Shown here: positions 1 through 64,000 of the stretch, piece by piece
Layout: each line of letters begins with the position of its first letter
How positions within the stretch are numbered: the first letter of the stretch is position 1
Origin: Aneurinibacillus uraniidurans
Lineage (GTDB): Bacteria > Bacillota > Bacilli > Aneurinibacillales > Aneurinibacillaceae
DNA: 64,000 bases
Assembly (NCBI RefSeq): GCF_028471905.1
Contig: NZ_CP116902.1
Location: 904,501 to 968,500, forward strand
Direction of reading: 5' to 3'
Program-made: the position numbers and the translations under genes
Notes under the pieces: generated by a model
What the model was told of the DNA's origin: nothing
Seen by the model: only the letters and a program-made list of their open reading frames with translations
Database searches by the model: none

Positions 1-2
1 CA

Positions 3-1100
3 TTGGTTCCTGATAAACATACAGACCTTGATATATATGAGCTATTATCAGTGATGGCAGAAAGTATGAATATGAAACCCCCGACGATTTCCGTTCCAAA
101 AGGGCTAATAAAACTGCTCCTGAAAAGTGGAGGAAGCAAATTGACCGGAACTTCTTCTGAATCACTAGCCTTCATTACGAACAGAGAGTTTTCAAATGAA
201 TCAGCGAAAAAAATAGTGAACAAAGGATGGCTTGAAGACGGAAGTGTAAAAAATCTCATCCCTGTAGTTGTGGCCGATTTAGACTATCGGTTGACGTATC
301 AGAATCACCAAATGGACAAAAGATTTGAAAGAACACGTGTGGAACATACAACTGTTTATCGATTAAAAGGAGAAGGGAACCCCTTTATTTTATTTCATGG
401 ACTCCTTTGCGATGGGGAAGATCTTTTTCCATTGGGCATACGTATTCATGAAAAAACGGGTCATCCTGTATGGATTGTCGATCTTCCTGGTTTAGGACGT
501 TCGCCTTTTCTACGAGAAAAAAAGCTTCTTGCTCCTTACATTCATAGTGTAAAAAAACTTTTGAAAGAATCTGCCAGCGGCGCCTATCTTATTGGACACT
601 CCTTTGGCGCCCTGACTTTATTAGAAGCATTGAAAGAAAATGTGATACGGACACAAGATTCTCTTATCCTTCTTCAACCCCCTATAAAAAAACAAGTAAC
701 AGCATTAGATCGATTCCCTTCTATAAGCAAGTGGTTGCTGAAATTGGCTACCCCGAACAAAATCGAACAATACATATTGAAACAAGGATTATTTGACCAT
801 AAGGAGACGATTCCAGCAGGGTATATAAAGAAAGTCGCACAAAGCTTTACTTCACCTAGAATATTACATACAACCGTTCAACTGAATTCCTTTTTGTCAG
901 AGACAATGGAAAAGAATGTGGATACTCATCCAAATCGTGAAATTCATATTATTTGGGGGAACAAAGATGCTGTTTATACGCCGCCAATATCACTTGGTAC
1001 TATGGATTATGTACCCTTCGGCCATCACTTTCCTATCTCTCATCCTGATGAAACGGCAGAGAGGATTATTCATCATCTAAACAAACAGGGACTTTCTTGA
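3..1100 (+). CDS. C-terminal part of a fused NAD-dependent epimerase / alpha-beta hydrolase
   Basis: The frame is open to the window edge, so the gene starts upstream. Residues 1-100 resemble the C-terminal substrate-binding end of an extended SDR/epimerase. From about residue 125 an alpha/beta-hydrolase fold follows: oxyanion strand FILFHGLLCDG, a nucleophile elbow GHSFGA (Ser near residue 200), an acid-bearing strand HIIWGNKDAVY and a C-terminal catalytic His in FGHHFPISHP. Both halves are in one frame, so this looks like a real fusion. The substrate cannot be told. It sits directly left of a truncated sigK, so it may be cargo of an intervening element. The first codon shown is only the first open codon and not a supported start. 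Confidence 0.7.
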   Translation: MVPDKHTDLDIYELLSVMAESMNMKPPTISVPKGLIKLLLKSGGSKLTGTSSESLAFITNREFSNESAKKIVNKGWLEDGSVKNLIPVVVADLDYRLTYQNHQMDKRFERTRVEHTTVYRLKGEGNPFILFHGLLCDGEDLFPLGIRIHEKTGHPVWIVDLPGLGRSPFLREKKLLAPYIHSVKKLLKESASGAYLIGHSFGALTLLEALKENVIRTQDSLILLQPPIKKQVTALDRFPSISKWLLKLATPNKIEQYILKQGLFDHKETIPAGYIKKVAQSFTSPRILHTTVQLNSFLSETMEKNVDTHPNREIHIIWGNKDAVYTPPISLGTMDYVPFGHHFPISHPDETAERIIHHLNKQGLS

Positions 1101-1191
1101 GTAAGCATCTTTGTTTTCTTTTTATCCAGTTTCTCCGGCCTTCCACCCAGGCCTCCTCTTGCTAAATTCAGCAAACGCCGCAAACAGATAA

Positions 1192-1497
1192 CCTGTTAGC
1201 AGAAACGAAATCAGCCTAATTGATATTCTTGGAACCGAAGCTAATGAAATCGAAGACCTTGTTCAGCTCAAAATCGAAAAAAATAAAATCTATAAGCACA
1301 TCCATATTCTTGACGAGCGGGAAAAGGAAGTCATCATCGGTCGGTTCGGACTCGATAATGAAGAAGAACGTACCCAGCGTGAGATTGCGCGGGAGCTGGG
1401 GATTTCGCGGTCTTATGTATCACGAATCGAGAAGCGGGCATTGCTTAAATTGTTCCACGAGTTTTACCGAAAGAATGAAAACGAAGTGAAAAATTAA
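1192..1497 (+). CDS. sigK: 3' half of a split sigma-K gene (spoIIIC-like)
   Basis: The frame translates without interruption from just after an in-frame TAA (1189-1191). It gives NEISLIDIL, then [34 protein letters not shown] and [17 protein letters not shown]. This is region 4 of sigma-K, the late mother-cell sporulation sigma factor. Regions 1-3 and any start codon are missing. Homology begins abruptly at the NEIS codons (1204), where B. subtilis sigK is interrupted by the skin element between spoIVCB and spoIIIC. I infer that sequence left of about 1204 is inside an intervening element and that the 5' half lies elsewhere; a plain decayed copy cannot be excluded. A strong terminator follows. 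The annotated bounds run from the first codon after the stop. Confidence 0.8.
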
Positions 1498-1517
1498 TGA
1501 TTTGATCCATTTTCATA

Positions 1518-1552
1518 AAAAAGGACGCTTCCCGAGGGAGAGCGTCCTTTTG
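1518..1552. terminator. Bidirectional intrinsic terminator between sigK fragment and cold-shock gene
   Basis: An 11-bp stem (AAAAGGACGCT / AGCGTCCTTTT) encloses a short loop, with A and T runs on opposite sides. It can end transcription from both convergent genes. Confidence 0.85.
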
Positions 1553-1564
1553 CATGATTGAGTC

Positions 1565-1768
1565 TTACAGCTTAACTACGTTTTCAGCTTGCGGTCCACG
1601 GTTTCCTTGAACGATCGAGAACTGAACGCGTTGACCTTCTTCTAACGACTTGAATCCTTCGCCTGTAATTGCGCTGAAGTGAACGAATACATCGCTGCCG
1701 CCTTCAACTTCGATAAAACCAAACCCTTTTTCAGCATTAAACCATTTAACTGTTCCTGTTGTTTGCAT
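1565..1768 (-). CDS. Cold-shock protein, CspA/CspB family
   Basis: A 67-residue single cold-shock domain, the usual family length. Both RNA-binding motifs are present: RNP1 KGFGFIEV and RNP2 DVFVHFSAI, plus the aromatic WFN near the N-terminus. Proteins of this family bind single-stranded RNA or DNA in the cytoplasm and melt mRNA structure on cold shock. The start was placed at the ATG 6 nt after a perfect GGAGGTT Shine-Dalgarno; five further upstream codons are open but lack a ribosome site. Transcribed alone, convergent with the sigK fragment. The paralogue (cspB, C or D) cannot be assigned. Confidence 0.95.
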
Positions 1769-1809
1769 GAAAGGAACCTCCAAAAAATTAGTATTTATAT
1801 AAGGTCTCT

Positions 1810-1824
1810 ATTTACCGGGTAAAT
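1810..1824. promoter_or_regulatory. Palindrome in the cold-shock gene leader
   Basis: ATTTACCGGGTAAAT is a 7+1+7 perfect dyad about 42 nt upstream of the csp start codon. It could be an operator or a leader hairpin. The surrounding 1784-2150 stretch holds no gene. On the minus strand it has further dyads but no clear -35/-10 pair. Confidence 0.35.
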
Positions 1825-2155
1825 AAACACGCATATATCAAAAAGTGAATGGTACTTTTGACATCTCAAAACAATGAAAGCCCTACCTCTCTTTCATCCT
1901 TACGGTTCCGATGACCGTGCCAGTGTGAATTGCATGGCAAAAATATAAACCGATACTTAGTATCACCGTTTCTTACAGGATTATACATGGAGTTGATCAG
2001 AAATAAGAAAAAGAAGTGATAAAAAGAGGATATAATAGAAGAGAAGGAACGATAAGATATACAATCATGGCGTGTCTACACGCGAATTACCCAACTATAC
2101 GCTCTTTCCGAAGAAAAGTCAAATGCATTCTTCATCTGTTTTGTATAAAAAAAGA

Positions 2156-2185
2156 TTGCTCCTACTGTTATTTTTTCGATATAGT
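2156..2185 (+). promoter_or_regulatory. Predicted sigma-A promoter for the acyltransferase gene
   Basis: TTGCTC, an 18-bp spacer and TATAGT lie 38 nt before the chosen start codon. This is a moderate match to the vegetative consensus. Confidence 0.5.
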
Positions 2186-2222
2186 AACATCGTATTCTTC
2201 ATGTAGAAAGGACTTTATTTCC

Positions 2223-3317
2223 ATGCAAAAAAGGTTGCGCGAGTTGGACTGGATGCGGTCATTTGCTGCCCTATCGGTTATTATGATTCATGTCACGTCG
2301 GGATATGTGATCGCTAATCCAGCTGCTTATGTTGTAAATCAGGCGATGCGCTATGCAGTGCCGCTCTTCATTATTTTATCCGGCTTTTTATTGTTTTATG
2401 TGGATCGGAATCGTGATCAATTATCATGGTCTTCTTTTTATAAGAAGCGCTTCAGTAAAATTGTCGCCCCTTATTTGATTTGGACAGTCATATATACGCT
2501 GTATACCTACCATGATGCAGTAGCGGCAGGGCAATATGGGAAGTGGCTAGCCGCATTGAAGGTAGATCTTATAAGAGGAACGGGATTTGTCCATCTGTAT
2601 TTTCTTCTGATTATGGTGCAGCTGTATGCCATCTATCCACTGCTGTGGAAATGGCTGCAAAAGCATGCGGCTAGCTTTTTGGCGGTAACATTTGTTGTGA
2701 CGGTGTTTTCGCAGACGATGATTTATTTCCATGCGCTGCACATTGTTCATTTGCCACGGCTGGTTGTGCCCTATGTTATTCTTTTCCCGCTCTGGTTGTT
2801 TTATTTTGGCGCTGGGATGTATGTGGCAAAACATAATGAGACGATTACTTCTGCGCTATCTGGTTGGACTGTACAGCTTGGTATAATGTATATAGCTTCA
2901 TTTGGGCTGCTGTTACTGGATAGTCACTATACGCACACGTACGATTCTTCAATCAAGCCGACGGTTATGGTGTATTGCTTTGTCTCTTACGCATTCTTCC
3001 TGAGCATAGCGATGAAGCTCAAAGACGTGCGTGGCCAACTGGCTCGATTTTCTGACTGGTTGGCAATTCAGTCCTTTTTGGTATTTTTGCTGCATCCACT
3101 TGTACTTGTTTGGATTCAGCGCACGTATCATGAATGGGCACAGTTCTGGAAAACAACACCAGGATTCCTCCTGTTGTTTGGTATTGTTACAGCTGTATCA
3201 TGTTTGCTCGTTTATATGGCGAGCTGGCTTCGCCCTGTTATTTGGATCGGTGGCATACCGCGGTCAACTCCTGCGGCTTCTTCCTCTAAACAGAAGCAAG
3301 CTACAGGTGCACAGTAA
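2223..3317 (+). CDS. Membrane acyltransferase, acyltransferase_3 family
   Basis: A 364-residue polytopic protein with about ten hydrophobic segments. The N-terminus RLRELDWMRSFAALSVIMIH carries the family signature, including the conserved Arg and the His at the end of helix 1. Such proteins (OatA and WecH type) O-acetylate cell-wall or surface polysaccharides using cytoplasmic acyl-CoA. No extracellular SGNH domain is present, so this is a membrane-only form. The ATG at 2223 follows AGAAAGGA; the in-frame extension back to 2016 shows no ribosome site and resembles leader sequence. Monocistronic between a promoter and a terminator. The polysaccharide substrate is unknown. Confidence 0.85.
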   Translation: MQKRLRELDWMRSFAALSVIMIHVTSGYVIANPAAYVVNQAMRYAVPLFIILSGFLLFYVDRNRDQLSWSSFYKKRFSKIVAPYLIWTVIYTLYTYHDAVAAGQYGKWLAALKVDLIRGTGFVHLYFLLIMVQLYAIYPLLWKWLQKHAASFLAVTFVVTVFSQTMIYFHALHIVHLPRLVVPYVILFPLWLFYFGAGMYVAKHNETITSALSGWTVQLGIMYIASFGLLLLDSHYTHTYDSSIKPTVMVYCFVSYAFFLSIAMKLKDVRGQLARFSDWLAIQSFLVFLLHPLVLVWIQRTYHEWAQFWKTTPGFLLLFGIVTAVSCLLVYMASWLRPVIWIGGIPRSTPAASSSKQKQATGAQ

Positions 3318-3330
3318 AATAACATCTATG

Positions 3331-3374
3331 AAAAAAGTCTGCCCAGATATGTTTGAATTTGGGCAGGCTTTTTT
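3331..3374 (+). terminator. Intrinsic terminator of the acyltransferase gene
   Basis: Stem AAGTCTGCCCA paired with TGGGCAGGCTT, followed by a T run. It starts 13 nt after the stop codon. Confidence 0.8.
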
Positions 3375-3497
3375 CACAAATTCTTACGTTTAATAGGTCT
3401 AATTATTCATTTATTACCTCCTTGTTAGGGGGTAAAATTTTCTTATATTAAATGTGAACAAAGAAAAAAGTCCCTGATTTGTTTTGGAGGTGTCTTT

Positions 3498-4085
3498 ATG
3501 GAGCAGGTCAAGTTTGAATATAAAGGAAGACTTGAGTTTGGGAATATGGGCGTGATTGAAGGTGAATTGCTTAGTTTAGAAGTTGCCAATGCAGATAGAT
3601 ATACTGTGGGTGACGTGATTATGTTTTTAGATGCAGGAAAGCGTTTTCCTATGAAGATTATTAAAAAAGGAATACGTGAGCTATATTTATTTGTCCCTTT
3701 ATTTGAAACCCACTTTCCAAACAATCGGCGCCGTATGGCACGGGTTCCTGTGAAACTGCCAGCTTATGTGAATGATTATATCAGCGAGCGAGTGTATGAA
3801 ATTCCTGCTGACCTGCGTGTTCGCGTCATTGACGTAAGCTTACAGGGCTTTGGTTTTGTATCGTCTGAACGCTTACGAGTGAATCATGCATATTATGTAG
3901 CATTTGATACGAATGACCTAGAAATTAAAACAAAGACGATCATTCGTAATGAAACGATGGCCGATGAGGGATATCGATATGGTTGCGAAATTCAGTCAAT
4001 CACACGAGAAGACTTCCATGTGTTGCGACGATTTTTATTGGTTCGCCAACTATCTCGGGCACTACAGAATCCATTGCGTTCGTAA
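3498..4085 (+). CDS. PilZ-domain protein, probable c-di-GMP effector
   Basis: 195 residues in two domains. Residues 1-75 form a YcgR-like N-terminal beta domain. Residues 78-185 form a PilZ domain with the arginine-rich switch NRRRMARVPV followed by DVSLQGFGF, matching the RxxxR and DxSxxG c-di-GMP contacts. B. subtilis YpfA/DgrA, which has this layout, slows the flagellar motor when it binds c-di-GMP. A role in motility or surface attachment is therefore inferred. A TTTGGAGGTG ribosome site precedes the ATG. No flagellar or diguanylate cyclase gene is adjacent. Confidence 0.85.
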   Translation: MEQVKFEYKGRLEFGNMGVIEGELLSLEVANADRYTVGDVIMFLDAGKRFPMKIIKKGIRELYLFVPLFETHFPNNRRRMARVPVKLPAYVNDYISERVYEIPADLRVRVIDVSLQGFGFVSSERLRVNHAYYVAFDTNDLEIKTKTIIRNETMADEGYRYGCEIQSITREDFHVLRRFLLVRQLSRALQNPLRS

Positions 4086-4195
4086 GACGCAGAATAATGA
4101 TTAATTTCTTGAATATTGTCTATTGAGTTTTGAGTAAATATACCTATAATTAAGTATAAAGATAGTAGGAAAGAGTATGCTTGGAGGTGGGAGAG

Positions 4196-4456
4196 ATGTT
4201 GTGGGGACCGGTTAGCCTTATTGGTTTCTTTTGTACACTTGTTTTTTTAGGATTTGCGATTCTTTCGCTTTTGTTGATTTTCTCGAAGCGAGGAACGTTT
4301 ATGCAGGGTATTGGTGGCCTCCTTCTTTCTTGTGCATGTTTCGCTGTTTTTGTATTTGGTGCAGTCAAGGTACAACAAAATATCGAGAACTCTTCCCATA
4401 AATTAGATGCTCGTGCTACCCAGGTGGCTAAGATACAGTCTGAAGTGAAAAAATAA
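4196..4456 (+). CDS. Small two-helix membrane protein, unknown function
   Basis: 86 residues. Two hydrophobic helices (about residues 5-29 and 38-58) are followed by a polar tail of about 28 residues rich in Lys, Gln and Asn (VQQNIENSSHKLDARATQVA). I do not recognise the family. The ATG at 4196 sits 6 nt after GGAGGTG; the open codon at 4181 lies upstream of that ribosome site and is rejected. It is a single-gene unit ended by a strong terminator. Confidence 0.6.
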   Translation: MLWGPVSLIGFFCTLVFLGFAILSLLLIFSKRGTFMQGIGGLLLSCACFAVFVFGAVKVQQNIENSSHKLDARATQVAKIQSEVKK

Positions 4457-4460
4457 ATGT

Positions 4461-4501
4461 AAAACCTGTTTTCTTCTACTGTAGGAAAGCAGGTTTTTTT
4501 G
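4461..4501 (+). terminator. Intrinsic terminator after the small membrane protein gene
   Basis: AAACCTGTTTTC pairs with GAAAGCAGGTTT and is followed by seven or more T. Confidence 0.85.
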
Positions 4502-4585
4502 TTGGCAAATGAATAAACTATGATACGATGATGGAAGTAATGAATATTTTTATATGATATTACGTTATAGGAGATGTTACTAACT

Positions 4586-6013
4586 ATGGAACAAGCAAAC
4601 AATTATCGCGTAGAAAAAGATTTCCTTGGTGAAAAACAAGTACCCCTTCACGCTTATTATGGTGTGCAGACGATGCGTGCCGTTGAGAACTTCCCGATTA
4701 CAGGCTACCGTATTCACGAATCCCTTATCGTAGCGATGGCGATTGTAAAGAAAGCTGCAGCGCTGGCAAATATGGAAACTGGTCAGCTGAACTCGCGCGT
4801 TGGAGAAGCAATTGTTAATGCAGCGCAAGAGATCATGGATGGCAAGCTGCATGATCAGTTTATTGTCGATCCGATTCAAGGCGGCGCTGGTACGTCCATT
4901 AATATGAATACAAATGAAGTAATTGCAAATCGTGGACTTGAACTGCTTGGCAAAGAAAAAGGCAACTATTTTGAGTTAAGTCCGAACACACATGTGAATA
5001 TGGCCCAGTCAACGAATGACTCGTTCCCAACTGCGATTCATATCTCAGTGCTGAGTATGCTCGATAAACTGCTGATTACGATGCAGGAGATGCATGATGC
5101 ATTCGGCAAAAAAGCAAAAGAGTTCGACCATGTGATTAAAATGGGACGTACGCATTTGCAGGATGCAGTGCCGATTCGCCTTGGTCAGGAATTCGAAGCA
5201 TACCGACGTGTGATAGAGCGTGACATGAAGCGAATCAAGCAGTCACGCCAGCATATGTACGAAGTAAACATGGGAGCAACTGCCGTTGGTACTGGTTTGA
5301 ATGCTGATCCGCGCTATATTGAAAGCGTTGTAAAGCATCTGGCTGATATTTCAGGCTTCCCGATTGTGGGGGCGGAGCACCTGGTTGATGCGACACAAAA
5401 TACTGACGCGTATACAGAAGTATCTGCTGCACTTAAAGTGTGTATGATGAACATGTCCAAAATCGCCAACGATCTGCGCCTGATGGCATCTGGTCCACGC
5501 GTTGGACTTGGTGAGATTACACTGCCAGCGCGCCAGCCAGGCTCTTCGATCATGCCAGGTAAAGTAAATCCGGTTATGGCCGAAGTCATCAATCAGATCG
5601 CGTTCCAGGTAATCGGTAACGACCATACAATCTGCTTGGCATCTGAAGCAGGTCAGCTGGAACTGAATGTTATGGAGCCTGTGCTTGTGTTCAATTTGCT
5701 ACAGTCGATTAGCATTATGAACAATGGTTTCCGTGTCTTCCGGGAATACTGCCTTGAAGGCATCACAGCTAATGAAGAGAAGATGAAAGAATACGTGGAT
5801 AAGAGCGTGGGAGTTATTACAGCCGTAAATCCACATCTTGGTTATGAAACAGCAGCACGCATTGCACGGGAAGCTATTCTGTCTGGTAAGTCCGTACGGG
5901 AGCTGTGCTTGCATTACAACGTGCTAACAGAAGAAGAGCTGGATCTCATTCTTGATCCGTTCGAGATGACACACCCAGGCATTGCCGGCGCATCGCTGTT
6001 GTTCAAAGATTAA
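4586..6013 (+). CDS. aspA: Aspartate ammonia-lyase (aspartase)
   Basis: 475 residues, full family length. It deaminates L-aspartate reversibly to fumarate and ammonia, feeding aspartate carbon into the TCA cycle in the cytoplasm. The superfamily signature GSSIMPGKVNP is present with the catalytic Ser loop, and so are GGAGTSINMN and TNDSFPTA. Fumarases share this fold, but the N-terminal sequence EKDFLGEKQVP and the loop sequence are aspartase-like. The start is the ATG at 4586, 12 nt after TAGGAGA; the ATG at 4574 directly abuts that ribosome site. Monocistronic here, without the asparaginase gene found in the B. subtilis ansAB operon. Confidence 0.93.
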   Translation: MEQANNYRVEKDFLGEKQVPLHAYYGVQTMRAVENFPITGYRIHESLIVAMAIVKKAAALANMETGQLNSRVGEAIVNAAQEIMDGKLHDQFIVDPIQGGAGTSINMNTNEVIANRGLELLGKEKGNYFELSPNTHVNMAQSTNDSFPTAIHISVLSMLDKLLITMQEMHDAFGKKAKEFDHVIKMGRTHLQDAVPIRLGQEFEAYRRVIERDMKRIKQSRQHMYEVNMGATAVGTGLNADPRYIESVVKHLADISGFPIVGAEHLVDATQNTDAYTEVSAALKVCMMNMSKIANDLRLMASGPRVGLGEITLPARQPGSSIMPGKVNPVMAEVINQIAFQVIGNDHTICLASEAGQLELNVMEPVLVFNLLQSISIMNNGFRVFREYCLEGITANEEKMKEYVDKSVGVITAVNPHLGYETAARIAREAILSGKSVRELCLHYNVLTEEELDLILDPFEMTHPGIAGASLLFKD

Positions 6014-6116
6014 TCCAGTAAGAAGAAAATCCTCCTGCTCTGGAAAGAAGTACGCCTTATAAAATGCTTCGGACGACGGACACTAAAGGTACTTTCCGAG
6101 GCAGGAGGTGAACAGT

Positions 6117-6302
6117 ATGGCACGCAACAACAAGCTTCTTGTACCGCAAGCAGCTCAACTGCTTGACCAGTATAAATACGAGATCGCATCCGAATTTGGT
6201 GTACAGCTAGGGAGTGATACCGTCTCTCGCGCAAACGGTTCGGTTGGCGGGGAGATTACGAAGCGTCTCGTCCAAATGGCTCAGCAGCAGCTAAAAGGAT
6301 AA
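6117..6302 (+). CDS. Alpha/beta-type small acid-soluble spore protein
   Basis: 61 residues matching the alpha/beta SASP family: [13 protein letters not shown] near the middle and the C-terminal block [18 protein letters not shown]. These proteins coat spore DNA and protect it. The segment YEIASEF is the kind of site cut by the germination protease GPR, whose gene lies at 52065. The ATG at 6117 follows a perfect AGGAGGTG. The gene is expected to be expressed in the forespore under sigma-G, but no confident sigma-G promoter could be picked in 6014-6116. Confidence 0.93.
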
Positions 6303-6319
6303 GTAGCATATACATGGAT

Positions 6320-6346
6320 AAAAGCACCCGTATCGGGTGCTTTTTT
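6320..6346 (+). terminator. Intrinsic terminator of the SASP gene
   Basis: AAAAGCACCCG-TAT-CGGGTGCTTTTTT, a compact perfect hairpin with a T run. Confidence 0.9.
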
Positions 6347-6480
6347 ACTATGTTATGAAGTGTAAAATATTACTGTATTACAATAAAAAGGTAAATATTG
6401 CACATGAGATATAAAGGTAAAAAAAGTATAATTTTAAAATATTATTCCATTTTATATTAAGAGAGAAAAGGGGAGAGTAT

Positions 6481-7353
6481 ATGCGATTTTGGTTACGTAT
6501 TTTTGTAGTATGTACCCTGCTAACAAGTATTTCTTCAGCAGTTCTGGCAGAGGTACAGGTCAATTGGATTAAAGGTGGGAAACCTGTTCAGGTTGGCGAT
6601 AAATTCGCAACCTTTGATATGAGTCCGAAGCTTCAGTATTTACATAAAGACGATACGATCAAGCTGCAAAAGGAATATGGGAATACACCGACCTCGCGGG
6701 AGATTGGAAGTATTTATCCGGTTGATCGGAAAGAGAACTGGTTTGTTGTTCTTGAATATGATGAAGTCGGACATATTAAGGACGAAGAAAAAGGTAAAAT
6801 TGATGCGGATGCCATTTTGCAAAGCTATAAAGATGGAAGTGAGGAAGACAATAAAACTAAAAATCCGGAAGATCGTCTTCAGGTAATCGGCTGGGATATT
6901 GTGCCTTCCTATGACGAGAAAACTCATCAGCTGCAATGGTCTATGCTAATCGAAGATGCCAAAAAAAATCGTCTGATTAACTACAATGTTGAAATGTTAA
7001 CGCGTCAAGGATATGTCTCATTTATTCTCGTATCTGATCCAGAAAATCTGGCTAAAAACAGAAAGTCATTAAATGATCTCATCCTATCCAAGTTTAAAGT
7101 AAACGAGGGAAATCGCTATGAAGATTTTAACGCTTCTACTGATAAGGTTGCAGAGTATGGTTTGACCGGATTAATTATGGGTGGACTTGGACTAGCAGCT
7201 GCTAAGAAACTTGGATTATTAGCTCTGTTAGGTTTATACTTTAAAAAAGCAGTCATATTGATTGTAGCTGCACTTGGGGCAGTAGTAGTTTTCATCAAAA
7301 AACTCTTTACGAAAAAGAGCGAGACGGATGATGATTTAAAAACAGGTACATAA
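6481..7353 (+). CDS. DUF2167 family membrane-anchored protein
   Basis: 290 residues. A signal peptide or N-terminal anchor covers about 1-23 (ending SAVLA). The body has the DUF2167 pattern: FVVLEYDEVGHIKDEE, then DADAILQSY, VIGWDIVPSYD and HQLQWSMLIED. Two hydrophobic segments lie near residues 222-262, before a charged tail KKSETDDDLKTGT. The family is uncharacterised and is commoner in Proteobacteria. The ATG at 6481 follows AAAAGGGGAG. It is a lone gene between terminators, and the 6350-6480 leader is very AT-rich. Outer-surface orientation of the body is inferred from the signal peptide. Confidence 0.75.
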   Translation: MRFWLRIFVVCTLLTSISSAVLAEVQVNWIKGGKPVQVGDKFATFDMSPKLQYLHKDDTIKLQKEYGNTPTSREIGSIYPVDRKENWFVVLEYDEVGHIKDEEKGKIDADAILQSYKDGSEEDNKTKNPEDRLQVIGWDIVPSYDEKTHQLQWSMLIEDAKKNRLINYNVEMLTRQGYVSFILVSDPENLAKNRKSLNDLILSKFKVNEGNRYEDFNASTDKVAEYGLTGLIMGGLGLAAAKKLGLLALLGLYFKKAVILIVAALGAVVVFIKKLFTKKSETDDDLKTGT

Positions 7354-7396
7354 CGAAAGAAAGACTCCCGCTATGTGGGAGTCTTTCTTTCGTTAT
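7350..7396. terminator. Bidirectional terminator between DUF2167 gene and hemY
   Basis: A perfect 20-bp inverted repeat (ATAACGAAAGAAAGACTCCC and its complement) around a 7-nt loop. It serves the two convergent genes. Confidence 0.85.
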
Positions 7397-7401
7397 GCAT
7401 A

Positions 7402-8832
7402 TTAAAGTGAAATAGCTGAAGGCGTATGTAAAAACTTGATTACTTCAGATACAGCAGCTTCTCCCTGGTCAATACAATCGGGAAGCCCTGATCCATAGTA
7501 GGGAGCGCCAGCGACAAACATACCAGGCATGTTCTCACCAAGCTCATGTACGAATTGATCGATGCGAGCTTTATGCCCGACTACATATTGTGGACGCACT
7601 TGTTTCCAACGGGAGATACGATAAAATTCCGGTTTTTGATCGATCTTCATAATTTTGTTCAAGTCATTCATAATCACCGCGATTAGTTCCTCATCCGGAA
7701 GGTGGACCGGAGAATCATCCCACGGACGACCAACAAAGCAACGAAGTAGTGCTTTACCTGCTGGAGCTGTATGCGGCCATTTTTTATGTGTCCACGTACA
7801 GGCGGTAATCGTAAAGTTTTCGTTGCGGGATACGATGAAGCCTGTGCCGTTCACATCTTGCTGAATCGCTTCGAGTGGAAAGGCGAGGGCAGCAGTTGCA
7901 ACAGATGAAGTAGGAATTTCAGATAGCAGATGAGAGAAATCGTATTCCGCTAGCATCTTCCGCGTTGGATGTAGGGATGAGCTAAGCACCACACTGTCTG
8001 CATTCAGTTGTGTGCCATCTGATAGATGAAGCGTATAGCCACTTTCCGCCTGTGCCACGCGAGATACGCTCGTTCCTGTGCGGATACAGTTTGGGTCGAG
8101 CCGAGCTTCAATCGATTCTACCAATGATTGGAGTCCGCTTTTGAATGTCATGAAAGCGCTTGACGACTTTTTATCACCGGCTGACTTTGGTTGCTTAGGT
8201 GTCGTAGAGCGCATGCCAAGAATGAGACTGCGATATTTTTGCTCCACCTGATAAAACTGCGGGAATGTCGACATTAGGCTTAAGTCATCAATATCCCCTG
8301 AATATACACCGGAGAGAAGTGGCTCAATCAAGTTTTCTACCACTTCATTGCCAAGACGACGACGGAAGAACTTCCCTAGTGACTGATCAGATCCGTTTGA
8401 CTGGGCGCGTGGGAGAAACAGGTCGCAGGCTGCTCGCATTTTCCCAGGTAAGGAAAAGAGAGACGTGGTAACAAACGGAGCTACTTTTGTCGGAATGCCC
8501 ATGATGGAACCGCCTGGCATTGGATGAAGCTGGCCATTTGTCAAAATAAAAGCCTGTCCGGTATGATTGCGCACAAGATCATCTTTAAGCCCGACTTCCT
8601 CTGCGAGACGAATTATGCTTGTCTTGCGAGCCAGAAAGGAATCGGGTCCGAGTTCAATCACAAAGTCGTTCGTGTAATCTGTTATGATTGTACCGCCTAG
8701 ACGGTCTTCTGCTTCAATGAGTACATAGCGGATCGGCAAATTTTGTTCCCGAACGGCCTTTTGCAAATAGTACGCAGTTGTCAGGCCAGTGATCCCACCG
8801 CCGATGATCGCAACTGTATGGGTTGGAGTCAT
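7402..8832 (-). CDS. hemY: Coproporphyrinogen III oxidase / protoporphyrinogen oxidase HemY (CgoX)
   Basis: 476-residue FAD flavoprotein. The N-terminal dinucleotide-binding motif is VAIIGGGITGLTTAYYL, and the C-terminal FAD-contact block is GMFVAGAPYYGSGLPDCIDQG. In Firmicutes this enzyme uses oxygen to oxidise coproporphyrinogen III to coproporphyrin III in the coproporphyrin-dependent heme pathway. It is the last gene of hemE-hemH-hemY. Its ATG overlaps the hemH stop by one base (TAATG), which suggests translational coupling. Confidence 0.93.
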   Translation of the reverse strand: MTPTHTVAIIGGGITGLTTAYYLQKAVREQNLPIRYVLIEAEDRLGGTIITDYTNDFVIELGPDSFLARKTSIIRLAEEVGLKDDLVRNHTGQAFILTNGQLHPMPGGSIMGIPTKVAPFVTTSLFSLPGKMRAACDLFLPRAQSNGSDQSLGKFFRRRLGNEVVENLIEPLLSGVYSGDIDDLSLMSTFPQFYQVEQKYRSLILGMRSTTPKQPKSAGDKKSSSAFMTFKSGLQSLVESIEARLDPNCIRTGTSVSRVAQAESGYTLHLSDGTQLNADSVVLSSSLHPTRKMLAEYDFSHLLSEIPTSSVATAALAFPLEAIQQDVNGTGFIVSRNENFTITACTWTHKKWPHTAPAGKALLRCFVGRPWDDSPVHLPDEELIAVIMNDLNKIMKIDQKPEFYRISRWKQVRPQYVVGHKARIDQFVHELGENMPGMFVAGAPYYGSGLPDCIDQGEAAVSEVIKFLHTPSAISL

Positions 8833-9776
8833 TATTTATCACGTTCTTTCTTTGCAATCTCATCCAGCACAGCGTTTGCAAGTCCCTCGATGAATGTATC
8901 ATGTGTGTTCGGCATAGGTGGACGCAGATAGCGGATACCAAGTTCATCGGCTATCTGCTTACATTCAATGTCGTTGTCGTACAATACTTCTAGATGGTCC
9001 GATACGAATCCAACCGGACAGAATACCATTGTCGTGTAGCCTTCTGCATGCAGCTCACGCATTCGGTCCTGCACATCTGGTCCAAGCCATGGCTCTGGTG
9101 TTCGACCTGCGCTCTGCCAGGCGGTTGTATAATGCTGTATGCCTGCTTCTTCTGCAATCATACGAGCGGTATGGGCAATTTGCTCGGGATACGGATCATT
9201 CATCTGCTTGATGCGTTCTGGTAAGCTGTGCGCTGTGAATAGCACAACTGTCCGATCACGGTCCACTTCCGAAACGGTCGAAAATGTCTCACGCAGGCGA
9301 TCTGCCCAATAACGGATGAACGCAGGCTGATCATACCAGCTGTCAATCGAATGGATGCGTATATTCCCGATTGCTTTCGCCTCCGCCTGTGCGCGATCAT
9401 TATATGATTGCGCACTAAACGTGGAGTAGTGCGGCGCAAGCACGATGCTAACAGCTTCGTGCAGGTCTGCTTCCCGCATGTTTTTCACTCCGTCTTCAAT
9501 GAACGGGGTAATATGCTTAAGCCCGAGAAAGGCTGTAAACGTAATCGTGTCTTGCATCTCATTTAACTTTGCAGCAAGCGCCTTGGCCTGTTCCTCTGTA
9601 ATACGAGCAAGAGGGGAGAGCCCCCCAATCCGTTCATATCGTGTGATCAACTCATTCAGAAGTTCGGGGGTAGGTTTTCGCCCGCGTCGAATATGTGTAT
9701 AGTAAGATTCTACTTCATCGGGACTGTGCGGCGTTCCGTACGCCATCACGAGCAGTCCCATTCGCTGTTTCGTCAT
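8832..9776 (-). CDS. hemH: Coproporphyrin / protoporphyrin ferrochelatase
   Basis: 314 residues, close to the B. subtilis enzyme. It inserts ferrous iron into coproporphyrin III, after which a decarboxylase makes heme. Family features: start GLLVMAYGTP, catalytic His in VLFTAHSLPERI, and the metal-site Glu region GFVSDHLEVLYDND. The longer open frame begins at 9830, but the ATG at 9776 is preceded by GGGAGGAG and matches the normal family start MGLLVMAYG. It is 31 nt downstream of hemE and coupled to hemY. Confidence 0.93.
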   Translation of the reverse strand: MTKQRMGLLVMAYGTPHSPDEVESYYTHIRRGRKPTPELLNELITRYERIGGLSPLARITEEQAKALAAKLNEMQDTITFTAFLGLKHITPFIEDGVKNMREADLHEAVSIVLAPHYSTFSAQSYNDRAQAEAKAIGNIRIHSIDSWYDQPAFIRYWADRLRETFSTVSEVDRDRTVVLFTAHSLPERIKQMNDPYPEQIAHTARMIAEEAGIQHYTTAWQSAGRTPEPWLGPDVQDRMRELHAEGYTTMVFCPVGFVSDHLEVLYDNDIECKQIADELGIRYLRPPMPNTHDTFIEGLANAVLDEIAKKERDK

Positions 9777-9807
9777 CGTTCTTACTCCTCCCACTTGCCT
9801 TCGTCCG

Positions 9808-10845
9808 CTAGTTTTTGGCGGAGTATTCATGGATGAACGCCGTCAGACGTTGCAGGGTTTCAACTTGTACTTGCGGATATACACCATGACCAAGGTTGAA
9901 AATAAAGTTCGGGTTTTCCATGCCTTGATCAAGAATTTCTTTTGTTTTTTGTTCAATCTGTGCCCAATCAGCAAGAAGCAGACCTGGATCAAGGTTACCT
10001 TGAACAGTACGAGTTACGCCCTGCTCCCGTGCAGACTGGATGCTTGTGCGCCAGTCAAGTCCGATGACATCAAGCGGCAAGCGATTCCATTCCGTAAGCA
10101 GATGGCTTGCTCCGACACCAAACATAATTTTTGGTGCGTCTTCATCTTGAAGAGCAGAGAAAATCTTGTTCATAACTGGAGCTACGAACGTCTGATAATC
10201 TTGCGCATTAAGTGCTCCTACCCAGGAGTCGAACACTTGAATTGCCTGAGCACCTGCCTTGATTTGTGCTTTCAAATAAGTAATCGTCATTTCGCCAAGC
10301 TTGTCCATCAATAGATGCCATGCTTCTGGTTGAGCATGCATGAAAGCTTTTGTTTTATAGTAGTTACGTGATGGACCGCCTTCAAGTAAATAGCTGGCAA
10401 GTGTGAAAGGAGCGCCTGCAAAGCCAATGAGTGGGACATGGAGCTGTTCACGTAACAGTTTAATCGTATCAAGAATGTACGGAACGTCTGCGTCCGGATC
10501 AAGCGTACCGAGTTTTTCTACGTCAGCTTTGGATGTGATCGGATTGGCAATGACAGGTCCGATGCTTGATTTAATTTCTACATCAATTCCAAGGGCCGGC
10601 ATTGGTGTCATGATGTCAGCAAACAGAATGGCCGCATCCACATCAAGCTGCTGGATTGGAAGCATAGTAACTTCCGCACAGACCTCCGGGCGGTGTGTAA
10701 TTTCAAACAGCGAATATTTTTCGCGAATTTTACGGTATTCTGGCTGATAACGACCCGCCTGACGCATATACCATACAGGTACGTGGTTGTGCTCCTCACC
10801 TCGGCATGCTTTCAAAAAATTATCATTAAATGGCTTTGCGCTCAT
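9808..10845 (-). CDS. hemE: Uroporphyrinogen decarboxylase
   Basis: 345 residues. It converts uroporphyrinogen III to coproporphyrinogen III. Both family signatures are present: [17 protein letters not shown] near the N-terminus (substrate-carboxylate arginines) and [17 protein letters not shown] in the middle. First gene of hemEHY; ribosome site AAGGTGTGG before the ATG. A candidate promoter lies 47-75 nt upstream. Early heme genes (hemAXCDBL) are not in this window. Confidence 0.95.
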
Positions 10846-10891
10846 TCTTCCACACCTTTCTCTTCCATAAACACGTGTTTAATTATTTCTT

Positions 10892-10920
10892 ATTGTACGA
10901 TAGCATAAATGTTCGAGCAA
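10892..10920 (-). promoter_or_regulatory. Predicted sigma-A promoter of hemEHY
   Basis: On the minus strand, TTGCTC, a 17-bp spacer and TACAAT. The -10 matches at five of six positions, the -35 is weak. Confidence 0.45.
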
Positions 10921-10930
10921 AGTTAAGGAA

Positions 10931-11740
10931 TTATTGTGACAGATACTCTTCAAGAGTGATCCCTTTCTCTGTAATTTCCTGGGCAACAGTTTTGCCTACA
11001 TAGCGAATATGCCACGGTTCATACGCGTAGCCTGTAATGGATTCTTTACCTTTTGGATAGCGGATGATAAAGCCGTATTTTGGTGCATTTGCTGCAAGCC
11101 ATTTTCCTTCCGGTGTATCGCCAAACGTTTGCTCAAGTGTATTACCCATGCGTTTGCTTGTGATGTCAATCGCAAGGCCGGTCTGGTGCTCGCTTTGACC
11201 TGGATAGGCACTGACGGCATTTGCTTTCTCTTCACTGCCGTATTTTTTGGTTAGGCGGGCAAATACTGATTTTTGCATCGAATACGGACGGTACGCTGAT
11301 TGGCCGAGGAGGTCGATGTTTTCCGCTTTCGCTTGAGCGAATAGCTCTTCAAGCGCTGTCGCTGCTTCTTTACGCATCATTTTGCGCGGGCTTTTTTCTT
11401 TGAATGAGAATGGAATATTTGGCTCTACAAGATCAGACGGTTCAAAAGTAGATTGAAGATTCCGCTGCTTGTTTACCACGACCAGTACATCATTCATATT
11501 TGTTACTTCCTGAACACCGCTATTATTTTTCATAACGGTAGTAGCCAGTGCTGCTTTTGTTCTCTCATCTGTAAGCGGGTCAGGTTGAGCTTGGGCCTGG
11601 GTATTTTTGTGGCTGTTATTTTGGCTTGGTGGTTGCGTAGCTGTCTGATCTGATGGTTTTGATCCGGTCTCAGATGTGCAGCCTGCTGTAAAAGATGCGG
11701 CCGCCAACAGGAGTGCCAGCATCGTTGTTTGTTTGTTCAC
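10931..11740 (-). CDS. VanY-type D-alanyl-D-alanine carboxypeptidase lipoprotein
   Basis: 269 residues. A lipoprotein signal ends in the lipobox FTAGC, followed by a Ser/Gln/Thr-rich linker to about residue 60. The C-terminal 150 residues are a peptidase M15B (VanY) domain with zinc-site motifs SEHQTGLAIDIT and EPWHIRYVG and the SAYRPYSMQ substrate motif. It should trim the terminal D-Ala from peptidoglycan stem peptides on the outer membrane face. The GTG at 11740 is chosen because it follows AGAGAGGG; the frame is open to 11785 but that region is terminator sequence. No van resistance genes are nearby, so a housekeeping wall role is likely. Confidence 0.88.
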   Translation of the reverse strand: MNKQTTMLALLLAAASFTAGCTSETGSKPSDQTATQPPSQNNSHKNTQAQAQPDPLTDERTKAALATTVMKNNSGVQEVTNMNDVLVVVNKQRNLQSTFEPSDLVEPNIPFSFKEKSPRKMMRKEAATALEELFAQAKAENIDLLGQSAYRPYSMQKSVFARLTKKYGSEEKANAVSAYPGQSEHQTGLAIDITSKRMGNTLEQTFGDTPEGKWLAANAPKYGFIIRYPKGKESITGYAYEPWHIRYVGKTVAQEITEKGITLEEYLSQ

Positions 11741-11767
11741 AGTATATCCCTCTCTTTTTAGAAAACA

Positions 11768-11812
11768 CAAAAATCGAGCATACACGCTTTGGGGTGAATG
11801 CTCGGTTTTTTC
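11768..11812. terminator. Intrinsic terminator after comB
   Basis: CGAGCAT ... ATGCTCG stem with T runs on the minus-strand exit side (and also on the plus side). It separates comB from the downstream vanY-like gene. Confidence 0.7.
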
Positions 11813-11857
11813 GTTTTTTAGCTTCTCTAGTATTCTAGCATACTATCGATTTAGCAT

Positions 11858-12586
11858 TCAATTTAATGAAGAGATTGTAGCTGCAATCAGATTTTTGTCT
11901 TGCAGCATCGGAACGATGGAAGTTGTATTCAATCTGGCGCAGTACAGCACATCTGCTGTTCCCTGCTGCTGGGCGATACGCCTGCCGGTTGCGGTCTCAA
12001 GCAGGAGATCAGGAAGGGATGAGGCTAAGTGTGTGTAGCTTGCAGCAAGAGCAATGCCGAGGTCGCATATACGTACGCATGGTAGAAGGGTTCTGGCGTG
12101 TTCGATCATAAGTCCGGCTGCCAGTCCGTCTTCTAAGGCAAAAGCCTGCCGTGTTCCGGCACAGTACAGCGTAATATCGAGCTGACGACGCAGTGCTTCT
12201 TCGATGCAGGCATATGCATTTAGGAAGCAGCCAATCAGTAGATGAGCGGCACGGGCTGCTTTACTGATTGCGATTGTGCCATCTGTTGTTGTCAGCACAA
12301 GCTGTTGTCCGGGCTGTTTATGGGTGCACAATTCAGTAGGTGAATTACTGTATGTGAATTCGGAAATTTTTTTGCCGTGCCGCTCACCAGCGAAGATGAC
12401 ATTTGGCGTCTTTCGTAGTAGTTGTGCCTGCCCAATGGTTTCGACAGGGAGTACAGAAGCAAATCCCAAATCAAGTGCGGTTACAATCGTACTGCCTGCT
12501 TTTAGCACATCAATGACGATAACAGTACGTCCGGCCACCTGCTCATGGCGGATTTCTTCTACGGTTTGCACGACTTCGATCTTCAT
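11858..12586 (-). CDS. comB: 2-phosphosulfolactate phosphatase
   Basis: 242 residues of the ComB phosphatase family: VIVIDVLKAGSTIVTAL near the N-terminus, NSPTEL, and TTTDGTIAI. It removes phosphate from 2-phospho-3-sulfolactate to give sulfolactate. In Bacillus the YitC homologue makes sulfolactate, a major spore solute; in methanogens it belongs to coenzyme M synthesis. The start at 12586 follows AGAGGAGA; the open frame upstream to 12748 runs over the divergent gene. The expected partner phosphosulfolactate synthase is not adjacent, so the pathway assignment is inferred. Confidence 0.85.
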   Translation of the reverse strand: MKIEVVQTVEEIRHEQVAGRTVIVIDVLKAGSTIVTALDLGFASVLPVETIGQAQLLRKTPNVIFAGERHGKKISEFTYSNSPTELCTHKQPGQQLVLTTTDGTIAISKAARAAHLLIGCFLNAYACIEEALRRQLDITLYCAGTRQAFALEDGLAAGLMIEHARTLLPCVRICDLGIALAASYTHLASSLPDLLLETATGRRIAQQQGTADVLYCARLNTTSIVPMLQDKNLIAATISSLN

Positions 12587-12707
12587 AGTTGTTCTCCTCT
12601 TTCCGTAGACGTTATGTCTGTATAGTATGCCGGACAAAACAAAGAAGTGTCGGACGACTATTCCGGTAGGTACATGCATACGTTTGGAAGAAAGGGAGGG
12701 AAAGCCC

Positions 12708-12971
12708 GTGTTTGAAAAGGCAATTCTCGGTATGGCCTCACTCCGCATTTTGTCCGGGTCACTGGAAATACTTGCGGCACTTTTTATTTTACGTGTGAAT
12801 CAGGTGGAAAAAGCACTTCTGATTAACTCTGGCTTAGCATTTGTTGGACCGCTCGTGTTGTTGTTGACGACAACCATCGGCCTGCTTGGTGTAGCGGAAC
12901 GGGTTAGTTTTGGAAAATTAGTATGGATTCTGGCCGGCGTGGCGCTTATTTTGATTGGGGTACGAAAATAA
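12708..12971 (+). CDS. YqhV-like small membrane protein (DUF2619)
   Basis: 87 residues with three hydrophobic segments. It begins MFEKAILGMASLRILSGSLE and ends LVWILAGVALILIGVRK, the YqhV/DUF2619 pattern. YqhV lies beside the spoIIIA sporulation operon in B. subtilis; its role is unknown. The GTG at 12708 is chosen because GGGAGGG lies 8 nt upstream. It is followed after 19 nt by the LysM-M14 peptidase gene and is probably cotranscribed with it. Confidence 0.75.
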   Translation: MFEKAILGMASLRILSGSLEILAALFILRVNQVEKALLINSGLAFVGPLVLLLTTTIGLLGVAERVSFGKLVWILAGVALILIGVRK

Positions 12972-12990
12972 AGAGAAAGGGGAGATGCGT

Positions 12991-14217
12991 ATGCAATATA
13001 CAGTGCGAAAAGGAGACACACTGCAAAAAATCGCCAACCGATTTGGTGTGAGCGTAGAGGCAGTTCGATACTGTAATCCAGGAGTAGTTGGCGTACGGCT
13101 CATACCGGGACAAATGCTGTCGATTGTCGGATCACTTCGACGTTACGAGATACAACCGGGTGATACTCTTGATTTTATTGCGCAGGCGTTCAATCTAGCA
13201 CCAGAGAGGATTGCAGCTATCAATCATTTTTCGGATGGCATGGCACTTGAACCTGGTAAAGTGATTGCATTGCCTCCAAGTCAGCCTGATGGAATCGTAC
13301 GCACGGATGAAGAGTATACGCATCGCAATCTTGCTCATGATCTGGCCGCACTCCTTGATCTGTATCCCTTCCTTGGGATGGAGGTGATTGGTTATTCAGT
13401 ATTAGGCAAGCCGCTGTATGCCATTCGACTTGGAATAGGGGAAAAAGAGGTATTCTACAGTGGTGCCTGGCATGCGAATGAATGGTTGACAGCAGCTGTA
13501 TTAATGAAATTCGTGGAGAATGCTGCTTGTGCATATGCACGTGATGAATGGCTAGATGGGTATAATGTGAGACAGTTACTAGACACGTTTACGATCTGGA
13601 TTGTGCCGCTTGTAAATCCTGACGGAGTAGAGCTATCTGTAGAAGGAATGGATCCATGCCACCCGTTCTACAAAGAAGTACTCGATATTAATGGTGGAGT
13701 ATGTAATTTCACCGGATGGACGGCAAATGTACGAGGGGTGGATTTGAACCACCAATGGCCGGCGGGATGGGAGGAGGAGGCTAAAACAAGCCCGGATCGC
13801 CCATCGCCTCGCCATTATGGTGGACCGACTCCTTTGTCAGAGCCGGAAGCCCAGGCTGTTTATGCCTTTACAAAAGCGCATGATTTTCTTGGTGTACTTG
13901 CGTATCACTCGCAGGGTCAGGTGATCTACTGGGGATATCAGCACATGGAGCCGCCGGAGAGCCGGGCGATTGTCCAGCAGCTGCAGGTGCTGAGTACGTA
14001 TCAGCCAGTCCGCACAGCGAATAGTTATGCCGGATATAAAGACTGGTTCATTCAGGAGTACCGCCGCCCTGGCTATACGGTTGAGATCGGGATTGGTGTC
14101 AATCCGGTGCCGCTGGAGCAATTTGATTCGATCTATCGGCAGAATCAGGCGGTTCTGCTTGAGACACCATTGTTGCTTGACAAGCGATGGGATGAACCGA
14201 GTAAGCAGCAGGATTAA
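12991..14217 (+). CDS. LysM-M14 zinc peptidase, probable gamma-D-glutamyl-diaminopimelate endopeptidase
   Basis: 408 residues. Two LysM peptidoglycan-binding repeats (about 1-48 and 50-95) precede an M14 carboxypeptidase-fold domain (about 105-400). Zinc ligands appear in GAWHANEW (HxxE) and later AYHSQGQ; the catalytic Glu lies in YTVEIGIG. This layout matches endopeptidase I of Lysinibacillus sphaericus and B. subtilis YqgT, which cut the gamma-D-Glu to diaminopimelate bond. No signal peptide is visible, so release into the mother cell or spore is likely. Start ATG at 12991 after AAAGGGGAG; the ATG at 12985 abuts the ribosome site. Its stop overlaps the convergent transporter stop in a shared TTAA. 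Confidence 0.9.
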   Translation: MQYTVRKGDTLQKIANRFGVSVEAVRYCNPGVVGVRLIPGQMLSIVGSLRRYEIQPGDTLDFIAQAFNLAPERIAAINHFSDGMALEPGKVIALPPSQPDGIVRTDEEYTHRNLAHDLAALLDLYPFLGMEVIGYSVLGKPLYAIRLGIGEKEVFYSGAWHANEWLTAAVLMKFVENAACAYARDEWLDGYNVRQLLDTFTIWIVPLVNPDGVELSVEGMDPCHPFYKEVLDINGGVCNFTGWTANVRGVDLNHQWPAGWEEEAKTSPDRPSPRHYGGPTPLSEPEAQAVYAFTKAHDFLGVLAYHSQGQVIYWGYQHMEPPESRAIVQQLQVLSTYQPVRTANSYAGYKDWFIQEYRRPGYTVEIGIGVNPVPLEQFDSIYRQNQAVLLETPLLLDKRWDEPSKQQD

Positions 14218-14981
14218 TGGGCGAGCAAATCCCACACTTGTTTGCCGATCATCAGCACGGTTACACCAATAAACAATGGCCGGACGTAGCTAGAGCCTTT
14301 ACGGATGGCAACCTGTGAGCCGATCAATGCGCCGATAATCATGGCGATCCCCATTGGAATCCCGTATTGGTAGTTAATATGGCCAAGTGCAGCAAAGGTA
14401 ACCAGCCCAGCGATGTTACTGCCAAAATTCAGCACTTTGGCATTGCCAGCCGCTCCCACAAAATCAAATCCCATCATTAAAAAGGCAAACAGTAGAAACG
14501 AACCCGTCCCCGGTCCGAAGAAGCCGTCATAAAAACCAACGAGTAGCGCCACTGTCACAGACAGAATGGCGATTTTTTTTGTGATTCCTTGATACGTCGA
14601 TGTGCTGCCCCAATCTTTTTTGAACAGCGTGTAAACCGTTACGCCAATTAATAGTACAACGACGAGCGGTTTAAGGAATTCTGGCGGGATTTTGGTAACC
14701 GCATAAGCACCAAAAGCGGACCCGATTAACGAAAGTGGAAATAAATATTTGACTAGCTTAAAATTGACTTTGCCAGAGCGCATAAAAGAAATTGTGCTGG
14801 TGCAGGACGCCATTGTGCTCGCCAATTTATTTGTACCGAGTGCTACCGTTGAAGGAAGACCGGTCAACAGCAGGGCAGGAAGTGAGATGAGTCCGCCACC
14901 GCCGACAACTGAATCAATGAAGGCGGCGAGGAACCCTGTCGCAAGCAGGAAGAGTAGCATGTGAGTATCGAGCATTTCCAT
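14214..14981 (-). CDS. TauE/SafE family membrane transporter (anion permease)
   Basis: 255 residues, about eight transmembrane helices in two related halves. The first half has the typical FLAAFIDSVVGGGGLISLPA motif and the second has GFYDGFFGPGTGSFLLFAF. The family (sulfite exporter TauE/SafE, UPF0721) moves sulfur-containing anions or organic acids; the substrate is unknown. Start ATG at 14981 after CAGGAGG. Divergent from the NhaD/ArsB-type transporter gene and convergent with the M14 peptidase gene, with no terminator in between. Confidence 0.88.
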   Translation of the reverse strand: MEMLDTHMLLFLLATGFLAAFIDSVVGGGGLISLPALLLTGLPSTVALGTNKLASTMASCTSTISFMRSGKVNFKLVKYLFPLSLIGSAFGAYAVTKIPPEFLKPLVVVLLIGVTVYTLFKKDWGSTSTYQGITKKIAILSVTVALLVGFYDGFFGPGTGSFLLFAFLMMGFDFVGAAGNAKVLNFGSNIAGLVTFAALGHINYQYGIPMGIAMIIGALIGSQVAIRKGSSYVRPLFIGVTVLMIGKQVWDLLAH

Positions 14982-15101
14982 GTAGAATGACCTCCTGGTT
15001 AAGATAAGAAATATCATGTATTTTTAAACTATACACTAAAAATCCGGTATAATAAGCATTAATAACAAAGTAATTTGATTAGACAAGCAGGAGGATGGTT
15101 T

Positions 15102-16379
15102 ATGGAACAGCAGGCGATTTATGCGATCGCCATTTTTCTGGTGATTTATGCGCTTATTATTTCAGAAAAAATTCATCGCACGATTGTTGCCATGATCGGT
15201 GCGCTTCTGATGGTGGGGGCAGGGATTGTTAGTCAGGAAATGGCACTCCATCATATTGATTTCAATACACTTGGGTTGTTGATCGGGATGATGGTGATTG
15301 TGAGTATTACCGCTCAGACAGGATTATTCAAGTATATTGCGATCTGGGCCGCAAAGAAAGCAGGCGGGAATCCGGTTCGGATTTTGGTAGCGCTCGGGTT
15401 GATTACGGCGCTGGCTTCGGCTTTTCTTGACAACGTAACAACGGTGTTACTTATGGTGCCAGTTACGTTCAGTATTACCCGGCAGCTGCGTGTGACACCG
15501 ATTCCGTATTTATTGACGCAAATTTTGGCGTCTAATATTGGCGGAACGGCTACGCTGATTGGAGACCCGCCGAACATTATGATCGGCAGCGCGGTTAAAG
15601 AGCTGACATTCATGGCTTTTATTGTGAATTTGGCTCCGGTTATTGTTGTAATTCTTGCGGTAACGATTGCGATCCTCGCTTTTTGGTATCGCGATCAGCT
15701 CCGAACACAGCCGGAATTGCAGGCTGAGCTTATGCAGATGAATGAGAAGGAAGAGCTAATTGATCACAAATTGCTCAAAAAGAGCTTGTTTGTGCTTGTG
15801 CTGACGATTGGTGGTTTTTTTGCCCATCAGGCACTGCATCTTGAATCTGCTACGGTAGCCCTAGCTGGAGCATTTTTGCTGCTGTTGATTAGTGGAGAGG
15901 CTTACTTAGAGCCTGCGCTCGAACGAGTAGAATGGACGACGATTTTCTTCTTTATTGGCCTGTTTGTATTAGTTGCTGGTTTAATCGAGACCGGAGTAAT
16001 TGCTGCATTAGCACAAAAAGCGGTAGCGCTTACCGGTGGCAATCTAAAAGAAACGGCTATGTTGATTTTATGGTTGAGTGCAATTGCGTCTGCATTTGTC
16101 GATAATATTCCATTTGTGGCTACGATGATTCCGATGATTCAGGAGATGGGCAAAATGGGGATGGAGCATCTCGAACCGCTCTGGTGGGCGCTGTCGCTCG
16201 GCGCGTGCCTCGGTGGGAACGGAACGTTGATTGGAGCGAGTGCGAATGTGATTGTAGCAGGAATGGCCGCGAAGGAAGGGCATCATATTTCATTTATGCG
16301 GTTTTTATGGATTGGCTTTCCGCTTATGCTGATTTCGATTATTATCTCGACTGTATATATTTACATACGCTATTTATAA
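15102..16379 (+). CDS. ArsB/NhaD-superfamily ion transporter (SLC13-like)
   Basis: 425 residues, about eleven transmembrane helices. Two re-entrant motif regions are visible: ASAFLDNVTTVLLMVPVTF then NIGGTATLIGDPPNIMIGS, and ASAFVDNIPFVATMIPMI then GACLGGNGTLIGASANVIV. This two-fold arrangement is standard for the ion transporter superfamily (ArsB, NhaD, P-protein, CitT). Without an arsenic resistance cluster an Na+/H+ or anion role is more likely, but substrate is not decided. Start ATG at 15102 after CAGGAGG. Confidence 0.85.
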   Translation: MEQQAIYAIAIFLVIYALIISEKIHRTIVAMIGALLMVGAGIVSQEMALHHIDFNTLGLLIGMMVIVSITAQTGLFKYIAIWAAKKAGGNPVRILVALGLITALASAFLDNVTTVLLMVPVTFSITRQLRVTPIPYLLTQILASNIGGTATLIGDPPNIMIGSAVKELTFMAFIVNLAPVIVVILAVTIAILAFWYRDQLRTQPELQAELMQMNEKEELIDHKLLKKSLFVLVLTIGGFFAHQALHLESATVALAGAFLLLLISGEAYLEPALERVEWTTIFFFIGLFVLVAGLIETGVIAALAQKAVALTGGNLKETAMLILWLSAIASAFVDNIPFVATMIPMIQEMGKMGMEHLEPLWWALSLGACLGGNGTLIGASANVIVAGMAAKEGHHISFMRFLWIGFPLMLISIIISTVYIYIRYL

Positions 16380-16404
16380 ATATAGTAGCAAAAGGAGGAA
16401 TGGG

Positions 16405-16683
16405 ATGATTCGCTATCATTATGCTACAGAAGAGTTGGATGTTGAAGAAAAGGAAAACGGTCAGGATCGTGAATTTCTATTTCATTTTAAAATTCCTGGT
16501 CAGTATGTGCATGATTTTCAGAAAGTACGTGCTCATTTTGATCGTGATCGTGTGATTACAGACGTATTTTTTTATCCGCAGGCCGACCAGAGGTGTCGTG
16601 TGATTGTGCGAAATGATTATTATATTGACTTTGTGCTGGCATTGTTCAAGTATCAGATTTTTTCTCGCATAGAATGGATCTAG
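16405..16683 (+). CDS. Conserved-looking hypothetical protein, 92 aa
   Basis: 92 residues, no signal peptide or membrane segment. Rich in aromatic and charged residues (FKIPGQYVHDFQKVRAHF, then FALFKYQIF-like hydrophobic end). I do not recognise a family. AAAAGGAGG precedes the ATG at good spacing and a terminator follows, which supports it as a real gene. It lies 25 nt after the transporter stop and may be cotranscribed. Confidence 0.6.
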   Translation: MIRYHYATEELDVEEKENGQDREFLFHFKIPGQYVHDFQKVRAHFDRDRVITDVFFYPQADQRCRVIVRNDYYIDFVLALFKYQIFSRIEWI

Positions 16684-16688
16684 TAGAG

Positions 16689-16716
16689 AGCTCGTCTTTT
16701 ATGACGAGCTTTTTTT
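16689..16716 (+). terminator. Intrinsic terminator
   Basis: AGCTCGTC / GACGAGCT hairpin followed by a run of T, six nt after the 92-aa gene. Confidence 0.85.
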
Positions 16717-16811
16717 GTAACGAAAAATTTTAATATAATAAATACTAGGTTAGTAATTCTCTGGTAAAATAAAAAAAGGGAGTATTGATGTACAGAGGGG
16801 AGATGGATGGT

Positions 16812-18524
16812 ATGGGATGGTTGCGTAATTTACGAGTTCGTCAGAAAATGCTTGTATTGAATGTGGTAGTTGGGATTTTTCTGGCCACTGTAGGAATTTC
16901 GGGATATACACATATGAATGATTTAAATAAGCAGACAGAGGCAATGTATGCAGAAAGTCTTCAACCTGTAGAATGGTTGAATGAAGCACGTACTCATTCA
17001 CGGGGGATTGAGGCGTTGACAGCTCGGTTAATGCTTGAGAAAGATGTGAAGCGACAGCAGGATATGGTGGAAGAGATTAAGGAGCGGATTGAGAAATCGG
17101 ATCAAGTGTTGGGACAATTTGCAGCACTTTCACTTGATGAATACGAGAAAGAACGTATGAACAAAATTAAGGAAATTGTACCGGAGTATCGAGCAGAGCG
17201 ACAGAAAGCGATTGATCTTGCATTAGCAGGACACCAAACGGAAGCGTATACATACTTTGTAAGCCATGCGCTTACACCGTTAAATGAGTTCAACAGTCTT
17301 CTGCAAGAGTTGACCGATTACAACGTCAAACGGGCAGATGAGATGAGTAAGCAAGGCAGACAAAATGCAAATGAAGCGAATCTCATTATGATTGGTACTT
17401 TTGTAATTGCTATGATTGTTTGTGCAGCGCTTTGTTCGATTATCTCGGGCATGATTTCTAAGCCGCTTGTGCGCATACAGGAATTGATGGAGCAGGCAGA
17501 GACCGGGGATATGACAGTCCGGGGAGACTATGAAGCAAGCGATGAACTAGGCCAATTGAATCGCACGTTTAATAATATGATGAATGGGCTGTGTACGGTT
17601 ATTAAGCAGGTGAATGACAATGCAGCCGGTCTCGCGAATAGTTCTCGTCAGCTCGCTGCAAATGCGGAGGGAGCGAATCATGTAACGCATGAGATTGCAG
17701 CAGCTATTCAGAAAGTGGCTGCAGGTTCTGAGACGATGATGGGAGGCGCGGGTGAGAGTGCGCGTTCAATGGAAGAGATGGCGATTGGGATTCAGCGGAT
17801 CGCAGAGAATTCTTCGATCGTTTCTGAATCATCGGATGTAATGGCGAAACAGGCACAGCAGGGCAATGAGATGATTCGCAAAGCCGGGAATCAGATGAGA
17901 CTAATCAATAGCTCGGTTGACAATTTATCTGCAGTCATTACCCAGTTACATACACGCTCGCAGGAAATCGGACATATCGTAGAAGTGATTACCGACATTG
18001 CTTCCCAGACGAATCTGCTGGCGCTTAATGCAGCGATTGAAGCAGCTCGTGCTGGTGAACATGGCAAAGGCTTTGCTGTTGTGGCAGATGAAGTGCGTAA
18101 GCTTGCCGAGCAGTCTGAGCAATCAGCTGGTAAAATTACGGAACTGATTCAGGAAATACAAGGTGACACGATTCTTTCAGTAGAAGCGATGGAAAAAGGA
18201 ACGAAAGATGTAGCCGAAGGGATGGAAGTTGTTCGACATGCTGGAACTACATTTGAAAGCATTGTAGACGCGGCTAAACAGGTCGCGGAACAGATTCAGG
18301 AAGTATCAGCAGCAACAGAGCAGCTATCTGCAGGTTCTGAGCAGGTGACGGCATCTGTAACTGATATGAGCTGTATTGCGAAGGAATCAGCAGAGGATAC
18401 GAGCCGGGTTGCATCGGCCGCACAAGAGCAGTTGGCTGTTATTGAACAAATTCACGACTCGGTAGAATCGCTTAGTGCGATGGCAAAAGAACTGGATGGA
18501 GCGGTGCGCAAGTTTACAATCTAG
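16812..18524 (+). CDS. Transmembrane methyl-accepting chemotaxis protein
   Basis: 570 residues. Helix 1 at about 13-33, an extracytoplasmic four-helix-bundle-type sensor at 34-185, helix 2 at about 190-212, HAMP at about 213-270, and a long signalling coiled coil. The receptor hairpin tip is the conserved block [20 protein letters not shown] followed by [16 protein letters not shown]. The ligand is unknown. Three in-frame starts are possible (16788, 16803, 16812); 16812 gives the usual [12 protein letters not shown] beginning, while 16788 also has a ribosome site (AAGGGAG). The next gene begins 12 nt downstream. Confidence 0.9.
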
Positions 18525-18536
18525 GGGGCTGATCCG

Positions 18537-19130
18537 ATGGAACAGGCGGAACAGATGCTTGTGGTCACCGTACAGAAGGCGCAGCAGCGAGCGGCTTACG
18601 TAACCGCTTATGCAAAAAAAGCAGGTGAATGGATACCGGTACTTGGTCCGTTTCCTGCTGTTGTCGGGAAGAATGGAGTTACGGCGAATAAGCGGGAAGG
18701 GGATCGTAAAACGCCGCTGGGGCTGTACCCGATTCGATACGCATTCGGAACAGCAGTCAAGCCGCACGGTATCCACCTGCCGTATCGCATGGTGACGCGG
18801 CATGATTACTGGGTAGATGACCCTGCTTCACCTGACTATAATCGCTGGGTAACATGCTATGCACAGCCGAAAAAGTACTGGAATTCGTTCGAAAAACTAA
18901 GCATTTCAGCATACAAATATGCGCTCGTAATCGGGTACAATGATGACCCGCCGATCGCAGGGGCCGGAAGTGCGATTTTTCTCCATGTATGGCGTGGGCC
19001 TGCAAGTTATACCGCCGGGTGTGTGGCTCTGGCAGAAGCAGATGTACTGCGCATTCTGCGCTGGCTGCGCCCAGAGAGTAATCCTGTGATCTGGATCAGA
19101 ACTATACAGGAAGAGCCTGTCTCTATATGA
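18537..19130 (+). CDS. L,D-transpeptidase (YkuD-fold) family protein
   Basis: 197 residues, essentially one YkuD domain. Visible features: the REGDRKTPLGLYPI motif near residue 55, then a catalytic block with His in FLHVWRG and Cys in YTAGCVAL. Such enzymes form 3-3 peptidoglycan crosslinks or act on related peptide bonds. No signal peptide or LysM domain is seen, which is unusual for a wall enzyme; a leaderless export route, a mother-cell role or a missed N-terminus are possible. GGGGG precedes the ATG. Twelve nt after the chemoreceptor gene; a terminator follows. Confidence 0.82.
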   Translation: MEQAEQMLVVTVQKAQQRAAYVTAYAKKAGEWIPVLGPFPAVVGKNGVTANKREGDRKTPLGLYPIRYAFGTAVKPHGIHLPYRMVTRHDYWVDDPASPDYNRWVTCYAQPKKYWNSFEKLSISAYKYALVIGYNDDPPIAGAGSAIFLHVWRGPASYTAGCVALAEADVLRILRWLRPESNPVIWIRTIQEEPVSI

Positions 19131-19139
19131 ACTTGAATG

Positions 19140-19170
19140 AAAAAAGCCGGAATTATACCGGCTTTTTTTT
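19140..19170. terminator. Intrinsic terminator overlapping the 3' end of the YkvI-like gene
   Basis: AAAAAGCCGG-AATTATA-CCGGCTTTTTTTT. It ends the plus-strand L,D-transpeptidase unit. The right arm also encodes the last codons of the convergent gene. Confidence 0.85.
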
Positions 19171-20193
19171 CATGAAGATAAGCAAGAGCGTAATACAGCC
19201 TATGATACCGAACAGTGGATAGAGGTGATGAACAAGAACGGCAAATCCAAACTGGCTGATGAAGCAGCAGATGGCAAGCAGACCGATAATAAGTGTGCGC
19301 TCGGTAACAGAAGGAGGGAACAGACGCCGTAGTTGCCGGGTAATACCGAATACATTGCCAGCAAGCGTTGTAAAAATCTCACCAAAAATAACGAGGGAAA
19401 ATAGCCATTGAACAAGCGGACCAAAATTTACGACGATGACGGCCATTGGAATCTCGGCTCCTTCAATTTGAGACAGATGAGCAGTGAGGACGAAATTGGA
19501 CAACCAGAGCAATATCCCAAGCCCGACGCCCCCCATTATGCCGCCAGCGATAATCGTTTGTCGATTCTGAAATTCGCTGCCGAGTGGCACAAGTACGGCG
19601 AGTGCCAAAGTAAGATTGAAAGCCGCGTACAGAAAAGGTGATAACATCCATAAGTCGCTATCTGGTGTCGGAGCAGGAAGTGCTGTAGCTGCTCGTCCGC
19701 TTCCGAGCGTAGCGATGCCGATTAACATACTGAATAAGAGCATGACGGGCACAACGATTGTATTGATTACCATAACGGCATGCATACCGCGAGTGACAAC
19801 AAGATATAGGATGAATACCGTAATCGCAACTCCAGGAACCCCCAGGCCGTTTACGTGCTGATTGAACAGAGCAGCTGTTCCTGCAAGCATCACACCCGTA
19901 ATACAGATCAAGATAAGTAAGGTTATCAGATTAATCCATGCCCCGGCTGTTCGCCCGAATATATACTCGTTGAATGCATCATACGAAGCGGTCCGCATTT
20001 TGCTGGAGAGTAACATAATTTTTGTGCCAACAATGATAAACAGCAGCACTGCCACCGCGATAATGAGATAGCTTTTATCACCAAAACGGGTGATGAATTG
20101 AAAAATCTCCTGGCCACTGGCAAAACCAGCCCCAACCACGGTTCCGATGTACGTGAAACCGATCTGCATAACAGCTTTGTACGATATTCGCAT
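19153..20193 (-). CDS. YkvI family membrane protein (APC-like permease)
   Basis: 346 residues, about ten transmembrane helices. The start IGFTYIGTVVGAGFASGQE is the conserved YkvI motif and matches the unwound helix-1 glycine region of APC-superfamily transporters. Function is not established. Ribosome site GGGAGAGCG before the ATG. The C-terminus (KKKPV) is encoded by the right arm of the terminator hairpin of the neighbouring gene. It is transcribed alone, divergent from the signal peptidase gene. Confidence 0.82.
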   Translation of the reverse strand: MRISYKAVMQIGFTYIGTVVGAGFASGQEIFQFITRFGDKSYLIIAVAVLLFIIVGTKIMLLSSKMRTASYDAFNEYIFGRTAGAWINLITLLILICITGVMLAGTAALFNQHVNGLGVPGVAITVFILYLVVTRGMHAVMVINTIVVPVMLLFSMLIGIATLGSGRAATALPAPTPDSDLWMLSPFLYAAFNLTLALAVLVPLGSEFQNRQTIIAGGIMGGVGLGILLWLSNFVLTAHLSQIEGAEIPMAVIVVNFGPLVQWLFSLVIFGEIFTTLAGNVFGITRQLRRLFPPSVTERTLIIGLLAICCFISQFGFAVLVHHLYPLFGIIGCITLLLIFMKKKPV

Positions 20194-20340
20194 TTTTCGC
20201 TCTCCCGTGCTTTTTCCTTTTAGCCTATGAGGTTGTCCGGTAAAGTAGAATCCAAAAAATTAGTCGTTACAAGATAACCGGTTTGTTTTACAATGTAGGG
20301 AAGGAAGAAGTACAGTTGAAGTACAGGAGGACCTATCTGT

Positions 20341-20853
20341 ATGTGGAAATGGTTAAAAGAATGGGTGCCGATTATTGTGATCGCACTTGTACTTAGTATG
20401 ACAATTCGGACGTATGTTGGAGAGGCTGTTGTCGTTCCAAGCGGCTCGATGCTGCCTACTATTCACATTAATGACCGCCTTGCGGTAGAAAAGTTTAGTA
20501 AGACGGAAAATCTTAAGCCGGGTGATATTGTGGTCTTTTACCCACCTGTTCCGGATAAAAAGGATGAGCGTTTCATTAAGCGTCTAATCGGAGTCGGTGG
20601 GGATACGATTGAGATTAAAGATGGAGCATTGTACCGCAACGGTAAAAAAGTAGATGAACCGTATATTCGGGAGCCGATGACGTATACTTTCGGCCCGGTA
20701 ACTGTTCCACCTGGTAAGTTTTTCTTCCTCGGGGACAATCGAAATGAAAGCTTTGATTCGCATCTGTGGCCGACTCCGTTCGTAGATAAGAGCGCCATTT
20801 GCGGAAAAGCAGTTTTTCGTTTCTATCCATTCTCTGATATGAAAGTGATGTAG
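20341..20853 (+). CDS. lepB: Type I signal peptidase
   Basis: 170 residues with one N-terminal transmembrane anchor (about 8-24), the normal Gram-positive form (SipS/SipT type). Catalytic Ser36 is in VPSGSMLPT and catalytic Lys80 in RFIKRLIGVGGD; the C-terminal box is FFLGDNRNESFDS. It cleaves signal peptides of exported proteins on the outer face of the membrane. The ATG follows ACAGGAGG. Monocistronic with a terminator. Bacillales usually hold several paralogues, so the exact name is not assigned. Confidence 0.95.
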   Translation: MWKWLKEWVPIIVIALVLSMTIRTYVGEAVVVPSGSMLPTIHINDRLAVEKFSKTENLKPGDIVVFYPPVPDKKDERFIKRLIGVGGDTIEIKDGALYRNGKKVDEPYIREPMTYTFGPVTVPPGKFFFLGDNRNESFDSHLWPTPFVDKSAICGKAVFRFYPFSDMKVM

Positions 20854-20871
20854 TCTCCCATACTTGTGTAT

Positions 20872-20911
20872 TCTCCCGCTTTATTTTTATGTAAAAGCGG
20901 GAGATTTTTTT
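20872..20911 (+). terminator. Intrinsic terminator of the signal peptidase gene
   Basis: TCTCCCGCTTT pairs with AAAGCGGGAGA, followed by TTTTTTT. Confidence 0.88.
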
Positions 20912-20922
20912 GTGTCTTTCTA

Positions 20923-20951
20923 TTGTACTACTACAGAACATCTGTTATAAT
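20923..20951 (+). promoter_or_regulatory. Predicted promoter for the 55-aa gene
   Basis: TTGTAC, a 17-bp spacer and a perfect TATAAT, 31 nt before the ATG at 20982. Confidence 0.55.
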
Positions 20952-20981
20952 ACAGAAAAAGAGCGATGGAGGGGAAAAAAT

Positions 20982-21149
20982 ATGGGATACGGATACCGAC
21001 CACAGCGCGGTGTGACTCAGCCGGAAACAGAATCTTTTTCAACAATGTACGGACGAAACGTGTCCGTCAAACGTGATGGCAAAATGATGTTTATAAACCG
21101 CATTGTTGTGCAGGGGACATCCGCTATACCCGCCCGTTCGCTTCGCTAG
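20982..21149 (+). CDS. Short hypothetical protein, 55 aa
   Basis: 55 residues beginning MGYGYRPQRGVTQ, basic and hydrophilic with no membrane segment. I do not recognise it. It has its own promoter, a TGGAGGGG ribosome site 8 nt before the ATG, and a terminator 42 nt after the stop, so a real small gene is likely. An in-frame extension back to 20910 runs through the preceding terminator and is rejected. Confidence 0.55.
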   Translation: MGYGYRPQRGVTQPETESFSTMYGRNVSVKRDGKMMFINRIVVQGTSAIPARSLR

Positions 21150-21190
21150 TCCGTGTATAGTACGCAATTGAATTAACTAAGCTGCCTCCT

Positions 21191-21222
21191 CCACCAGGGA
21201 TTTTTTATCCTGGTGGTTTTTT
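21191..21222 (+). terminator. Intrinsic terminator after the 55-aa gene
   Basis: CCACCAGGGA / TCCTGGTGG hairpin followed by TTTTTT, abutting the stop of the convergent esterase gene. Confidence 0.85.
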
Positions 21223-21943
21223 ATTTTGGCACGCCAAAGAAAAAAGTAAGGGCATCAGGGAGTTCGCGCTGCCAGAATCCCCAGTCGTGTCCACCTGAGC
21301 GTTCCACGTACGTGACGGAAGCACCGCGTTCTTCGAGTAGCGCTTTCATCTCACGGTTCAGAGCAAGAAAGTCAGCTGTTCCATCCCAGACAGGTACGGC
21401 AGTTTCTTCTAGTCCGATAAGCATATAGATCATCAAAGAGCGAAGTTCCGGCTTACGTAACACACCTTTCATTACCTCTGGGTAGAACGCTCCAGACAGG
21501 GAGAGTACGTGAGAGAAAAGTTCTGGATGTTCAAGAGCCAAATCCAGGCTGACAGTACCGCCCAGCGAATCACCAGCGAGCACCCGCTGACTGACGGATA
21601 CTTCCTGTTCAACGGCGGGCATAAGTTCTTCGATGAAAAAAGACTTGTACAAATGATTGCGTGAGCGATTTGTACCATATTCACTCGTGCGGTTCTCACG
21701 AGATACTGTAACAGCAGCTATTATGAATGGATACAGTTCACCGTTGAGAATCATTTCTTGTGCTACTGTTGCCCCCCGGCCAAAGTTGAGAAACTGCTCG
21801 CCATCCTGGGCATATACAATTGGATACGCTTGATCCGCATTGTATCCCGGTGGCAGATACAGCTTGTAGGAGCGTATTTCCCCTAGATAGTTGCTAGTAA
21901 TTTCACGACGTAGGATGGTTCGCTTTCGTAAGTTTTCCTCCAT
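21221..21943 (-). CDS. Alpha/beta-hydrolase, esterase D / enterochelin-esterase-like
   Basis: 240 residues. N-terminal beta strands precede YPIVYAQDGEQFLNFG; the nucleophile elbow is LAGDSLGGTVSLD (Ser), the acid probably in EETAVPVWDGTAD, and the His in GGHDWGFW. This is the putative esterase family containing siderophore trilactone esterases (BesA, Fes) and YbbA. No siderophore genes are adjacent, so the substrate is open. Start ATG at 21943 after GAGGAGA; the extension to 21988 lies over the divergent pdh promoter and is rejected. Confidence 0.82.
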   Translation of the reverse strand: MEENLRKRTILRREITSNYLGEIRSYKLYLPPGYNADQAYPIVYAQDGEQFLNFGRGATVAQEMILNGELYPFIIAAVTVSRENRTSEYGTNRSRNHLYKSFFIEELMPAVEQEVSVSQRVLAGDSLGGTVSLDLALEHPELFSHVLSLSGAFYPEVMKGVLRKPELRSLMIYMLIGLEETAVPVWDGTADFLALNREMKALLEERGASVTYVERSGGHDWGFWQRELPDALTFFFGVPK

Positions 21944-21981
21944 AAATACAACGTCTCCTCTCGCAATGTATGCAAAATAAT

Positions 21982-23181
<1,200 letters not shown>

Positions 23182-23183
23182 TC

Positions 23184-24164
23184 ATGGCACAAATGACGAT
23201 GATTCAAGCGATTACAGATGCGTTGCGTACTGAGATGAAAGCAGATCCGAATGTTCTTGTTTTCGGGGAAGACGTCGGTGTAAACGGCGGGGTATTCCGT
23301 GCGACAGAAGGATTGCAGCAAGAATTCGGTGAAGAGCGTGTCATGGATACACCGCTTGCTGAATCCGCAATCGGCGGTATGGCAGTCGGCCTGGGTCTGC
23401 AAGGATTCCGTCCGGTAGCCGAAATTCAATTCTTTGGTTTTGTATTTGAAGTATTTGATTCGGTTGCGTCTCAGGCAGCCCGTATGCGCTACCGTTCAGG
23501 CGGTAAGTACAACGCGCCGATTACATTCCGTGCTCCGTTTGGTGGCGGTGTAAAAACACCAGAACTGCACGCAGACAGCCTAGAAGGTTTGTTCTTGCAA
23601 ACACCAGGTGTAAAAGTTGTTATTCCGTCTAATCCTTATGATGCAAAAGGACTTTTGATCTCCGCGATTCGCGACAATGACCCGGTTATTTTCCTTGAGC
23701 ATATGAAGCTGTACCGTTCATTCCGTGGTGAAGTACCAGAAGGATCATACACAGTGCCGATCGGCAAGGCTAATGTTGTCAAAGAAGGAAAAGACGTTAC
23801 GATCATCACATACGGTGCCATGGTTCAAACATCACTCAAAGCGGCAGAACAAATCGAAAAAGACCGCAATGTAAGTGTCGAAGTCATTGACCTGCGTACG
23901 ATTAATCCGCTTGATGTAGAAACGATTATTGCATCTGTTGAAAAGACAAATCGTGCCATTGTGGTACAGGAAGCGCAGCGCCAGGCAGGCGTGGCGGCTG
24001 AAATTATCGCTCAAATTAATGAGCGTGCGATTTTGTCTCTTGAAGCACCAGTTCTGCGTGTAACAGCTCCAGATACTGTCTTCCCATTTGCAGCTGCAGA
24101 AGATGTATGGCTTCCAGACCCGACTCGCGTAATCGAAGCCATTAACAAAGTGCTTGATTTCTAA
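23184..24164 (+). CDS. pdhB: Pyruvate dehydrogenase E1 component, beta subunit
   Basis: 326 residues, standard length. It starts [17 protein letters not shown] and carries [19 protein letters not shown] and the transketolase-type block [19 protein letters not shown], including the Glu that activates thiamine diphosphate. It forms the alpha2beta2 E1 with PdhA. The ribosome site AAGGAGATGA lies inside the end of pdhA, so translation is likely coupled. Confidence 0.95.
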
Positions 24165-24204
24165 ACCTGAGTGATCGATACGAATATCCAAAGGAGGGTT
24201 CCGC

Positions 24205-25527
24205 ATGGCGTTCCAGTTTAAAATGCCGGACATCGGTGAAGGCATTCATGAAGGCGAGATTGTAAAGTGGCACATTAAAGAAGGAGATCAGGTCGAAGAA
24301 GATCAGATCATCATGGAAGTGCAGAACGATAAGGCAGTCGTGGAAATTCCATCCCCGGTAAACGGGAAGGTTCTCGCTATTAAAGTAGAAGAAGGCACGG
24401 TAGCGGTTGTTGGTGATGTACTGGTTGAGTTTGACGCAGAGGGTGCACCAGCAGAAGAGGCACAACCACAAGCTGAACCAGCTGCTGCGGAAAAAGCAGA
24501 GCAGAAGACTGTGGAAAGTGCTCCAGCAGCACAGGCTCCTATTCAGCAAAATGCTGCACCTGTTGATGAATCCAAGCGTGTATTTGCCACTCCGGCTGTT
24601 CGCAAGCTAGCCCGTGAGCGCGGCATTAACATCCGTCAGGTAGCAGGAACCGGCAAAAACGGACGGATTACGCGTCAGGACGTAGAAGCATTCGCATCCG
24701 GTGGTGCACCGGTAGCACAGGCTGTACCAGTTACCGCTCCGCAAGCGGCACAGCAGGCAGAGAATGTGGTTCCTGCGGAAGCAAAAGCAGCGTCAGCAGC
24801 AGCTCCGGTTCAAACACCGGCAGGACTCGAAGAGCGCAAGCCGCTTAAAGGCATCCGCAAGGCCATTGCAAATGCTATGGTCAAATCGATGTACACCGCT
24901 CCGCACGTTACAATCATGGACGAAGTCGATGTAACGAAGCTGGTTGACATGCGTACACGCTTCAAACCACTGGCGGCTCAAAAAGAAGTGAAATTAACAT
25001 ACCTTCCGTTTGTCGTTAAAGCAGCGATTGCTGGTCTGCGCCAGTTCCCGGAACTGAATGCAAGCATTGATGAAGAGACAAACGAAGTGGTACTGAAAAA
25101 ATACTACAACATCGGAATTGCAGCAGCGACAGATGAAGGTCTGCTCGTGCCAGTGATTAAGGATGCTGACCGCAAACCGCTGTGGAAAATTGCCGGGGAA
25201 ATCTCCGAACTGGCGACAAAAGCACGCGAGCGTAAAGCATCTGCTGATGAGCTGAAAGGCAGCACATTCTCGATTACGAATATCGGTTCAGCAGGCGGCA
25301 TGTTCTTTACTCCGGTTATTAACTATCCAGAAGTAGCAATTCTTGGTGTTGGCCGTATCGCGAAGAAACCGATTGTGAACGAAAATGATGAAATCGTAGC
25401 AGCTCCAGTACTTGCCCTCTCACTTAGCTTTGACCACCGCCTCATTGATGGGGAGTTGGCTCAGCTGTACATGAACTACATCAAGAACTTGCTGCAAAAT
25501 CCTGAAATGCTTGTTATGGAGGTGTAG
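24205..25527 (+). CDS. pdhC: Pyruvate dehydrogenase E2, dihydrolipoamide acetyltransferase
   Basis: 440 residues. Order: one lipoyl domain (1-78; lipoylated Lys43 in VQNDKAVVEIPSPV), an Ala/Pro/Gln-rich linker, a peripheral subunit-binding domain (about 122-160, ATPAVRKLARERGINI), a second Ala/Pro linker, and the catalytic domain (about 210-440) ending with the active-site block SFDHRLIDGELAQ. It transfers acetyl from lipoamide to CoA and forms the core of the complex. Ribosome site AAAGGAGGG. The 40-nt gap after pdhB shows no terminator. Confidence 0.95.
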   Translation: MAFQFKMPDIGEGIHEGEIVKWHIKEGDQVEEDQIIMEVQNDKAVVEIPSPVNGKVLAIKVEEGTVAVVGDVLVEFDAEGAPAEEAQPQAEPAAAEKAEQKTVESAPAAQAPIQQNAAPVDESKRVFATPAVRKLARERGINIRQVAGTGKNGRITRQDVEAFASGGAPVAQAVPVTAPQAAQQAENVVPAEAKAASAAAPVQTPAGLEERKPLKGIRKAIANAMVKSMYTAPHVTIMDEVDVTKLVDMRTRFKPLAAQKEVKLTYLPFVVKAAIAGLRQFPELNASIDEETNEVVLKKYYNIGIAAATDEGLLVPVIKDADRKPLWKIAGEISELATKARERKASADELKGSTFSITNIGSAGGMFFTPVINYPEVAILGVGRIAKKPIVNENDEIVAAPVLALSLSFDHRLIDGELAQLYMNYIKNLLQNPEMLVMEV

Positions 25528-25532
25528 AATCC

Positions 25533-26945
25533 ATGGTAGTAGGGGAATTTACGACAGAATTAGACGTTCTCGTCATCGGAGCAGGTCCAGGTGGGTATGT
25601 GGCAGCCATTCGCGCTGCCCAGCTCGGTAAGAAAGTAGCCATCGTGGACAAGTCAGAGGTGGGTGGCGTCTGCCTAAATCGGGGATGTATCCCATCCAAG
25701 TCCTTGATCTCAGCGGCACACCGCTTCGAGCAGGCAAAAGACGGCCACGAAATCGGCATTAATGTCGGTGACGTAAGCGTTGATATGAAAAAGGTTCAGG
25801 AGTGGAAGCAAAGCGTTGTGAGCAAGCTGACAGGCGGTGTACGCTCCCTTCTGAAAGGAAACGGTGTGGAGATTATCGAAGGCGAAGCACTGTTTGTCAA
25901 CGAAAACGAAGTGCGTGTGTTTCATGGCTATGACGTGAATCGCTATCATTTCAACCATTGCATCATCGCAACTGGCTCCCGCCCAATTGAAATTCCGGCG
26001 CTGCCGTTTAGCGACCGCATTCTGTCTTCGACGGAAGCTTTGACACTTGATCATATTCCAAATAAGCTGCTTGTTGTTGGTGGTGGCTATATTGGGATCG
26101 AGCTTGGCACTGTATTCGCGAAGTTAGGTGCACAAGTAACGGTGCTGGAAGGATCGGATGGCATCCTGCCAGGCTTTGAGAAAAACATGGTGCAGCTTGT
26201 GAAGAAAAAGCTGAAAAAACTGGGTGTAGAGATTCATACGAATGCTCTTGCAAGCAGCAGTGAAGTAACAGGCAATGGTGTCAAAGTTACAGCCAAAATC
26301 GGCGATAAAGAAGAAGCGTTTGAGGCGGATTACTGCCTCGTTACTGTTGGACGTCGCCCGAATACGGATGAACTTGGTCTGGAAGCAATCAGCATGAAAA
26401 TGACTGATCGCGGCTTGATTGAGATCGATAAACAGTGCAAAACAAATGTGCCAAACGTATACGCTATCGGCGATATCGTAGCGGGACCTGCGCTCGCACA
26501 TAAAGCGTCATATGAAGGCAAGGTAGCAGCAGAAGTAATTGCGGGGCTGCCAAGTGAAATCGATTATCTGGCGATTCCGGCGGTTGTTTTCTCTGATCCA
26601 GAGATGGCAAGCGTTGGCTTGACAGAAGATCAAGCAAAAGCGGAAGGCTACAACGTGAAAACAGGTCGTTTTTCTTTCGGTGCGAACGGTCGCGCCCTCA
26701 GTGTAAATGAAACAGACGGCTTTGTGAAAGTGGTAGCGGATGAAGCAGACGGCCGTGTACTCGGCGTACAGATCGTTGGACCAGAAGCATCTGACTTGAT
26801 TGCCGAAGCAGGACTTGCGATTGAAATGGGTGCAACATTAGAAGACATTGCACTGACCATTCATGCGCATCCAACGCTTGCGGAAGTGACGATGGAAGCT
26901 GTAGAAGCGGCACTTGGACATGGGGTTCATTCCTTGTCAAAGTAA
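25533..26945 (+). CDS. lpdA: Dihydrolipoamide dehydrogenase (E3)
   Basis: 470 residues. FAD-binding VLVIGAGPGGYVAAIRAAQ at the N-terminus, redox disulfide GGVCLNRGCIPSK (Cys47 and Cys52), NAD-binding VVGGGYIGIELG, and a C-terminal dimer-interface His in TIHAHPTLAEVTME. It reoxidises the E2 dihydrolipoyl group with NAD+. Begins 5 nt after the pdhC stop and ends the operon at a hairpin terminator. Confidence 0.95.
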   Translation: MVVGEFTTELDVLVIGAGPGGYVAAIRAAQLGKKVAIVDKSEVGGVCLNRGCIPSKSLISAAHRFEQAKDGHEIGINVGDVSVDMKKVQEWKQSVVSKLTGGVRSLLKGNGVEIIEGEALFVNENEVRVFHGYDVNRYHFNHCIIATGSRPIEIPALPFSDRILSSTEALTLDHIPNKLLVVGGGYIGIELGTVFAKLGAQVTVLEGSDGILPGFEKNMVQLVKKKLKKLGVEIHTNALASSSEVTGNGVKVTAKIGDKEEAFEADYCLVTVGRRPNTDELGLEAISMKMTDRGLIEIDKQCKTNVPNVYAIGDIVAGPALAHKASYEGKVAAEVIAGLPSEIDYLAIPAVVFSDPEMASVGLTEDQAKAEGYNVKTGRFSFGANGRALSVNETDGFVKVVADEADGRVLGVQIVGPEASDLIAEAGLAIEMGATLEDIALTIHAHPTLAEVTMEAVEAALGHGVHSLSK

Positions 26946-26986
26946 CTCGGCGAGCGTGAATTCAATAAGCTGAAAATGGTAAGACG

Positions 26987-27035
26987 GAAGCTGCCCTAAA
27001 AGCCAGAACATGGCGAATGGGGCAGCTTCTTTTTG
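26987..27035 (+). terminator. Intrinsic terminator of the pdh operon
   Basis: GAAGCTGCCC pairs with GGGCAGCTTC across a 23-nt loop, then TTTTTG. Confidence 0.75.
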
Positions 27036-27039
27036 TAGA

Positions 27040-27354
27040 ATCGACAACGTTTTGGGGATGAGGGAGCGGGATCGGGCGGGGCAACGGAACGCCTGTACGC
27101 GACCTCCCAGCGGAAGGGGCTGGACGGACGGGCCTTTGCCCACAATACTTCGAGGTACATACATCGTAGGCATCTTTTGTGGGCGAGTTCGTCTGGCACC
27201 TGGAGCGGACAGTCCAAACTTCTTCGTAAGCGTATCGAAGTGACGAGGTCCCGCCCGATCCCGACTCCTCCACCACACTTTGGAGAAAACCGCCCCCAAG
27301 AAAAGAAAGAGGCTGCCTTCAATCGCTGTGTTACAGCTTTTGAGACAGCCTCTT
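27040..27354 (-). repeat. Structured non-coding repeat, copy 1
   Basis: The element fills the gap between lpdA and the convergent chemoreceptor gene. Copies 1 and 2 (53184-53534, opposite strand) align by eye over about 300 nt with high identity. Terminal arms 27064-27080 and 27250-27267 (GAGCGGGATCGGGCGGG and its near complement) form a stem. Inside is a CCCACAA / TTGTGGG stem. The conserved core on the minus strand is ACTGTCCGCTCCAGG then GACGAACTCGCCCACAA. The right end is a hairpin that also ends the minus-strand gene. All open frames here are short and unsupported by ribosome sites. Confidence 0.75.
27306..27354 (-). terminator. Terminator of the soluble chemoreceptor gene, within repeat copy 1
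   Basis: AAAGAGGCTG / CAGCCTCTT stem; read on the minus strand it is followed by TTTCTTTTCTT. The same hairpin is kept in copy 2. Confidence 0.65.
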
Positions 27355-27364
27355 CCATTTATGA

Positions 27365-28219
27365 TCATTGAGTCAGCGTTTCCGCTACCTCGCTTACTTT
27401 GCGTGAGTTTTCTTCGAGAGATGACATAGATGCGCTAATCTCCTGAGTAGCAGCAGCCTGTTGCTGAGCGAGTCCATCGAGGTTTTTGACTTCTTTGGCG
27501 ATCTCTTCGATTGTGTTCGACATCTCCATTAAGTTCTTTGAGATTTCTTCCACATTCTCACGTGTACTTGAAGCAAGCTTACGTACTTCATCGGCTACTA
27601 CGGCAAAGCCGCGACCGGCATCTCCGGCACGAGCTGCCTCGATCGCTGCGTTGAGTGCTAGCAGGTTTGTCTGATCGGCTACTTGCTTAATGAGATTGAT
27701 TACTTTGCCGACGGTGCTGAGGGCGTTCTGTGCGTTTTGTGAATTGACGGCCAGTGCGCCAACAGCATCTGCCATGCTTGTTGCACCAGATGCGATTTCT
27801 TCCGTTGCAGTAGTCGTCTGTTCTGTTGTTTGCATTAATTCAGACGCCATCTTCTTCAGGATTTCTTGTTTATATGTAGGCATCGCAATTCCAAGTGCTC
27901 CGATGACTCGGCGGCTATCATCATAGATAGGCATTGTGTTGCCCGTATAGCCGAAATTAAAGGTGGACTCGTGTTCAGAGACGTTTTGATTAATTTTGCG
28001 TTTCTGGTCCATAGCCTGACGCATAACGGTATTCGCTGGTAGGGGAGAACCGACTTTGAAGCCAAATTTGATATGTTTTCCTTCCCAGTACCCTACAATT
28101 TTTTCTGTATCAGATACAATAAAAGTATTTTCCTGATTAAACATATCAAATAGATGAGAACATGCTTTTAAGAGAGCGCTAAAATCATCACAGCGGTGCT
28201 CATGTTCTTGAGTCGTCAT
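27365..28219 (-). CDS. Soluble chemoreceptor-like protein (YfmS type)
   Basis: 284 residues with no transmembrane helix. An N-terminal sensor region of about 130 residues ([18 protein letters not shown] ... [18 protein letters not shown]) is followed by a short methyl-accepting signalling domain. The hairpin tip block is [20 protein letters not shown] then [15 protein letters not shown]. Length and layout match B. subtilis YfmS, a soluble chemoreceptor. The sensor region resembles a small PAS/GAF-like or YflS-type input, but I cannot name the ligand. Start ATG at 28219 after ACAGGAGTG; a second ATG six nt upstream is too close to the ribosome site. Confidence 0.85.
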
Positions 28220-28468
28220 AAACATTCACTCCTGTCCTGAAGGTAATTGTTAATCTTTTTCTTTTTTGTTTTAAACTATATCTTCTTAATGATAGAACAA
28301 AAGTCTGTATTTGCAAATAGTTAAAAGAGCACAGATGATGAGGATAGCAGGAGAGAATACGGCTGCATATATTCCATAAATTTCGATTAGGGTGCATACT
28401 AATAAGAAATGATTTTGTCGGAGAGAGACCTTATTCCGAGCGATAATCAGAAGGGAGGTTCACAGAAA

Positions 28469-29893
28469 ATGAACCAGACAATGAGCACAGATTTGTATCA
28501 GATTAATATGATGTACGCGTACTACAAGCGGGGAATGGAAAATACTCGGGTTGTATTTGATATGTTTTTTCGGAAGCCACCGTGCGGCAATGGGTACGCA
28601 CTGTTTGCAGGTCTTGAGCAGGCGCTTCATTTTATTGAGAATATAAAATTTACCGAAGAGGACCTGAGTTATTTTCGCAGTCTATATCCGTATGAAGAAG
28701 CGTTTCTTGAACGACTGGCCAATATGAAATTTACAGGAAATATCGCGGCTGTGCGAGAAGGAACGGTGGTATTTGCTGGTGAGCCGCTTGTTCGGGTAGA
28801 GGCCCCTGTGATGGAAGCACAGCTGATCGAGACAGCGCTGCTTGCGATGATTAATCATCAGACATTAATTGCGACAAAAGCAGCGCGTATTGTGCGGGCG
28901 GCTGGTAACGATCCGGTACTGGAATTTGGACTGCGCCGAGCTCAAGGGACGGAGGCGGGCTATTATGGCGCACGTGCCGCGTATATTGGTGGGGTCGCAG
29001 CTACTTCGAACATCATGGCAGGACGTGATTTTGGGATTCCGGTCAAGGGAACGCATGCGCACAGCTTTGTGCAGCTGTTTGAAGATGAGCAAGAAGCGTT
29101 CCGTGCATATAATGAAGCATTCCCGGATGAGACGACGCTATTAGTTGATACATACGATGTGCTCGGTGTTGGTGTGCCACATGCGATTGAAGTAGGGCTG
29201 GAATTACAGAAGCAAGGTAAGAAGCTTGTCGGCATTCGTATCGACTCGGGTGATCTGGCGTATTTATCGAAGAAAGCACGCAAGCAGCTGGATGAGGCAG
29301 GATTGACCGATGTTGCGATTGTGGCTTCAAGCGATCTGGATGAGATGCTCATTCGCGATCTAAAGACACAGGGAGCTAAAATTGATGTATGGGCAGTTGG
29401 TACGAATCTGATCGTGGCACAGGGGTGTCCGGCGCTTGGTGGCGTGTACAAGCTTGCCGCTATCCAGGAGAACGGAGAATGGAAGCCGTGTCTAAAAATA
29501 TCGGAGAACCCGGCCAAAATCACAACACCTGGCTATAAGCGGCTGGTGCGCTTTTATGATGAGCAGAGTGGACAGGCGCTTGGTGATTTGGTGGCATTTG
29601 CAGAGGAAGAGATTCCGAGTGACATGATCACCTTGTTTGATCCGCTATTTCCACATAAACGAAAAACCATTCGGAGATATCGAATGGAGGAGCTGCTTGT
29701 ACCAGTTATAGAGAATGGTCAGCGTATCGGAAAGCCAGTTTCGCTTGAAGAAAGCCGGGTGCATGCGAGGGAACAGCTGGCTCATTTCTCAGATGAAGTG
29801 AAGCGCCTTGTCAATCCACACGGCTATCATGTAGATTTAAGCCAGAAGCTGTGGGATAGCAAGCAGGAGTTGCTACAACGTTCACGTCTATAG
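28469..29893 (+). CDS. pncB: Nicotinate phosphoribosyltransferase
   Basis: 474 residues. It makes nicotinate mononucleotide from nicotinate and PRPP in the NAD salvage pathway. Family blocks: TDLYQINMMYAYYKRG at the N-terminus, EFGLRRAQGTEAGYYGARAA (substrate site), VKGTHAHSFVQLF with the phosphorylated-type His, and GIRIDSGDLAYLSKKAR. Start ATG at 28469, ten nt after AAGGGAGG; the extension to 28409 lacks a ribosome site. NadD, which acts next in the pathway, is encoded at 34332. Confidence 0.93.
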   Translation: MNQTMSTDLYQINMMYAYYKRGMENTRVVFDMFFRKPPCGNGYALFAGLEQALHFIENIKFTEEDLSYFRSLYPYEEAFLERLANMKFTGNIAAVREGTVVFAGEPLVRVEAPVMEAQLIETALLAMINHQTLIATKAARIVRAAGNDPVLEFGLRRAQGTEAGYYGARAAYIGGVAATSNIMAGRDFGIPVKGTHAHSFVQLFEDEQEAFRAYNEAFPDETTLLVDTYDVLGVGVPHAIEVGLELQKQGKKLVGIRIDSGDLAYLSKKARKQLDEAGLTDVAIVASSDLDEMLIRDLKTQGAKIDVWAVGTNLIVAQGCPALGGVYKLAAIQENGEWKPCLKISENPAKITTPGYKRLVRFYDEQSGQALGDLVAFAEEEIPSDMITLFDPLFPHKRKTIRRYRMEELLVPVIENGQRIGKPVSLEESRVHAREQLAHFSDEVKRLVNPHGYHVDLSQKLWDSKQELLQRSRL

Positions 29894-30006
29894 AGGAATC
29901 CATGTATTCTCTTCCTCATCTTTTTTCTCCATACTATGAAACTTTTTCCACACTTTTCTCGTATGTAAGTAATGAAGAGATTACATATATGCGAGGAGAG
30001 GTAAAT

Positions 30007-31362
30007 ATGAAAAAACGTAATGCTGCAGCTGGTTTGCTTAGTTTGTCTATGCTGTTCGGGGGTTCAGCAGTTAGTGTGTTTGCAGCTGAACCTGCACCTG
30101 TGTTGTCTTCGCAGGCGCAAAATATGACACGCGGTGAGTTTTTGCTCATGCTGGATAAAATGGTTAGTCTGCCTGATACAGCAGTACACAGCCAGTATAA
30201 AGATGTTCCGGCGGGAAGTGCCTTGTCGAAAGTGATCGATAAGATGCGAGCGAATGGCGTTGTTGCTGGAAATAGCGCACAAATAAACCCGAACCAGCCG
30301 ATTACCCAGATTGAGGCACTGGCGTTCGTTGGCCGTGCGCTTGGTATTCCGAATAAGGCCCTGCCAGGTAGTACAGTAGATCTGCCGAAGTCACATTGGG
30401 CATACGGTACGGCAACCTGGTTATCAGCAGCGGGGGCCAATATTGATTGGAAGCAAAGTGATCGTATCCTGACAACAGCGGAAGGGGACGCACTGCTTGC
30501 ACAGCTTTTGAAAACATCGCCAGAAGCGAAACAAAAGCTTGAACAGTCTCAGAAGGCACAAGCAGCTGTGAAGTCGTTCAAAATGAATGGTACGATGACG
30601 ATGCAAGTTAAGTTTGATGAACGTGCGCTTGCTTCTATGCCATCTGACGCTCGCAAACAAATGGATACATTGGATGAGCCACTCAAGATGAAGATTGCTG
30701 CGGCATTCTCGCTGCCGGATCACATTAAAATGGAAACAGAAATGAAGCTCCCGGCCATGCCAGGACTCGCTCCTGAGATGAAAATGGAGCAGTATATTAT
30801 CGGCCATGATATGTACATGAAAGTGAACATGCCAGGTATGCCGGAGAACAAAGAAAATCCGTCTGGCTGGATGAAAGCGTCGAATGCGTTTCCAATGGAT
30901 ATGAAGGCAATGATGGAACAGCAAATGCAAGGTATTCCACCGGAGCTTGAAAAAAATACGTTCTACTCGATTACTAAAGACGGGCAGCTTAGCTATAAGA
31001 CCCGTATTAATAGTTTGAAAGATCTGATGAGCATGGTTCAGGGCATGCAGGGTATGGGCGATATGAAAGCAATGTTTGATGAAGCGGACAAGATGGTTCA
31101 ATCGATTTACTTGCAAGGTACAATGAAGCTTGATGAAAAAACACAAATGCCTGTTGTGAATAACAATCAAATCGTGATCAACTTCAAGCCACAACAAGAT
31201 ATGCCGCTTACCCAAATGATTATGACGCAAGATCTAACATATAGCGATTATAATGCGGATGTTAAGATTGAACTGCCAGCGGAAGCAAAAAATGCTCAGG
31301 TCGTTCCGATGATGGGCGAGAAAACAGCAACAGAATCTGGAACAAAATCTACAACAAAATAA
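30007..31362 (+). CDS. Secreted SLH-domain protein with DUF6612/LppX-like domain
   Basis: 451 residues. Signal peptide 1-26 (cleavage after SVFA). Residues 38-150 contain S-layer-homology-type repeats (MTRGEFLLMLDKMVSLP; ANGVVAGNSAQINPNQPITQ; LPKSHWAYGTATWL), which usually anchor proteins to pyruvylated wall polymers. The remainder (about 190-440) is Met- and Lys-rich, alternating MKMEQYIIGHDMYMKVNMPG-type strands like the DUF6612 lipid-carrier-like fold. No Cys lipobox is present. Ribosome site GAGGAGAGG. Function unknown; envelope attachment is inferred. A terminator follows. Confidence 0.75.
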   Translation: MKKRNAAAGLLSLSMLFGGSAVSVFAAEPAPVLSSQAQNMTRGEFLLMLDKMVSLPDTAVHSQYKDVPAGSALSKVIDKMRANGVVAGNSAQINPNQPITQIEALAFVGRALGIPNKALPGSTVDLPKSHWAYGTATWLSAAGANIDWKQSDRILTTAEGDALLAQLLKTSPEAKQKLEQSQKAQAAVKSFKMNGTMTMQVKFDERALASMPSDARKQMDTLDEPLKMKIAAAFSLPDHIKMETEMKLPAMPGLAPEMKMEQYIIGHDMYMKVNMPGMPENKENPSGWMKASNAFPMDMKAMMEQQMQGIPPELEKNTFYSITKDGQLSYKTRINSLKDLMSMVQGMQGMGDMKAMFDEADKMVQSIYLQGTMKLDEKTQMPVVNNNQIVINFKPQQDMPLTQMIMTQDLTYSDYNADVKIELPAEAKNAQVVPMMGEKTATESGTKSTTK

Positions 31363-31374
31363 TATGTACGGGAG

Positions 31375-31408
31375 AGAAAGGCATGCGTAAGAAGCATGCC
31401 TTTCTTTT
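31375..31408 (+). terminator. Intrinsic terminator after the SLH-domain gene
   Basis: AGAAAGGCATGC-GTAAGAA-GCATGCCTTTCTTTT. Confidence 0.88.
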
Positions 31409-31429
31409 ATAGGGGGAATATGGTATAGT
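31401..31429 (+). promoter_or_regulatory. Possible promoter of the yqeG operon
   Basis: Extended -10 TGGTATAGT (TATAGT 31424-31429) with only a weak -35 (TTTCTT) 17 bp upstream. It precedes yqeG by 54 nt. Confidence 0.4.
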
Positions 31430-31482
31430 AAATGCCGGATTTATGCGCATGATTATACGTAAAAACCAGATGGAGGGGTCGC

Positions 31483-32001
31483 ATGATTACCTCGTTATTG
31501 ATTCCGGATCTACACGTCGATTCGATTTATGACATTGATTTGGTGCAGCTAAAGCAGCGTGGTGTGAAAGGGATTATCACTGATCTGGACAATACGCTGA
31601 TTGAATGGGATCGGCCTGAGGCAACCCCGGAGCTTATGGCATGGATCAAAGAGCTCAAGGAGCAAGGGTTCTCCGTTGTGATTGTGTCCAACAACAATGA
31701 GATTCGTGTATCTAAGGTTGCGGAGCCGCTCGGTGTTCCCTATATTCATCATGCGAAAAAACCGACAACGAACGCATTTCGTAAGGCAACGCGCGATATG
31801 GGACTGTCCGTGCAGGAAACAGTTGTCATCGGAGATCAGTTATTTACCGATGTGCTCGGCGGCAACCGCATGGGCCTATATACGATTCTCGTTGTACCGG
31901 TCTCGCAGACAGACGGCCTGATTACCCGTTTTAACCGCGGACTGGAACGAGCTGCATTGAGCTGGATGAGAAAACGCGGAAAAATTCCGTGGGAGGATTA
32001 G
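31483..32001 (+). CDS. yqeG: YqeG family HAD-superfamily phosphatase
   Basis: 172 residues. HAD motif I is in GIITDLDNTLIEWD (nucleophile Asp), motif II in VIVSNN, and motif III-IV in VVIGDQLFTDVLGGNRMG. It belongs to the IIIA subfamily (YqeG/GEP4), whose mitochondrial member is a phosphatidylglycerophosphate phosphatase. The bacterial substrate is therefore probably PGP, which is inference. It heads the conserved cluster yqeG-yqeH-aroE-yhbY-nadD-yqeK-rsfS-yqeM; yqeH starts after one base. Confidence 0.9.
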   Translation: MITSLLIPDLHVDSIYDIDLVQLKQRGVKGIITDLDNTLIEWDRPEATPELMAWIKELKEQGFSVVIVSNNNEIRVSKVAEPLGVPYIHHAKKPTTNAFRKATRDMGLSVQETVVIGDQLFTDVLGGNRMGLYTILVVPVSQTDGLITRFNRGLERAALSWMRKRGKIPWED

Positions 32002-32002
32002 A

Positions 32003-33115
32003 ATGAACAATATGGAACATGACATTTACTGTGCGGGATGCGGGGTCGAGATTCAGACGGAAGACCCGAAGAAGGTTGGCTATGCGCCGACTCAGGCACT
32101 GGAGAAAGAAACGATTATTTGCCAGCGCTGTTTCCGTATCAGACACTATAATGAAGCGTCTACTGTTACACTTGGTGACGATGAATTCGTGCGTATTCTG
32201 AATAGCATTGGTGATACGAAGTCCCTTGTGGTACAGGTAGTTGATATTTTTGATTTTAACGGAAGCTGGTTGCGTGGTCTGCAACGCTTCGTCGGCAATA
32301 ATCCGATTTTGCTTGTTGGCAATAAGGTGGACTTGCTTCCGAAGAACGTCAATCGTAACCGTTTGATCAACTGGATGCGTAAGTCAGCGGCTGACCTTGG
32401 TTTGAAGCCGGTTGATGTCATTCTTGTGAGCGCACATAAGGGTGAGGGGATCGATCGTCTAGTAGCGGCGATGAATGAGTACCGTCGTGGACGTGATATT
32501 CATGTTGTCGGTGTAACGAATGTCGGTAAATCCTCGCTTATTAACCGATTACTGAAGCAGTTTGGGGAGTCTGAGCTTGATATTACAACATCGCAGTTCC
32601 CTGGAACAACGCTGGATGTAATTGAGATTCCACTTGATGAACGCTCATCCTTATATGATACACCGGGGATTGTGAATCGCGATCAAATTCTGCATCTGGT
32701 AGCGCCATCTGAGCTCAAGCTTCTTTTGCCAGATAAGCAGCTGAAGCCGAAGACGTATCAGTTGAATGATAAACAGACGCTATTTATTGGTGGCCTTGCA
32801 CGGATTGACTTCGTGAAGGGAGAGCATCAGCCGTTTGTATTCTACGTTTCGAATCAGCTTACCATTCACCGTACGAAGCTGGAGAAGGCGGATGAGCTGT
32901 ATGAGAAGCATTTAGGCGAGCTGCTTTCACCGCCAGGAAAAGAAATGGCAGAAAACATGCCGAAACTCGACCGTTTCACGTTTAAAGTGCCGGCAGGTAA
33001 CCAGGATATTGTCATCTCCGGTCTCGGCTGGATTGCGCTGCATGGGAGCGGTGCGAATGTGGAAGTGCGTGTGCCAAAAGGTGTAGCGGTCAGCATCCGT
33101 CCATCGCTTATATAA
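32003..33115 (+). CDS. yqeH: Circularly permuted ribosome-assembly GTPase YqeH
   Basis: 370 residues. An N-terminal zinc finger (YCAGCGVEIQ ... ICQRCFRIRHY) precedes a GTPase with permuted motif order G4-G5-G1-G2-G3: NKVDLLP, then GVTNVGKSSLINRL, then SLYDTPGIV. A C-terminal RNA-binding-like region follows from about 230. YqeH is needed for 30S subunit maturation in B. subtilis. Ribosome site GGGAGG before the ATG. A terminator-like hairpin separates it from aroE. Confidence 0.95.
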   Translation: MNNMEHDIYCAGCGVEIQTEDPKKVGYAPTQALEKETIICQRCFRIRHYNEASTVTLGDDEFVRILNSIGDTKSLVVQVVDIFDFNGSWLRGLQRFVGNNPILLVGNKVDLLPKNVNRNRLINWMRKSAADLGLKPVDVILVSAHKGEGIDRLVAAMNEYRRGRDIHVVGVTNVGKSSLINRLLKQFGESELDITTSQFPGTTLDVIEIPLDERSSLYDTPGIVNRDQILHLVAPSELKLLLPDKQLKPKTYQLNDKQTLFIGGLARIDFVKGEHQPFVFYVSNQLTIHRTKLEKADELYEKHLGELLSPPGKEMAENMPKLDRFTFKVPAGNQDIVISGLGWIALHGSGANVEVRVPKGVAVSIRPSLI

Positions 33116-33127
33116 ACACGAGAGAGG

Positions 33128-33158
33128 TGCCCCTGCCGCTTGCTGTAGGGGCATTTTT
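33128..33158 (+). terminator. Internal terminator or attenuator between yqeH and aroE
   Basis: TGCCCCT-GCCGCTTGCTGT-AGGGGCATTTTT. The five-T tail is short, so only partial termination is likely. It could set lower expression of the downstream genes. Confidence 0.55.
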
Positions 33159-33177
33159 GAAACGGAGGAGAGAGGGC

Positions 33178-34035
33178 ATGAATAGCCAGACCGTCATAAT
33201 GGGACTTCTTGGCCATCCCGTCAGTCATTCGCTGTCACCGTTGATGCACAATCGGGCATTCGATGTGCTCGGCTTGAATATGCGTTATGCGGCATTTGAT
33301 GTAGAGCCTGCACGCATCGGGGAAGCTGTTGCGAGCATTCGAGCCCTTGGACTTCGTGGTGTGAATGTCACGATTCCGCATAAAGTAGGTGTGATGGAGC
33401 ACCTTGATGAGATTGATGAAGAAGCGCGTTTTATTGGGGCGGTCAATACGATTGTAAATGAGAATGGGCGCCTTATTGGGTATAATACAGATGGAAGAGG
33501 GTATGTTCGCTCTCTTGTTGAAGAAACGGGAGTTGTACTGGCTGAACAGTCGGCTTTAATGCTTGGAGCAGGAGGAGCAGCACGCGGTGTGGCATTTGCT
33601 TTACTTGCATCTGGATTGCCTAAGCTTATCATTGCGAACCGAACGCGGGAAAAAGCAGATAGCCTAGTTCGTGATCTTGGACGTATCTATCCGCAAGCAC
33701 AGTTGACTGCGATCTGTACGGAAGAAGTCGATGCTTGTGTAGCAGATGTAACATTGCTTATACAGACTACTTCAATTGGTATGCACCCGCATATCGACGT
33801 TAGTCCATTGGATGCGAAATATTTGCATGATGGACTGCTTGTCAGTGATCTGATTTACAATCCGCTCGATACGAAGCTATTGCGAGATGCGGCTTACGTA
33901 GGTGCACGTACGCATCGAGGGGTTGGAATGTTTATTTATCAGGGGGCGTTGAGCTTCGAGTACTGGACGAAGCAGCAAGCACCTGCCCAGGAGATGCGTG
34001 AGACTGTTATGGACGCACTTACGCATCGCAAATAA
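33178..34035 (+). CDS. aroE: Shikimate dehydrogenase
   Basis: 285 residues. It reduces 3-dehydroshikimate with NADPH in the aromatic amino acid pathway. Substrate-binding motifs GHPVSHSLSPLMHNRAF (Ser-x-Ser) and VNVTIPHKVGVM (catalytic Lys), NADP-binding LGAGGAARGVAFAL with NRTREKAD, and GVGMFIYQGALSFE near the end. Start ATG at 33178 after GGAGGAGAG; an open extension to 33127 covers the attenuator hairpin. yhbY follows after 19 nt. Confidence 0.94.
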   Translation: MNSQTVIMGLLGHPVSHSLSPLMHNRAFDVLGLNMRYAAFDVEPARIGEAVASIRALGLRGVNVTIPHKVGVMEHLDEIDEEARFIGAVNTIVNENGRLIGYNTDGRGYVRSLVEETGVVLAEQSALMLGAGGAARGVAFALLASGLPKLIIANRTREKADSLVRDLGRIYPQAQLTAICTEEVDACVADVTLLIQTTSIGMHPHIDVSPLDAKYLHDGLLVSDLIYNPLDTKLLRDAAYVGARTHRGVGMFIYQGALSFEYWTKQQAPAQEMRETVMDALTHRK

Positions 34036-34054
34036 CGGAAGGGGACTACTAAAC

Positions 34055-34348
34055 GTGTTAACAGGCAAACAAAAACGGCATTTACGCGCATTGGCGCACC
34101 ATCTTAACCCAATCTTTCAAGTGGGGAAGGGTGGCGTAAACGATAATTTGATCAAGCAAATTGATGAAACGCTAGAAGTGCGGGAGTTGATTAAAGTATC
34201 AATCCTGAACAACTGTGGAGAAGACAAACATGAAGTAGCAGAAGCGATTGCGGAAGGAAGCGGCGCGGAAGTTGTTCAAATCATTGGCAGTACAATTGTG
34301 CTGTACAAAGAATCGCAGGAACACAAAACGATTGAGCTTCCGAAATAA
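34055..34348 (+). CDS. yhbY: YhbY/YqeI CRM-domain RNA-binding protein
   Basis: 97 residues, one CRM domain. It starts MLTGKQKRHLRALAHHLNP and contains FQVGKGGVNDNLIKQI with the GxxG RNA-binding loop. YhbY associates with pre-50S ribosomes. The GTG at 34055 is chosen from the family start and a GGAAGGGG site ten nt upstream. It overlaps nadD by 17 nt. Confidence 0.93.
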   Translation: MLTGKQKRHLRALAHHLNPIFQVGKGGVNDNLIKQIDETLEVRELIKVSILNNCGEDKHEVAEAIAEGSGAEVVQIIGSTIVLYKESQEHKTIELPK

Positions 34349-34931
34349 AAAACGGCGCATCGGTGTGTACGGTGGGACGTTTGATCCTGTGCATACCGTG
34401 CATCTGATTGTCGCAGAACGAGCACGTGATGCGCTCGCGCTCGACGAAATCTGGCTCATGCCAGCCCGCATTCCACCGCACAAGCAGGATAAAGTCATTA
34501 CGGCCGACCGCCACCGGGTTGAGATGCTCAGGCGGGCTGTAGCGGGGAACCCGTTTTTTCAGATTAATACGGTTGAGCTTGATGTACAGGAGAGCATGCC
34601 ATCGTATACGTATGATACGATGTGCAGACTGATAGCAGCCCATCAGGACGTGGATTTTTTCTTTATTATTGGTGGCGACATGGTGGAATACTTACCGAAG
34701 TGGCATCGAGTAGACGAGCTGCTTCGCATGGTGCAATTCGTGGCGTTAGCCCGTCCAGGGTATTCAATGAACACGCCGTATCGGGAGCGGTTGATTGAAG
34801 TGGATATGCCGCAGCTTGATGTCGCTTCCAGTCAGGTGCGCGATCTAATCCGGAGCGGACATTCCATCCGTTATCTTGTGCCGGAAGCGGTTAGACTATA
34901 TATAGAGGAGAACGGGCTGTATGAATCGTGA
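34332..34931 (+). CDS. nadD: Nicotinate-nucleotide adenylyltransferase
   Basis: 199 residues. It joins nicotinate mononucleotide to AMP to give deamido-NAD. The nucleotidyltransferase motif is IGVYGGTFDPVHTVHLIVAE, with the second-site block ASSQVRDLIRSGHSIRYLVP. No ATG or GTG lies close to the domain start. The TTG at 34332 (ten residues before GVYGG) is the best candidate, with CAGGA 12 nt upstream, and it overlaps yhbY. The ATG-less upstream frame runs through yhbY and is rejected. Overlaps yqeK by 11 nt. Confidence 0.9.
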   Translation: MSFRNKKRRIGVYGGTFDPVHTVHLIVAERARDALALDEIWLMPARIPPHKQDKVITADRHRVEMLRRAVAGNPFFQINTVELDVQESMPSYTYDTMCRLIAAHQDVDFFFIIGGDMVEYLPKWHRVDELLRMVQFVALARPGYSMNTPYRERLIEVDMPQLDVASSQVRDLIRSGHSIRYLVPEAVRLYIEENGLYES

Positions 34932-35508
34932 ACAATTGTTGGCGGCTGTCAAAGAACAGGTCACGAAGCATCGCTATGAGCATATCCTAGGCGTCGTAGA
35001 AACAGCGAAAAAGTTGGCTAAGCGCTATGATGCAGATAAGAAGAAGGCAGAACTCGCAGCGATTCTTCACGACTACTGCAAGTTCTGGCCGGAAGAAAAA
35101 ATGAAGCAGATTATTGAGGACACTCCACATATTCCAGATGATTTGCTTGAGTACGATAAAGAGCTATGGCATGCTCATGTGGGAGCGGAAGTAGCCAGAC
35201 GAGAGCTTGGCATTGAGGATGAAGAGATACTGGATGCCATTCGCTACCATACATCCGGTAGAGAAAATATGACACTACTGGAGCGAGTTGTATGTCTGGC
35301 GGATTATATCGAGCCGAATCGTCAGTTTCCCGGCGTGGATGAACTGCGGAAGTTGGCGAAGGAAGATCTGGACCGGGCGCTGGCACAGGCGCTTGGTGGC
35401 ACGATCACGTTTCTTGTGAATCGGGAAAAGAAGATTTATCCGCTCACGGTACTTGCACGCAACTCGCTCGTAAAACCAAAAAAGAAGCAAGCCAAGGAGG
35501 ACGCATAA
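34921..35508 (+). CDS. yqeK: HD-domain hydrolase YqeK (diadenosine tetraphosphatase type)
   Basis: 195 residues. HD metal-site pattern: H in RYEHILGVVETA, HD in AILHDYCKFW, H in LWHAHVGAEVA, and D in CLADYIEPNR. YqeK proteins are symmetrical Ap4A hydrolases (ApnA hydrolase) in Firmicutes, so it probably clears stress alarmones. AGAGGAG lies before the ATG inside nadD, so the two genes are translationally coupled. The C-terminus is strongly basic. Confidence 0.92.
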   Translation: MNREQLLAAVKEQVTKHRYEHILGVVETAKKLAKRYDADKKKAELAAILHDYCKFWPEEKMKQIIEDTPHIPDDLLEYDKELWHAHVGAEVARRELGIEDEEILDAIRYHTSGRENMTLLERVVCLADYIEPNRQFPGVDELRKLAKEDLDRALAQALGGTITFLVNREKKIYPLTVLARNSLVKPKKKQAKEDA

Positions 35509-35513
35509 CGACC

Positions 35514-35858
35514 ATGACAGAACTCGATATTGCCAAAATTGCCGCGCGTGCGGCAGACGATAAAAAAGCACAAAAGGTAATGCTCCTTGATATTCAAGGA
35601 TTGTCAGTTATCGCTGACTATTTTGTAATTTGTCACGGGAATTCTGAGCCGCAAGTACAGGCGATTGTCGATAATATTAAAGACAGTGTGGAAGAAGCAG
35701 GAGCTACAATTAAAGGACGAGAAGGATATGATGATGCACGCTGGGTGTTGATGGATTTAGGGGACGTTGTCGTTCATGTGTTCCATCGCGATGAGCGTGA
35801 GTTCTACAATATTGAGCGCCTGTGGAAAGATGCCCGTGTTGTCGAATTCGAAGAATAA
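35514..35858 (+). CDS. rsfS: Ribosomal silencing factor RsfS
   Basis: 114 residues, normal length. Motifs VMLLDIQGLSVIADYFVICH and ARWVLMDLGDVVVHVFH are typical of the RsfS/YbeB/C7orf30 family. It binds uL14 on the 50S subunit and blocks subunit joining when nutrients are low. CAAGGAGG precedes the ATG by 14 nt. Its 3' end overlaps the methyltransferase gene by 29 nt. Confidence 0.94.
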   Translation: MTELDIAKIAARAADDKKAQKVMLLDIQGLSVIADYFVICHGNSEPQVQAIVDNIKDSVEEAGATIKGREGYDDARWVLMDLGDVVVHVFHRDEREFYNIERLWKDARVVEFEE

Positions 35859-36621
35859 CACCAGCTATCGTCGTCTTGCGGACGTGTACGACCATCTCAT
35901 GGCAGATGCACCGTATGATCAGTGGATGCAGGTGGCGGTTGAAGTATGGCGTCATGCCGGAGTTCGTCCAGCTCGTGTGGCAGAGCTTGGTTGCGGCACA
36001 GGGTCATTGACCCGGTACTTATTGGAGCATGGCTTAGAAGTATGGGGTGTCGACTTATCAGCCGATATGTTACACGTCGCCAAGGAGAAAGTTGAACGGA
36101 GCCATCCGGATGCTCCTGTTCACTGGTTATGCCAGGACATCCGGGAGCTTACGCTTCGTTCGCAAGTAGATAGCGTGCTATGCTTTTGCGATACGCTGAA
36201 CTATATTCCAGATGCGGATGGCATACAGCGTGTATTTGCCCATGTATACGAGGCGCTTGTACCGGGCGGCACGTTCCTGCTTGATGTACATACCCCATAC
36301 AAAATTGCGGAAGTGTTTGGCAACGAGTCGTTTACCCATCAGGATGAGGAAGTAGCCTATATATGGGAGAGTACGTATGATCCAGAAGCAGAAGCGGTTG
36401 AGCATGACTTGACGCTATTTGTGCAGGAGCAGAACGGATTATATCGGCGGTTCCATGAACTGCATCGCCAGCAGGCGTATCATCTTGCTGATCTGACAGA
36501 TTGGCTTGCAGCAGCAGGATTTGAACTGTTATCGATTACCGCTGATTTTACGAGACAGCCGGTGGAAGCAGACAGTGAACGGGCATTTTTTGCAGTGCGG
36601 AAGCCTGTCAGGGAAGATTAG
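35830..36621 (+). CDS. YqeM-like class I SAM-dependent methyltransferase
   Basis: 263 residues. The SAM motif is VAELGCGTGSLTRYLLE at about 47-63, motif II acid in VWGVDLSADML, and post-I motif VLCFCDTLNYIPD. The substrate is unknown; it sits where B. subtilis has yqeM. Start ATG at 35830 within the end of rsfS (weak GTGGAAAG site), which gives the natural YRRLADVYDHLM start. It ends the operon; the leuS promoter begins at the base after its stop. Confidence 0.85.
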   Translation: MPVLSNSKNNTSYRRLADVYDHLMADAPYDQWMQVAVEVWRHAGVRPARVAELGCGTGSLTRYLLEHGLEVWGVDLSADMLHVAKEKVERSHPDAPVHWLCQDIRELTLRSQVDSVLCFCDTLNYIPDADGIQRVFAHVYEALVPGGTFLLDVHTPYKIAEVFGNESFTHQDEEVAYIWESTYDPEAEAVEHDLTLFVQEQNGLYRRFHELHRQQAYHLADLTDWLAAAGFELLSITADFTRQPVEADSERAFFAVRKPVRED

Positions 36622-36651
36622 TTGACAGTAGTAGAATATGTTGCATATAAT
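36622..36651 (+). promoter_or_regulatory. Promoter of the leuS T-box transcript
   Basis: Perfect TTGACA, an 18-bp spacer and perfect TATAAT. Confidence 0.85.
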
Positions 36652-36659
36652 CGTACATA

Positions 36660-36930
36660 ATTGCACATACAGGTTAAGAAGAGGAATAGTAATGACGAGC
36701 AGACGTATGCAGAGAGTTAACGGATGGTGTGAGTTAACCGTCTGACGTAATGAACTCACCTCGGAGCCGACAGCGGGAATGATAGTAGCGCTGTCCGCGT
36801 GATCCACGTTATGGATTATAAGGTGAACGCTTGCATGCTTTAGTGTGCATATTGCGTTAACTAGGGTGGTACCGCGGGAAGTAGGCTTCTCGTCCCTGGG
36901 TTTTCCCGGGGATGGGAGGCTTTTTTTGTT
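36660..36930 (+). promoter_or_regulatory. T-box leader controlling leuS (leucine specifier)
   Basis: The T-box sequence AGGGTGGTACCGCGG lies at 36863-36877. The specifier loop reads GAACTCACC with the codon CTC, matching leucine. Uncharged tRNA-Leu should pair with the specifier and with the GGTA bulge, stabilising the antiterminator and letting RNA polymerase reach leuS. The terminator is at 36883-36927. Confidence 0.92.
36883..36927 (+). terminator. T-box-controlled terminator upstream of leuS
   Basis: AGGCTTCTCGTCCCTGGG pairs (with G-U pairs) to CCCGGGGATGGGAGGC, then TTTTTTT. Mutually exclusive with the T-box antiterminator. Confidence 0.85.
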
Positions 36931-36969
36931 GTATTTTTGAAGACGTAAGATGTTTAGGAGGGCAAGCAA

Positions 36970-39429
36970 ATGTCAGCTTACAAGCCGCATGAGATTGAAG
37001 AGAAGTGGCAGCAGTACTGGAATGAAACAGGGGCCAACGTAACAAATGAAGACGATAGTAAACCAAAATTTTACTGCCTTGAGCAGTTTCCGTATCCGTC
37101 CGGTCGCCTGCATATGGGGCATGTGCGCGTATACTCGATTGGGGATGTTGTAGCTCGCTATAAGCGCATGAGTGGGTATCAGGTACTTCATCCAATGGGT
37201 TGGGATGCCTTCGGGATGCCAGCAGAGAACGCAGCCATTAAGCTTGGTGCACAACCGGCAAAGTGGACGTATGAAAACATTGATTTCATGCGTAATCAAC
37301 AGAAAAAACTTGGTGTGAGCTATGACTGGGATCGCGAATTTGCGACCTGCTCACCGGATTACTATAAAATGACACAGCAGCTTTTCTTGCTGTTCTATGA
37401 ACGCGGTCTTGCTTATCGCAAAAATGGTGCCGTAAACTGGTGCCCGAATGACCAGACTGTACTTGCGAATGAGCAAGTAGAAGAGGGCTGCTGCTGGCGC
37501 TGCGGCACGGAAGTGGTGAAGCTTGATCTTGAACAGTGGTATTTCAAGATTACAGATTACGCCGACCGTCTGCTTGAAGATCTGGATCAGCTGCAAGGCT
37601 GGCCGGATAAAGTTAAAACGATGCAGCGTAACTGGATCGGCAAGAGCACGGGGGCTGAAGTCACGTTTGAAGTGCCGGAAATTAATGAATTGTTGACGGT
37701 ATTTACAACGCGTCCTGATACGCTGTACGGTGTTACATTCATGGTCCTTGCACCGGAGCATCCAGCTGTGCGCAAGTTAATTGCGGGTAAAGACAATGAG
37801 CAAGAAGTTACTGACTTCATTGAGCGTATTCGTAAAGAATCAGACATTACTCGTACAGCGGCCGATGCGCCGAAGGAAGGGATGTTCACAGGAGCGTACG
37901 CTCGTCATCCGCTGACTGGTAAAGATGTACCGATCTGGATTGCCAACTATGTCCTGATGGACTACGGTACAGGTGCAGTTATGGCTGTTCCGGCACATGA
38001 TACACGTGACTTCTCATTTGCGCGTCAATATGACCTGCCGATTGTACGTGTTATCGCACCAGCTGGAGAAGATGTAGATGTGTCTGCTGAGATGGAAGAA
38101 GCATTCACCGAAGATAGTGTGCTCGTGCAGTCTGCAGAGTTTGATGGTATGCCAAACCGGGAAGCGCTTGTAAAAATTGCCGACAGTCTGAAAGAAAAAG
38201 GCATTGGCGGTTCTACCGTTTCATATCGCCTGCGTGACTGGCTTGTATCTCGTCAGCGCTACTGGGGGGCACCAATCCCGATTATTTACTGTGATACATG
38301 CGGCACCGTTCCAGTTCCAAAGGATCAACTGCCAGTTCTGCTTCCAGAAGATGTTGTGATCGACGGGGCAAGCAATCCGCTGGCTAAGTCAGAGGAATTC
38401 GTGAACACTACATGCCCGTGCTGCGGTGGTGCGGCACGCCGTGAAACAGACACGATGGATACGTTCATTGATTCGTCCTGGTATTATTTGCGGTTTACTG
38501 ATTCGAAAAACGATGAGATTCCGTTTGAAGCGGCAAAAGCAAATAAATGGCTGCAGGTTGACGAATATATTGGCGGGATTGAGCATGCGATTCTGCACCT
38601 GCTGTACTCCCGTTTCTTCACGAAAGTACTGCATGATGCAGGCATGGTTAACTTTACCGAACCGTTCAAGAGCCTGCTGACGCAGGGCATGGTTCTTAGG
38701 GACGGCGCAAAAATGTCGAAATCCAAAGGCAACGTTGTGAGCCCGGATGAGATCATTCAGAAATATGGGGCGGATACGGGACGTCTATTCATCCTGTTCG
38801 CAGCTCCACCGGATCGTGACCTAGAGTGGAGCGATTCTGGTGTAGAAGGCAGCTTCCGTTTCTTAAACCGCGTCTGGCGGGTAGTAGAGACAAATGCAGA
38901 GCTTGTAGCGAGCCATCCAACTGTGAATATGTCTGACAGCGATGCAAAAGAATTAAATCGTACGCTGCATGCGACAATCAAAAAAGTAGGCGACGACATC
39001 GGTGAACGCCGTCAGTTCAACACAGCGATCAGCTCGATCATGGAGCTTGTTAATAAAATTTATGCGTATCCGGAAACAGCAGACCGCGGCATGTTCGCTC
39101 ATGCGATTGAAACAACAATCAAGCTGCTTGCGCCGTTCGCACCGCACATCGCTGAAGAAATGTGGCGAATGATCGGACACGAAGACAGCGTGCATCATCA
39201 GGCATGGCCGACATTTGATGCATCGGCGCTTGTGCTTGACGAAATCGAGATCGTACTGCAAATCAACGGCAAAGTGCGCGACAAAATGATCATTCCGGCA
39301 AGCGCGACAAAACAGGACATGGAAGCGCTCGTGAATGAAAATGACAAAATCAAGGAATTGATTGCAGGTAAGACCGTGCGTAAGGTCATTGCGGTACCGG
39401 GCAAACTTGTTAATATTGTTGTTGGATAA
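36970..39429 (+). CDS. leuS: Leucyl-tRNA synthetase
   Basis: 819 residues, slightly longer than the B. subtilis enzyme. Class I HIGH-type motif [15 protein letters not shown] near residue 45, an editing (CP1) domain at about 220-420 with [14 protein letters not shown], a zinc-type insertion [10 protein letters not shown] ... TCPCCGGAA, the KMSKS loop [13 protein letters not shown], and a C-terminal tRNA-binding domain. Ribosome site AGGAGGG before the ATG. Controlled by the T-box leader. Confidence 0.97.
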
Positions 39430-39520
39430 TGTGATAGTATTCCTCTAATCCTCCGTGCTATAATCTTGACAAGCATAAGGCTTACAAGACTTTAGTTGAG
39501 AGAGTTGGAGGAGAGGTAAG

Positions 39521-40495
39521 ATGAGAAGAGCAGCAGTTGTATGCATTCTGTTTGTATTCGCGATGATGATGGCAGGATGTGGTCAGGGAAAGCAGGCGGC
39601 GAATAAGCAAGTGAAAGTGGGCATTACCCAACTTGCTGAGCATCCGGCGCTTGACTCGATTCGCAAAGGCATTGTTGACCAGCTGGCAGCGGAAGGATAC
39701 AAAGATGGTTCGTCCATGAAGCTTGAATACATTAACGCGCAGAACGACATGAACAATGTCGCGGCAATTGCCGGGAAGATGGCAGCGGATCGTAAGGATA
39801 TCATTATCCCGATTACGACGCCGTCCGCGCAGGCTGTTGTTAACCAAGCGAAAGACACACCGGTTGTGTTCTCGGCTGTTACCGACCCGGTAGCGGCAAA
39901 GATTGTCCCATCACTTAATAAGCCAAAGGCAAATGTGACGGGTACATCAGATGCGTCTCCGATGGATAAGCAGGTAGAACTGGTGAACGCTTTTGTTCCG
40001 AAACTGAAAAACCTCGGTGTCATCTATACGACGGGTGAAGTGAATTCATCTGTTCAAGTTGACATGATCGAGAATGCAGCAAAGGCAAAAGGCATTAATG
40101 TTGTGCGTGTCGGCGTAACGAATTCAAACGAGGTAAAACCGGGTGCAGAATCGCTGGCTGGTAAGGTGGATGCGATTCTCATTCCGGTCGATAATAACGT
40201 AGTGTCTTCGTTTGAATCGCTGTTGAAGGCGGCTAATGCTGCGAAAATTCCAGTGTTTGCGTCTGATAGCGACACAGTGAAGCGCGGTGCGGTTGCGACG
40301 TACGGTATTGACTATTACAAGCTGGGCAAGCAGACAGGTGTTATGGCTGCGCGCGTGCTGCGCGGTGAGAAGCCAGGAGACATTCCGGTGGAGACACTAA
40401 AAGATGTTCAGTTGATTGTGAATACGAAAGCGGCGCAAAGCTTCGGCCTGTCTATCCCTGAGCAACTTAAAAAGGGAGCACAGATCGTTAAATAA
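39521..40495 (+). CDS. Substrate-binding lipoprotein, TrpX/DUF534 (ABC_sub_bind) family
   Basis: 324 residues. Lipoprotein signal with lipobox MMAGC. The mature protein is a type I periplasmic-binding fold: VKVGITQLAEHPALDSIRKG, PVVFSAVTDPVAAKIVPSL, and a closing LGKQTGVMAARVLRGEKPGD. Relatives (TrpX) capture tryptophan or other aromatic compounds for ABC importers. The permease and ATPase genes that usually follow (trpYZ) are absent, because a terminator and an opposite gene follow. It may serve a transporter encoded elsewhere. Ribosome site GGAGGAG. No T-box leader is seen. Confidence 0.85.
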   Translation: MRRAAVVCILFVFAMMMAGCGQGKQAANKQVKVGITQLAEHPALDSIRKGIVDQLAAEGYKDGSSMKLEYINAQNDMNNVAAIAGKMAADRKDIIIPITTPSAQAVVNQAKDTPVVFSAVTDPVAAKIVPSLNKPKANVTGTSDASPMDKQVELVNAFVPKLKNLGVIYTTGEVNSSVQVDMIENAAKAKGINVVRVGVTNSNEVKPGAESLAGKVDAILIPVDNNVVSSFESLLKAANAAKIPVFASDSDTVKRGAVATYGIDYYKLGKQTGVMAARVLRGEKPGDIPVETLKDVQLIVNTKAAQSFGLSIPEQLKKGAQIVK

Positions 40496-40505
40496 TGTGC
40501 TACCC

Positions 40506-40547
40506 AAAAAATCCCCTCCACAGTAGTTAGTGGAGGGGATTTTTTTT
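40506..40547. terminator. Terminator overlapping the 3' end of comER
   Basis: AAAAAATCCCCTCCAC-AGTAGTTA-GTGGAGGGGATTTTTTTT. It ends the plus-strand lipoprotein gene. Its right arm encodes the last residues of comER. Confidence 0.9.
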
Positions 40548-41363
40548 GTCAGTAAACTGTTCCTGTACGTCACGTAAATCTGTGTGGAATTTGCGCTGGG
40601 TGGCCTGCACGAGATGATTGAATGTGTCTTTTGTTTCCTTATCCAGCACATTTAGACCGATGCCGGTCACACCGCCAGGTACACACACTTTGGCCTGTAA
40701 GGATGGCAACGAGTAGCGTCCGTCTTCGAGCAGACGACCCATGCCAATAACCATCGCCGTCATCATCTCAGTCGCCTGCTCCTCCAAAATTCCGGTTTCT
40801 TCTACGGCACAATCGATATAGCGCTGCATAAGAAAACTAAAAAAAGCAGGTCCGCAGCTTGTGATATCCGAAGAAATGCGCGTGTGTTCCTCCTCAATCT
40901 CAATCGGTGTACTGATTGCAGTGATTAGCTTCAGGAGGGTCATTCTGTCTGCTGGTGTCAGGCGAGAGCCGAATGTAACAAGGGAAGCTCCGGAATGTGC
41001 TGTGTTTGTAATGCTTGGAATAATACGAGCGATTTTAGCTGGGCTATACGCTTCTAATCGTTTAACACCGATTGAGCTCGTAATTGATAGAACCAGCTTT
41101 TGAGGAGTCAGGTATGCCCCAATTTCATCAAGGACAGTCCGGTATTCAAGAGGCTTAACGCAAAGAAAAATAATGTCTGCTTTCTGAGCTACATGAATGT
41201 TCGTTCCGGTATGCAGACCAGAATGTTTTTGCATGAGAACAGCGAGCTTCTGAGGAGAACGATTGGAAGCGATGATCTGATTGGGTGCTATAGCACCTGA
41301 TTCAATAAAAGCCTCTAGCAACATGCCCCCCATGCTTCCAGTGCCAATAAAGCCGATATGCAT
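40527..41363 (-). CDS. comER: ComER, pyrroline-5-carboxylate reductase-like late competence protein
   Basis: 278 residues. N-terminal NADP fold MHIGFIGTGSMGGMLLEAF and C-terminal P5C-reductase-type block TSCGPAFFSFLMQ ... VCVPGGVTGIGLNVLD. In B. subtilis comER lies divergent from comEA in the same way; the gene has been linked to sporulation and biofilm rather than to proline synthesis. Ribosome site GGAGGGATT. C-terminal residues KKNPLH are read from the terminator stem of the convergent gene. A real proline-synthesis role cannot be excluded. Confidence 0.88.
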   Translation of the reverse strand: MHIGFIGTGSMGGMLLEAFIESGAIAPNQIIASNRSPQKLAVLMQKHSGLHTGTNIHVAQKADIIFLCVKPLEYRTVLDEIGAYLTPQKLVLSITSSIGVKRLEAYSPAKIARIIPSITNTAHSGASLVTFGSRLTPADRMTLLKLITAISTPIEIEEEHTRISSDITSCGPAFFSFLMQRYIDCAVEETGILEEQATEMMTAMVIGMGRLLEDGRYSLPSLQAKVCVPGGVTGIGLNVLDKETKDTFNHLVQATQRKFHTDLRDVQEQFTDKKNPLH

Positions 41364-41471
41364 CTGAATCCCTCCGGCTTTGTTTTTATTATTCGTAATA
41401 CTGTATGGGAGCCAGGAGAGATTCAGTACACATATTTTTACTGATGTGATAAAATGTAAATAAATGGAATA

Positions 41472-41720
41472 TTATTTACTTGCGCTTTCGATCATGTCCG
41501 CTGTAACAAATTTACGTGGCGGCAGATGGTGGCGCTGTGCCAGTTGATTGATTTGTTGAGTAACTTCGTTAATAGAAGCAAGATCAACAGCCTCTCCTGC
41601 GCGGTGTTGTTCAATCGCCCGTTCAATTCGGACTTCACGCATCACATCAAGTTTGCGATACAGAACGATATACTCCGCCTGACTAGCCGAATGGGCTGAA
41701 ATCGCATGATGAACACTCAT
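41472..41720 (-). CDS. DUF2533-like (YpbS family) small protein
   Basis: 82 residues, soluble and largely helical: MSVHHAISAHSASQAEYIVL, an Arg/Glu-rich middle, and an ending LPPRKFVTADMIESASK. This pattern recalls the uncharacterised Bacillus YpbS/DUF2533 proteins; I am moderately sure. CAAGGAGG precedes the ATG. It is divergent from comEA and 108 nt upstream of comER on the same strand. Confidence 0.6.
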   Translation of the reverse strand: MSVHHAISAHSASQAEYIVLYRKLDVMREVRIERAIEQHRAGEAVDLASINEVTQQINQLAQRHHLPPRKFVTADMIESASK

Positions 41721-41816
41721 AGTTAGTAACCTCCTTGTTTCCGGTATAAATCCAGAATTGTTTATTTAAATTATAGGCAAAGCAATAGCAAATCACAAGC
41801 AGGGGGAATAAAAGAG

Positions 41817-44092
<2,276 letters not shown>

Positions 44093-44098
44093 GATACG

Positions 44099-44136
44099 AA
44101 AAGGATGCTGTGCATTTTGCACGCATCCTTTTTTCG
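44099..44136 (+). terminator. Intrinsic terminator of metY
   Basis: AAAAGGATGC ... GCATCCTTTTTT with an inner GTGCA-TTTT-GCAC-type loop stem. Confidence 0.88.
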
Positions 44137-44175
44137 TTTACTATAGAAAAAAGAACATGTAGAGGAGAGAGAATC

Positions 44176-44679
44176 ATGAGTGAACGAAAAACATGGGATG
44201 AATATTTTATGGATCTGGCTTATATGGCATCTACACGTGCAACGTGCCCGCGTCGGCATGTAGGGGCTGTGCTGACAAAACAGCGCAAAGTACTAGGCAC
44301 TGCCTATAACGGGAGTCCGAGTGGTGTACCGTCCTGTCTGGAGGAAGGGTGCTTGCTACATAATTATTACGAGACAGATGAAGTAGGCGTTATTCAGGAG
44401 AAACAGAAGTGCATTCGAACGATTCACGCGGAGCAAAACTTGTTGTTGTTTACAGATCAGGCAGATCGACAGGGGGCGACGATTTACGTGACTGATCAAC
44501 CGTGCTGGACGTGTGCGAACATGATTGCAAACAGCGGCATTGCGGAAGTCGTTTTTCATCGTCCGTATGCAAAAGATCATGCGAAAGTAGCAGAGTTATT
44601 CCAAAGGAAAGAGATTTTATTCCGACAGCTGGATATATATAAGGCTCCTGCTGGCGTTAAGATGGAGTTTGTGGATTAG
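44176..44679 (+). CDS. comEB: dCMP deaminase ComEB
   Basis: 167 residues. Zinc site: His and catalytic Glu in TIHAEQNLLLF, two Cys in QPCWTCANMI; further Cys ligands in ATCPRRHVGA and PSCLEEGCLLH fit the extra zinc of dCMP deaminases. It converts dCMP to dUMP for thymidylate synthesis; in B. subtilis comEB is in the comE operon but is not needed for DNA uptake. Start ATG at 44176 after GAGGAGAGAG; upstream codons to 44110 cover the metY terminator. Confidence 0.93.
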   Translation: MSERKTWDEYFMDLAYMASTRATCPRRHVGAVLTKQRKVLGTAYNGSPSGVPSCLEEGCLLHNYYETDEVGVIQEKQKCIRTIHAEQNLLLFTDQADRQGATIYVTDQPCWTCANMIANSGIAEVVFHRPYAKDHAKVAELFQRKEILFRQLDIYKAPAGVKMEFVD

Positions 44680-44785
44680 CATAATTTTTTTATAAAATGC
44701 ATGAAAAACTGGTATGGACTGGTCGCGAGGGGGTAAAGATGTAGCAAGAAGGCAATGAAGCTGAACTACAAAAGAGGTGAATGAT

Positions 44786-45370
44786 ATGCAACCGCATGTG
44801 ACAACGATACGTGGTGTGTGCGATAATTTTCAAGCTCCGCAAGAACGCGTGGATGATGTCTATCGAATTGTAGAAGAAGCCAAAACGCGTCCGGAAATTA
44901 CAGTAGAAGAAAAGAAAACAATGCAAGGCACGCTTCTGCTCGGATTTTATACAGAACATGGTGTGTTTCGACTGGTTGTACAGTCAGGGCTTCCGATTAA
45001 AGGGAGGCTGTACATTAACGGGATCACCGAGGAAGAGCTCAAGGCCAACCCGCTCATTCGTTTATTCCATGGCTCGATCTATTTGATGGGAGCGAGCGGT
45101 ATGCTTCGGTTGTATGAAGAAGGACTGAGCAAGGACATTCATTTCCGAGAAGGTCGCATCTTTGAAAACAATGGTTTCGGGGAAGAAAAAGAGCTGGCTA
45201 ACGTTTTGGTTGAGCAGTATATCGAACAGCAAATTGTCGAAGGCCGCATTAACTGGCTGCTTGAGAGGTTGAATGACTGCATGGAGCAGCAGGAAGAACC
45301 GAATATGTACATAATTAAGCAGGAATTGTCTGTACTTACAGATCAGTGGAACAGCCTGCAAAGTTCGTAA
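44786..45370 (+). CDS. Hypothetical protein, 194 aa, in the comE region
   Basis: 194 residues, soluble, no signal peptide. A central hydrophobic part (MQGTLLLGFYTEHGVFRLV ... GRLYINGITEEELKANPLIR) is followed by an acidic helical C-terminus (LVEQYIEQQIVEGRINWLLE and onwards) that faintly recalls the IDEAL-domain pattern; that link is weak. I do not recognise the family. AAAGAGGTG precedes the ATG at 44786. A terminator separates it from the next gene. Confidence 0.65.
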   Translation: MQPHVTTIRGVCDNFQAPQERVDDVYRIVEEAKTRPEITVEEKKTMQGTLLLGFYTEHGVFRLVVQSGLPIKGRLYINGITEEELKANPLIRLFHGSIYLMGASGMLRLYEEGLSKDIHFREGRIFENNGFGEEKELANVLVEQYIEQQIVEGRINWLLERLNDCMEQQEEPNMYIIKQELSVLTDQWNSLQSS

Positions 45371-45398
45371 AAGGAAGAGAGCTGCCTCTTCCTTTTTT
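45369..45398 (+). terminator. Intrinsic terminator after the 194-aa gene
   Basis: AAAGGAAGAG-AGCTGC-CTCTTCCTTTTTT. Confidence 0.88.
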
Positions 45399-45405
45399 AC
45401 ATTTA

Positions 45406-45436
45406 TTTACAAAATGTTTGCGCGGTATGGTACAAT
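45406..45436 (+). promoter_or_regulatory. Possible promoter of the MazG-like gene and comEC
   Basis: TTTACA, a 19-bp spacer and TACAAT. The spacer is long, so this is tentative. Confidence 0.35.
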
Positions 45437-45464
45437 AAAGAGAAAAAAGGGAGTTGTCCATACG

Positions 45465-46109
45465 ATGATTGAGATTGTACTGCCCCGGCTGAACCAGCTT
45501 GTTCCATCGCTGGAATCGACATTTCAAAAGCTGGTAGAAGAACAGGGAGAGCTGAGTGAAGCGATTCTGCGCTGGATAGAGGAGCAGGGAACACCAGGTG
45601 CACGTGAGGCGCTGCATCATGTAGCAGGGGAGTTGCTTGATGTGGCACAGACATGCATTTCCATGACATTCGTGCTCGAAGACATTGCGCCGGATGTACG
45701 GCTTGATACGATGATAGATGAGCATCTTGCCAAACTGATACGCAAAGGCTATGTGCAGCAGATGCAGGAGGTAGACGATGTATATATAACGGTAACAGCG
45801 GATGGATATCGGTCGCTGCGGCTGCCGCGTCTAGTCATTCCGGGTGTTACGCTCGATAGTACGGTGTTGAATATCTCGGTCGCGATTGGGCGGTTCGCGC
45901 AGTGGATTGGCAAATTCCGTGGGGCTAGTGGAGAAGAGTGTGTTCGGACGGAGGAACAGGTGCTGCGTGGCTGCGGTCTAAACTTACTGCATATTGCCCA
46001 GTGCTGTTTTACGATGTTATACATATTGGAAGAAACGTTTGTGATGGATATTACGAGTCTATTGCACGCGCATGTAGAGAAGCTGAAGCTGCGCGGATAT
46101 GTGAAATAA
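45465..46109 (+). CDS. MazG-like protein with internal duplication
   Basis: 214 residues made of two similar halves. Half 1 (about 1-100) looks like a MazG-type NTP pyrophosphohydrolase: LVEEQGELSEAI (ExxE pattern) and AGELLDVAQTCISMTF (ExxD pattern), ending HLAKLIRKGYVQ. Half 2 (about 115-214) repeats the layout (GLNLLHIAQCCFTMLYILEE ... HVEKLKLRGYVK) but has lost the acidic metal ligands. A house-cleaning nucleotide hydrolase or a regulatory derivative is possible; activity is inference. AAAAAGGGAG precedes the ATG. comEC starts one base after its stop. Confidence 0.65.
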   Translation: MIEIVLPRLNQLVPSLESTFQKLVEEQGELSEAILRWIEEQGTPGAREALHHVAGELLDVAQTCISMTFVLEDIAPDVRLDTMIDEHLAKLIRKGYVQQMQEVDDVYITVTADGYRSLRLPRLVIPGVTLDSTVLNISVAIGRFAQWIGKFRGASGEECVRTEEQVLRGCGLNLLHIAQCCFTMLYILEETFVMDITSLLHAHVEKLKLRGYVK

Positions 46110-46110
46110 T

Positions 46111-48504
46111 ATGATCAGGCGGCGGATGTTGTTTGTATATAGTTTGTACGCATTAGGTGGACTCATTTGCGCCTCAGTATATGCAAACAATGTCAGGTCC
46201 GCTTTTTTGGTAGTCGCGATAAGCCTTCTGGCGTCGACTGTTTTATTTATGCGATGTACAGCGTGTAGACGCTACATCATCATCGGTTTATGTTTGTTTG
46301 TGGCTGCGTTCGGTTACTATCGGTTGATTGACAGCCGTAATGTAAGTATGCTTCCAGTTGGGTCCATTACATGTGAAGGGGAAATCGTGAGTAAGGTTAC
46401 GCACGACGGAGATCGCGTTCGGTTCGCATTGCGTGTATATAAGGTATATACACAGCCGAGTGTAGTAGAGGAAACGGTGCAGGTAACGGTACGTCTGAAG
46501 AATATAGACGAATGGAAGCGAGCCCGGGACGTGTTCCAGTACGGCACGCGGCTTGCGGGTCCGATTGAGCTTTCAGTGCCGCCCGAACCAACGAATCCTG
46601 GTGCCTTTGATTATGCGCGTTTTTTGTATTTCCAGCATGTTCATCGAGTGGGGAGCATAGATGGGCTGCGCGCGATTTCGTATCATGCTCCTACGTTTAG
46701 TGTATGGGGGAGTTTAGTAGCATCTCAGGAATGGCTGGCGGAACGGTTGAAGGAGATGTATGGGCCGGATACAGAGGGGCTATTGTCCGGATTTTTACTC
46801 GGCTCTGTTACGGAGATTGATCCAGAGACCTATGCGAAATTCTCTGGTCTTGGTCTAACCCATGTCATTGCCATCTCGGGTCAGCACATTACGATGCTTG
46901 CTGCCGCTATCGTCTTTCTGTGTCGACTTACTGGCCTGTCGCGAGAGCGTAGCTTTCGACTCACTATGGCACTGCTGCCGCTGTATGTGTTTTTGACCGG
47001 AGCTAGTCCGTCTGCTATGCGTGCTCTCATTATGGGAGAGCTTGTTTTGCTTGCCCTTCTCGTACGGCGACGAGCGGATGGTTGGAATGTGCTGGGTGCC
47101 GCCTTTCTTGGGATGACAGCGGTTGATCCGTATGTGATTCATCAAGTTAGTTTTCAACTTTCTTTTCTCGTTACATTTGGGCTGTTATTGCTCGTTCCTC
47201 CGCTACAGGTGCGCTTGCAGTGGATGAAGCCAGCTTCCTTGCGTGGCCTTGTGGCAGTAACAGCAGCGGCTACTCTTACATCGTTTCCCTTAACGATGTA
47301 TTATTTTCATGTCTTCTCCTTTCTTTCTCCTCTCGTTAATTTTTTATTCGTTCCGTTTATAAGTGTATGTATTGCACCTCTTGCTGCTCTTTCGCTTATT
47401 TTTGGAGCTATTCATCCTGGTTTTGGTTTTTTAGCCGCAAACACTGTAGACAGCATATTAACTCCTGTTTTACACTTTTTGTATACAATCGAGTCCCAAG
47501 GCCTAATGCGCATCGTGTGGAAATCTCCCTCTATCATATGGTTGACTCTTTATGGGCTATTGGTTGCTTTCGTTTCTTTACTTTTGTATGGTAAAATGAC
47601 CTTTAATTGGAAAAGTTGGTTGCTTTGTATCACACTTGCTCTCATTTGTGTGTCTCTTCCTTATGTAGATCGCCGTACTGAAGTGCGGATTACGTTTCTT
47701 GATGTCGGACAGGGAGATGCGATTGTGATACAGACACCAGACCGAGTTGTATTAATTGATACGGGCGGCATTCCGGCAGTGCCGTTTGATGGACAGACGT
47801 GGCGTATACGACGTAAGCCATTCTGGCCAGCGCGAGATGTCATTCTCCCTTACTTATACGCACAGGGAATTGGGAAAATTGATCAGTTGGTTATGACACA
47901 TGGTGATGGTGACCACATCGGTGGTGTTCCATATGTTCTTACACATGTGCCCGTTCAACAGGTAATTAGCAACGGGGATTTGCCGCGGTCTCCCCTAGAG
48001 CAGGAAGTGACTGCTCTTATGCAAGCGAAGCATATTTCTCATGTGGCTGTGTCAGGTGGCCAAGTATGGGAGGAGCGAGAGGGGGTACGGTGGCGTGTGC
48101 TGAATCCGACCGGGATGAACGGATCTGGAAATAATGATCGTTCTGTTGTGCTGCTGCTTGAAGTGTACGGTCGCCGTATTTTGTTTACGGGCGATCTCGA
48201 GCGAGAAGGGGAACTGCGTTTGCTTGCAAATGAAATAGAAAAAGTTGATATTTTGAAAGTTGGCCATCATGGAAGCAAAGGCTCAACTTCAGAAGAATGG
48301 TTGACCCAGACAAAACCGGATCTGGCGATTATTTCAGCCGGACGAAACAATCGATACGGGCATCCGCATCGTGATACAATGGAAAGACTGAACCAAACCG
48401 GCAGCCGTATTGTGCGAACAGATGAATGCGGAGCTGTTACGGTCATCGTAAACAATAAGCAACTCGGCTATACAACCGTAAAAAACGGGACGACATGCCG
48501 ATAA
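46111..48504 (+). CDS. comEC: ComEC, DNA uptake channel
   Basis: 797 residues. N-terminal transmembrane helices and a DUF4131 OB-fold region (about 1-190), the Competence domain with multiple helices (about 200-500, including GLGLTHVIAISGQHITMLAA), then a metallo-beta-lactamase domain (about 520-790) with LDVGQGDAIVIQTPD, VLIDTGG and the metal motif THGDGDHIGG. It carries single-stranded DNA across the membrane, and the C-terminal domain may degrade the other strand. The start is tightly coupled to the MazG-like gene. Confidence 0.95.
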   Translation: MIRRRMLFVYSLYALGGLICASVYANNVRSAFLVVAISLLASTVLFMRCTACRRYIIIGLCLFVAAFGYYRLIDSRNVSMLPVGSITCEGEIVSKVTHDGDRVRFALRVYKVYTQPSVVEETVQVTVRLKNIDEWKRARDVFQYGTRLAGPIELSVPPEPTNPGAFDYARFLYFQHVHRVGSIDGLRAISYHAPTFSVWGSLVASQEWLAERLKEMYGPDTEGLLSGFLLGSVTEIDPETYAKFSGLGLTHVIAISGQHITMLAAAIVFLCRLTGLSRERSFRLTMALLPLYVFLTGASPSAMRALIMGELVLLALLVRRRADGWNVLGAAFLGMTAVDPYVIHQVSFQLSFLVTFGLLLLVPPLQVRLQWMKPASLRGLVAVTAAATLTSFPLTMYYFHVFSFLSPLVNFLFVPFISVCIAPLAALSLIFGAIHPGFGFLAANTVDSILTPVLHFLYTIESQGLMRIVWKSPSIIWLTLYGLLVAFVSLLLYGKMTFNWKSWLLCITLALICVSLPYVDRRTEVRITFLDVGQGDAIVIQTPDRVVLIDTGGIPAVPFDGQTWRIRRKPFWPARDVILPYLYAQGIGKIDQLVMTHGDGDHIGGVPYVLTHVPVQQVISNGDLPRSPLEQEVTALMQAKHISHVAVSGGQVWEEREGVRWRVLNPTGMNGSGNNDRSVVLLLEVYGRRILFTGDLEREGELRLLANEIEKVDILKVGHHGSKGSTSEEWLTQTKPDLAIISAGRNNRYGHPHRDTMERLNQTGSRIVRTDECGAVTVIVNNKQLGYTTVKNGTTCR

Positions 48505-48518
48505 AATTTCTAGATGGA

Positions 48519-48547
48519 TGCAACTTTTTTTAAAGGGGTTCCGTCTG
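48519..48547 (+). promoter_or_regulatory. Predicted autoregulatory ECF promoter
   Basis: TGCAAC followed by a T-rich 17-nt spacer and CGTCTG. The AAC of the -35 and CGTC of the -10 are hallmarks of ECF sigma promoters, and the site lies 25 nt before the sigma factor gene. Confidence 0.65.
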
Positions 48548-48572
48548 TAGGGTAGAGAGGGGAGGCAAGAGC

Positions 48573-49115
48573 GTGGTTGATGAACAATTGATACGCTCCG
48601 CCCAGAACGGGGATCGGGATTCTCTCGTGCGGCTGCTAGAAGAGATTGAGCATTCCGTATACCGGACCGCATTTTATATAGTTGGCAATGAGCAGGATGC
48701 GATGGATGCATCGCAGGAAGCTCTTATTCGAATTTATACAAAGATTGATACGTACCAGGAGAAGGCGAAGTTTTCGACCTGGGTTCAGCGTATTGTCACA
48801 AACGTATGCATTGATAAATTCCGCAAGAAGAAAGAGACGATTTCGATTGATCAGCACGAGCTTATGCTGTATGACAAGCAGAATGTAGAACAAGAGGTCG
48901 AACGTGCCGGGATGGCAGTTGAGGTGCGGGAAGCGATCAAGCGTCTGCCTGATCATCAGCGTACGATTGTAACGTTGCGTTACATGCAGGATCTATCATA
49001 CGGCGAAATAGCAGAAGTGATGAATATGCCGCTTAATACAGTGAAATCGTACCTCTATCGCGCGCGACAGCAGCTTCAGGAATTACTACATGAATATCAG
49101 AAAGGTGGTGTATAG
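48573..49115 (+). CDS. ECF-family RNA polymerase sigma factor
   Basis: 180 residues with sigma region 2 (about 25-90; DAMDASQEALIRIYTKI ... FSTWVQRIVTNVCIDKFRKK) and region 4 (about 115-170; LPDHQRTIVTLRYMQDLSYG, then MNMPLNTVKSYLYRARQQL) but no region 3. The GTG start follows GGGGAGG. The next gene encodes a zinc-finger anti-sigma factor, so envelope-stress regulation like SigW or SigV is inferred. An ECF-type promoter lies directly upstream, suggesting autoregulation. It sits between comEC and holA. Confidence 0.92.
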   Translation: MVDEQLIRSAQNGDRDSLVRLLEEIEHSVYRTAFYIVGNEQDAMDASQEALIRIYTKIDTYQEKAKFSTWVQRIVTNVCIDKFRKKKETISIDQHELMLYDKQNVEQEVERAGMAVEVREAIKRLPDHQRTIVTLRYMQDLSYGEIAEVMNMPLNTVKSYLYRARQQLQELLHEYQKGGV

Positions 49116-49116
49116 A

Positions 49117-50319
49117 GTGAGTTGCGACATGATATATGAATGGATGCAGCGGGATCTAGATGATGATCTGAGCCATGTTGAGAAGCAGCGCCTGCTTGCG
49201 CATGTGTCGTCGTGTCAATCATGCTCGGAGCTATATGAGCGTCTTCACTCGCTCTCTGCCCATCTTGCCAAACTTCCCGCTGTGACGCCTCCGGTAAGTA
49301 TCGTGCAGTCCATTATGCCGCGTCTTGATGAAATTGACCGTATGAAAGCAGGACGTTCAGAGCAAGCGGCAGCTTTTGAAACAGGAGTAGAGAAGACGGG
49401 ATTGCGTTCAGAACGGAAGATATTCTGGTTCCGCTCTCTGGCCGGAGCAGCTGCGGCGGCCGCTGTATTGACGATTACGATCTGGAATATGGAGGATTCT
49501 CCGCTCCAGCATACGGCGTTTTCTCCGACTCCACCACAGGTTGAGGGGCGGGTTGCCATGCAGGGTGCTGACAAGCCATCTTCTGCCAAACCGTCTGCCG
49601 CAAATGCAGCGGCTGCGGGTGAGAAGTCGGTAACACCATCTCAAGGCCAGCAGACCGCTGTTCCGAGTGAGAAGCCGCCTGCTGCGACACAGTTAGTAAA
49701 TAAGGCTAAAACAAATGGTGTTTTAGAAGGCAAAAAAAATGAAGCGCCTGATAAAGTGCCTCCTTCTTCTGTGGCAGGGACGGCACCAAAAGTATCAAAC
49801 CAAGTGCCAGACAATCAGATGGCTAGCAAGCAGGAAAAAGCAGCTGTTGCTGAGAAAACTGAAGCACCTGCGGCTAATTCGCAAGCGGACAACGTGCCGG
49901 ATCAGAAACAGGAGAAGACAGCGTCTGAACCGGCGGCAGTATCCAGCCCTGAGCAGGTTGCTGGTAAGCGCGGTATGATGCTTGGATTTGTGGCGCCGGA
50001 TGATGCAAAGGATAAGGCAGAGAATAATGCGAGAGCGGCTGAATCGGAAAAGGTGGCTGTCAGCCGTGCTTTAACCGAAGAATTTTTCGTCAGCAAGAAT
50101 GGGAATCGTTTGTTAGTGCGGGATGGAAATGGACAGATCAAGTTCGCTACACATGATTGGGGCGATATGTACGGAGTGTCCTACCGCTGGATTGATAGCC
50201 ATCGGATTTCATATACACTGGATTATCAGGGAACGAGCGCGGAGATCGGCCCGCGTCCGCAAACACAAGAATGGTTGATTGACTTGCATAAAAATATTGA
50301 ACGTCCACTTTTCAAATAA
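49117..50319 (+). CDS. Membrane anti-sigma factor with zinc-binding N-terminus
   Basis: 400 residues. The N-terminal anti-sigma domain (about 1-45) has the zinc motif HVSSCQSC (H-x3-C-x2-C). One transmembrane helix lies at about 110-126 (AGAAAAAAVLTITIW). A long extracytoplasmic Ala/Pro/Lys/Gln-rich linker runs from about 130 to 310. A compact C-terminal domain follows (VSRALTEEFFVSKNGNRLLV ... EIGPRPQTQEWLIDLHKNIE). The GTG at 49117 follows AAAGGTGGTG; the open ATG at 49090 lies inside the sigma gene. It should hold the upstream sigma factor inactive until an envelope signal arrives. Confidence 0.88.
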   Translation: MSCDMIYEWMQRDLDDDLSHVEKQRLLAHVSSCQSCSELYERLHSLSAHLAKLPAVTPPVSIVQSIMPRLDEIDRMKAGRSEQAAAFETGVEKTGLRSERKIFWFRSLAGAAAAAAVLTITIWNMEDSPLQHTAFSPTPPQVEGRVAMQGADKPSSAKPSAANAAAAGEKSVTPSQGQQTAVPSEKPPAATQLVNKAKTNGVLEGKKNEAPDKVPPSSVAGTAPKVSNQVPDNQMASKQEKAAVAEKTEAPAANSQADNVPDQKQEKTASEPAAVSSPEQVAGKRGMMLGFVAPDDAKDKAENNARAAESEKVAVSRALTEEFFVSKNGNRLLVRDGNGQIKFATHDWGDMYGVSYRWIDSHRISYTLDYQGTSAEIGPRPQTQEWLIDLHKNIERPLFK

Positions 50320-50353
50320 TATGAACCTTTTATGATGATGTGCGTATCATGTA

Positions 50354-50438
50354 GTAAAAGCAGAGGTGCTTATCGTTCAGCCGACGGGTAAAGGGCCCAC
50401 CCGAACCTGAACGTTTACATATACGCACAGCTTTCCCA
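50354..50438 (+). ncRNA. Possible structured RNA between the anti-sigma gene and holA
   Basis: Nested complementary arms run inward: AAAGC/GCTTT, GTGC/GCAC, CGTTCAG/CTGAACG and CGGGT/ACCCG, with internal loops between them and a purine-rich apical loop AAAGGGCCC. A separate intrinsic terminator follows at 50441. No open frame fits. I do not recognise a known riboswitch or small RNA class. It could be a leader, a processed small RNA, or the 3' end of the anti-sigma transcript. Confidence 0.45.
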
Positions 50439-50440
50439 CC

Positions 50441-50469
50441 GCCATGGCAGGCATCTGCCATGGCTTTTT
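50441..50469 (+). terminator. Intrinsic terminator upstream of holA
   Basis: GCCATGGCAG-GCAT-CTGCCATGGCTTTTT, a ten-bp perfect stem. Confidence 0.9.
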
Positions 50470-50483
50470 CCTTCTGGTATAAT
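50455..50483 (+). promoter_or_regulatory. Predicted promoter of holA
   Basis: Extended -10 TGGTATAAT (TATAAT at 50478-50483) and a weak -35 CTGCCA 17 bp upstream that overlaps the terminator stem. Confidence 0.5.
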
Positions 50484-50502
50484 AAGAGCGAGGTGAAGAG
50501 GC

Positions 50503-51564
50503 ATGGATATCCGGCAGGCAGCCCGGGAGATTAAAGCAGGACGTACCGCCCCTATATACGTGTTGTACGGCACAGAGCACTACCTAATGGATGAGATCAT
50601 TCGCATGATGGAAGCGGCGATACTGGATGAAGCGAGTCGCGATTTTAATTATAGTGTGCATGATATGCGGGAAGTAGCGGTACAGACCGCGTTGCAGGAT
50701 GCCGAGACTTTTCCGTTTATGGGCGAGAAGCGGCTGGTACGGGTTCGGCAGGCGTTATTTTTAACAGGTGCGAAGCAGACCGGATCAGTGGAACATGACC
50801 TGGAGCAGGTGCTTGCTTATGCCACCAATCCGCCGGACTATTCTGTGCTCGTATTTGAAGTGAACCAGCCAAAGTTGGACGAGCGGAAAAAAATCGTTAA
50901 AGCGCTGAAAGAAAATGGGGTTTTCATTGAATGTGCGGAGCTTGGGGAACGGGCGCTTGTGGAATGGGTAAGTAGGCAAGCGCAGCGTTACGAGGTGAGC
51001 ATGGAACCGGATGCCGCTGAGCTGCTGCTGGCGATGAGCGGTACCAAGCTTCGCCAGTTGGATCGGGAAATCGAAAAGATGGCGGCGTATGTCGGTACGG
51101 GTTGTGAGATCACTGTAGAGACAGTGGAGCAACTGGCAACAAGGGAGCTGGAACATGATATATTCCGTCTGATTGACTATATTGCCCGGCTGCGGATTGA
51201 AGAAGCGCTGCGGATGTATTATGATTTGCAGCGGCTAAATGTCGGAAGTAGCGAGACAAGAGGGGAAGGGGAGCCGTTGAAAATATTAACGCTTCTTGCT
51301 CGTCAGTTTCGGATTTTGCTGCAAATTAAAACACTTGCGCCGAGGGGGTATTCTCAGCAGCAGATTGCATCTACACTCGGGATTCATCCATATGTGGCCA
51401 AGCTAGCAGGTGAGCAGGCGCATTCTTTCAGCGAAAAAGCGCTGAAAAATATTGTGCATCGTCTGGCAGAAGAGGACATTCGGATTAAAACCGGCCAGAT
51501 TGAAAAAGGACTGGCTCTTGAACTTCTCATTGTCGGATTGAAAGACATCATTCAGGCATCGTAA
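50503..51564 (+). CDS. holA: DNA polymerase III delta subunit
   Basis: 353 residues. The beginning is a clamp-loader AAA-like fold without a P-loop (APIYVLYGTEHYLMDEIIR), with SGTKLRQLDREIEKMAAYVG and EHDIFRLIDYIARLRIEEAL in the middle and a helical collar domain at the end (HPYVAKLAGEQAHSFSEKAL). Delta opens the beta sliding clamp during loading. AGGTGAAGAG precedes the ATG. Equivalent to B. subtilis yqeN in both sequence and position. Confidence 0.93.
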   Translation: MDIRQAAREIKAGRTAPIYVLYGTEHYLMDEIIRMMEAAILDEASRDFNYSVHDMREVAVQTALQDAETFPFMGEKRLVRVRQALFLTGAKQTGSVEHDLEQVLAYATNPPDYSVLVFEVNQPKLDERKKIVKALKENGVFIECAELGERALVEWVSRQAQRYEVSMEPDAAELLLAMSGTKLRQLDREIEKMAAYVGTGCEITVETVEQLATRELEHDIFRLIDYIARLRIEEALRMYYDLQRLNVGSSETRGEGEPLKILTLLARQFRILLQIKTLAPRGYSQQQIASTLGIHPYVAKLAGEQAHSFSEKALKNIVHRLAEEDIRIKTGQIEKGLALELLIVGLKDIIQAS

Positions 51565-51585
51565 CGAAAAGGCTACCATAAAAGA

Positions 51586-51615
51586 AAAAGCGACCCTTTA
51601 GGGGGTCGCCTTTTC
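51586..51615. terminator. Terminator between holA and rpsT
   Basis: AAGCGACCC-TTTA-GGGGGTCGCCTT with A and T runs flanking, able to act in both directions. Confidence 0.8.
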
Positions 51616-51640
51616 TTCATATGAATGCATTCATATATGC

Positions 51641-51907
51641 TTAAGCGGACAGGCCGTTAACCTTCTTAGCCAGACGGGACTTCTTGCGGGAAGCCGCGTT
51701 TTTATGGATCAGACCTTTGGTTACTGCTTTGTCCAGTTGTTTGCTGGCAGCTTGAAGAGCAACTTTAGCGCCTTCGAGGTTGCCTGCAGAAACAGCAACT
51801 TCTACACCTTTAACTGCAGTGCGAAGAGCAGACTTTTGAGCTGCGCGATGAGCGCGACGCTTTTCGATCGTTTTTGTACGTTTGATCGCAGATTTAATAT
51901 TAGGCAT
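51641..51907 (-). CDS. rpsT: 30S ribosomal protein S20
   Basis: 88 residues, strongly basic and helical, start [19 protein letters not shown], end [19 protein letters not shown]; both are typical of bS20. It binds 16S rRNA in the body of the small subunit. Start ATG at 51907, after GGAGGTGAATCTC; an in-frame extension of three codons is rejected. Transcribed opposite to its neighbours, as in B. subtilis. Confidence 0.97.
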
Positions 51908-52064
51908 GAGATTCACCTCCTTGGTGCATCCGGTACTACGTGAACTTGTTAAAAGTCAACAAATTAAATTGTATCAGGTCTAGTAGGCATTTGCAAGATT
52001 CATTTTGAATAGTGTCATGTTTTTTTTCTTTACACCAGGGCAAAACTAGAATGGAGGTGATAGC

Positions 52065-53177
52065 ATGGAGAATAAACTGGATTTAAGCGTCTATAACATT
52101 CGGACAGACCTTGCACTTGAAGCGCGAGAGCTTGCATCGGAACGTGAGCCGGAGGCGGCAATGAACGGTGTGCAGTTCCATACGGAAGAAGAGAATGGGA
52201 TTACAGTTTCAATGATGACGATTGATACAGATGAAGGCGCACAGCGTATTGGTAAAGCAAAGGGGCGATATGTAACGCTTGAAGTACCGGGACTACGCTC
52301 ACACGATTCAGAATTACAAGATCGGGTAACGACAAGATTTGCGCGTGAGTTTGGGGAGTTTCTAAAAGAGATTGGCATTACGGAAAAACAGAGTGCACTC
52401 ATTGTCGGACTAGGGAACTGGAACGTAACGCCGGATGCAGTCGGGCCAATCGTTGTAGAGAACGTGCTTGTGACCCGGCATTTGTTTCAGCTTATGCCGG
52501 AGCAAGTTGAAGACGGGTATCGACCAGTTAGTGCGATTTCACCTGGTGTGCTTGGCACTACCGGAATTGAAACAAGTGAAATTGTACATGGCGTGATCGA
52601 GAAAGCGAAGCCTGATTTCATTATCGCGATTGATGCGCTTGCATCCCGAGCGCTTGAGCGGGTGAATACGACGATTCAAATCTCGGATGCGGGCATTAGC
52701 CCGGGCTCCGGAGTCGGCAACAAGCGGAAGCCGCTGACGAAAGAAGCGCTTGGCATCCCGGTTATCGCAGTCGGTGTCCCGACGGTTGTTGATGCAGTGA
52801 CGATTGTACACGATACAATTACCTATTTGCTTGGACACTTGGGACGGCAGGTGAAAGAAGCGAAAAATCCGCGTCCATCCAGCAGGCTTGCGCCGGGAGG
52901 CTTCTCGTTTCCGGGCAAGGTAAAGCGCTATACAGAAGATGATATGCCGACACAGGAAGAGAAGCAGGCCATCCTTGGCATGATCGGCAGCCTTGAAGAA
53001 CAAGAAACCCGTCAGCTCATCCATGAAGTACTTGTGCCGCTCGGACATAACCTCATCGTCACTCCAAAAGAAGTGGATGATTACGTCGAAGACATCGCCA
53101 ACGTAGTCGCAAGCGGATTGAACGCCGCCCTGCATCGTGCTGTTAATATGGACAGTACATCTGCATACACCCATTAA
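52065..53177 (+). CDS. gpr: Spore germination protease GPR
   Basis: 370 residues, the length of the zymogen P46. The propeptide region contains [14 protein letters not shown], close to the autocleavage site known in the family. The body carries [45 protein letters not shown] and [10 protein letters not shown]. It is made in the forespore and degrades SASPs at germination; a matching SASP is encoded at 6117. Ribosome site GGAGGTGAT. A terminator that forms part of repeat copy 2 follows. Confidence 0.96.
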
Positions 53178-53183
53178 AAACAT

Positions 53184-53534
53184 AGGTTGTCTCAAAAGCT
53201 GTAGCATAGCGACTGAGACAGCCTTGTTTTTCTTTATGGGGGTTTTATCCAAAGTATGGTGGAGGAGCGGGATCAGGCGGTGCCTCGTCACTTCGGTACG
53301 CTTGCAGAGAAGTGGAAACTGTCCGCTCCAAGTGCCAAGCGAACTAGCCCACAAAAAGTGCCTGCGATGTATTCGCATCGAAGTATTGTGGGCAAGAGCC
53401 CGTTCACTTGGCCCCTTCCGCTGAGAGATCGCGTACAGGCGTTCCGCTGCCCCGCCCGATCCCGCTCCTAACACACTTTTGTTAAACACCAGCAAGCAGT
53501 AGCAAGCAGCTCTCTCGCCACCAAACGTTGTCGA
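53184..53534 (+). repeat. Structured non-coding repeat, copy 2
   Basis: It begins with a terminator hairpin GGTTGTCTCAAAAGC ... GAGACAGCC plus TTGTTTTTC that ends gpr. A terminal stem follows between 53264-53280 (GGAGCGGGATCAGGCGG) and 53452-53468. Inside are CACTTC/GAAGTG, CCAAGTG/CACTTGG and GCCCACAA/TTGTGGGC stems. The core motif is ACTGTCCGCTCCAAGTGCC then AAGCGAACTAGCCCACAA. The orientation is opposite to copy 1 on the chromosome. Open frames through it lack ribosome sites. The rest of the gap to spoIIP (53535-53712) shows no gene. Confidence 0.75.
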
Positions 53535-53712
53535 TATCACGAAAAGCTGTTCGTTCGCAATGTTCAGGGTTCCTGTCTCTATCACTACACTTTGTTACCA
53601 TGCCGCTCTCAAACAAATCTACAGATTCCAGTTCTATCATGCTCCGCTCTTTCATAGATTGCTAGAGAAGAGCGGGTTGTCCATTCCGTTCAAAGGGAGG
53701 GGAGAGTGGGGC

Positions 53713-54885
53713 ATGCAGCGGAAATATCGCGGCGTCGTACTGAATCTTAACGGAGTAGGCGTCCAGCGGAGCTTCATTATGTTATCGCTCAGTACAGCTG
53801 TCGTTTTTATCCTGCTCGGGATGCTATTCGTGTCACAGGCGGGGCGGGGACTATCCTCGCAGCACGTCGGAAAAATCGCGGTCGGAATGTCAAATGGCTG
53901 GATGCTCCAGACCTTACGCTACGAGTTACCGTACTTTCAACCGAATGTACCAGAAGGGGAATCGGTAAATATTCCAACACTGATGTTTCGACTTGTAACA
54001 AGTATTAACCCGGATGATCCACGGACGCTTCTTGGCTATGAGCTTCCGGGATTTAGTTTGTTTGATACCGAAGTACTTGTCTCAGAAAAAACGGTAGCAT
54101 TAAGTGACCTGCCATTCGAATCATCTCCACCACCGGAAGCGTTGCGCGATGAATCAGAAGTGGAGAAAAAGACAACTCCAGTTCCGCTACAGGATACGAT
54201 GCTATCGACTAAAGGGAAAAAAGTAATGTTCCTCTACAATACGCATAATCGTGAATCGTGGGTATCAGAGGTACCGAAAGCACGCGAGCAGAATGATCCA
54301 AATCTGGCGATGGATGCGAAAACGAATGTGACGTTGATCAGCAAGCGAATGGCCAAAACACTCGAACAAGATGGAATTGGTTCAACAGTAGGATTACGTG
54401 ATTTCACAGGTATCTTAAATCAGCGCAGCGCCTCTTATTCCTTGTCGTATGCCGAATCGCTCAAAATGGTGAAGTCAGTCATGGCACAGGATCGCAATCT
54501 GAATTACTTCATTGACATTCATCGTGATTCGCTTCCACGTAAATCGACAACAACGACGATCAACGGGAAGAGCTATGCTCAGGCCTTTTTTGTCATCGGC
54601 ATGCGTAACCCGAACTGGGAGAAAAATCAGCAGTTCGCACTTAAAGTTCATAACGTAATCGAGAAAAAGTATCCGGGCCTCTCCAAAGGTATATTTGGCA
54701 AAAAAGGTGGGAATGGTGAATATAACCAGTCTGTATCGCCTAACTCGATTTTGATCGAGGTTGGTGGACCTGACAATACAGTAGAAGAGTGCTACCGCAC
54801 AGCGGACATTCTGGCGGAAGCAATTGCCGAAGTATACTGGGAAGCGGAGAAAGCGAATGCAAAGCCAAAAGCGAAACATTCGTAG
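53713..54885 (+). CDS. spoIIP: Stage II sporulation protein P
   Basis: 390 residues. One N-terminal transmembrane helix (about 20-42), a linker, then an amidase-type domain with FLYNTHNRESW (His), NYFIDIHRDSL and ILIEVGGPDNTVEECYRTAD (catalytic Glu). With SpoIID and SpoIIM it digests septal peptidoglycan so that the mother cell can engulf the forespore. Start ATG at 53713 after GGGAGGGGAG; the open frame back to 53560 has no support. yqxA follows 16 nt later. Confidence 0.95.
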   Translation: MQRKYRGVVLNLNGVGVQRSFIMLSLSTAVVFILLGMLFVSQAGRGLSSQHVGKIAVGMSNGWMLQTLRYELPYFQPNVPEGESVNIPTLMFRLVTSINPDDPRTLLGYELPGFSLFDTEVLVSEKTVALSDLPFESSPPPEALRDESEVEKKTTPVPLQDTMLSTKGKKVMFLYNTHNRESWVSEVPKAREQNDPNLAMDAKTNVTLISKRMAKTLEQDGIGSTVGLRDFTGILNQRSASYSLSYAESLKMVKSVMAQDRNLNYFIDIHRDSLPRKSTTTTINGKSYAQAFFVIGMRNPNWEKNQQFALKVHNVIEKKYPGLSKGIFGKKGGNGEYNQSVSPNSILIEVGGPDNTVEECYRTADILAEAIAEVYWEAEKANAKPKAKHS

Positions 54886-54901
54886 GCAGGAGGGAGCGCT
54901 C

Positions 54902-55219
54902 GTGAAACTGGCCGCAAAGTTTTGTTTGCTAGTCGGAGTGCTGTTTGTAGGAATTCTATTCGGGATTAATACAGCGGAAAAAGGCATGCAGCGCATTGAA
55001 GGTACGACGGATCTGCCAGGCAAAAGCTTCGTGATCAAAAAGATAGAAGGCGGCAAGATGGAAGTGGAAGTGCTAGGCAAGCAAGTCTCATCCAGTGTGC
55101 CGATCTCAAGTGGAAAGGCAGCAGCTGGAAACTGGCTTAGCCAAGTTGGAGGAGACATCCGTACGCTTGTTATCGGGACAACACGCACGGTAATGGAATG
55201 GATAATGAGTAAGTTATAG
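54902..55219 (+). CDS. yqxA: YqxA-like protein (DUF3679)
   Basis: 105 residues. One N-terminal hydrophobic helix (about 5-24; LAAKFCLLVGVLFVGILFG) and then INTAEKGMQRIEG and GGKMEVEVLG, as in YqxA/DUF3679. Function unknown; it keeps the B. subtilis position after spoIIP, suggesting a sporulation role. GTG start at 54902 after CAGGAGGGAG; the earlier ATG at 54824 lies in the end of spoIIP. Confidence 0.82.
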   Translation: MKLAAKFCLLVGVLFVGILFGINTAEKGMQRIEGTTDLPGKSFVIKKIEGGKMEVEVLGKQVSSSVPISSGKAAAGNWLSQVGGDIRTLVIGTTRTVMEWIMSKL

Positions 55220-55220
55220 A

Positions 55221-55246
55221 AGACCGCCTTGGCGGTTTCTTTTTTT
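55221..55246 (+). terminator. Intrinsic terminator of spoIIP-yqxA
   Basis: GACCGCC-TT-GGCGGTTTC followed by a T run. Confidence 0.85.
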
Positions 55247-55278
55247 GCTACATTAGTGTTAGGTGGTTCTATTCGTGT

Positions 55279-55287
55279 TGGTATAAT
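55279..55287 (+). promoter_or_regulatory. Extended -10 promoter element of the M24 peptidase gene
   Basis: TGGTATAAT, 24 nt before the chosen start. No good -35 was found. Confidence 0.45.
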
Positions 55288-55310
55288 TAAGAAAAAAGGG
55301 AGGGATGAAT

Positions 55311-56435
55311 ATGACAATCTATCAGCAAAGACTACATACTATCAAGCAGGAGATTGAGCGGGTTGGGGTAGAAGCAGCACTTCTAACATCTCCGCTGTCT
55401 GTGGCGTATGTGTCCGGGTTTGTATGTGAACCGCATGAACGGTTTATGGGGCTAGTCGTACGTCCCGATGCAGAGCCTGTGCTGTTTGTGCCGTCACTAG
55501 AGAAGGATAAGGCAGAAGCAGAGCTTTCGGCACACGGTGATTTTATTCGTAAGGTGATTGCGATTAGTGATACAGATAATCCATATGCCCGTCTATCAGA
55601 AGCTGGGTTGGGTACTGGTGTAAAACGTCTGGCGATTGAAAAGTCATACATGCGTGTCCAGGAAGCGGACAGGCTGGCGGAAGTGCTTCCGGGAGTGCAG
55701 TTCACAGATATTGGAGATGCGATTGTACGCTTGCGCCTACACAAGTCGGAAGAAGAAGTAGCACGTATGGAGATCGCGATACGTCTAGTAGAAGAGGTGC
55801 TAGCAGAAGGGCTAAAAAAAGTTCGTCAGGGTGTAACGGAACTTGAACTAGTTGCGGAGCTAGAATATCTCATGAAAAAGAAAGGCGCAGATGCTCCGTC
55901 ATTTGACACGATGGTGCTTGCCGGGGCCAATTCAGCTCTGCCGCATGGTGTGCCGGGAATGACAAAAGTCCAGGAAGGACAGTTTCTACTGTTTGACCTC
56001 GGTGTGTTCAAGGACGGTTATTGCTCAGATATTACCCGCACGTTCGTTGTAGGCGAGCCGACAGAAGAAATGGAGCGCATCTATCAAACCGTACTTGCGG
56101 CCGAAGAAGCTGCCATTCAGGCTGTACAACCAGGGCATGCACTCGCAGCAGTTGACCGTGCTGCCCGCACTACTATCACAGGTGCCGGATATGGACAATA
56201 CTTCACGCACCGTGTCGGTCATGGTCTAGGGCTTGAAATACACGAAGCACCATCCGTTCATGGCGAAAACCAGACTCCGATGGAAGCAGGTATGACCTTC
56301 ACCATCGAACCTGGCATCTATGTTCCGGGATTGGGCGGTGTCCGTATCGAAGACGACATTCTTGTAACTGAATCTGGGGCACGGGTGCTGACTGCATTTC
56401 CGAAGGAGCTTACGAAACTCCTAGTACAATTCTAG
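55311..56435 (+). CDS. M24B metallopeptidase (Xaa-Pro dipeptidase/aminopeptidase)
   Basis: 374 residues. N-terminal creatinase-like domain (about 1-130) and a pita-bread catalytic domain with all five metal ligands: Asp in LLFDLGVFKDGYCSDITRTF (two), His in HRVGHGLGLEIHE, Glu in TIEPGIYVPG and Glu in VRIEDDILV. It cleaves peptides with proline at the second position in the cytoplasm. Start ATG at 55311, six nt after AAGGGAGGG; the ATG at 55305 abuts that site. It is inserted between yqxA and lepA relative to B. subtilis. PepQ versus PepP-like class is not decided. Confidence 0.9.
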   Translation: MTIYQQRLHTIKQEIERVGVEAALLTSPLSVAYVSGFVCEPHERFMGLVVRPDAEPVLFVPSLEKDKAEAELSAHGDFIRKVIAISDTDNPYARLSEAGLGTGVKRLAIEKSYMRVQEADRLAEVLPGVQFTDIGDAIVRLRLHKSEEEVARMEIAIRLVEEVLAEGLKKVRQGVTELELVAELEYLMKKKGADAPSFDTMVLAGANSALPHGVPGMTKVQEGQFLLFDLGVFKDGYCSDITRTFVVGEPTEEMERIYQTVLAAEEAAIQAVQPGHALAAVDRAARTTITGAGYGQYFTHRVGHGLGLEIHEAPSVHGENQTPMEAGMTFTIEPGIYVPGLGGVRIEDDILVTESGARVLTAFPKELTKLLVQF

Positions 56436-56462
56436 AAATCATCCTCGAATCACGAAGAAAAA

Positions 56463-56720
56463 ATCAACAACGAAAAACAGCGAAAGTATGTCGGGGTGTG
56501 GAGGGCGGTGTCTGTCAAGCGAACATTCTGGCTTTTTGCTTAGCGATCTGAACCGGAAAGCGAAATAAACTCGCAATTGTCTCCCTCTTCGAGCTGCCCA
56601 GATGTTTTGCGAGTTCGCTTGGAGGTGAAGAGAGCGGACAGTGTAACATCCCTGCCAAAAAGCCAGCACGTGAGCGGACAGACACCGCCCTCCATGCCCC
56701 GCCACCATACTTTCGCTTTG
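56463..56720 (-). repeat. Structured non-coding repeat, copy 3 (divergent)
   Basis: It fills the gap between the M24 peptidase gene and lepA. Long inverted arms 56481-56516 and 56677-56715 contain CGAAAGTATG/CATACTTTCG and GGAGGGCGGTGTCTGTC with its exact complement. Inner pairs CTGGCTTTTTG/CAAAAAGCCAG and CAAGCGAAC/GTTCGCTTG cross each other, so alternative folds or a pseudoknot are possible. On the minus strand the core ACTGTCCGCTC ... CCAAGCGAACTCGC matches copies 1 and 2, and the AAAGTATGGTGG edge matches copy 2. No coding frame is supported. Confidence 0.65.
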
Positions 56721-56745
56721 TTTTTCCCCCACTGCCTGATATAAT
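56718..56745 (+). promoter_or_regulatory. Predicted promoter of lepA
   Basis: Extended -10 TGATATAAT (TATAAT 56740-56745) and a partial -35 TTGTTT 16 bp upstream, at the edge of repeat copy 3. Confidence 0.5.
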
Positions 56746-56781
56746 AGTACTTAGTGCATTTTTTCCTCGTGGGAGGTACGT

Positions 56782-58596
56782 ATGGATCGTAGAAAAAGAC
56801 AAGAAAAAATCCGCAATTTCTCTATCATTGCTCACATTGACCATGGCAAGTCCACATTGGCAGACCGGATTCTCGAATTCACCGGCGCACTGAGTGATCG
56901 GGAGAAGGAAGACCAGTTCCTTGATCAGATGGATTTGGAACGTGAGCGAGGCATTACGATTAAATTAAATGCCGTTCAGCTTAAATATAAAGCACAAGAC
57001 GGCGAAGAATACATTCTACACCTGATCGACACACCTGGGCACGTCGACTTCACTTATGAAGTGTCGCGCAGTCTCGCAGCTTGTGAAGGGGCGTTACTCG
57101 TAGTAGACGCTGCTCAGGGCATCGAAGCACAGACGCTTGCCAACGTGTACCTGGCGCTTGATAACAACCTGGAGATTCTTCCAGTTATTAACAAGATTGA
57201 CCTGCCGAGTGCTGAGCCAGAACGTGTGAAACAGGAAGTGGAAGATGTAATTGGCCTTGATGCGAGTGACGCCGTACTGGCGTCAGCGAAAGCAGGCATT
57301 GGCATTGGTGATATCCTTGAGCAAGTTGTAGCCAAAGTTCCGGCTCCAACAGGGGACCCGGATGCGCCACTGAAAGCGCTCATTTTCGATTCGTATTATG
57401 ATGCTTACCGTGGGGTAATTACATCTGTTCGAATTGTGGATGGAAGCGTGCGCAAAGGTTCTAAAATTAAAATGATGGCGACTGGTGCGGTGTTTGAAGT
57501 TACTGAAGTTGGTACACATGCGCCGTTTGCGAAGCAAGTAGATGAGCTGACAGTCGGAGATGTAGGCTACATCGCAGCAAGTATTAAAAGTGTACGGGAT
57601 ACACGGGTCGGGGATACGATTACATTAGCGGACAATCCAGCTGCTGAAGGGCTGCCGGGCTACCGAAAAGTAAACCCGATGGTATTCAGCGGGATGTATC
57701 CGGTTGACAGCAGTGACTACAATGACCTGCGGGAAGCGCTGGAGAAGCTTCAGCTCAATGATGCGTCGCTCCAGTTCGAGCCGGAGACTTCACAGGCGCT
57801 TGGCTTCGGTTTCCGATGCGGCTTCCTTGGCATGTTGCACATGGAAATTATGCAGGAACGTATTGAGCGGGAATTCGACATCCCACTTATTACGACTGCA
57901 CCGAGCGTAATTTATCGTGTTACCAAAACGGATGGAGAAGTGCTTGACATCGAGAACCCGTCCAAAATGCCAGAAGCACAGCGCATTGATTTCATTGAAG
58001 AGCCATATGTAAAAGCTTCGATCATGGTGCCAAAAGATTTCGTCGGCGCGATTATGGATTTATGCCAGCGCAAGCGGGGCGAGTTCGTTGACATGCAGTA
58101 CATTGACGATCTTCGTGTGCAGATTATATATGAAATGCCGCTTGCCGAGATCGTATTCGAATTTTTCGACCAGCTGAAATCAAACACAAAAGGATATGCA
58201 TCTTTTGATTATGAGCTAGTTGGCTATAAAAAATCGAAGCTTGTGAAGATGGACATTATGCTGAATGGCGAGACGGTCGATGCTCTCTCGTTCATCGTTC
58301 ACCGCGATACCGCCTACCAGCGCGGTCGTGTGTTCTGTGAGAAGCTAAAAGAACTCATCCCACGTCAGATGTTCGAGGTGCCAATTCAGGCTGCTATCGG
58401 ACAAAAGATCGTGGCGCGTGAGACGATTAAAGCGATGCGCAAAAACGTATTGGCTAAGTGTTACGGCGGGGATATTTCCCGGAAGCGTAAACTGCTTGAG
58501 AAGCAGAAGGAAGGGAAGAAGCGCATGAAGTCAGTCGGAAGTGTGGAAATTCCACAGGAAGCGTTCATGGCGGTTCTCAAAATGGATGATAACTAG
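56782..58596 (+). CDS. lepA: Elongation factor 4 (LepA)
   Basis: 604 residues, full length. GTPase motifs [13 protein letters not shown] (G1), [12 protein letters not shown] (G2), DTPGHVDF (G3) and [13 protein letters not shown] (G4), followed by EF-G-like domains II, III and V and the LepA-specific C-terminal domain (RHDTAY-type block [32 protein letters not shown]). It acts on ribosomes in initiation or back-translocation. Ribosome site GGGAGGT before the ATG. Confidence 0.97.
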
Positions 58597-58614
58597 GCAA
58601 GTAACGATAGAGAG

Positions 58615-58646
58615 AGAAGAGTGGGCGCATGCTCGCTCTTTTTTCT
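58615..58646 (+). terminator. Hairpin terminator between lepA and hemW
   Basis: AAGAGTGGGC-GCAT-GCTCGCTCTT (one G-U pair) followed by TTTTC. Read-through to hemW is possible. Confidence 0.65.
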
Positions 58647-58674
58647 TCATTAGGAGAGAAAGAAGGGATGCTAC

Positions 58675-59829
58675 ATGACACGGGCCGTATACATTCACAT
58701 CCCGTTTTGTACGAACAAATGCTACTACTGTGACTTCAACTCCTTCGTCACGAAAAATCCGCAACTCGTATGGGAGTACCTTCACGCGCTTGACCGTGAG
58801 ATGGAGGAGACTGTACAGCGTTTCCCACCAGAGGAGATCCAGACGATTTTTGTCGGGGGAGGAACGCCGACGTTTCTTGATGCGAAGCAGATGGAGTTTT
58901 TTGTTGCATCCGTCGCCAAGCATTTTCCGCGTCGGAGTGCAAACGTTGAGTTTACGATGGAAGCGAATCCAGGGACAACCGACCCGGAGAAGCTTGCGAT
59001 TATGCGGGCGGGCGGTGTGAATCGGATCAGCTTTGGCGTGCAGTCGTTTGATGATGCGTTACTTGCGCGCATCGGGCGCATTCATGACAGCGCACAAGTG
59101 TATCGCAGTATGACGCACGCGAAGGAAGCGGGATTTACGAATTTGTCGATTGACTTGATTTTTGGCCTGCCGGATCAGACGCCGGCATTATTTAAGAAGA
59201 CGTTGGATGCTGCATTTGCGCTTGATCTGCCGCATTTTTCTTCCTACAGTCTTAAAGTAGAAGAAAATACGTTATTTCACACGCTGTATGAAAAAGATAA
59301 ATTGCCGCTCCCAACGGAAGAGGACGAAGTGGCGATGTATGAGATGCTCATGCGGGAGATGGCTGCACATGGTTATCGTCAGTATGAGATTAGTAACTTT
59401 GCTAGGCCCGGATACGAGAGCCGTCATAATATGACGTACTGGCGTAATGAGTCATACTATGGAATCGGAGCCGGTGCGCATGGATATGTAAACGGGGAGC
59501 GGCATGTGAATGCAGGTCCGGTACAGCAGTATATTCAGCTTGTCGGGGAGCGCGGGTTACCGCGTGTTGAACAGTTTGCGGTAACGAAAGATGAACAGAT
59601 GGAAGACCATATGATTATGGGTCTGCGTATGATGAACGGTATCGATGAAGCAGCATTTGCAGAGCGGTTTGGTGTGCCCCTTGCCGGTGTTTTTGGTGCT
59701 AATATAGCTGATTTAATCGAGCTGGGGCTGCTTATGCGCGTAGACGGACGTGTGTGCTTAACGCAGAAAGGGATTCCGCTCGGCAACGAAGTTTTTGCAA
59801 GATTTCTGGGACTGGTTGACAAAGCATAA
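58675..59829 (+). CDS. hemW: HemW, radical-SAM heme chaperone (HemN-like)
   Basis: 384 residues. Radical-SAM cluster CTNKCYYCDF near residue 11, then FVGGGTPTFLD (SAM site), EANPGTTDPEKL, and RISFGVQSFDD, ending in a HemN C-terminal domain. HemW proteins bind and transfer heme and lack the extra N-terminal segment of true coproporphyrinogen dehydrogenase, as here. Often called hemN in B. subtilis. AAGAAGGG precedes the ATG. Confidence 0.93.
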   Translation: MTRAVYIHIPFCTNKCYYCDFNSFVTKNPQLVWEYLHALDREMEETVQRFPPEEIQTIFVGGGTPTFLDAKQMEFFVASVAKHFPRRSANVEFTMEANPGTTDPEKLAIMRAGGVNRISFGVQSFDDALLARIGRIHDSAQVYRSMTHAKEAGFTNLSIDLIFGLPDQTPALFKKTLDAAFALDLPHFSSYSLKVEENTLFHTLYEKDKLPLPTEEDEVAMYEMLMREMAAHGYRQYEISNFARPGYESRHNMTYWRNESYYGIGAGAHGYVNGERHVNAGPVQQYIQLVGERGLPRVEQFAVTKDEQMEDHMIMGLRMMNGIDEAAFAERFGVPLAGVFGANIADLIELGLLMRVDGRVCLTQKGIPLGNEVFARFLGLVDKA

Positions 59830-59845
59830 CGTCGTTTGGTATTTT
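59816..59845 (+). promoter_or_regulatory. Predicted sigma-A promoter of the hrcA-dnaK operon
   Basis: Perfect TTGACA (overlapping the end of hemW), an 18-bp spacer and TATTTT. The CIRCE element begins 14 nt after the -10. Confidence 0.7.
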
Positions 59846-59858
59846 GAAAGTAAGCTTT

Positions 59859-59885
59859 TTAGCACTCATCTTATCGGAGTGCTAA
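59859..59885. promoter_or_regulatory. CIRCE operator (HrcA-binding site)
   Basis: TTAGCACTC-ATCTTATCG-GAGTGCTAA, an exact match to the CIRCE consensus with a nine-nt spacer. HrcA bound here should repress the whole heat-shock operon. Confidence 0.97.
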
Positions 59886-59901
59886 CAAAGGAGGGGACAG
59901 C

Positions 59902-60936
59902 ATGCTTTCGGAACGTCAGAAGTTGATTCTGCACGCCATTATTGACAATTACATTCGTTCCGCTGAACCTGTTGGCTCCCGGACGATTTCTAAGCGAGAG
60001 GATATCGGCTATAGCTCAGCGACCATTCGCAATGAGATGGCCGATCTAGAAGAGATGGGGTATCTAGAACAGCCACATACGTCGGCCGGTCGTATTCCAT
60101 CGAATAAAGGATATCGTTTTTATGTGGATCAACTTGTTTACATGCCATCGATGCAGATTGAAGACGCTACGCAGATTCGCCGGGCATTTGCTGATCGGTT
60201 TTATGAACTTGAGCAGGTCATGAATCAGGCGGCTGCAATCTTGTCTGGTCTAACGAGCTACACATCGATTGTCCTCGGGCATGAATTAAAAACAACAAAG
60301 CTTAAGACGCTGCAAATGATCCCGCTCTCACCTGGATCAGCGGTTGCCATTCTCGTCACCGATACTGGACGGGTGGAGAACAAGATGATCTCCATTCCAG
60401 AGAGTATCCCGGTAGAAGAGCTTGAACGGGTTGTGAATCTGCTCAACTCACGCTTGCAGGGAGTGGCAATGGCGGAGCTGCGTCAGCGGTTGCATACAGA
60501 AGTAACGCGCGAACTAAGCCGCTATCTTCAACACCATGAACAAATTATCGAAGTGTTTGAAGATGTGCTTCGTACAAAGCCGGAAGAGCAGATTGTGCTC
60601 AAAGGGACAACGAATATTATGATGCAGCCGGAGTTCCGCGATATTGATAAGGTGCGGGATATTCTCGCGATTTTTGAGCAAAATGATATGATGATGCGCC
60701 TATTTGATTCACAGCAAAGTGGCATTCAGGTGCGCATTGGAACGGAAAATCAGGAAGAAGCGGTAAGTGGATGCAGCATTATTACCGCTACGTACCATTT
60801 TGACGGTCTGCCAGTTGGCACAATTGGGCTGCTTGGTCCAACGCGAATGGAATACGGTCGAGTAATGGGGATTTTGCAGGAACTGGCGGGTAACCTGACC
60901 GATGCGGTTACAAGGTTTCATAAGCCGGGAACATAG
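59902..60936 (+). CDS. hrcA: Heat-inducible transcription repressor HrcA
   Basis: 344 residues. N-terminal winged helix (about 1-75; SERQKLILHAIIDNYIRSAE, SSATIRNEMADLEEMGYLEQ), then a GAF-like domain and the C-terminal dimer domain (LGPTRMEYGRVMGILQELA). It binds CIRCE and depends on a chaperonin (GroEL in B. subtilis) for activity. Ribosome site AAAGGAGGG before the ATG. A hairpin covers its stop codon. First gene of the operon. Confidence 0.96.
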   Translation: MLSERQKLILHAIIDNYIRSAEPVGSRTISKREDIGYSSATIRNEMADLEEMGYLEQPHTSAGRIPSNKGYRFYVDQLVYMPSMQIEDATQIRRAFADRFYELEQVMNQAAAILSGLTSYTSIVLGHELKTTKLKTLQMIPLSPGSAVAILVTDTGRVENKMISIPESIPVEELERVVNLLNSRLQGVAMAELRQRLHTEVTRELSRYLQHHEQIIEVFEDVLRTKPEEQIVLKGTTNIMMQPEFRDIDKVRDILAIFEQNDMMMRLFDSQQSGIQVRIGTENQEEAVSGCSIITATYHFDGLPVGTIGLLGPTRMEYGRVMGILQELAGNLTDAVTRFHKPGT

Positions 60937-60943
60937 TTCCCGG
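60923..60943 (+). promoter_or_regulatory. Hairpin spanning the hrcA stop codon
   Basis: GCCGGGAAC-ATA-GTTCCCGGC, nine perfect base pairs without a T tail. It is more likely an mRNA processing or stability element than a terminator. Confidence 0.55.
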
Positions 60944-60972
60944 CCTATTCCATGAGTAAGAAGGGGATGCGT

Positions 60973-62517
60973 ATGAATTCACATCCGAGCGAGGCGGGCG
61001 GAGCTTCCGACGAGCGGCTCTCCACTTTGTTACATAATATGCGGGCTGTGCAGGCGGTTGCGAGTTCAGTAGAGGGAACCATTGGACCTAAAGGACTCGA
61101 TACGATGCTGGTCGGAGAGGATACGGTCATTATTACGAATGACGGGGTTACGATCCTCGAAGAGATGGAAGTGAAGCACCCGGCAGCTCGATTGATGATT
61201 GGTCTTGCACGTTCGCAGCAGCAGGAAGTAGGAGATGGCACGACGACAGCCACGCTGCTCGCTTCAGCGCTGGTAACAGAAGCGGTAGCACAGGTGCAGC
61301 GCGGTGTGCCCGTAACCCGGATTATTACCGGGATGGAGCGCGGGATTACAGAAGCAGTGCATTTTCTTAGTGAGCAGGCACAGGCAGTGGCAGATTTTAC
61401 AGACGAGCGGCTGTATCATATTGCGAGCATTGCTGGCCGGGAGCAGGCCGACATTGCGCAGCTCGTGATCGAAGGCGCACGTGTGATCGGCCGGGATAAA
61501 ATGCTTGAACCTGACTTTGTGTTTAGTGACTTGATCACGGCACAAGAAGGAGCCGAAAATGAAGTGCTTCCAGGCGTGTTAGTGCATCAGCATCCACTTG
61601 CCCGTGAAATGCCCACTGTCGTGGAGGGAGCCCGGCTGCTCATTCTAAATGATGCGCTCGAACCAGAAGAGATGGATGATGAGGCGCTTGGCACTGAGGT
61701 TGGGTTTCAACGTTATCTGGAGCTGAAAGAAGAATACCGACACAATTTGGAGAAGCTGCTTGCTCTTGAGGTGAATGTCGTTGTGCTTGATCGCAGTTGT
61801 GACAGTGTGGCAGAAGAGTTTTGTCTCGACCATGGCATTCTCGTTCTCCATCGGGTTCATAAGTCAGAGCGTGAGCGGCTTTCGCTTCATACAGGTGCGC
61901 GCTCTTTAAAACGCACAGCACTTGGAAAACCCGTAAAAGAGCTTGCGCGATCACTTGGTCATGCCGAAAAGCTTGTGTACAACGAATCACTTGCACAAGT
62001 GCGCGTAACAGGTGGAAAAGGTGTTTCAGCAGCGACGATGATTGTCGGGGCTTCTACCCAGGAGGTTGTAGGTGAGCGTGAGCGTATTGCCCGCGATGCG
62101 GCAGCAGCCGTGCAGGCAGCTGTACGATCAGGTTATTTACCCGGTGGGGGCAGTATGGAATTGTTCGCATCCCGTCATCTTGAAGGATGGCGCGACACTC
62201 TTCGGGGGCTAGAAGCATTCGGAGTAGATGTAGTGTCGACAGCATTGCGCAGTCCGCTGGCCCAGATGATTCGTAATGCAGGTTTTAGCCCACTTGAGAA
62301 AATGGAGCAAGTCAAGGCAGCACAGGTGAAAGAAAATAGCGGCAGTATCGGGCTTGATTTTGACACCGGGGAATGTGCGGATATGCTCGAAGCTGGCGTC
62401 GTGGATCCGGCGCTTGTCAAGCTGCATGCACTCAAAACGGCAGGAGAAGTTAGCCGCGCGATTTTGCGCATACATACTATTATTCGTAAAAAATCTTCGC
62501 ATCGTGAGGAAGAATAG
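60973..62517 (+). CDS. Archaeal-type (Group III) chaperonin
   Basis: 514 residues with the chaperonin fold but thermosome-like motifs. [16 protein letters not shown] and [20 protein letters not shown] match Group II rather than GroEL. The ATPase block is [15 protein letters not shown], and [19 protein letters not shown] supplies the catalytic Asp before [11 protein letters not shown]. No Gly-Gly-Met repeat tail of GroEL. Group III chaperonins, first described from Carboxydothermus, form GroES-independent double rings and lie in dnaK operons; the location here agrees. Three starts exist (60952, 60967, 60973); 60973 has the best spacing from AAGAAGGGG. It lies between hrcA and grpE under CIRCE, and grpE follows after 11 nt. 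Confidence 0.92.
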
Positions 62518-62528
62518 GAGGAAGTTGC

Positions 62529-63080
62529 GTGACAGAAGAAAATAAACAGACGGCAGAAGTAACAGAAGAGACTGAGGCAGTTGAAACAGAAGTAGTGGAC
62601 ACTGAGGAAGTAACAGAGGATAATAGCCTCGAAGCACAAATTGCCCAGCTTCAGGCTGAAAAAGATGAGATGTACAACAAGCTCCTGCGTGCGCAGGCGG
62701 ATCTGCAAAATTTCCGTACTCGCGTTAATAAAGAAAAGGAACAAATGCTTACGTACTCATCGCAGCGTGTGATCGAAGCATTGCTTCCAGTTGTGGATAA
62801 CTTCGAGCGTGCGATTACGGCAAGTCATGGAACGGGTGATACGGAAGCGCTCGCGCAAGGTGTTGAGATGGTATTCCGCCAGCTGCAACAAGTGCTTGAG
62901 CAAGAAAGTGTCACGACCGTTCCAGGTGTTGGTTCTCCGTTTGACCCAAACATGCATCAGGCGGTTATGCAGGAAGAAAGCAGCGAGTATGAATCAGGCA
63001 TCATCATCGAAGAGTTCCAAAAAGGCTACAAGTTAAAGGACAGAATCATTCGTCCATCTATGGTTAAAGTAAGCTCTTGA
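62529..63080 (+). CDS. grpE: GrpE, nucleotide exchange factor for DnaK
   Basis: 183 residues. A very acidic disordered N-terminus (Glu/Thr/Val-rich, about 1-35), a long coiled coil (about 36-90; AQLQAEKDEMYNKLLRAQAD), and a beta domain ending (VPGVGSPFDPNMHQAVMQEE; GYKLKDRIIRPSMVKVS). GTG start at 62529 with AGGAGGAAG upstream. dnaK begins 63 nt downstream. Confidence 0.95.
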   Translation: MTEENKQTAEVTEETEAVETEVVDTEEVTEDNSLEAQIAQLQAEKDEMYNKLLRAQADLQNFRTRVNKEKEQMLTYSSQRVIEALLPVVDNFERAITASHGTGDTEALAQGVEMVFRQLQQVLEQESVTTVPGVGSPFDPNMHQAVMQEESSEYESGIIIEEFQKGYKLKDRIIRPSMVKVSS

Positions 63081-63098
63081 TAGCCCACAATCATCTAG

Positions 63099-64000
<902 letters not shown>

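Follow-up and report, generated by a model that had tools for sequence, protein, structure and literature searches.

Introduction

Two MazG-like units are joined in one chain in the dimeric dUTPases of C. jejuni and T. cruzi, and canonical MazG/YabN likewise carries two MazG domains, of which one is strong and the other weak. According to the accessible parts of the respective reports, M. tuberculosis MazG is active as a dimer in which the metal is bound by three Glu and one Asp (PMC10014863), and the MazG-like DR2231 of Deinococcus counts dUTP among the dNTPs that it cleaves (PMC5122711). In the part of PMC2954211 available to us, members that prefer dNTPs are said to use an Asn to discriminate deoxyribose, and the Exiguobacterium protein YP_001813558.1 (PF09934, PDB 3nl9) is presented as a 'linked dimer' all-alpha NTP-PPase with a metal site formed across two chains. 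Human DCTPP1 (RS21-C6), also an all-alpha NTP-PPase, has been proposed, with cell-growth evidence in the portion of the report consulted, as a source of dCMP for dCMP deaminase and thymidylate synthase (PMC7162842).

Here, we analysed a gene at 45465..46109 (+ strand, as are its parts, comEB, comEC, the gene for the 197-aa protein and the hairpin located below) in a 64,000-nt stretch of the Aneurinibacillus uraniidurans genome (the window), which encodes a 214-aa tandem MazG-like protein kept full-length across relatives. Unlike in the case of the dimeric dUTPases, the genome that encodes this protein has no match to PF08761 (dimeric dUTPase) at E ≤ 1e-3, its two halves are still alike by plain BLASTP, and it has close single-domain relatives; because of these last two features, the tandem protein would be an independent and younger case, as judged from sequence. 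Different from canonical MazG/YabN, which is a separate and longer protein, the family of the tandem protein has a GKxRGxxGE loop of its own, and neither its tandem nor its single form came near any cut-off in the NCBIfam scan. A 510-aa frame elsewhere in the same genome (L033, C1:3764042-3764635) contains one strong and one weak MazG domain (103.1 and 31.4 bits) and is probably MazG/YabN. DCTPP1, being a human enzyme, offers no operon for comparison. YP_001813558.1 is described as linked by helix swapping between two chains (PMC2954211, as far as consulted), in contrast to the fusion of two copies in the tandem protein. Among the literature matches listed, mostly from non-subscription journals, no title or abstract opening describes a pairing of a MazG-like protein with dCMP deaminase in Bacillota.

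Occurrence of the tandem protein and its single-domain family

A longer frame from 45414 exists, and the aligned relatives start near the ATG at 45465. In a search of 61 genomes, the window's own and 60 relatives, a match was found in 15, full-length in 11 (67-100% identity) and restricted to one half in 4. Besides the window protein, 10 near relatives share 67-95% identity with it and 9 more distant loci share 41-49%; the genome collection contains 16 loci encoding full-length relatives, of which 7 share 66-79% and 9 share 41-49% identity. Since both the near relatives and the more distant loci encode full-length counterparts, the 45465-46109 frame is a real gene. A phage origin was rejected, there being no match among 50,697 phage records.

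A single-domain family of about 101 aa matches both halves of the tandem protein. Of 398 Bacillota genomes searched, 141 matched; after exclusion of 13 weak matches (E 3.4e-8 or worse), 128 genomes with strong matches remained. For the analysis of gene context, the genome G182, with its match at a contig end, was also excluded, leaving 127 loci (5 tandem and 122 single-domain). Sampling of Negativicutes via the order, and then the class, of G106 yielded only 4 genomes each time.

Homology of the two halves

The protein can be divided into an N-terminal MazG-like unit (residues 1-100, 45465..45764), a linker in which a beta hairpin is predicted that extends into the following unit (45765..45809) and a C-terminal MazG-like unit (residues 116-214, 45810..46106), the last recognized by profile matches. 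In a two-sequence comparison by BLASTP, residues 1-100 and 116-214 aligned with an E-value of 6e-9, and profile-profile alignment of the halves by hhalign gave a probability of 99.5% and an E-value of 1.7e-22. Moreover, the C-half matched a profile of 35 single-domain relatives plus the window N-half with an E-value of 2.4e-34. An earlier note on this DNA, made from the sequence alone, had claimed that the halves are alike and end in the similar motifs LAKLIRKGYVQ and VEKLKLRGYVK. Both motifs are present, and an absence of similarity between the halves, the finding that was to count against the claim, is contradicted by both alignments. These comparisons establish the 214-aa protein as an internal duplication.

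In a tree of 79 domains, which took in 33 of the 120 single-domain sequences, all 23 N-halves form one group (support 98/93) and all 23 C-halves another (100/99). Both groups split alike into 10 Negativicutes-type sequences and a set of 13 comprising the Bacilli-type sequences and L041, the latter set being supported at 97/74 among the N-halves and 99/92 among the C-halves. As the N-halves and the C-halves each group together and show the same internal split, a single duplication and fusion fits the tree.

A second tree, built from the 23 tandem proteins after deletion of the catalytic and loop columns, has L041 and L024 as long branches of unsure placement and needs one change (95/94) for the loss of the C-half acids described below. 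The order of events was likely duplication, then loss of the loop from the N-half, and then loss of the acids from the C-half in one clade. L041 (1498-2106) is a tandem from another class that has lost the C-half acids and kept the loop as GKFRGMNGE. A second, independent loss in L041 was considered and set aside on the one change required by the tree, with the reservation that this long branch is placed unsurely.

Relationship to MazG and predicted fold

The window protein scored 20.4 bits against PF03819, below the cut-off of 22, and its N-half, scanned as residues 1-107, scored 21.4 bits (E 3e-4), just under it; the C-half had no Pfam match of its own. PF03819 exceeded the cut-off in all three single-domain relatives scanned (28.9-37.1 bits), and among other tandems L023 reached 23.3 bits, L026 stayed below at 21.1 and L024 had no match. 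The relationship to MazG put forward in the earlier note is thus borne out by the single-domain relatives and L023, with the window protein itself falling short of the cut-off. A search of the PDB by sequence yielded weak matches: the 35 single-domain relatives plus the window N-half gave 5ie9 as the best (E 0.0054), followed by an unrelated chorismate mutase chain, and the window protein alone gave 2q73 at E 0.1.

AlphaFold2 predicted the whole chain (pLDDT 88, pTM 0.88) as two three-helix units, with the helices expected of an all-alpha NTP-PPase, joined by a hairpin, the strands of which span residues 108-110 and 116-118; residues 100-104 had a pLDDT under 50. For the N-half (pLDDT 91), the MazG-related T. 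maritima structure 2yxh took ranks 1-2 in Foldseek with a non-significant E-value of 0.15 (probability 1.00), and human DCTPP1 7mu5, Bacillus MazG 5ie9 and RS21-C6 2oig were found at ranks 4, 5 and 14. In VIA, 2yxh aligned with residues 2-100 of the model over 87 residues (Z 8.2) at rank 9, behind eight unrelated rows aligning over about 62 to 68 residues. Because the E-values are not significant and helical bundles match easily, the fold evidence for the N-half is supportive only. For the whole tandem model, no Foldseek row reached E ≤ 0.001 (best 0.12), the top rows being designed and focal-adhesion helical bundles, and no VIA row reached Z ≥ 8; the T. cruzi dUTPase 1ogk aligned with residues 1-214 over 138 residues (Z 6.7, rmsd 5.1) at rank 6, tied with unrelated bundles.

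Distribution of the conserved motifs between the halves

Motif conservation was counted in 120 different single-domain sequences and 22 tandems, leaving out L039, which shares a contig with L030, loci repeating a genome, and L041, for which the splitting rule failed and which was restored in both trees. All 120 single-domain sequences share the four letters K, E, E and E of KxxEExGE together with the D of ELLD, and 119/120 have the E of ELLD. For the loop GKxRGxxGE, the count is likewise 119/120 at its G, K, R, G and E positions, and the letter preceding its final GE is Ser or Asn in the copies inspected.

In the tandem proteins, these two motif blocks have had different fates. The N-half has the EExxE...ExxD acids of MazG, namely E25, E26 and E29 (45537..45551) and E56 and D59 (45630..45641), all five of which are kept in 22/22 tandems. 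The loop has been lost from the N-half (residues 35-43, 45567..45593), where the first Gly is Leu in 22/22, with single letters surviving in some N-halves, such as G42 in 11 of the 12 Bacilli-type ones. In the C-half of the window protein, the acids are replaced by V139, A140 and R143 (45879..45893) and by N173 and H176 (45981..45992). The C-half acids are gone from 12/12 Bacilli-type tandems, and also from L041, and intact in 10/10 tandems of the Negativicutes type, a label that here also covers L030, L038 and L040, for which the single named record carries Clostridia in its title. The C-half of the window protein keeps the loop as GKFRGASGE (residues 149-157, 45909..45935), of which G149, K150, G153, G156 and E157 are conserved in 22/22 tandems and Arg152 in 9/12 Bacilli-type and 1/10 Negativicutes-type C-halves.

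In the window clade, the Mg-binding acids have thus survived in the N-half and the GKxRGxxGE loop in the C-half. The earlier note was right that only the first half of the window protein retains the acids. Its description of a catalytic plus pseudo-catalytic pair agrees with the loss of the C-half acids and fails to account for the loop, which the C-half retains and the N-half has lost; because each half retains a different conserved motif of the single-domain proteins, this description is too simple. Rather than being one active and one dead half, the two appear to complement each other, an impression drawn from the two motif blocks. It does not come from statistics, since a test over all 34 family-invariant positions (95% invariance) of whether losses in the two halves avoid each other was not significant, with an overlap of 1 against 2.47 expected in the Bacilli type (P 0.19; 0.37 at 90% invariance) and 1 against 1.4 in the Negativicutes type (P 0.56; 0.78 at 90% invariance). 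In helix 3, no Asn is invariant among the 120 single-domain sequences and 22 tandems, a possible point of difference from DCTPP1 with respect to the deoxyribose-selecting Asn.

Gene neighbourhood of the family

In the window, the tandem gene is preceded by comEB (44176..44679), encoding a dCMP deaminase (PF00383, E 2.3e-21; TIGR02571, 110 bits against a cut-off of 219), and by a gene for a 197-aa protein with no family above cut-off (44777..45370), and is followed by comEC (46111..48504; PF03772 and Lactamase_B). The one-base spacing claimed in the earlier note is correct, as the stop codon of the tandem gene ends at 46109 and the ATG of comEC begins at 46111. Between comEA and comEB lies a gene at 42623-44092, which we take to be MetY-like. 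ComEB of the window is a divergent dCMP deaminase in which HAE and PCxxC can be found by eye, and the 197-aa protein has a weak DUF4388 match only (E 0.056).

In the near tandem genomes, the comEC match starts -1 to 84 nt past the stop codon in 10/11, and a dCMP deaminase gene precedes in 10/11, with the gene for the 197-aa protein in between in 9 of those. Among the 12 other tandem genomes, a dCMP deaminase gene precedes in 6 and comEC follows in none within the flanks examined.

Flanks of about 1.5 kb per side were then examined for the 127 Bacillota loci, with deaminase genes found by tblastn with four deaminase queries and PF00383 checked in six proteins. In 83 loci, representing 33 of 44 families, the gene is preceded on the same strand by one for dCMP deaminase; no other upstream neighbour of the family is as common in these Bacillota genomes. 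From the deaminase stop codon to the start of the matched stretch, which is not always the start codon, the distance is -122 to 302 nt in 81 loci (≤250 nt in 77) and about 780 nt in 2. Downstream, mnaA (UDP-GlcNAc 2-epimerase) is found in 77/127 loci. In 6 genomes of one family, a Thy1-family gene lies directly upstream instead, recognized by PF02511 (169.8 bits) in L099 and by tblastn with the L099 protein in the other five. Neither a dCMP deaminase nor a Thy1 gene lies upstream in 38/127 loci, 3 of which have under 1.3 kb of upstream sequence. By tblastn with the window ComEC, comEC adjoins only 1/127 loci, which is the window itself.

The shared partner is thus the dCMP deaminase, and comEC is a local circumstance, explained by comEB belonging to the comE locus in the window clade. 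The converse association does not hold: a ComEB-like deaminase (E ≤ 1e-12) is present in 352/398 genomes against 128 with the family, and being far commoner, the deaminase does not need the MazG-like protein.

A terminator-like hairpin with an 11-pair stem and a T-rich tail (45369..45396; -14.4 kcal/mol, z -4.3) separates the gene for the 197-aa protein from the tandem gene; it is one of 9 terminator-like sites in 44600-48700, compared with 3.7 in shuffles. Given this separation, co-transcription of the tandem gene with comEC is possible, even with the gene's likely partner in the pathway sitting upstream. An extended -10 element, TGGTACAAT, was seen by eye at 45428-45436, where a promoter scan of the + strand reported none.

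Some side observations concern other loci. The Thy1-family protein of L099 (50-1573) has 508 aa and two matched stretches, and its gene is directly upstream of the single-domain gene. In L048 (629-1345), a single-domain gene follows hisIE, whose product carries a phosphoribosyl-ATP pyrophosphohydrolase domain of the same superfamily; on inspection by eye, L050 and L054 resemble it.

Predicted activity and alternative explanations

We propose, at a probability of roughly 45%, that the window protein is a single-chain linked dimer, an all-alpha dNTP pyrophosphohydrolase predicted to convert dCTP to dCMP and so to feed ComEB and thymidylate synthase. The halves are copies of a single-domain MazG-like protein of about 101 aa; in this model, a composite active site would take its Mg-binding acids from the N-half and its GKxRGxxGE loop from the C-half, leaving a single active site per chain in place of the two of the ancestral homodimer. 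The enzyme would cleave a pyrimidine deoxynucleotide, most likely dCTP to dCMP and PPi, and the dCMP would be deaminated by ComEB to dUMP for thymidylate synthase. The parts of the model differ in strength. Pyrophosphohydrolase activity is likely, while the chances are about even that dCTP, which is suggested by gene context, is the substrate, and about even too that the site is composed across the halves. Against a single site per chain stand the Negativicutes-type C-halves, which keep their acids although the loop of the N-half is lost. Also weighing against the proposal are the PF03819 score of the window protein, the non-significant structural matches, the position-level test, the far wider occurrence of ComEB-like deaminases, the 38/127 loci lacking both upstream partners and, possibly, the absence of an invariant Asn from helix 3.

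The window's own genome contains a trimeric dUTPase, the thymidylate synthase ThyA and one ComEB-type match at E ≤ 1e-12; no separate dCTP deaminase was found in it, the only DCD match being the dUTPase locus. Across the 398 genomes, the trimeric dUTPase (PF00692) is present in 97/128 with the family and 202/270 without it (P = 0.90), and a role in replacing dUTPase was rejected for lack of this association. Because of this result, and because the predicted product dCMP is the substrate of the neighbouring deaminase, dCTP is the likelier substrate, in line with the proposal made for human DCTPP1. The same figures, together with a trimeric dUTPase and no PF08761 match in the window's own genome, make it unlikely that the protein instead converts dUTP to dUMP for thymidylate synthesis, in convergence with the dimeric dUTPases, an explanation favoured by the six genomes of one family with the single-domain gene directly behind a Thy1-family gene and by the view, stated in the part of PMC2954211 consulted, that the dimeric dUTPases were duplicated from MazG-like ancestors. 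Quite unlikely, in our estimation, is a house-cleaning role, in which pyrimidine dNTPs that are damaged or modified would be removed, or a dNTPase activity of broad range, with the gene adjoining that for dCMP deaminase as both balance the dCTP pool: the reported action of mycobacterial MazG on 5-OH-dCTP (PMC3855555, from the part available) and the 38/127 copies lacking both upstream partners would suit it, but the repeated link to dCMP deaminase or Thy1 suggests a pathway step over general cleaning.

The protein might also sense nucleotides, with weak catalysis or none, and modulate dCMP deaminase by binding to it; in favour of this, neither half in the window clade has the full motif set of the single-domain proteins, the C-half lacking the acids and the N-half the loop. 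We regard this as improbable, since a pure sensor would not obviously need the five N-half acids that are kept in 22/22 tandems. The earlier note suggested that the protein could hydrolyse nucleotides or act as a regulator in connection with ComEC and DNA uptake, an idea for which the one-base spacing, the position of comEC in the near tandem genomes and the hairpin parting the tandem gene from the comEB side could be adduced; with no comEC in the examined flanks of the 12 other tandem genomes or of 126/127 Bacillota loci, the link to DNA uptake is not upheld and this explanation appears very improbable.

Returning to dCMP supply, a broader reading, which we advance tentatively and hold to be somewhat less likely than not, is that the Bacillota family as a whole supplies dCMP to the deaminase, and that one fusion split the active site, leaving a living intermediate on the route by which dimeric dUTPases have been proposed to arise. 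On this reading, and with the same reserve, the fusion ancestor would now be represented in two bacterial groups, and the stages with one domain, with two acid sets and with one acid set would all be extant. If these proposals are right, they would give a function to an unnamed gene adjoining that for dCMP deaminase in many Bacillota and suggest a source of dCMP for dUMP synthesis in these bacteria. Three surviving stages from homodimer to single chain with a split active site would be at hand, and the hypothesis that dimeric dUTPases arose by duplication would become directly testable by mutant complementation.

Divergent relatives

Divergent relatives, matched weakly and in separate pieces, are encoded by 203-204-aa open frames in genomes G147, G377 and G168, each with a ComEB-like deaminase gene at most about 1.1 kb away on the same strand. 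These may be further variants of the fusion.
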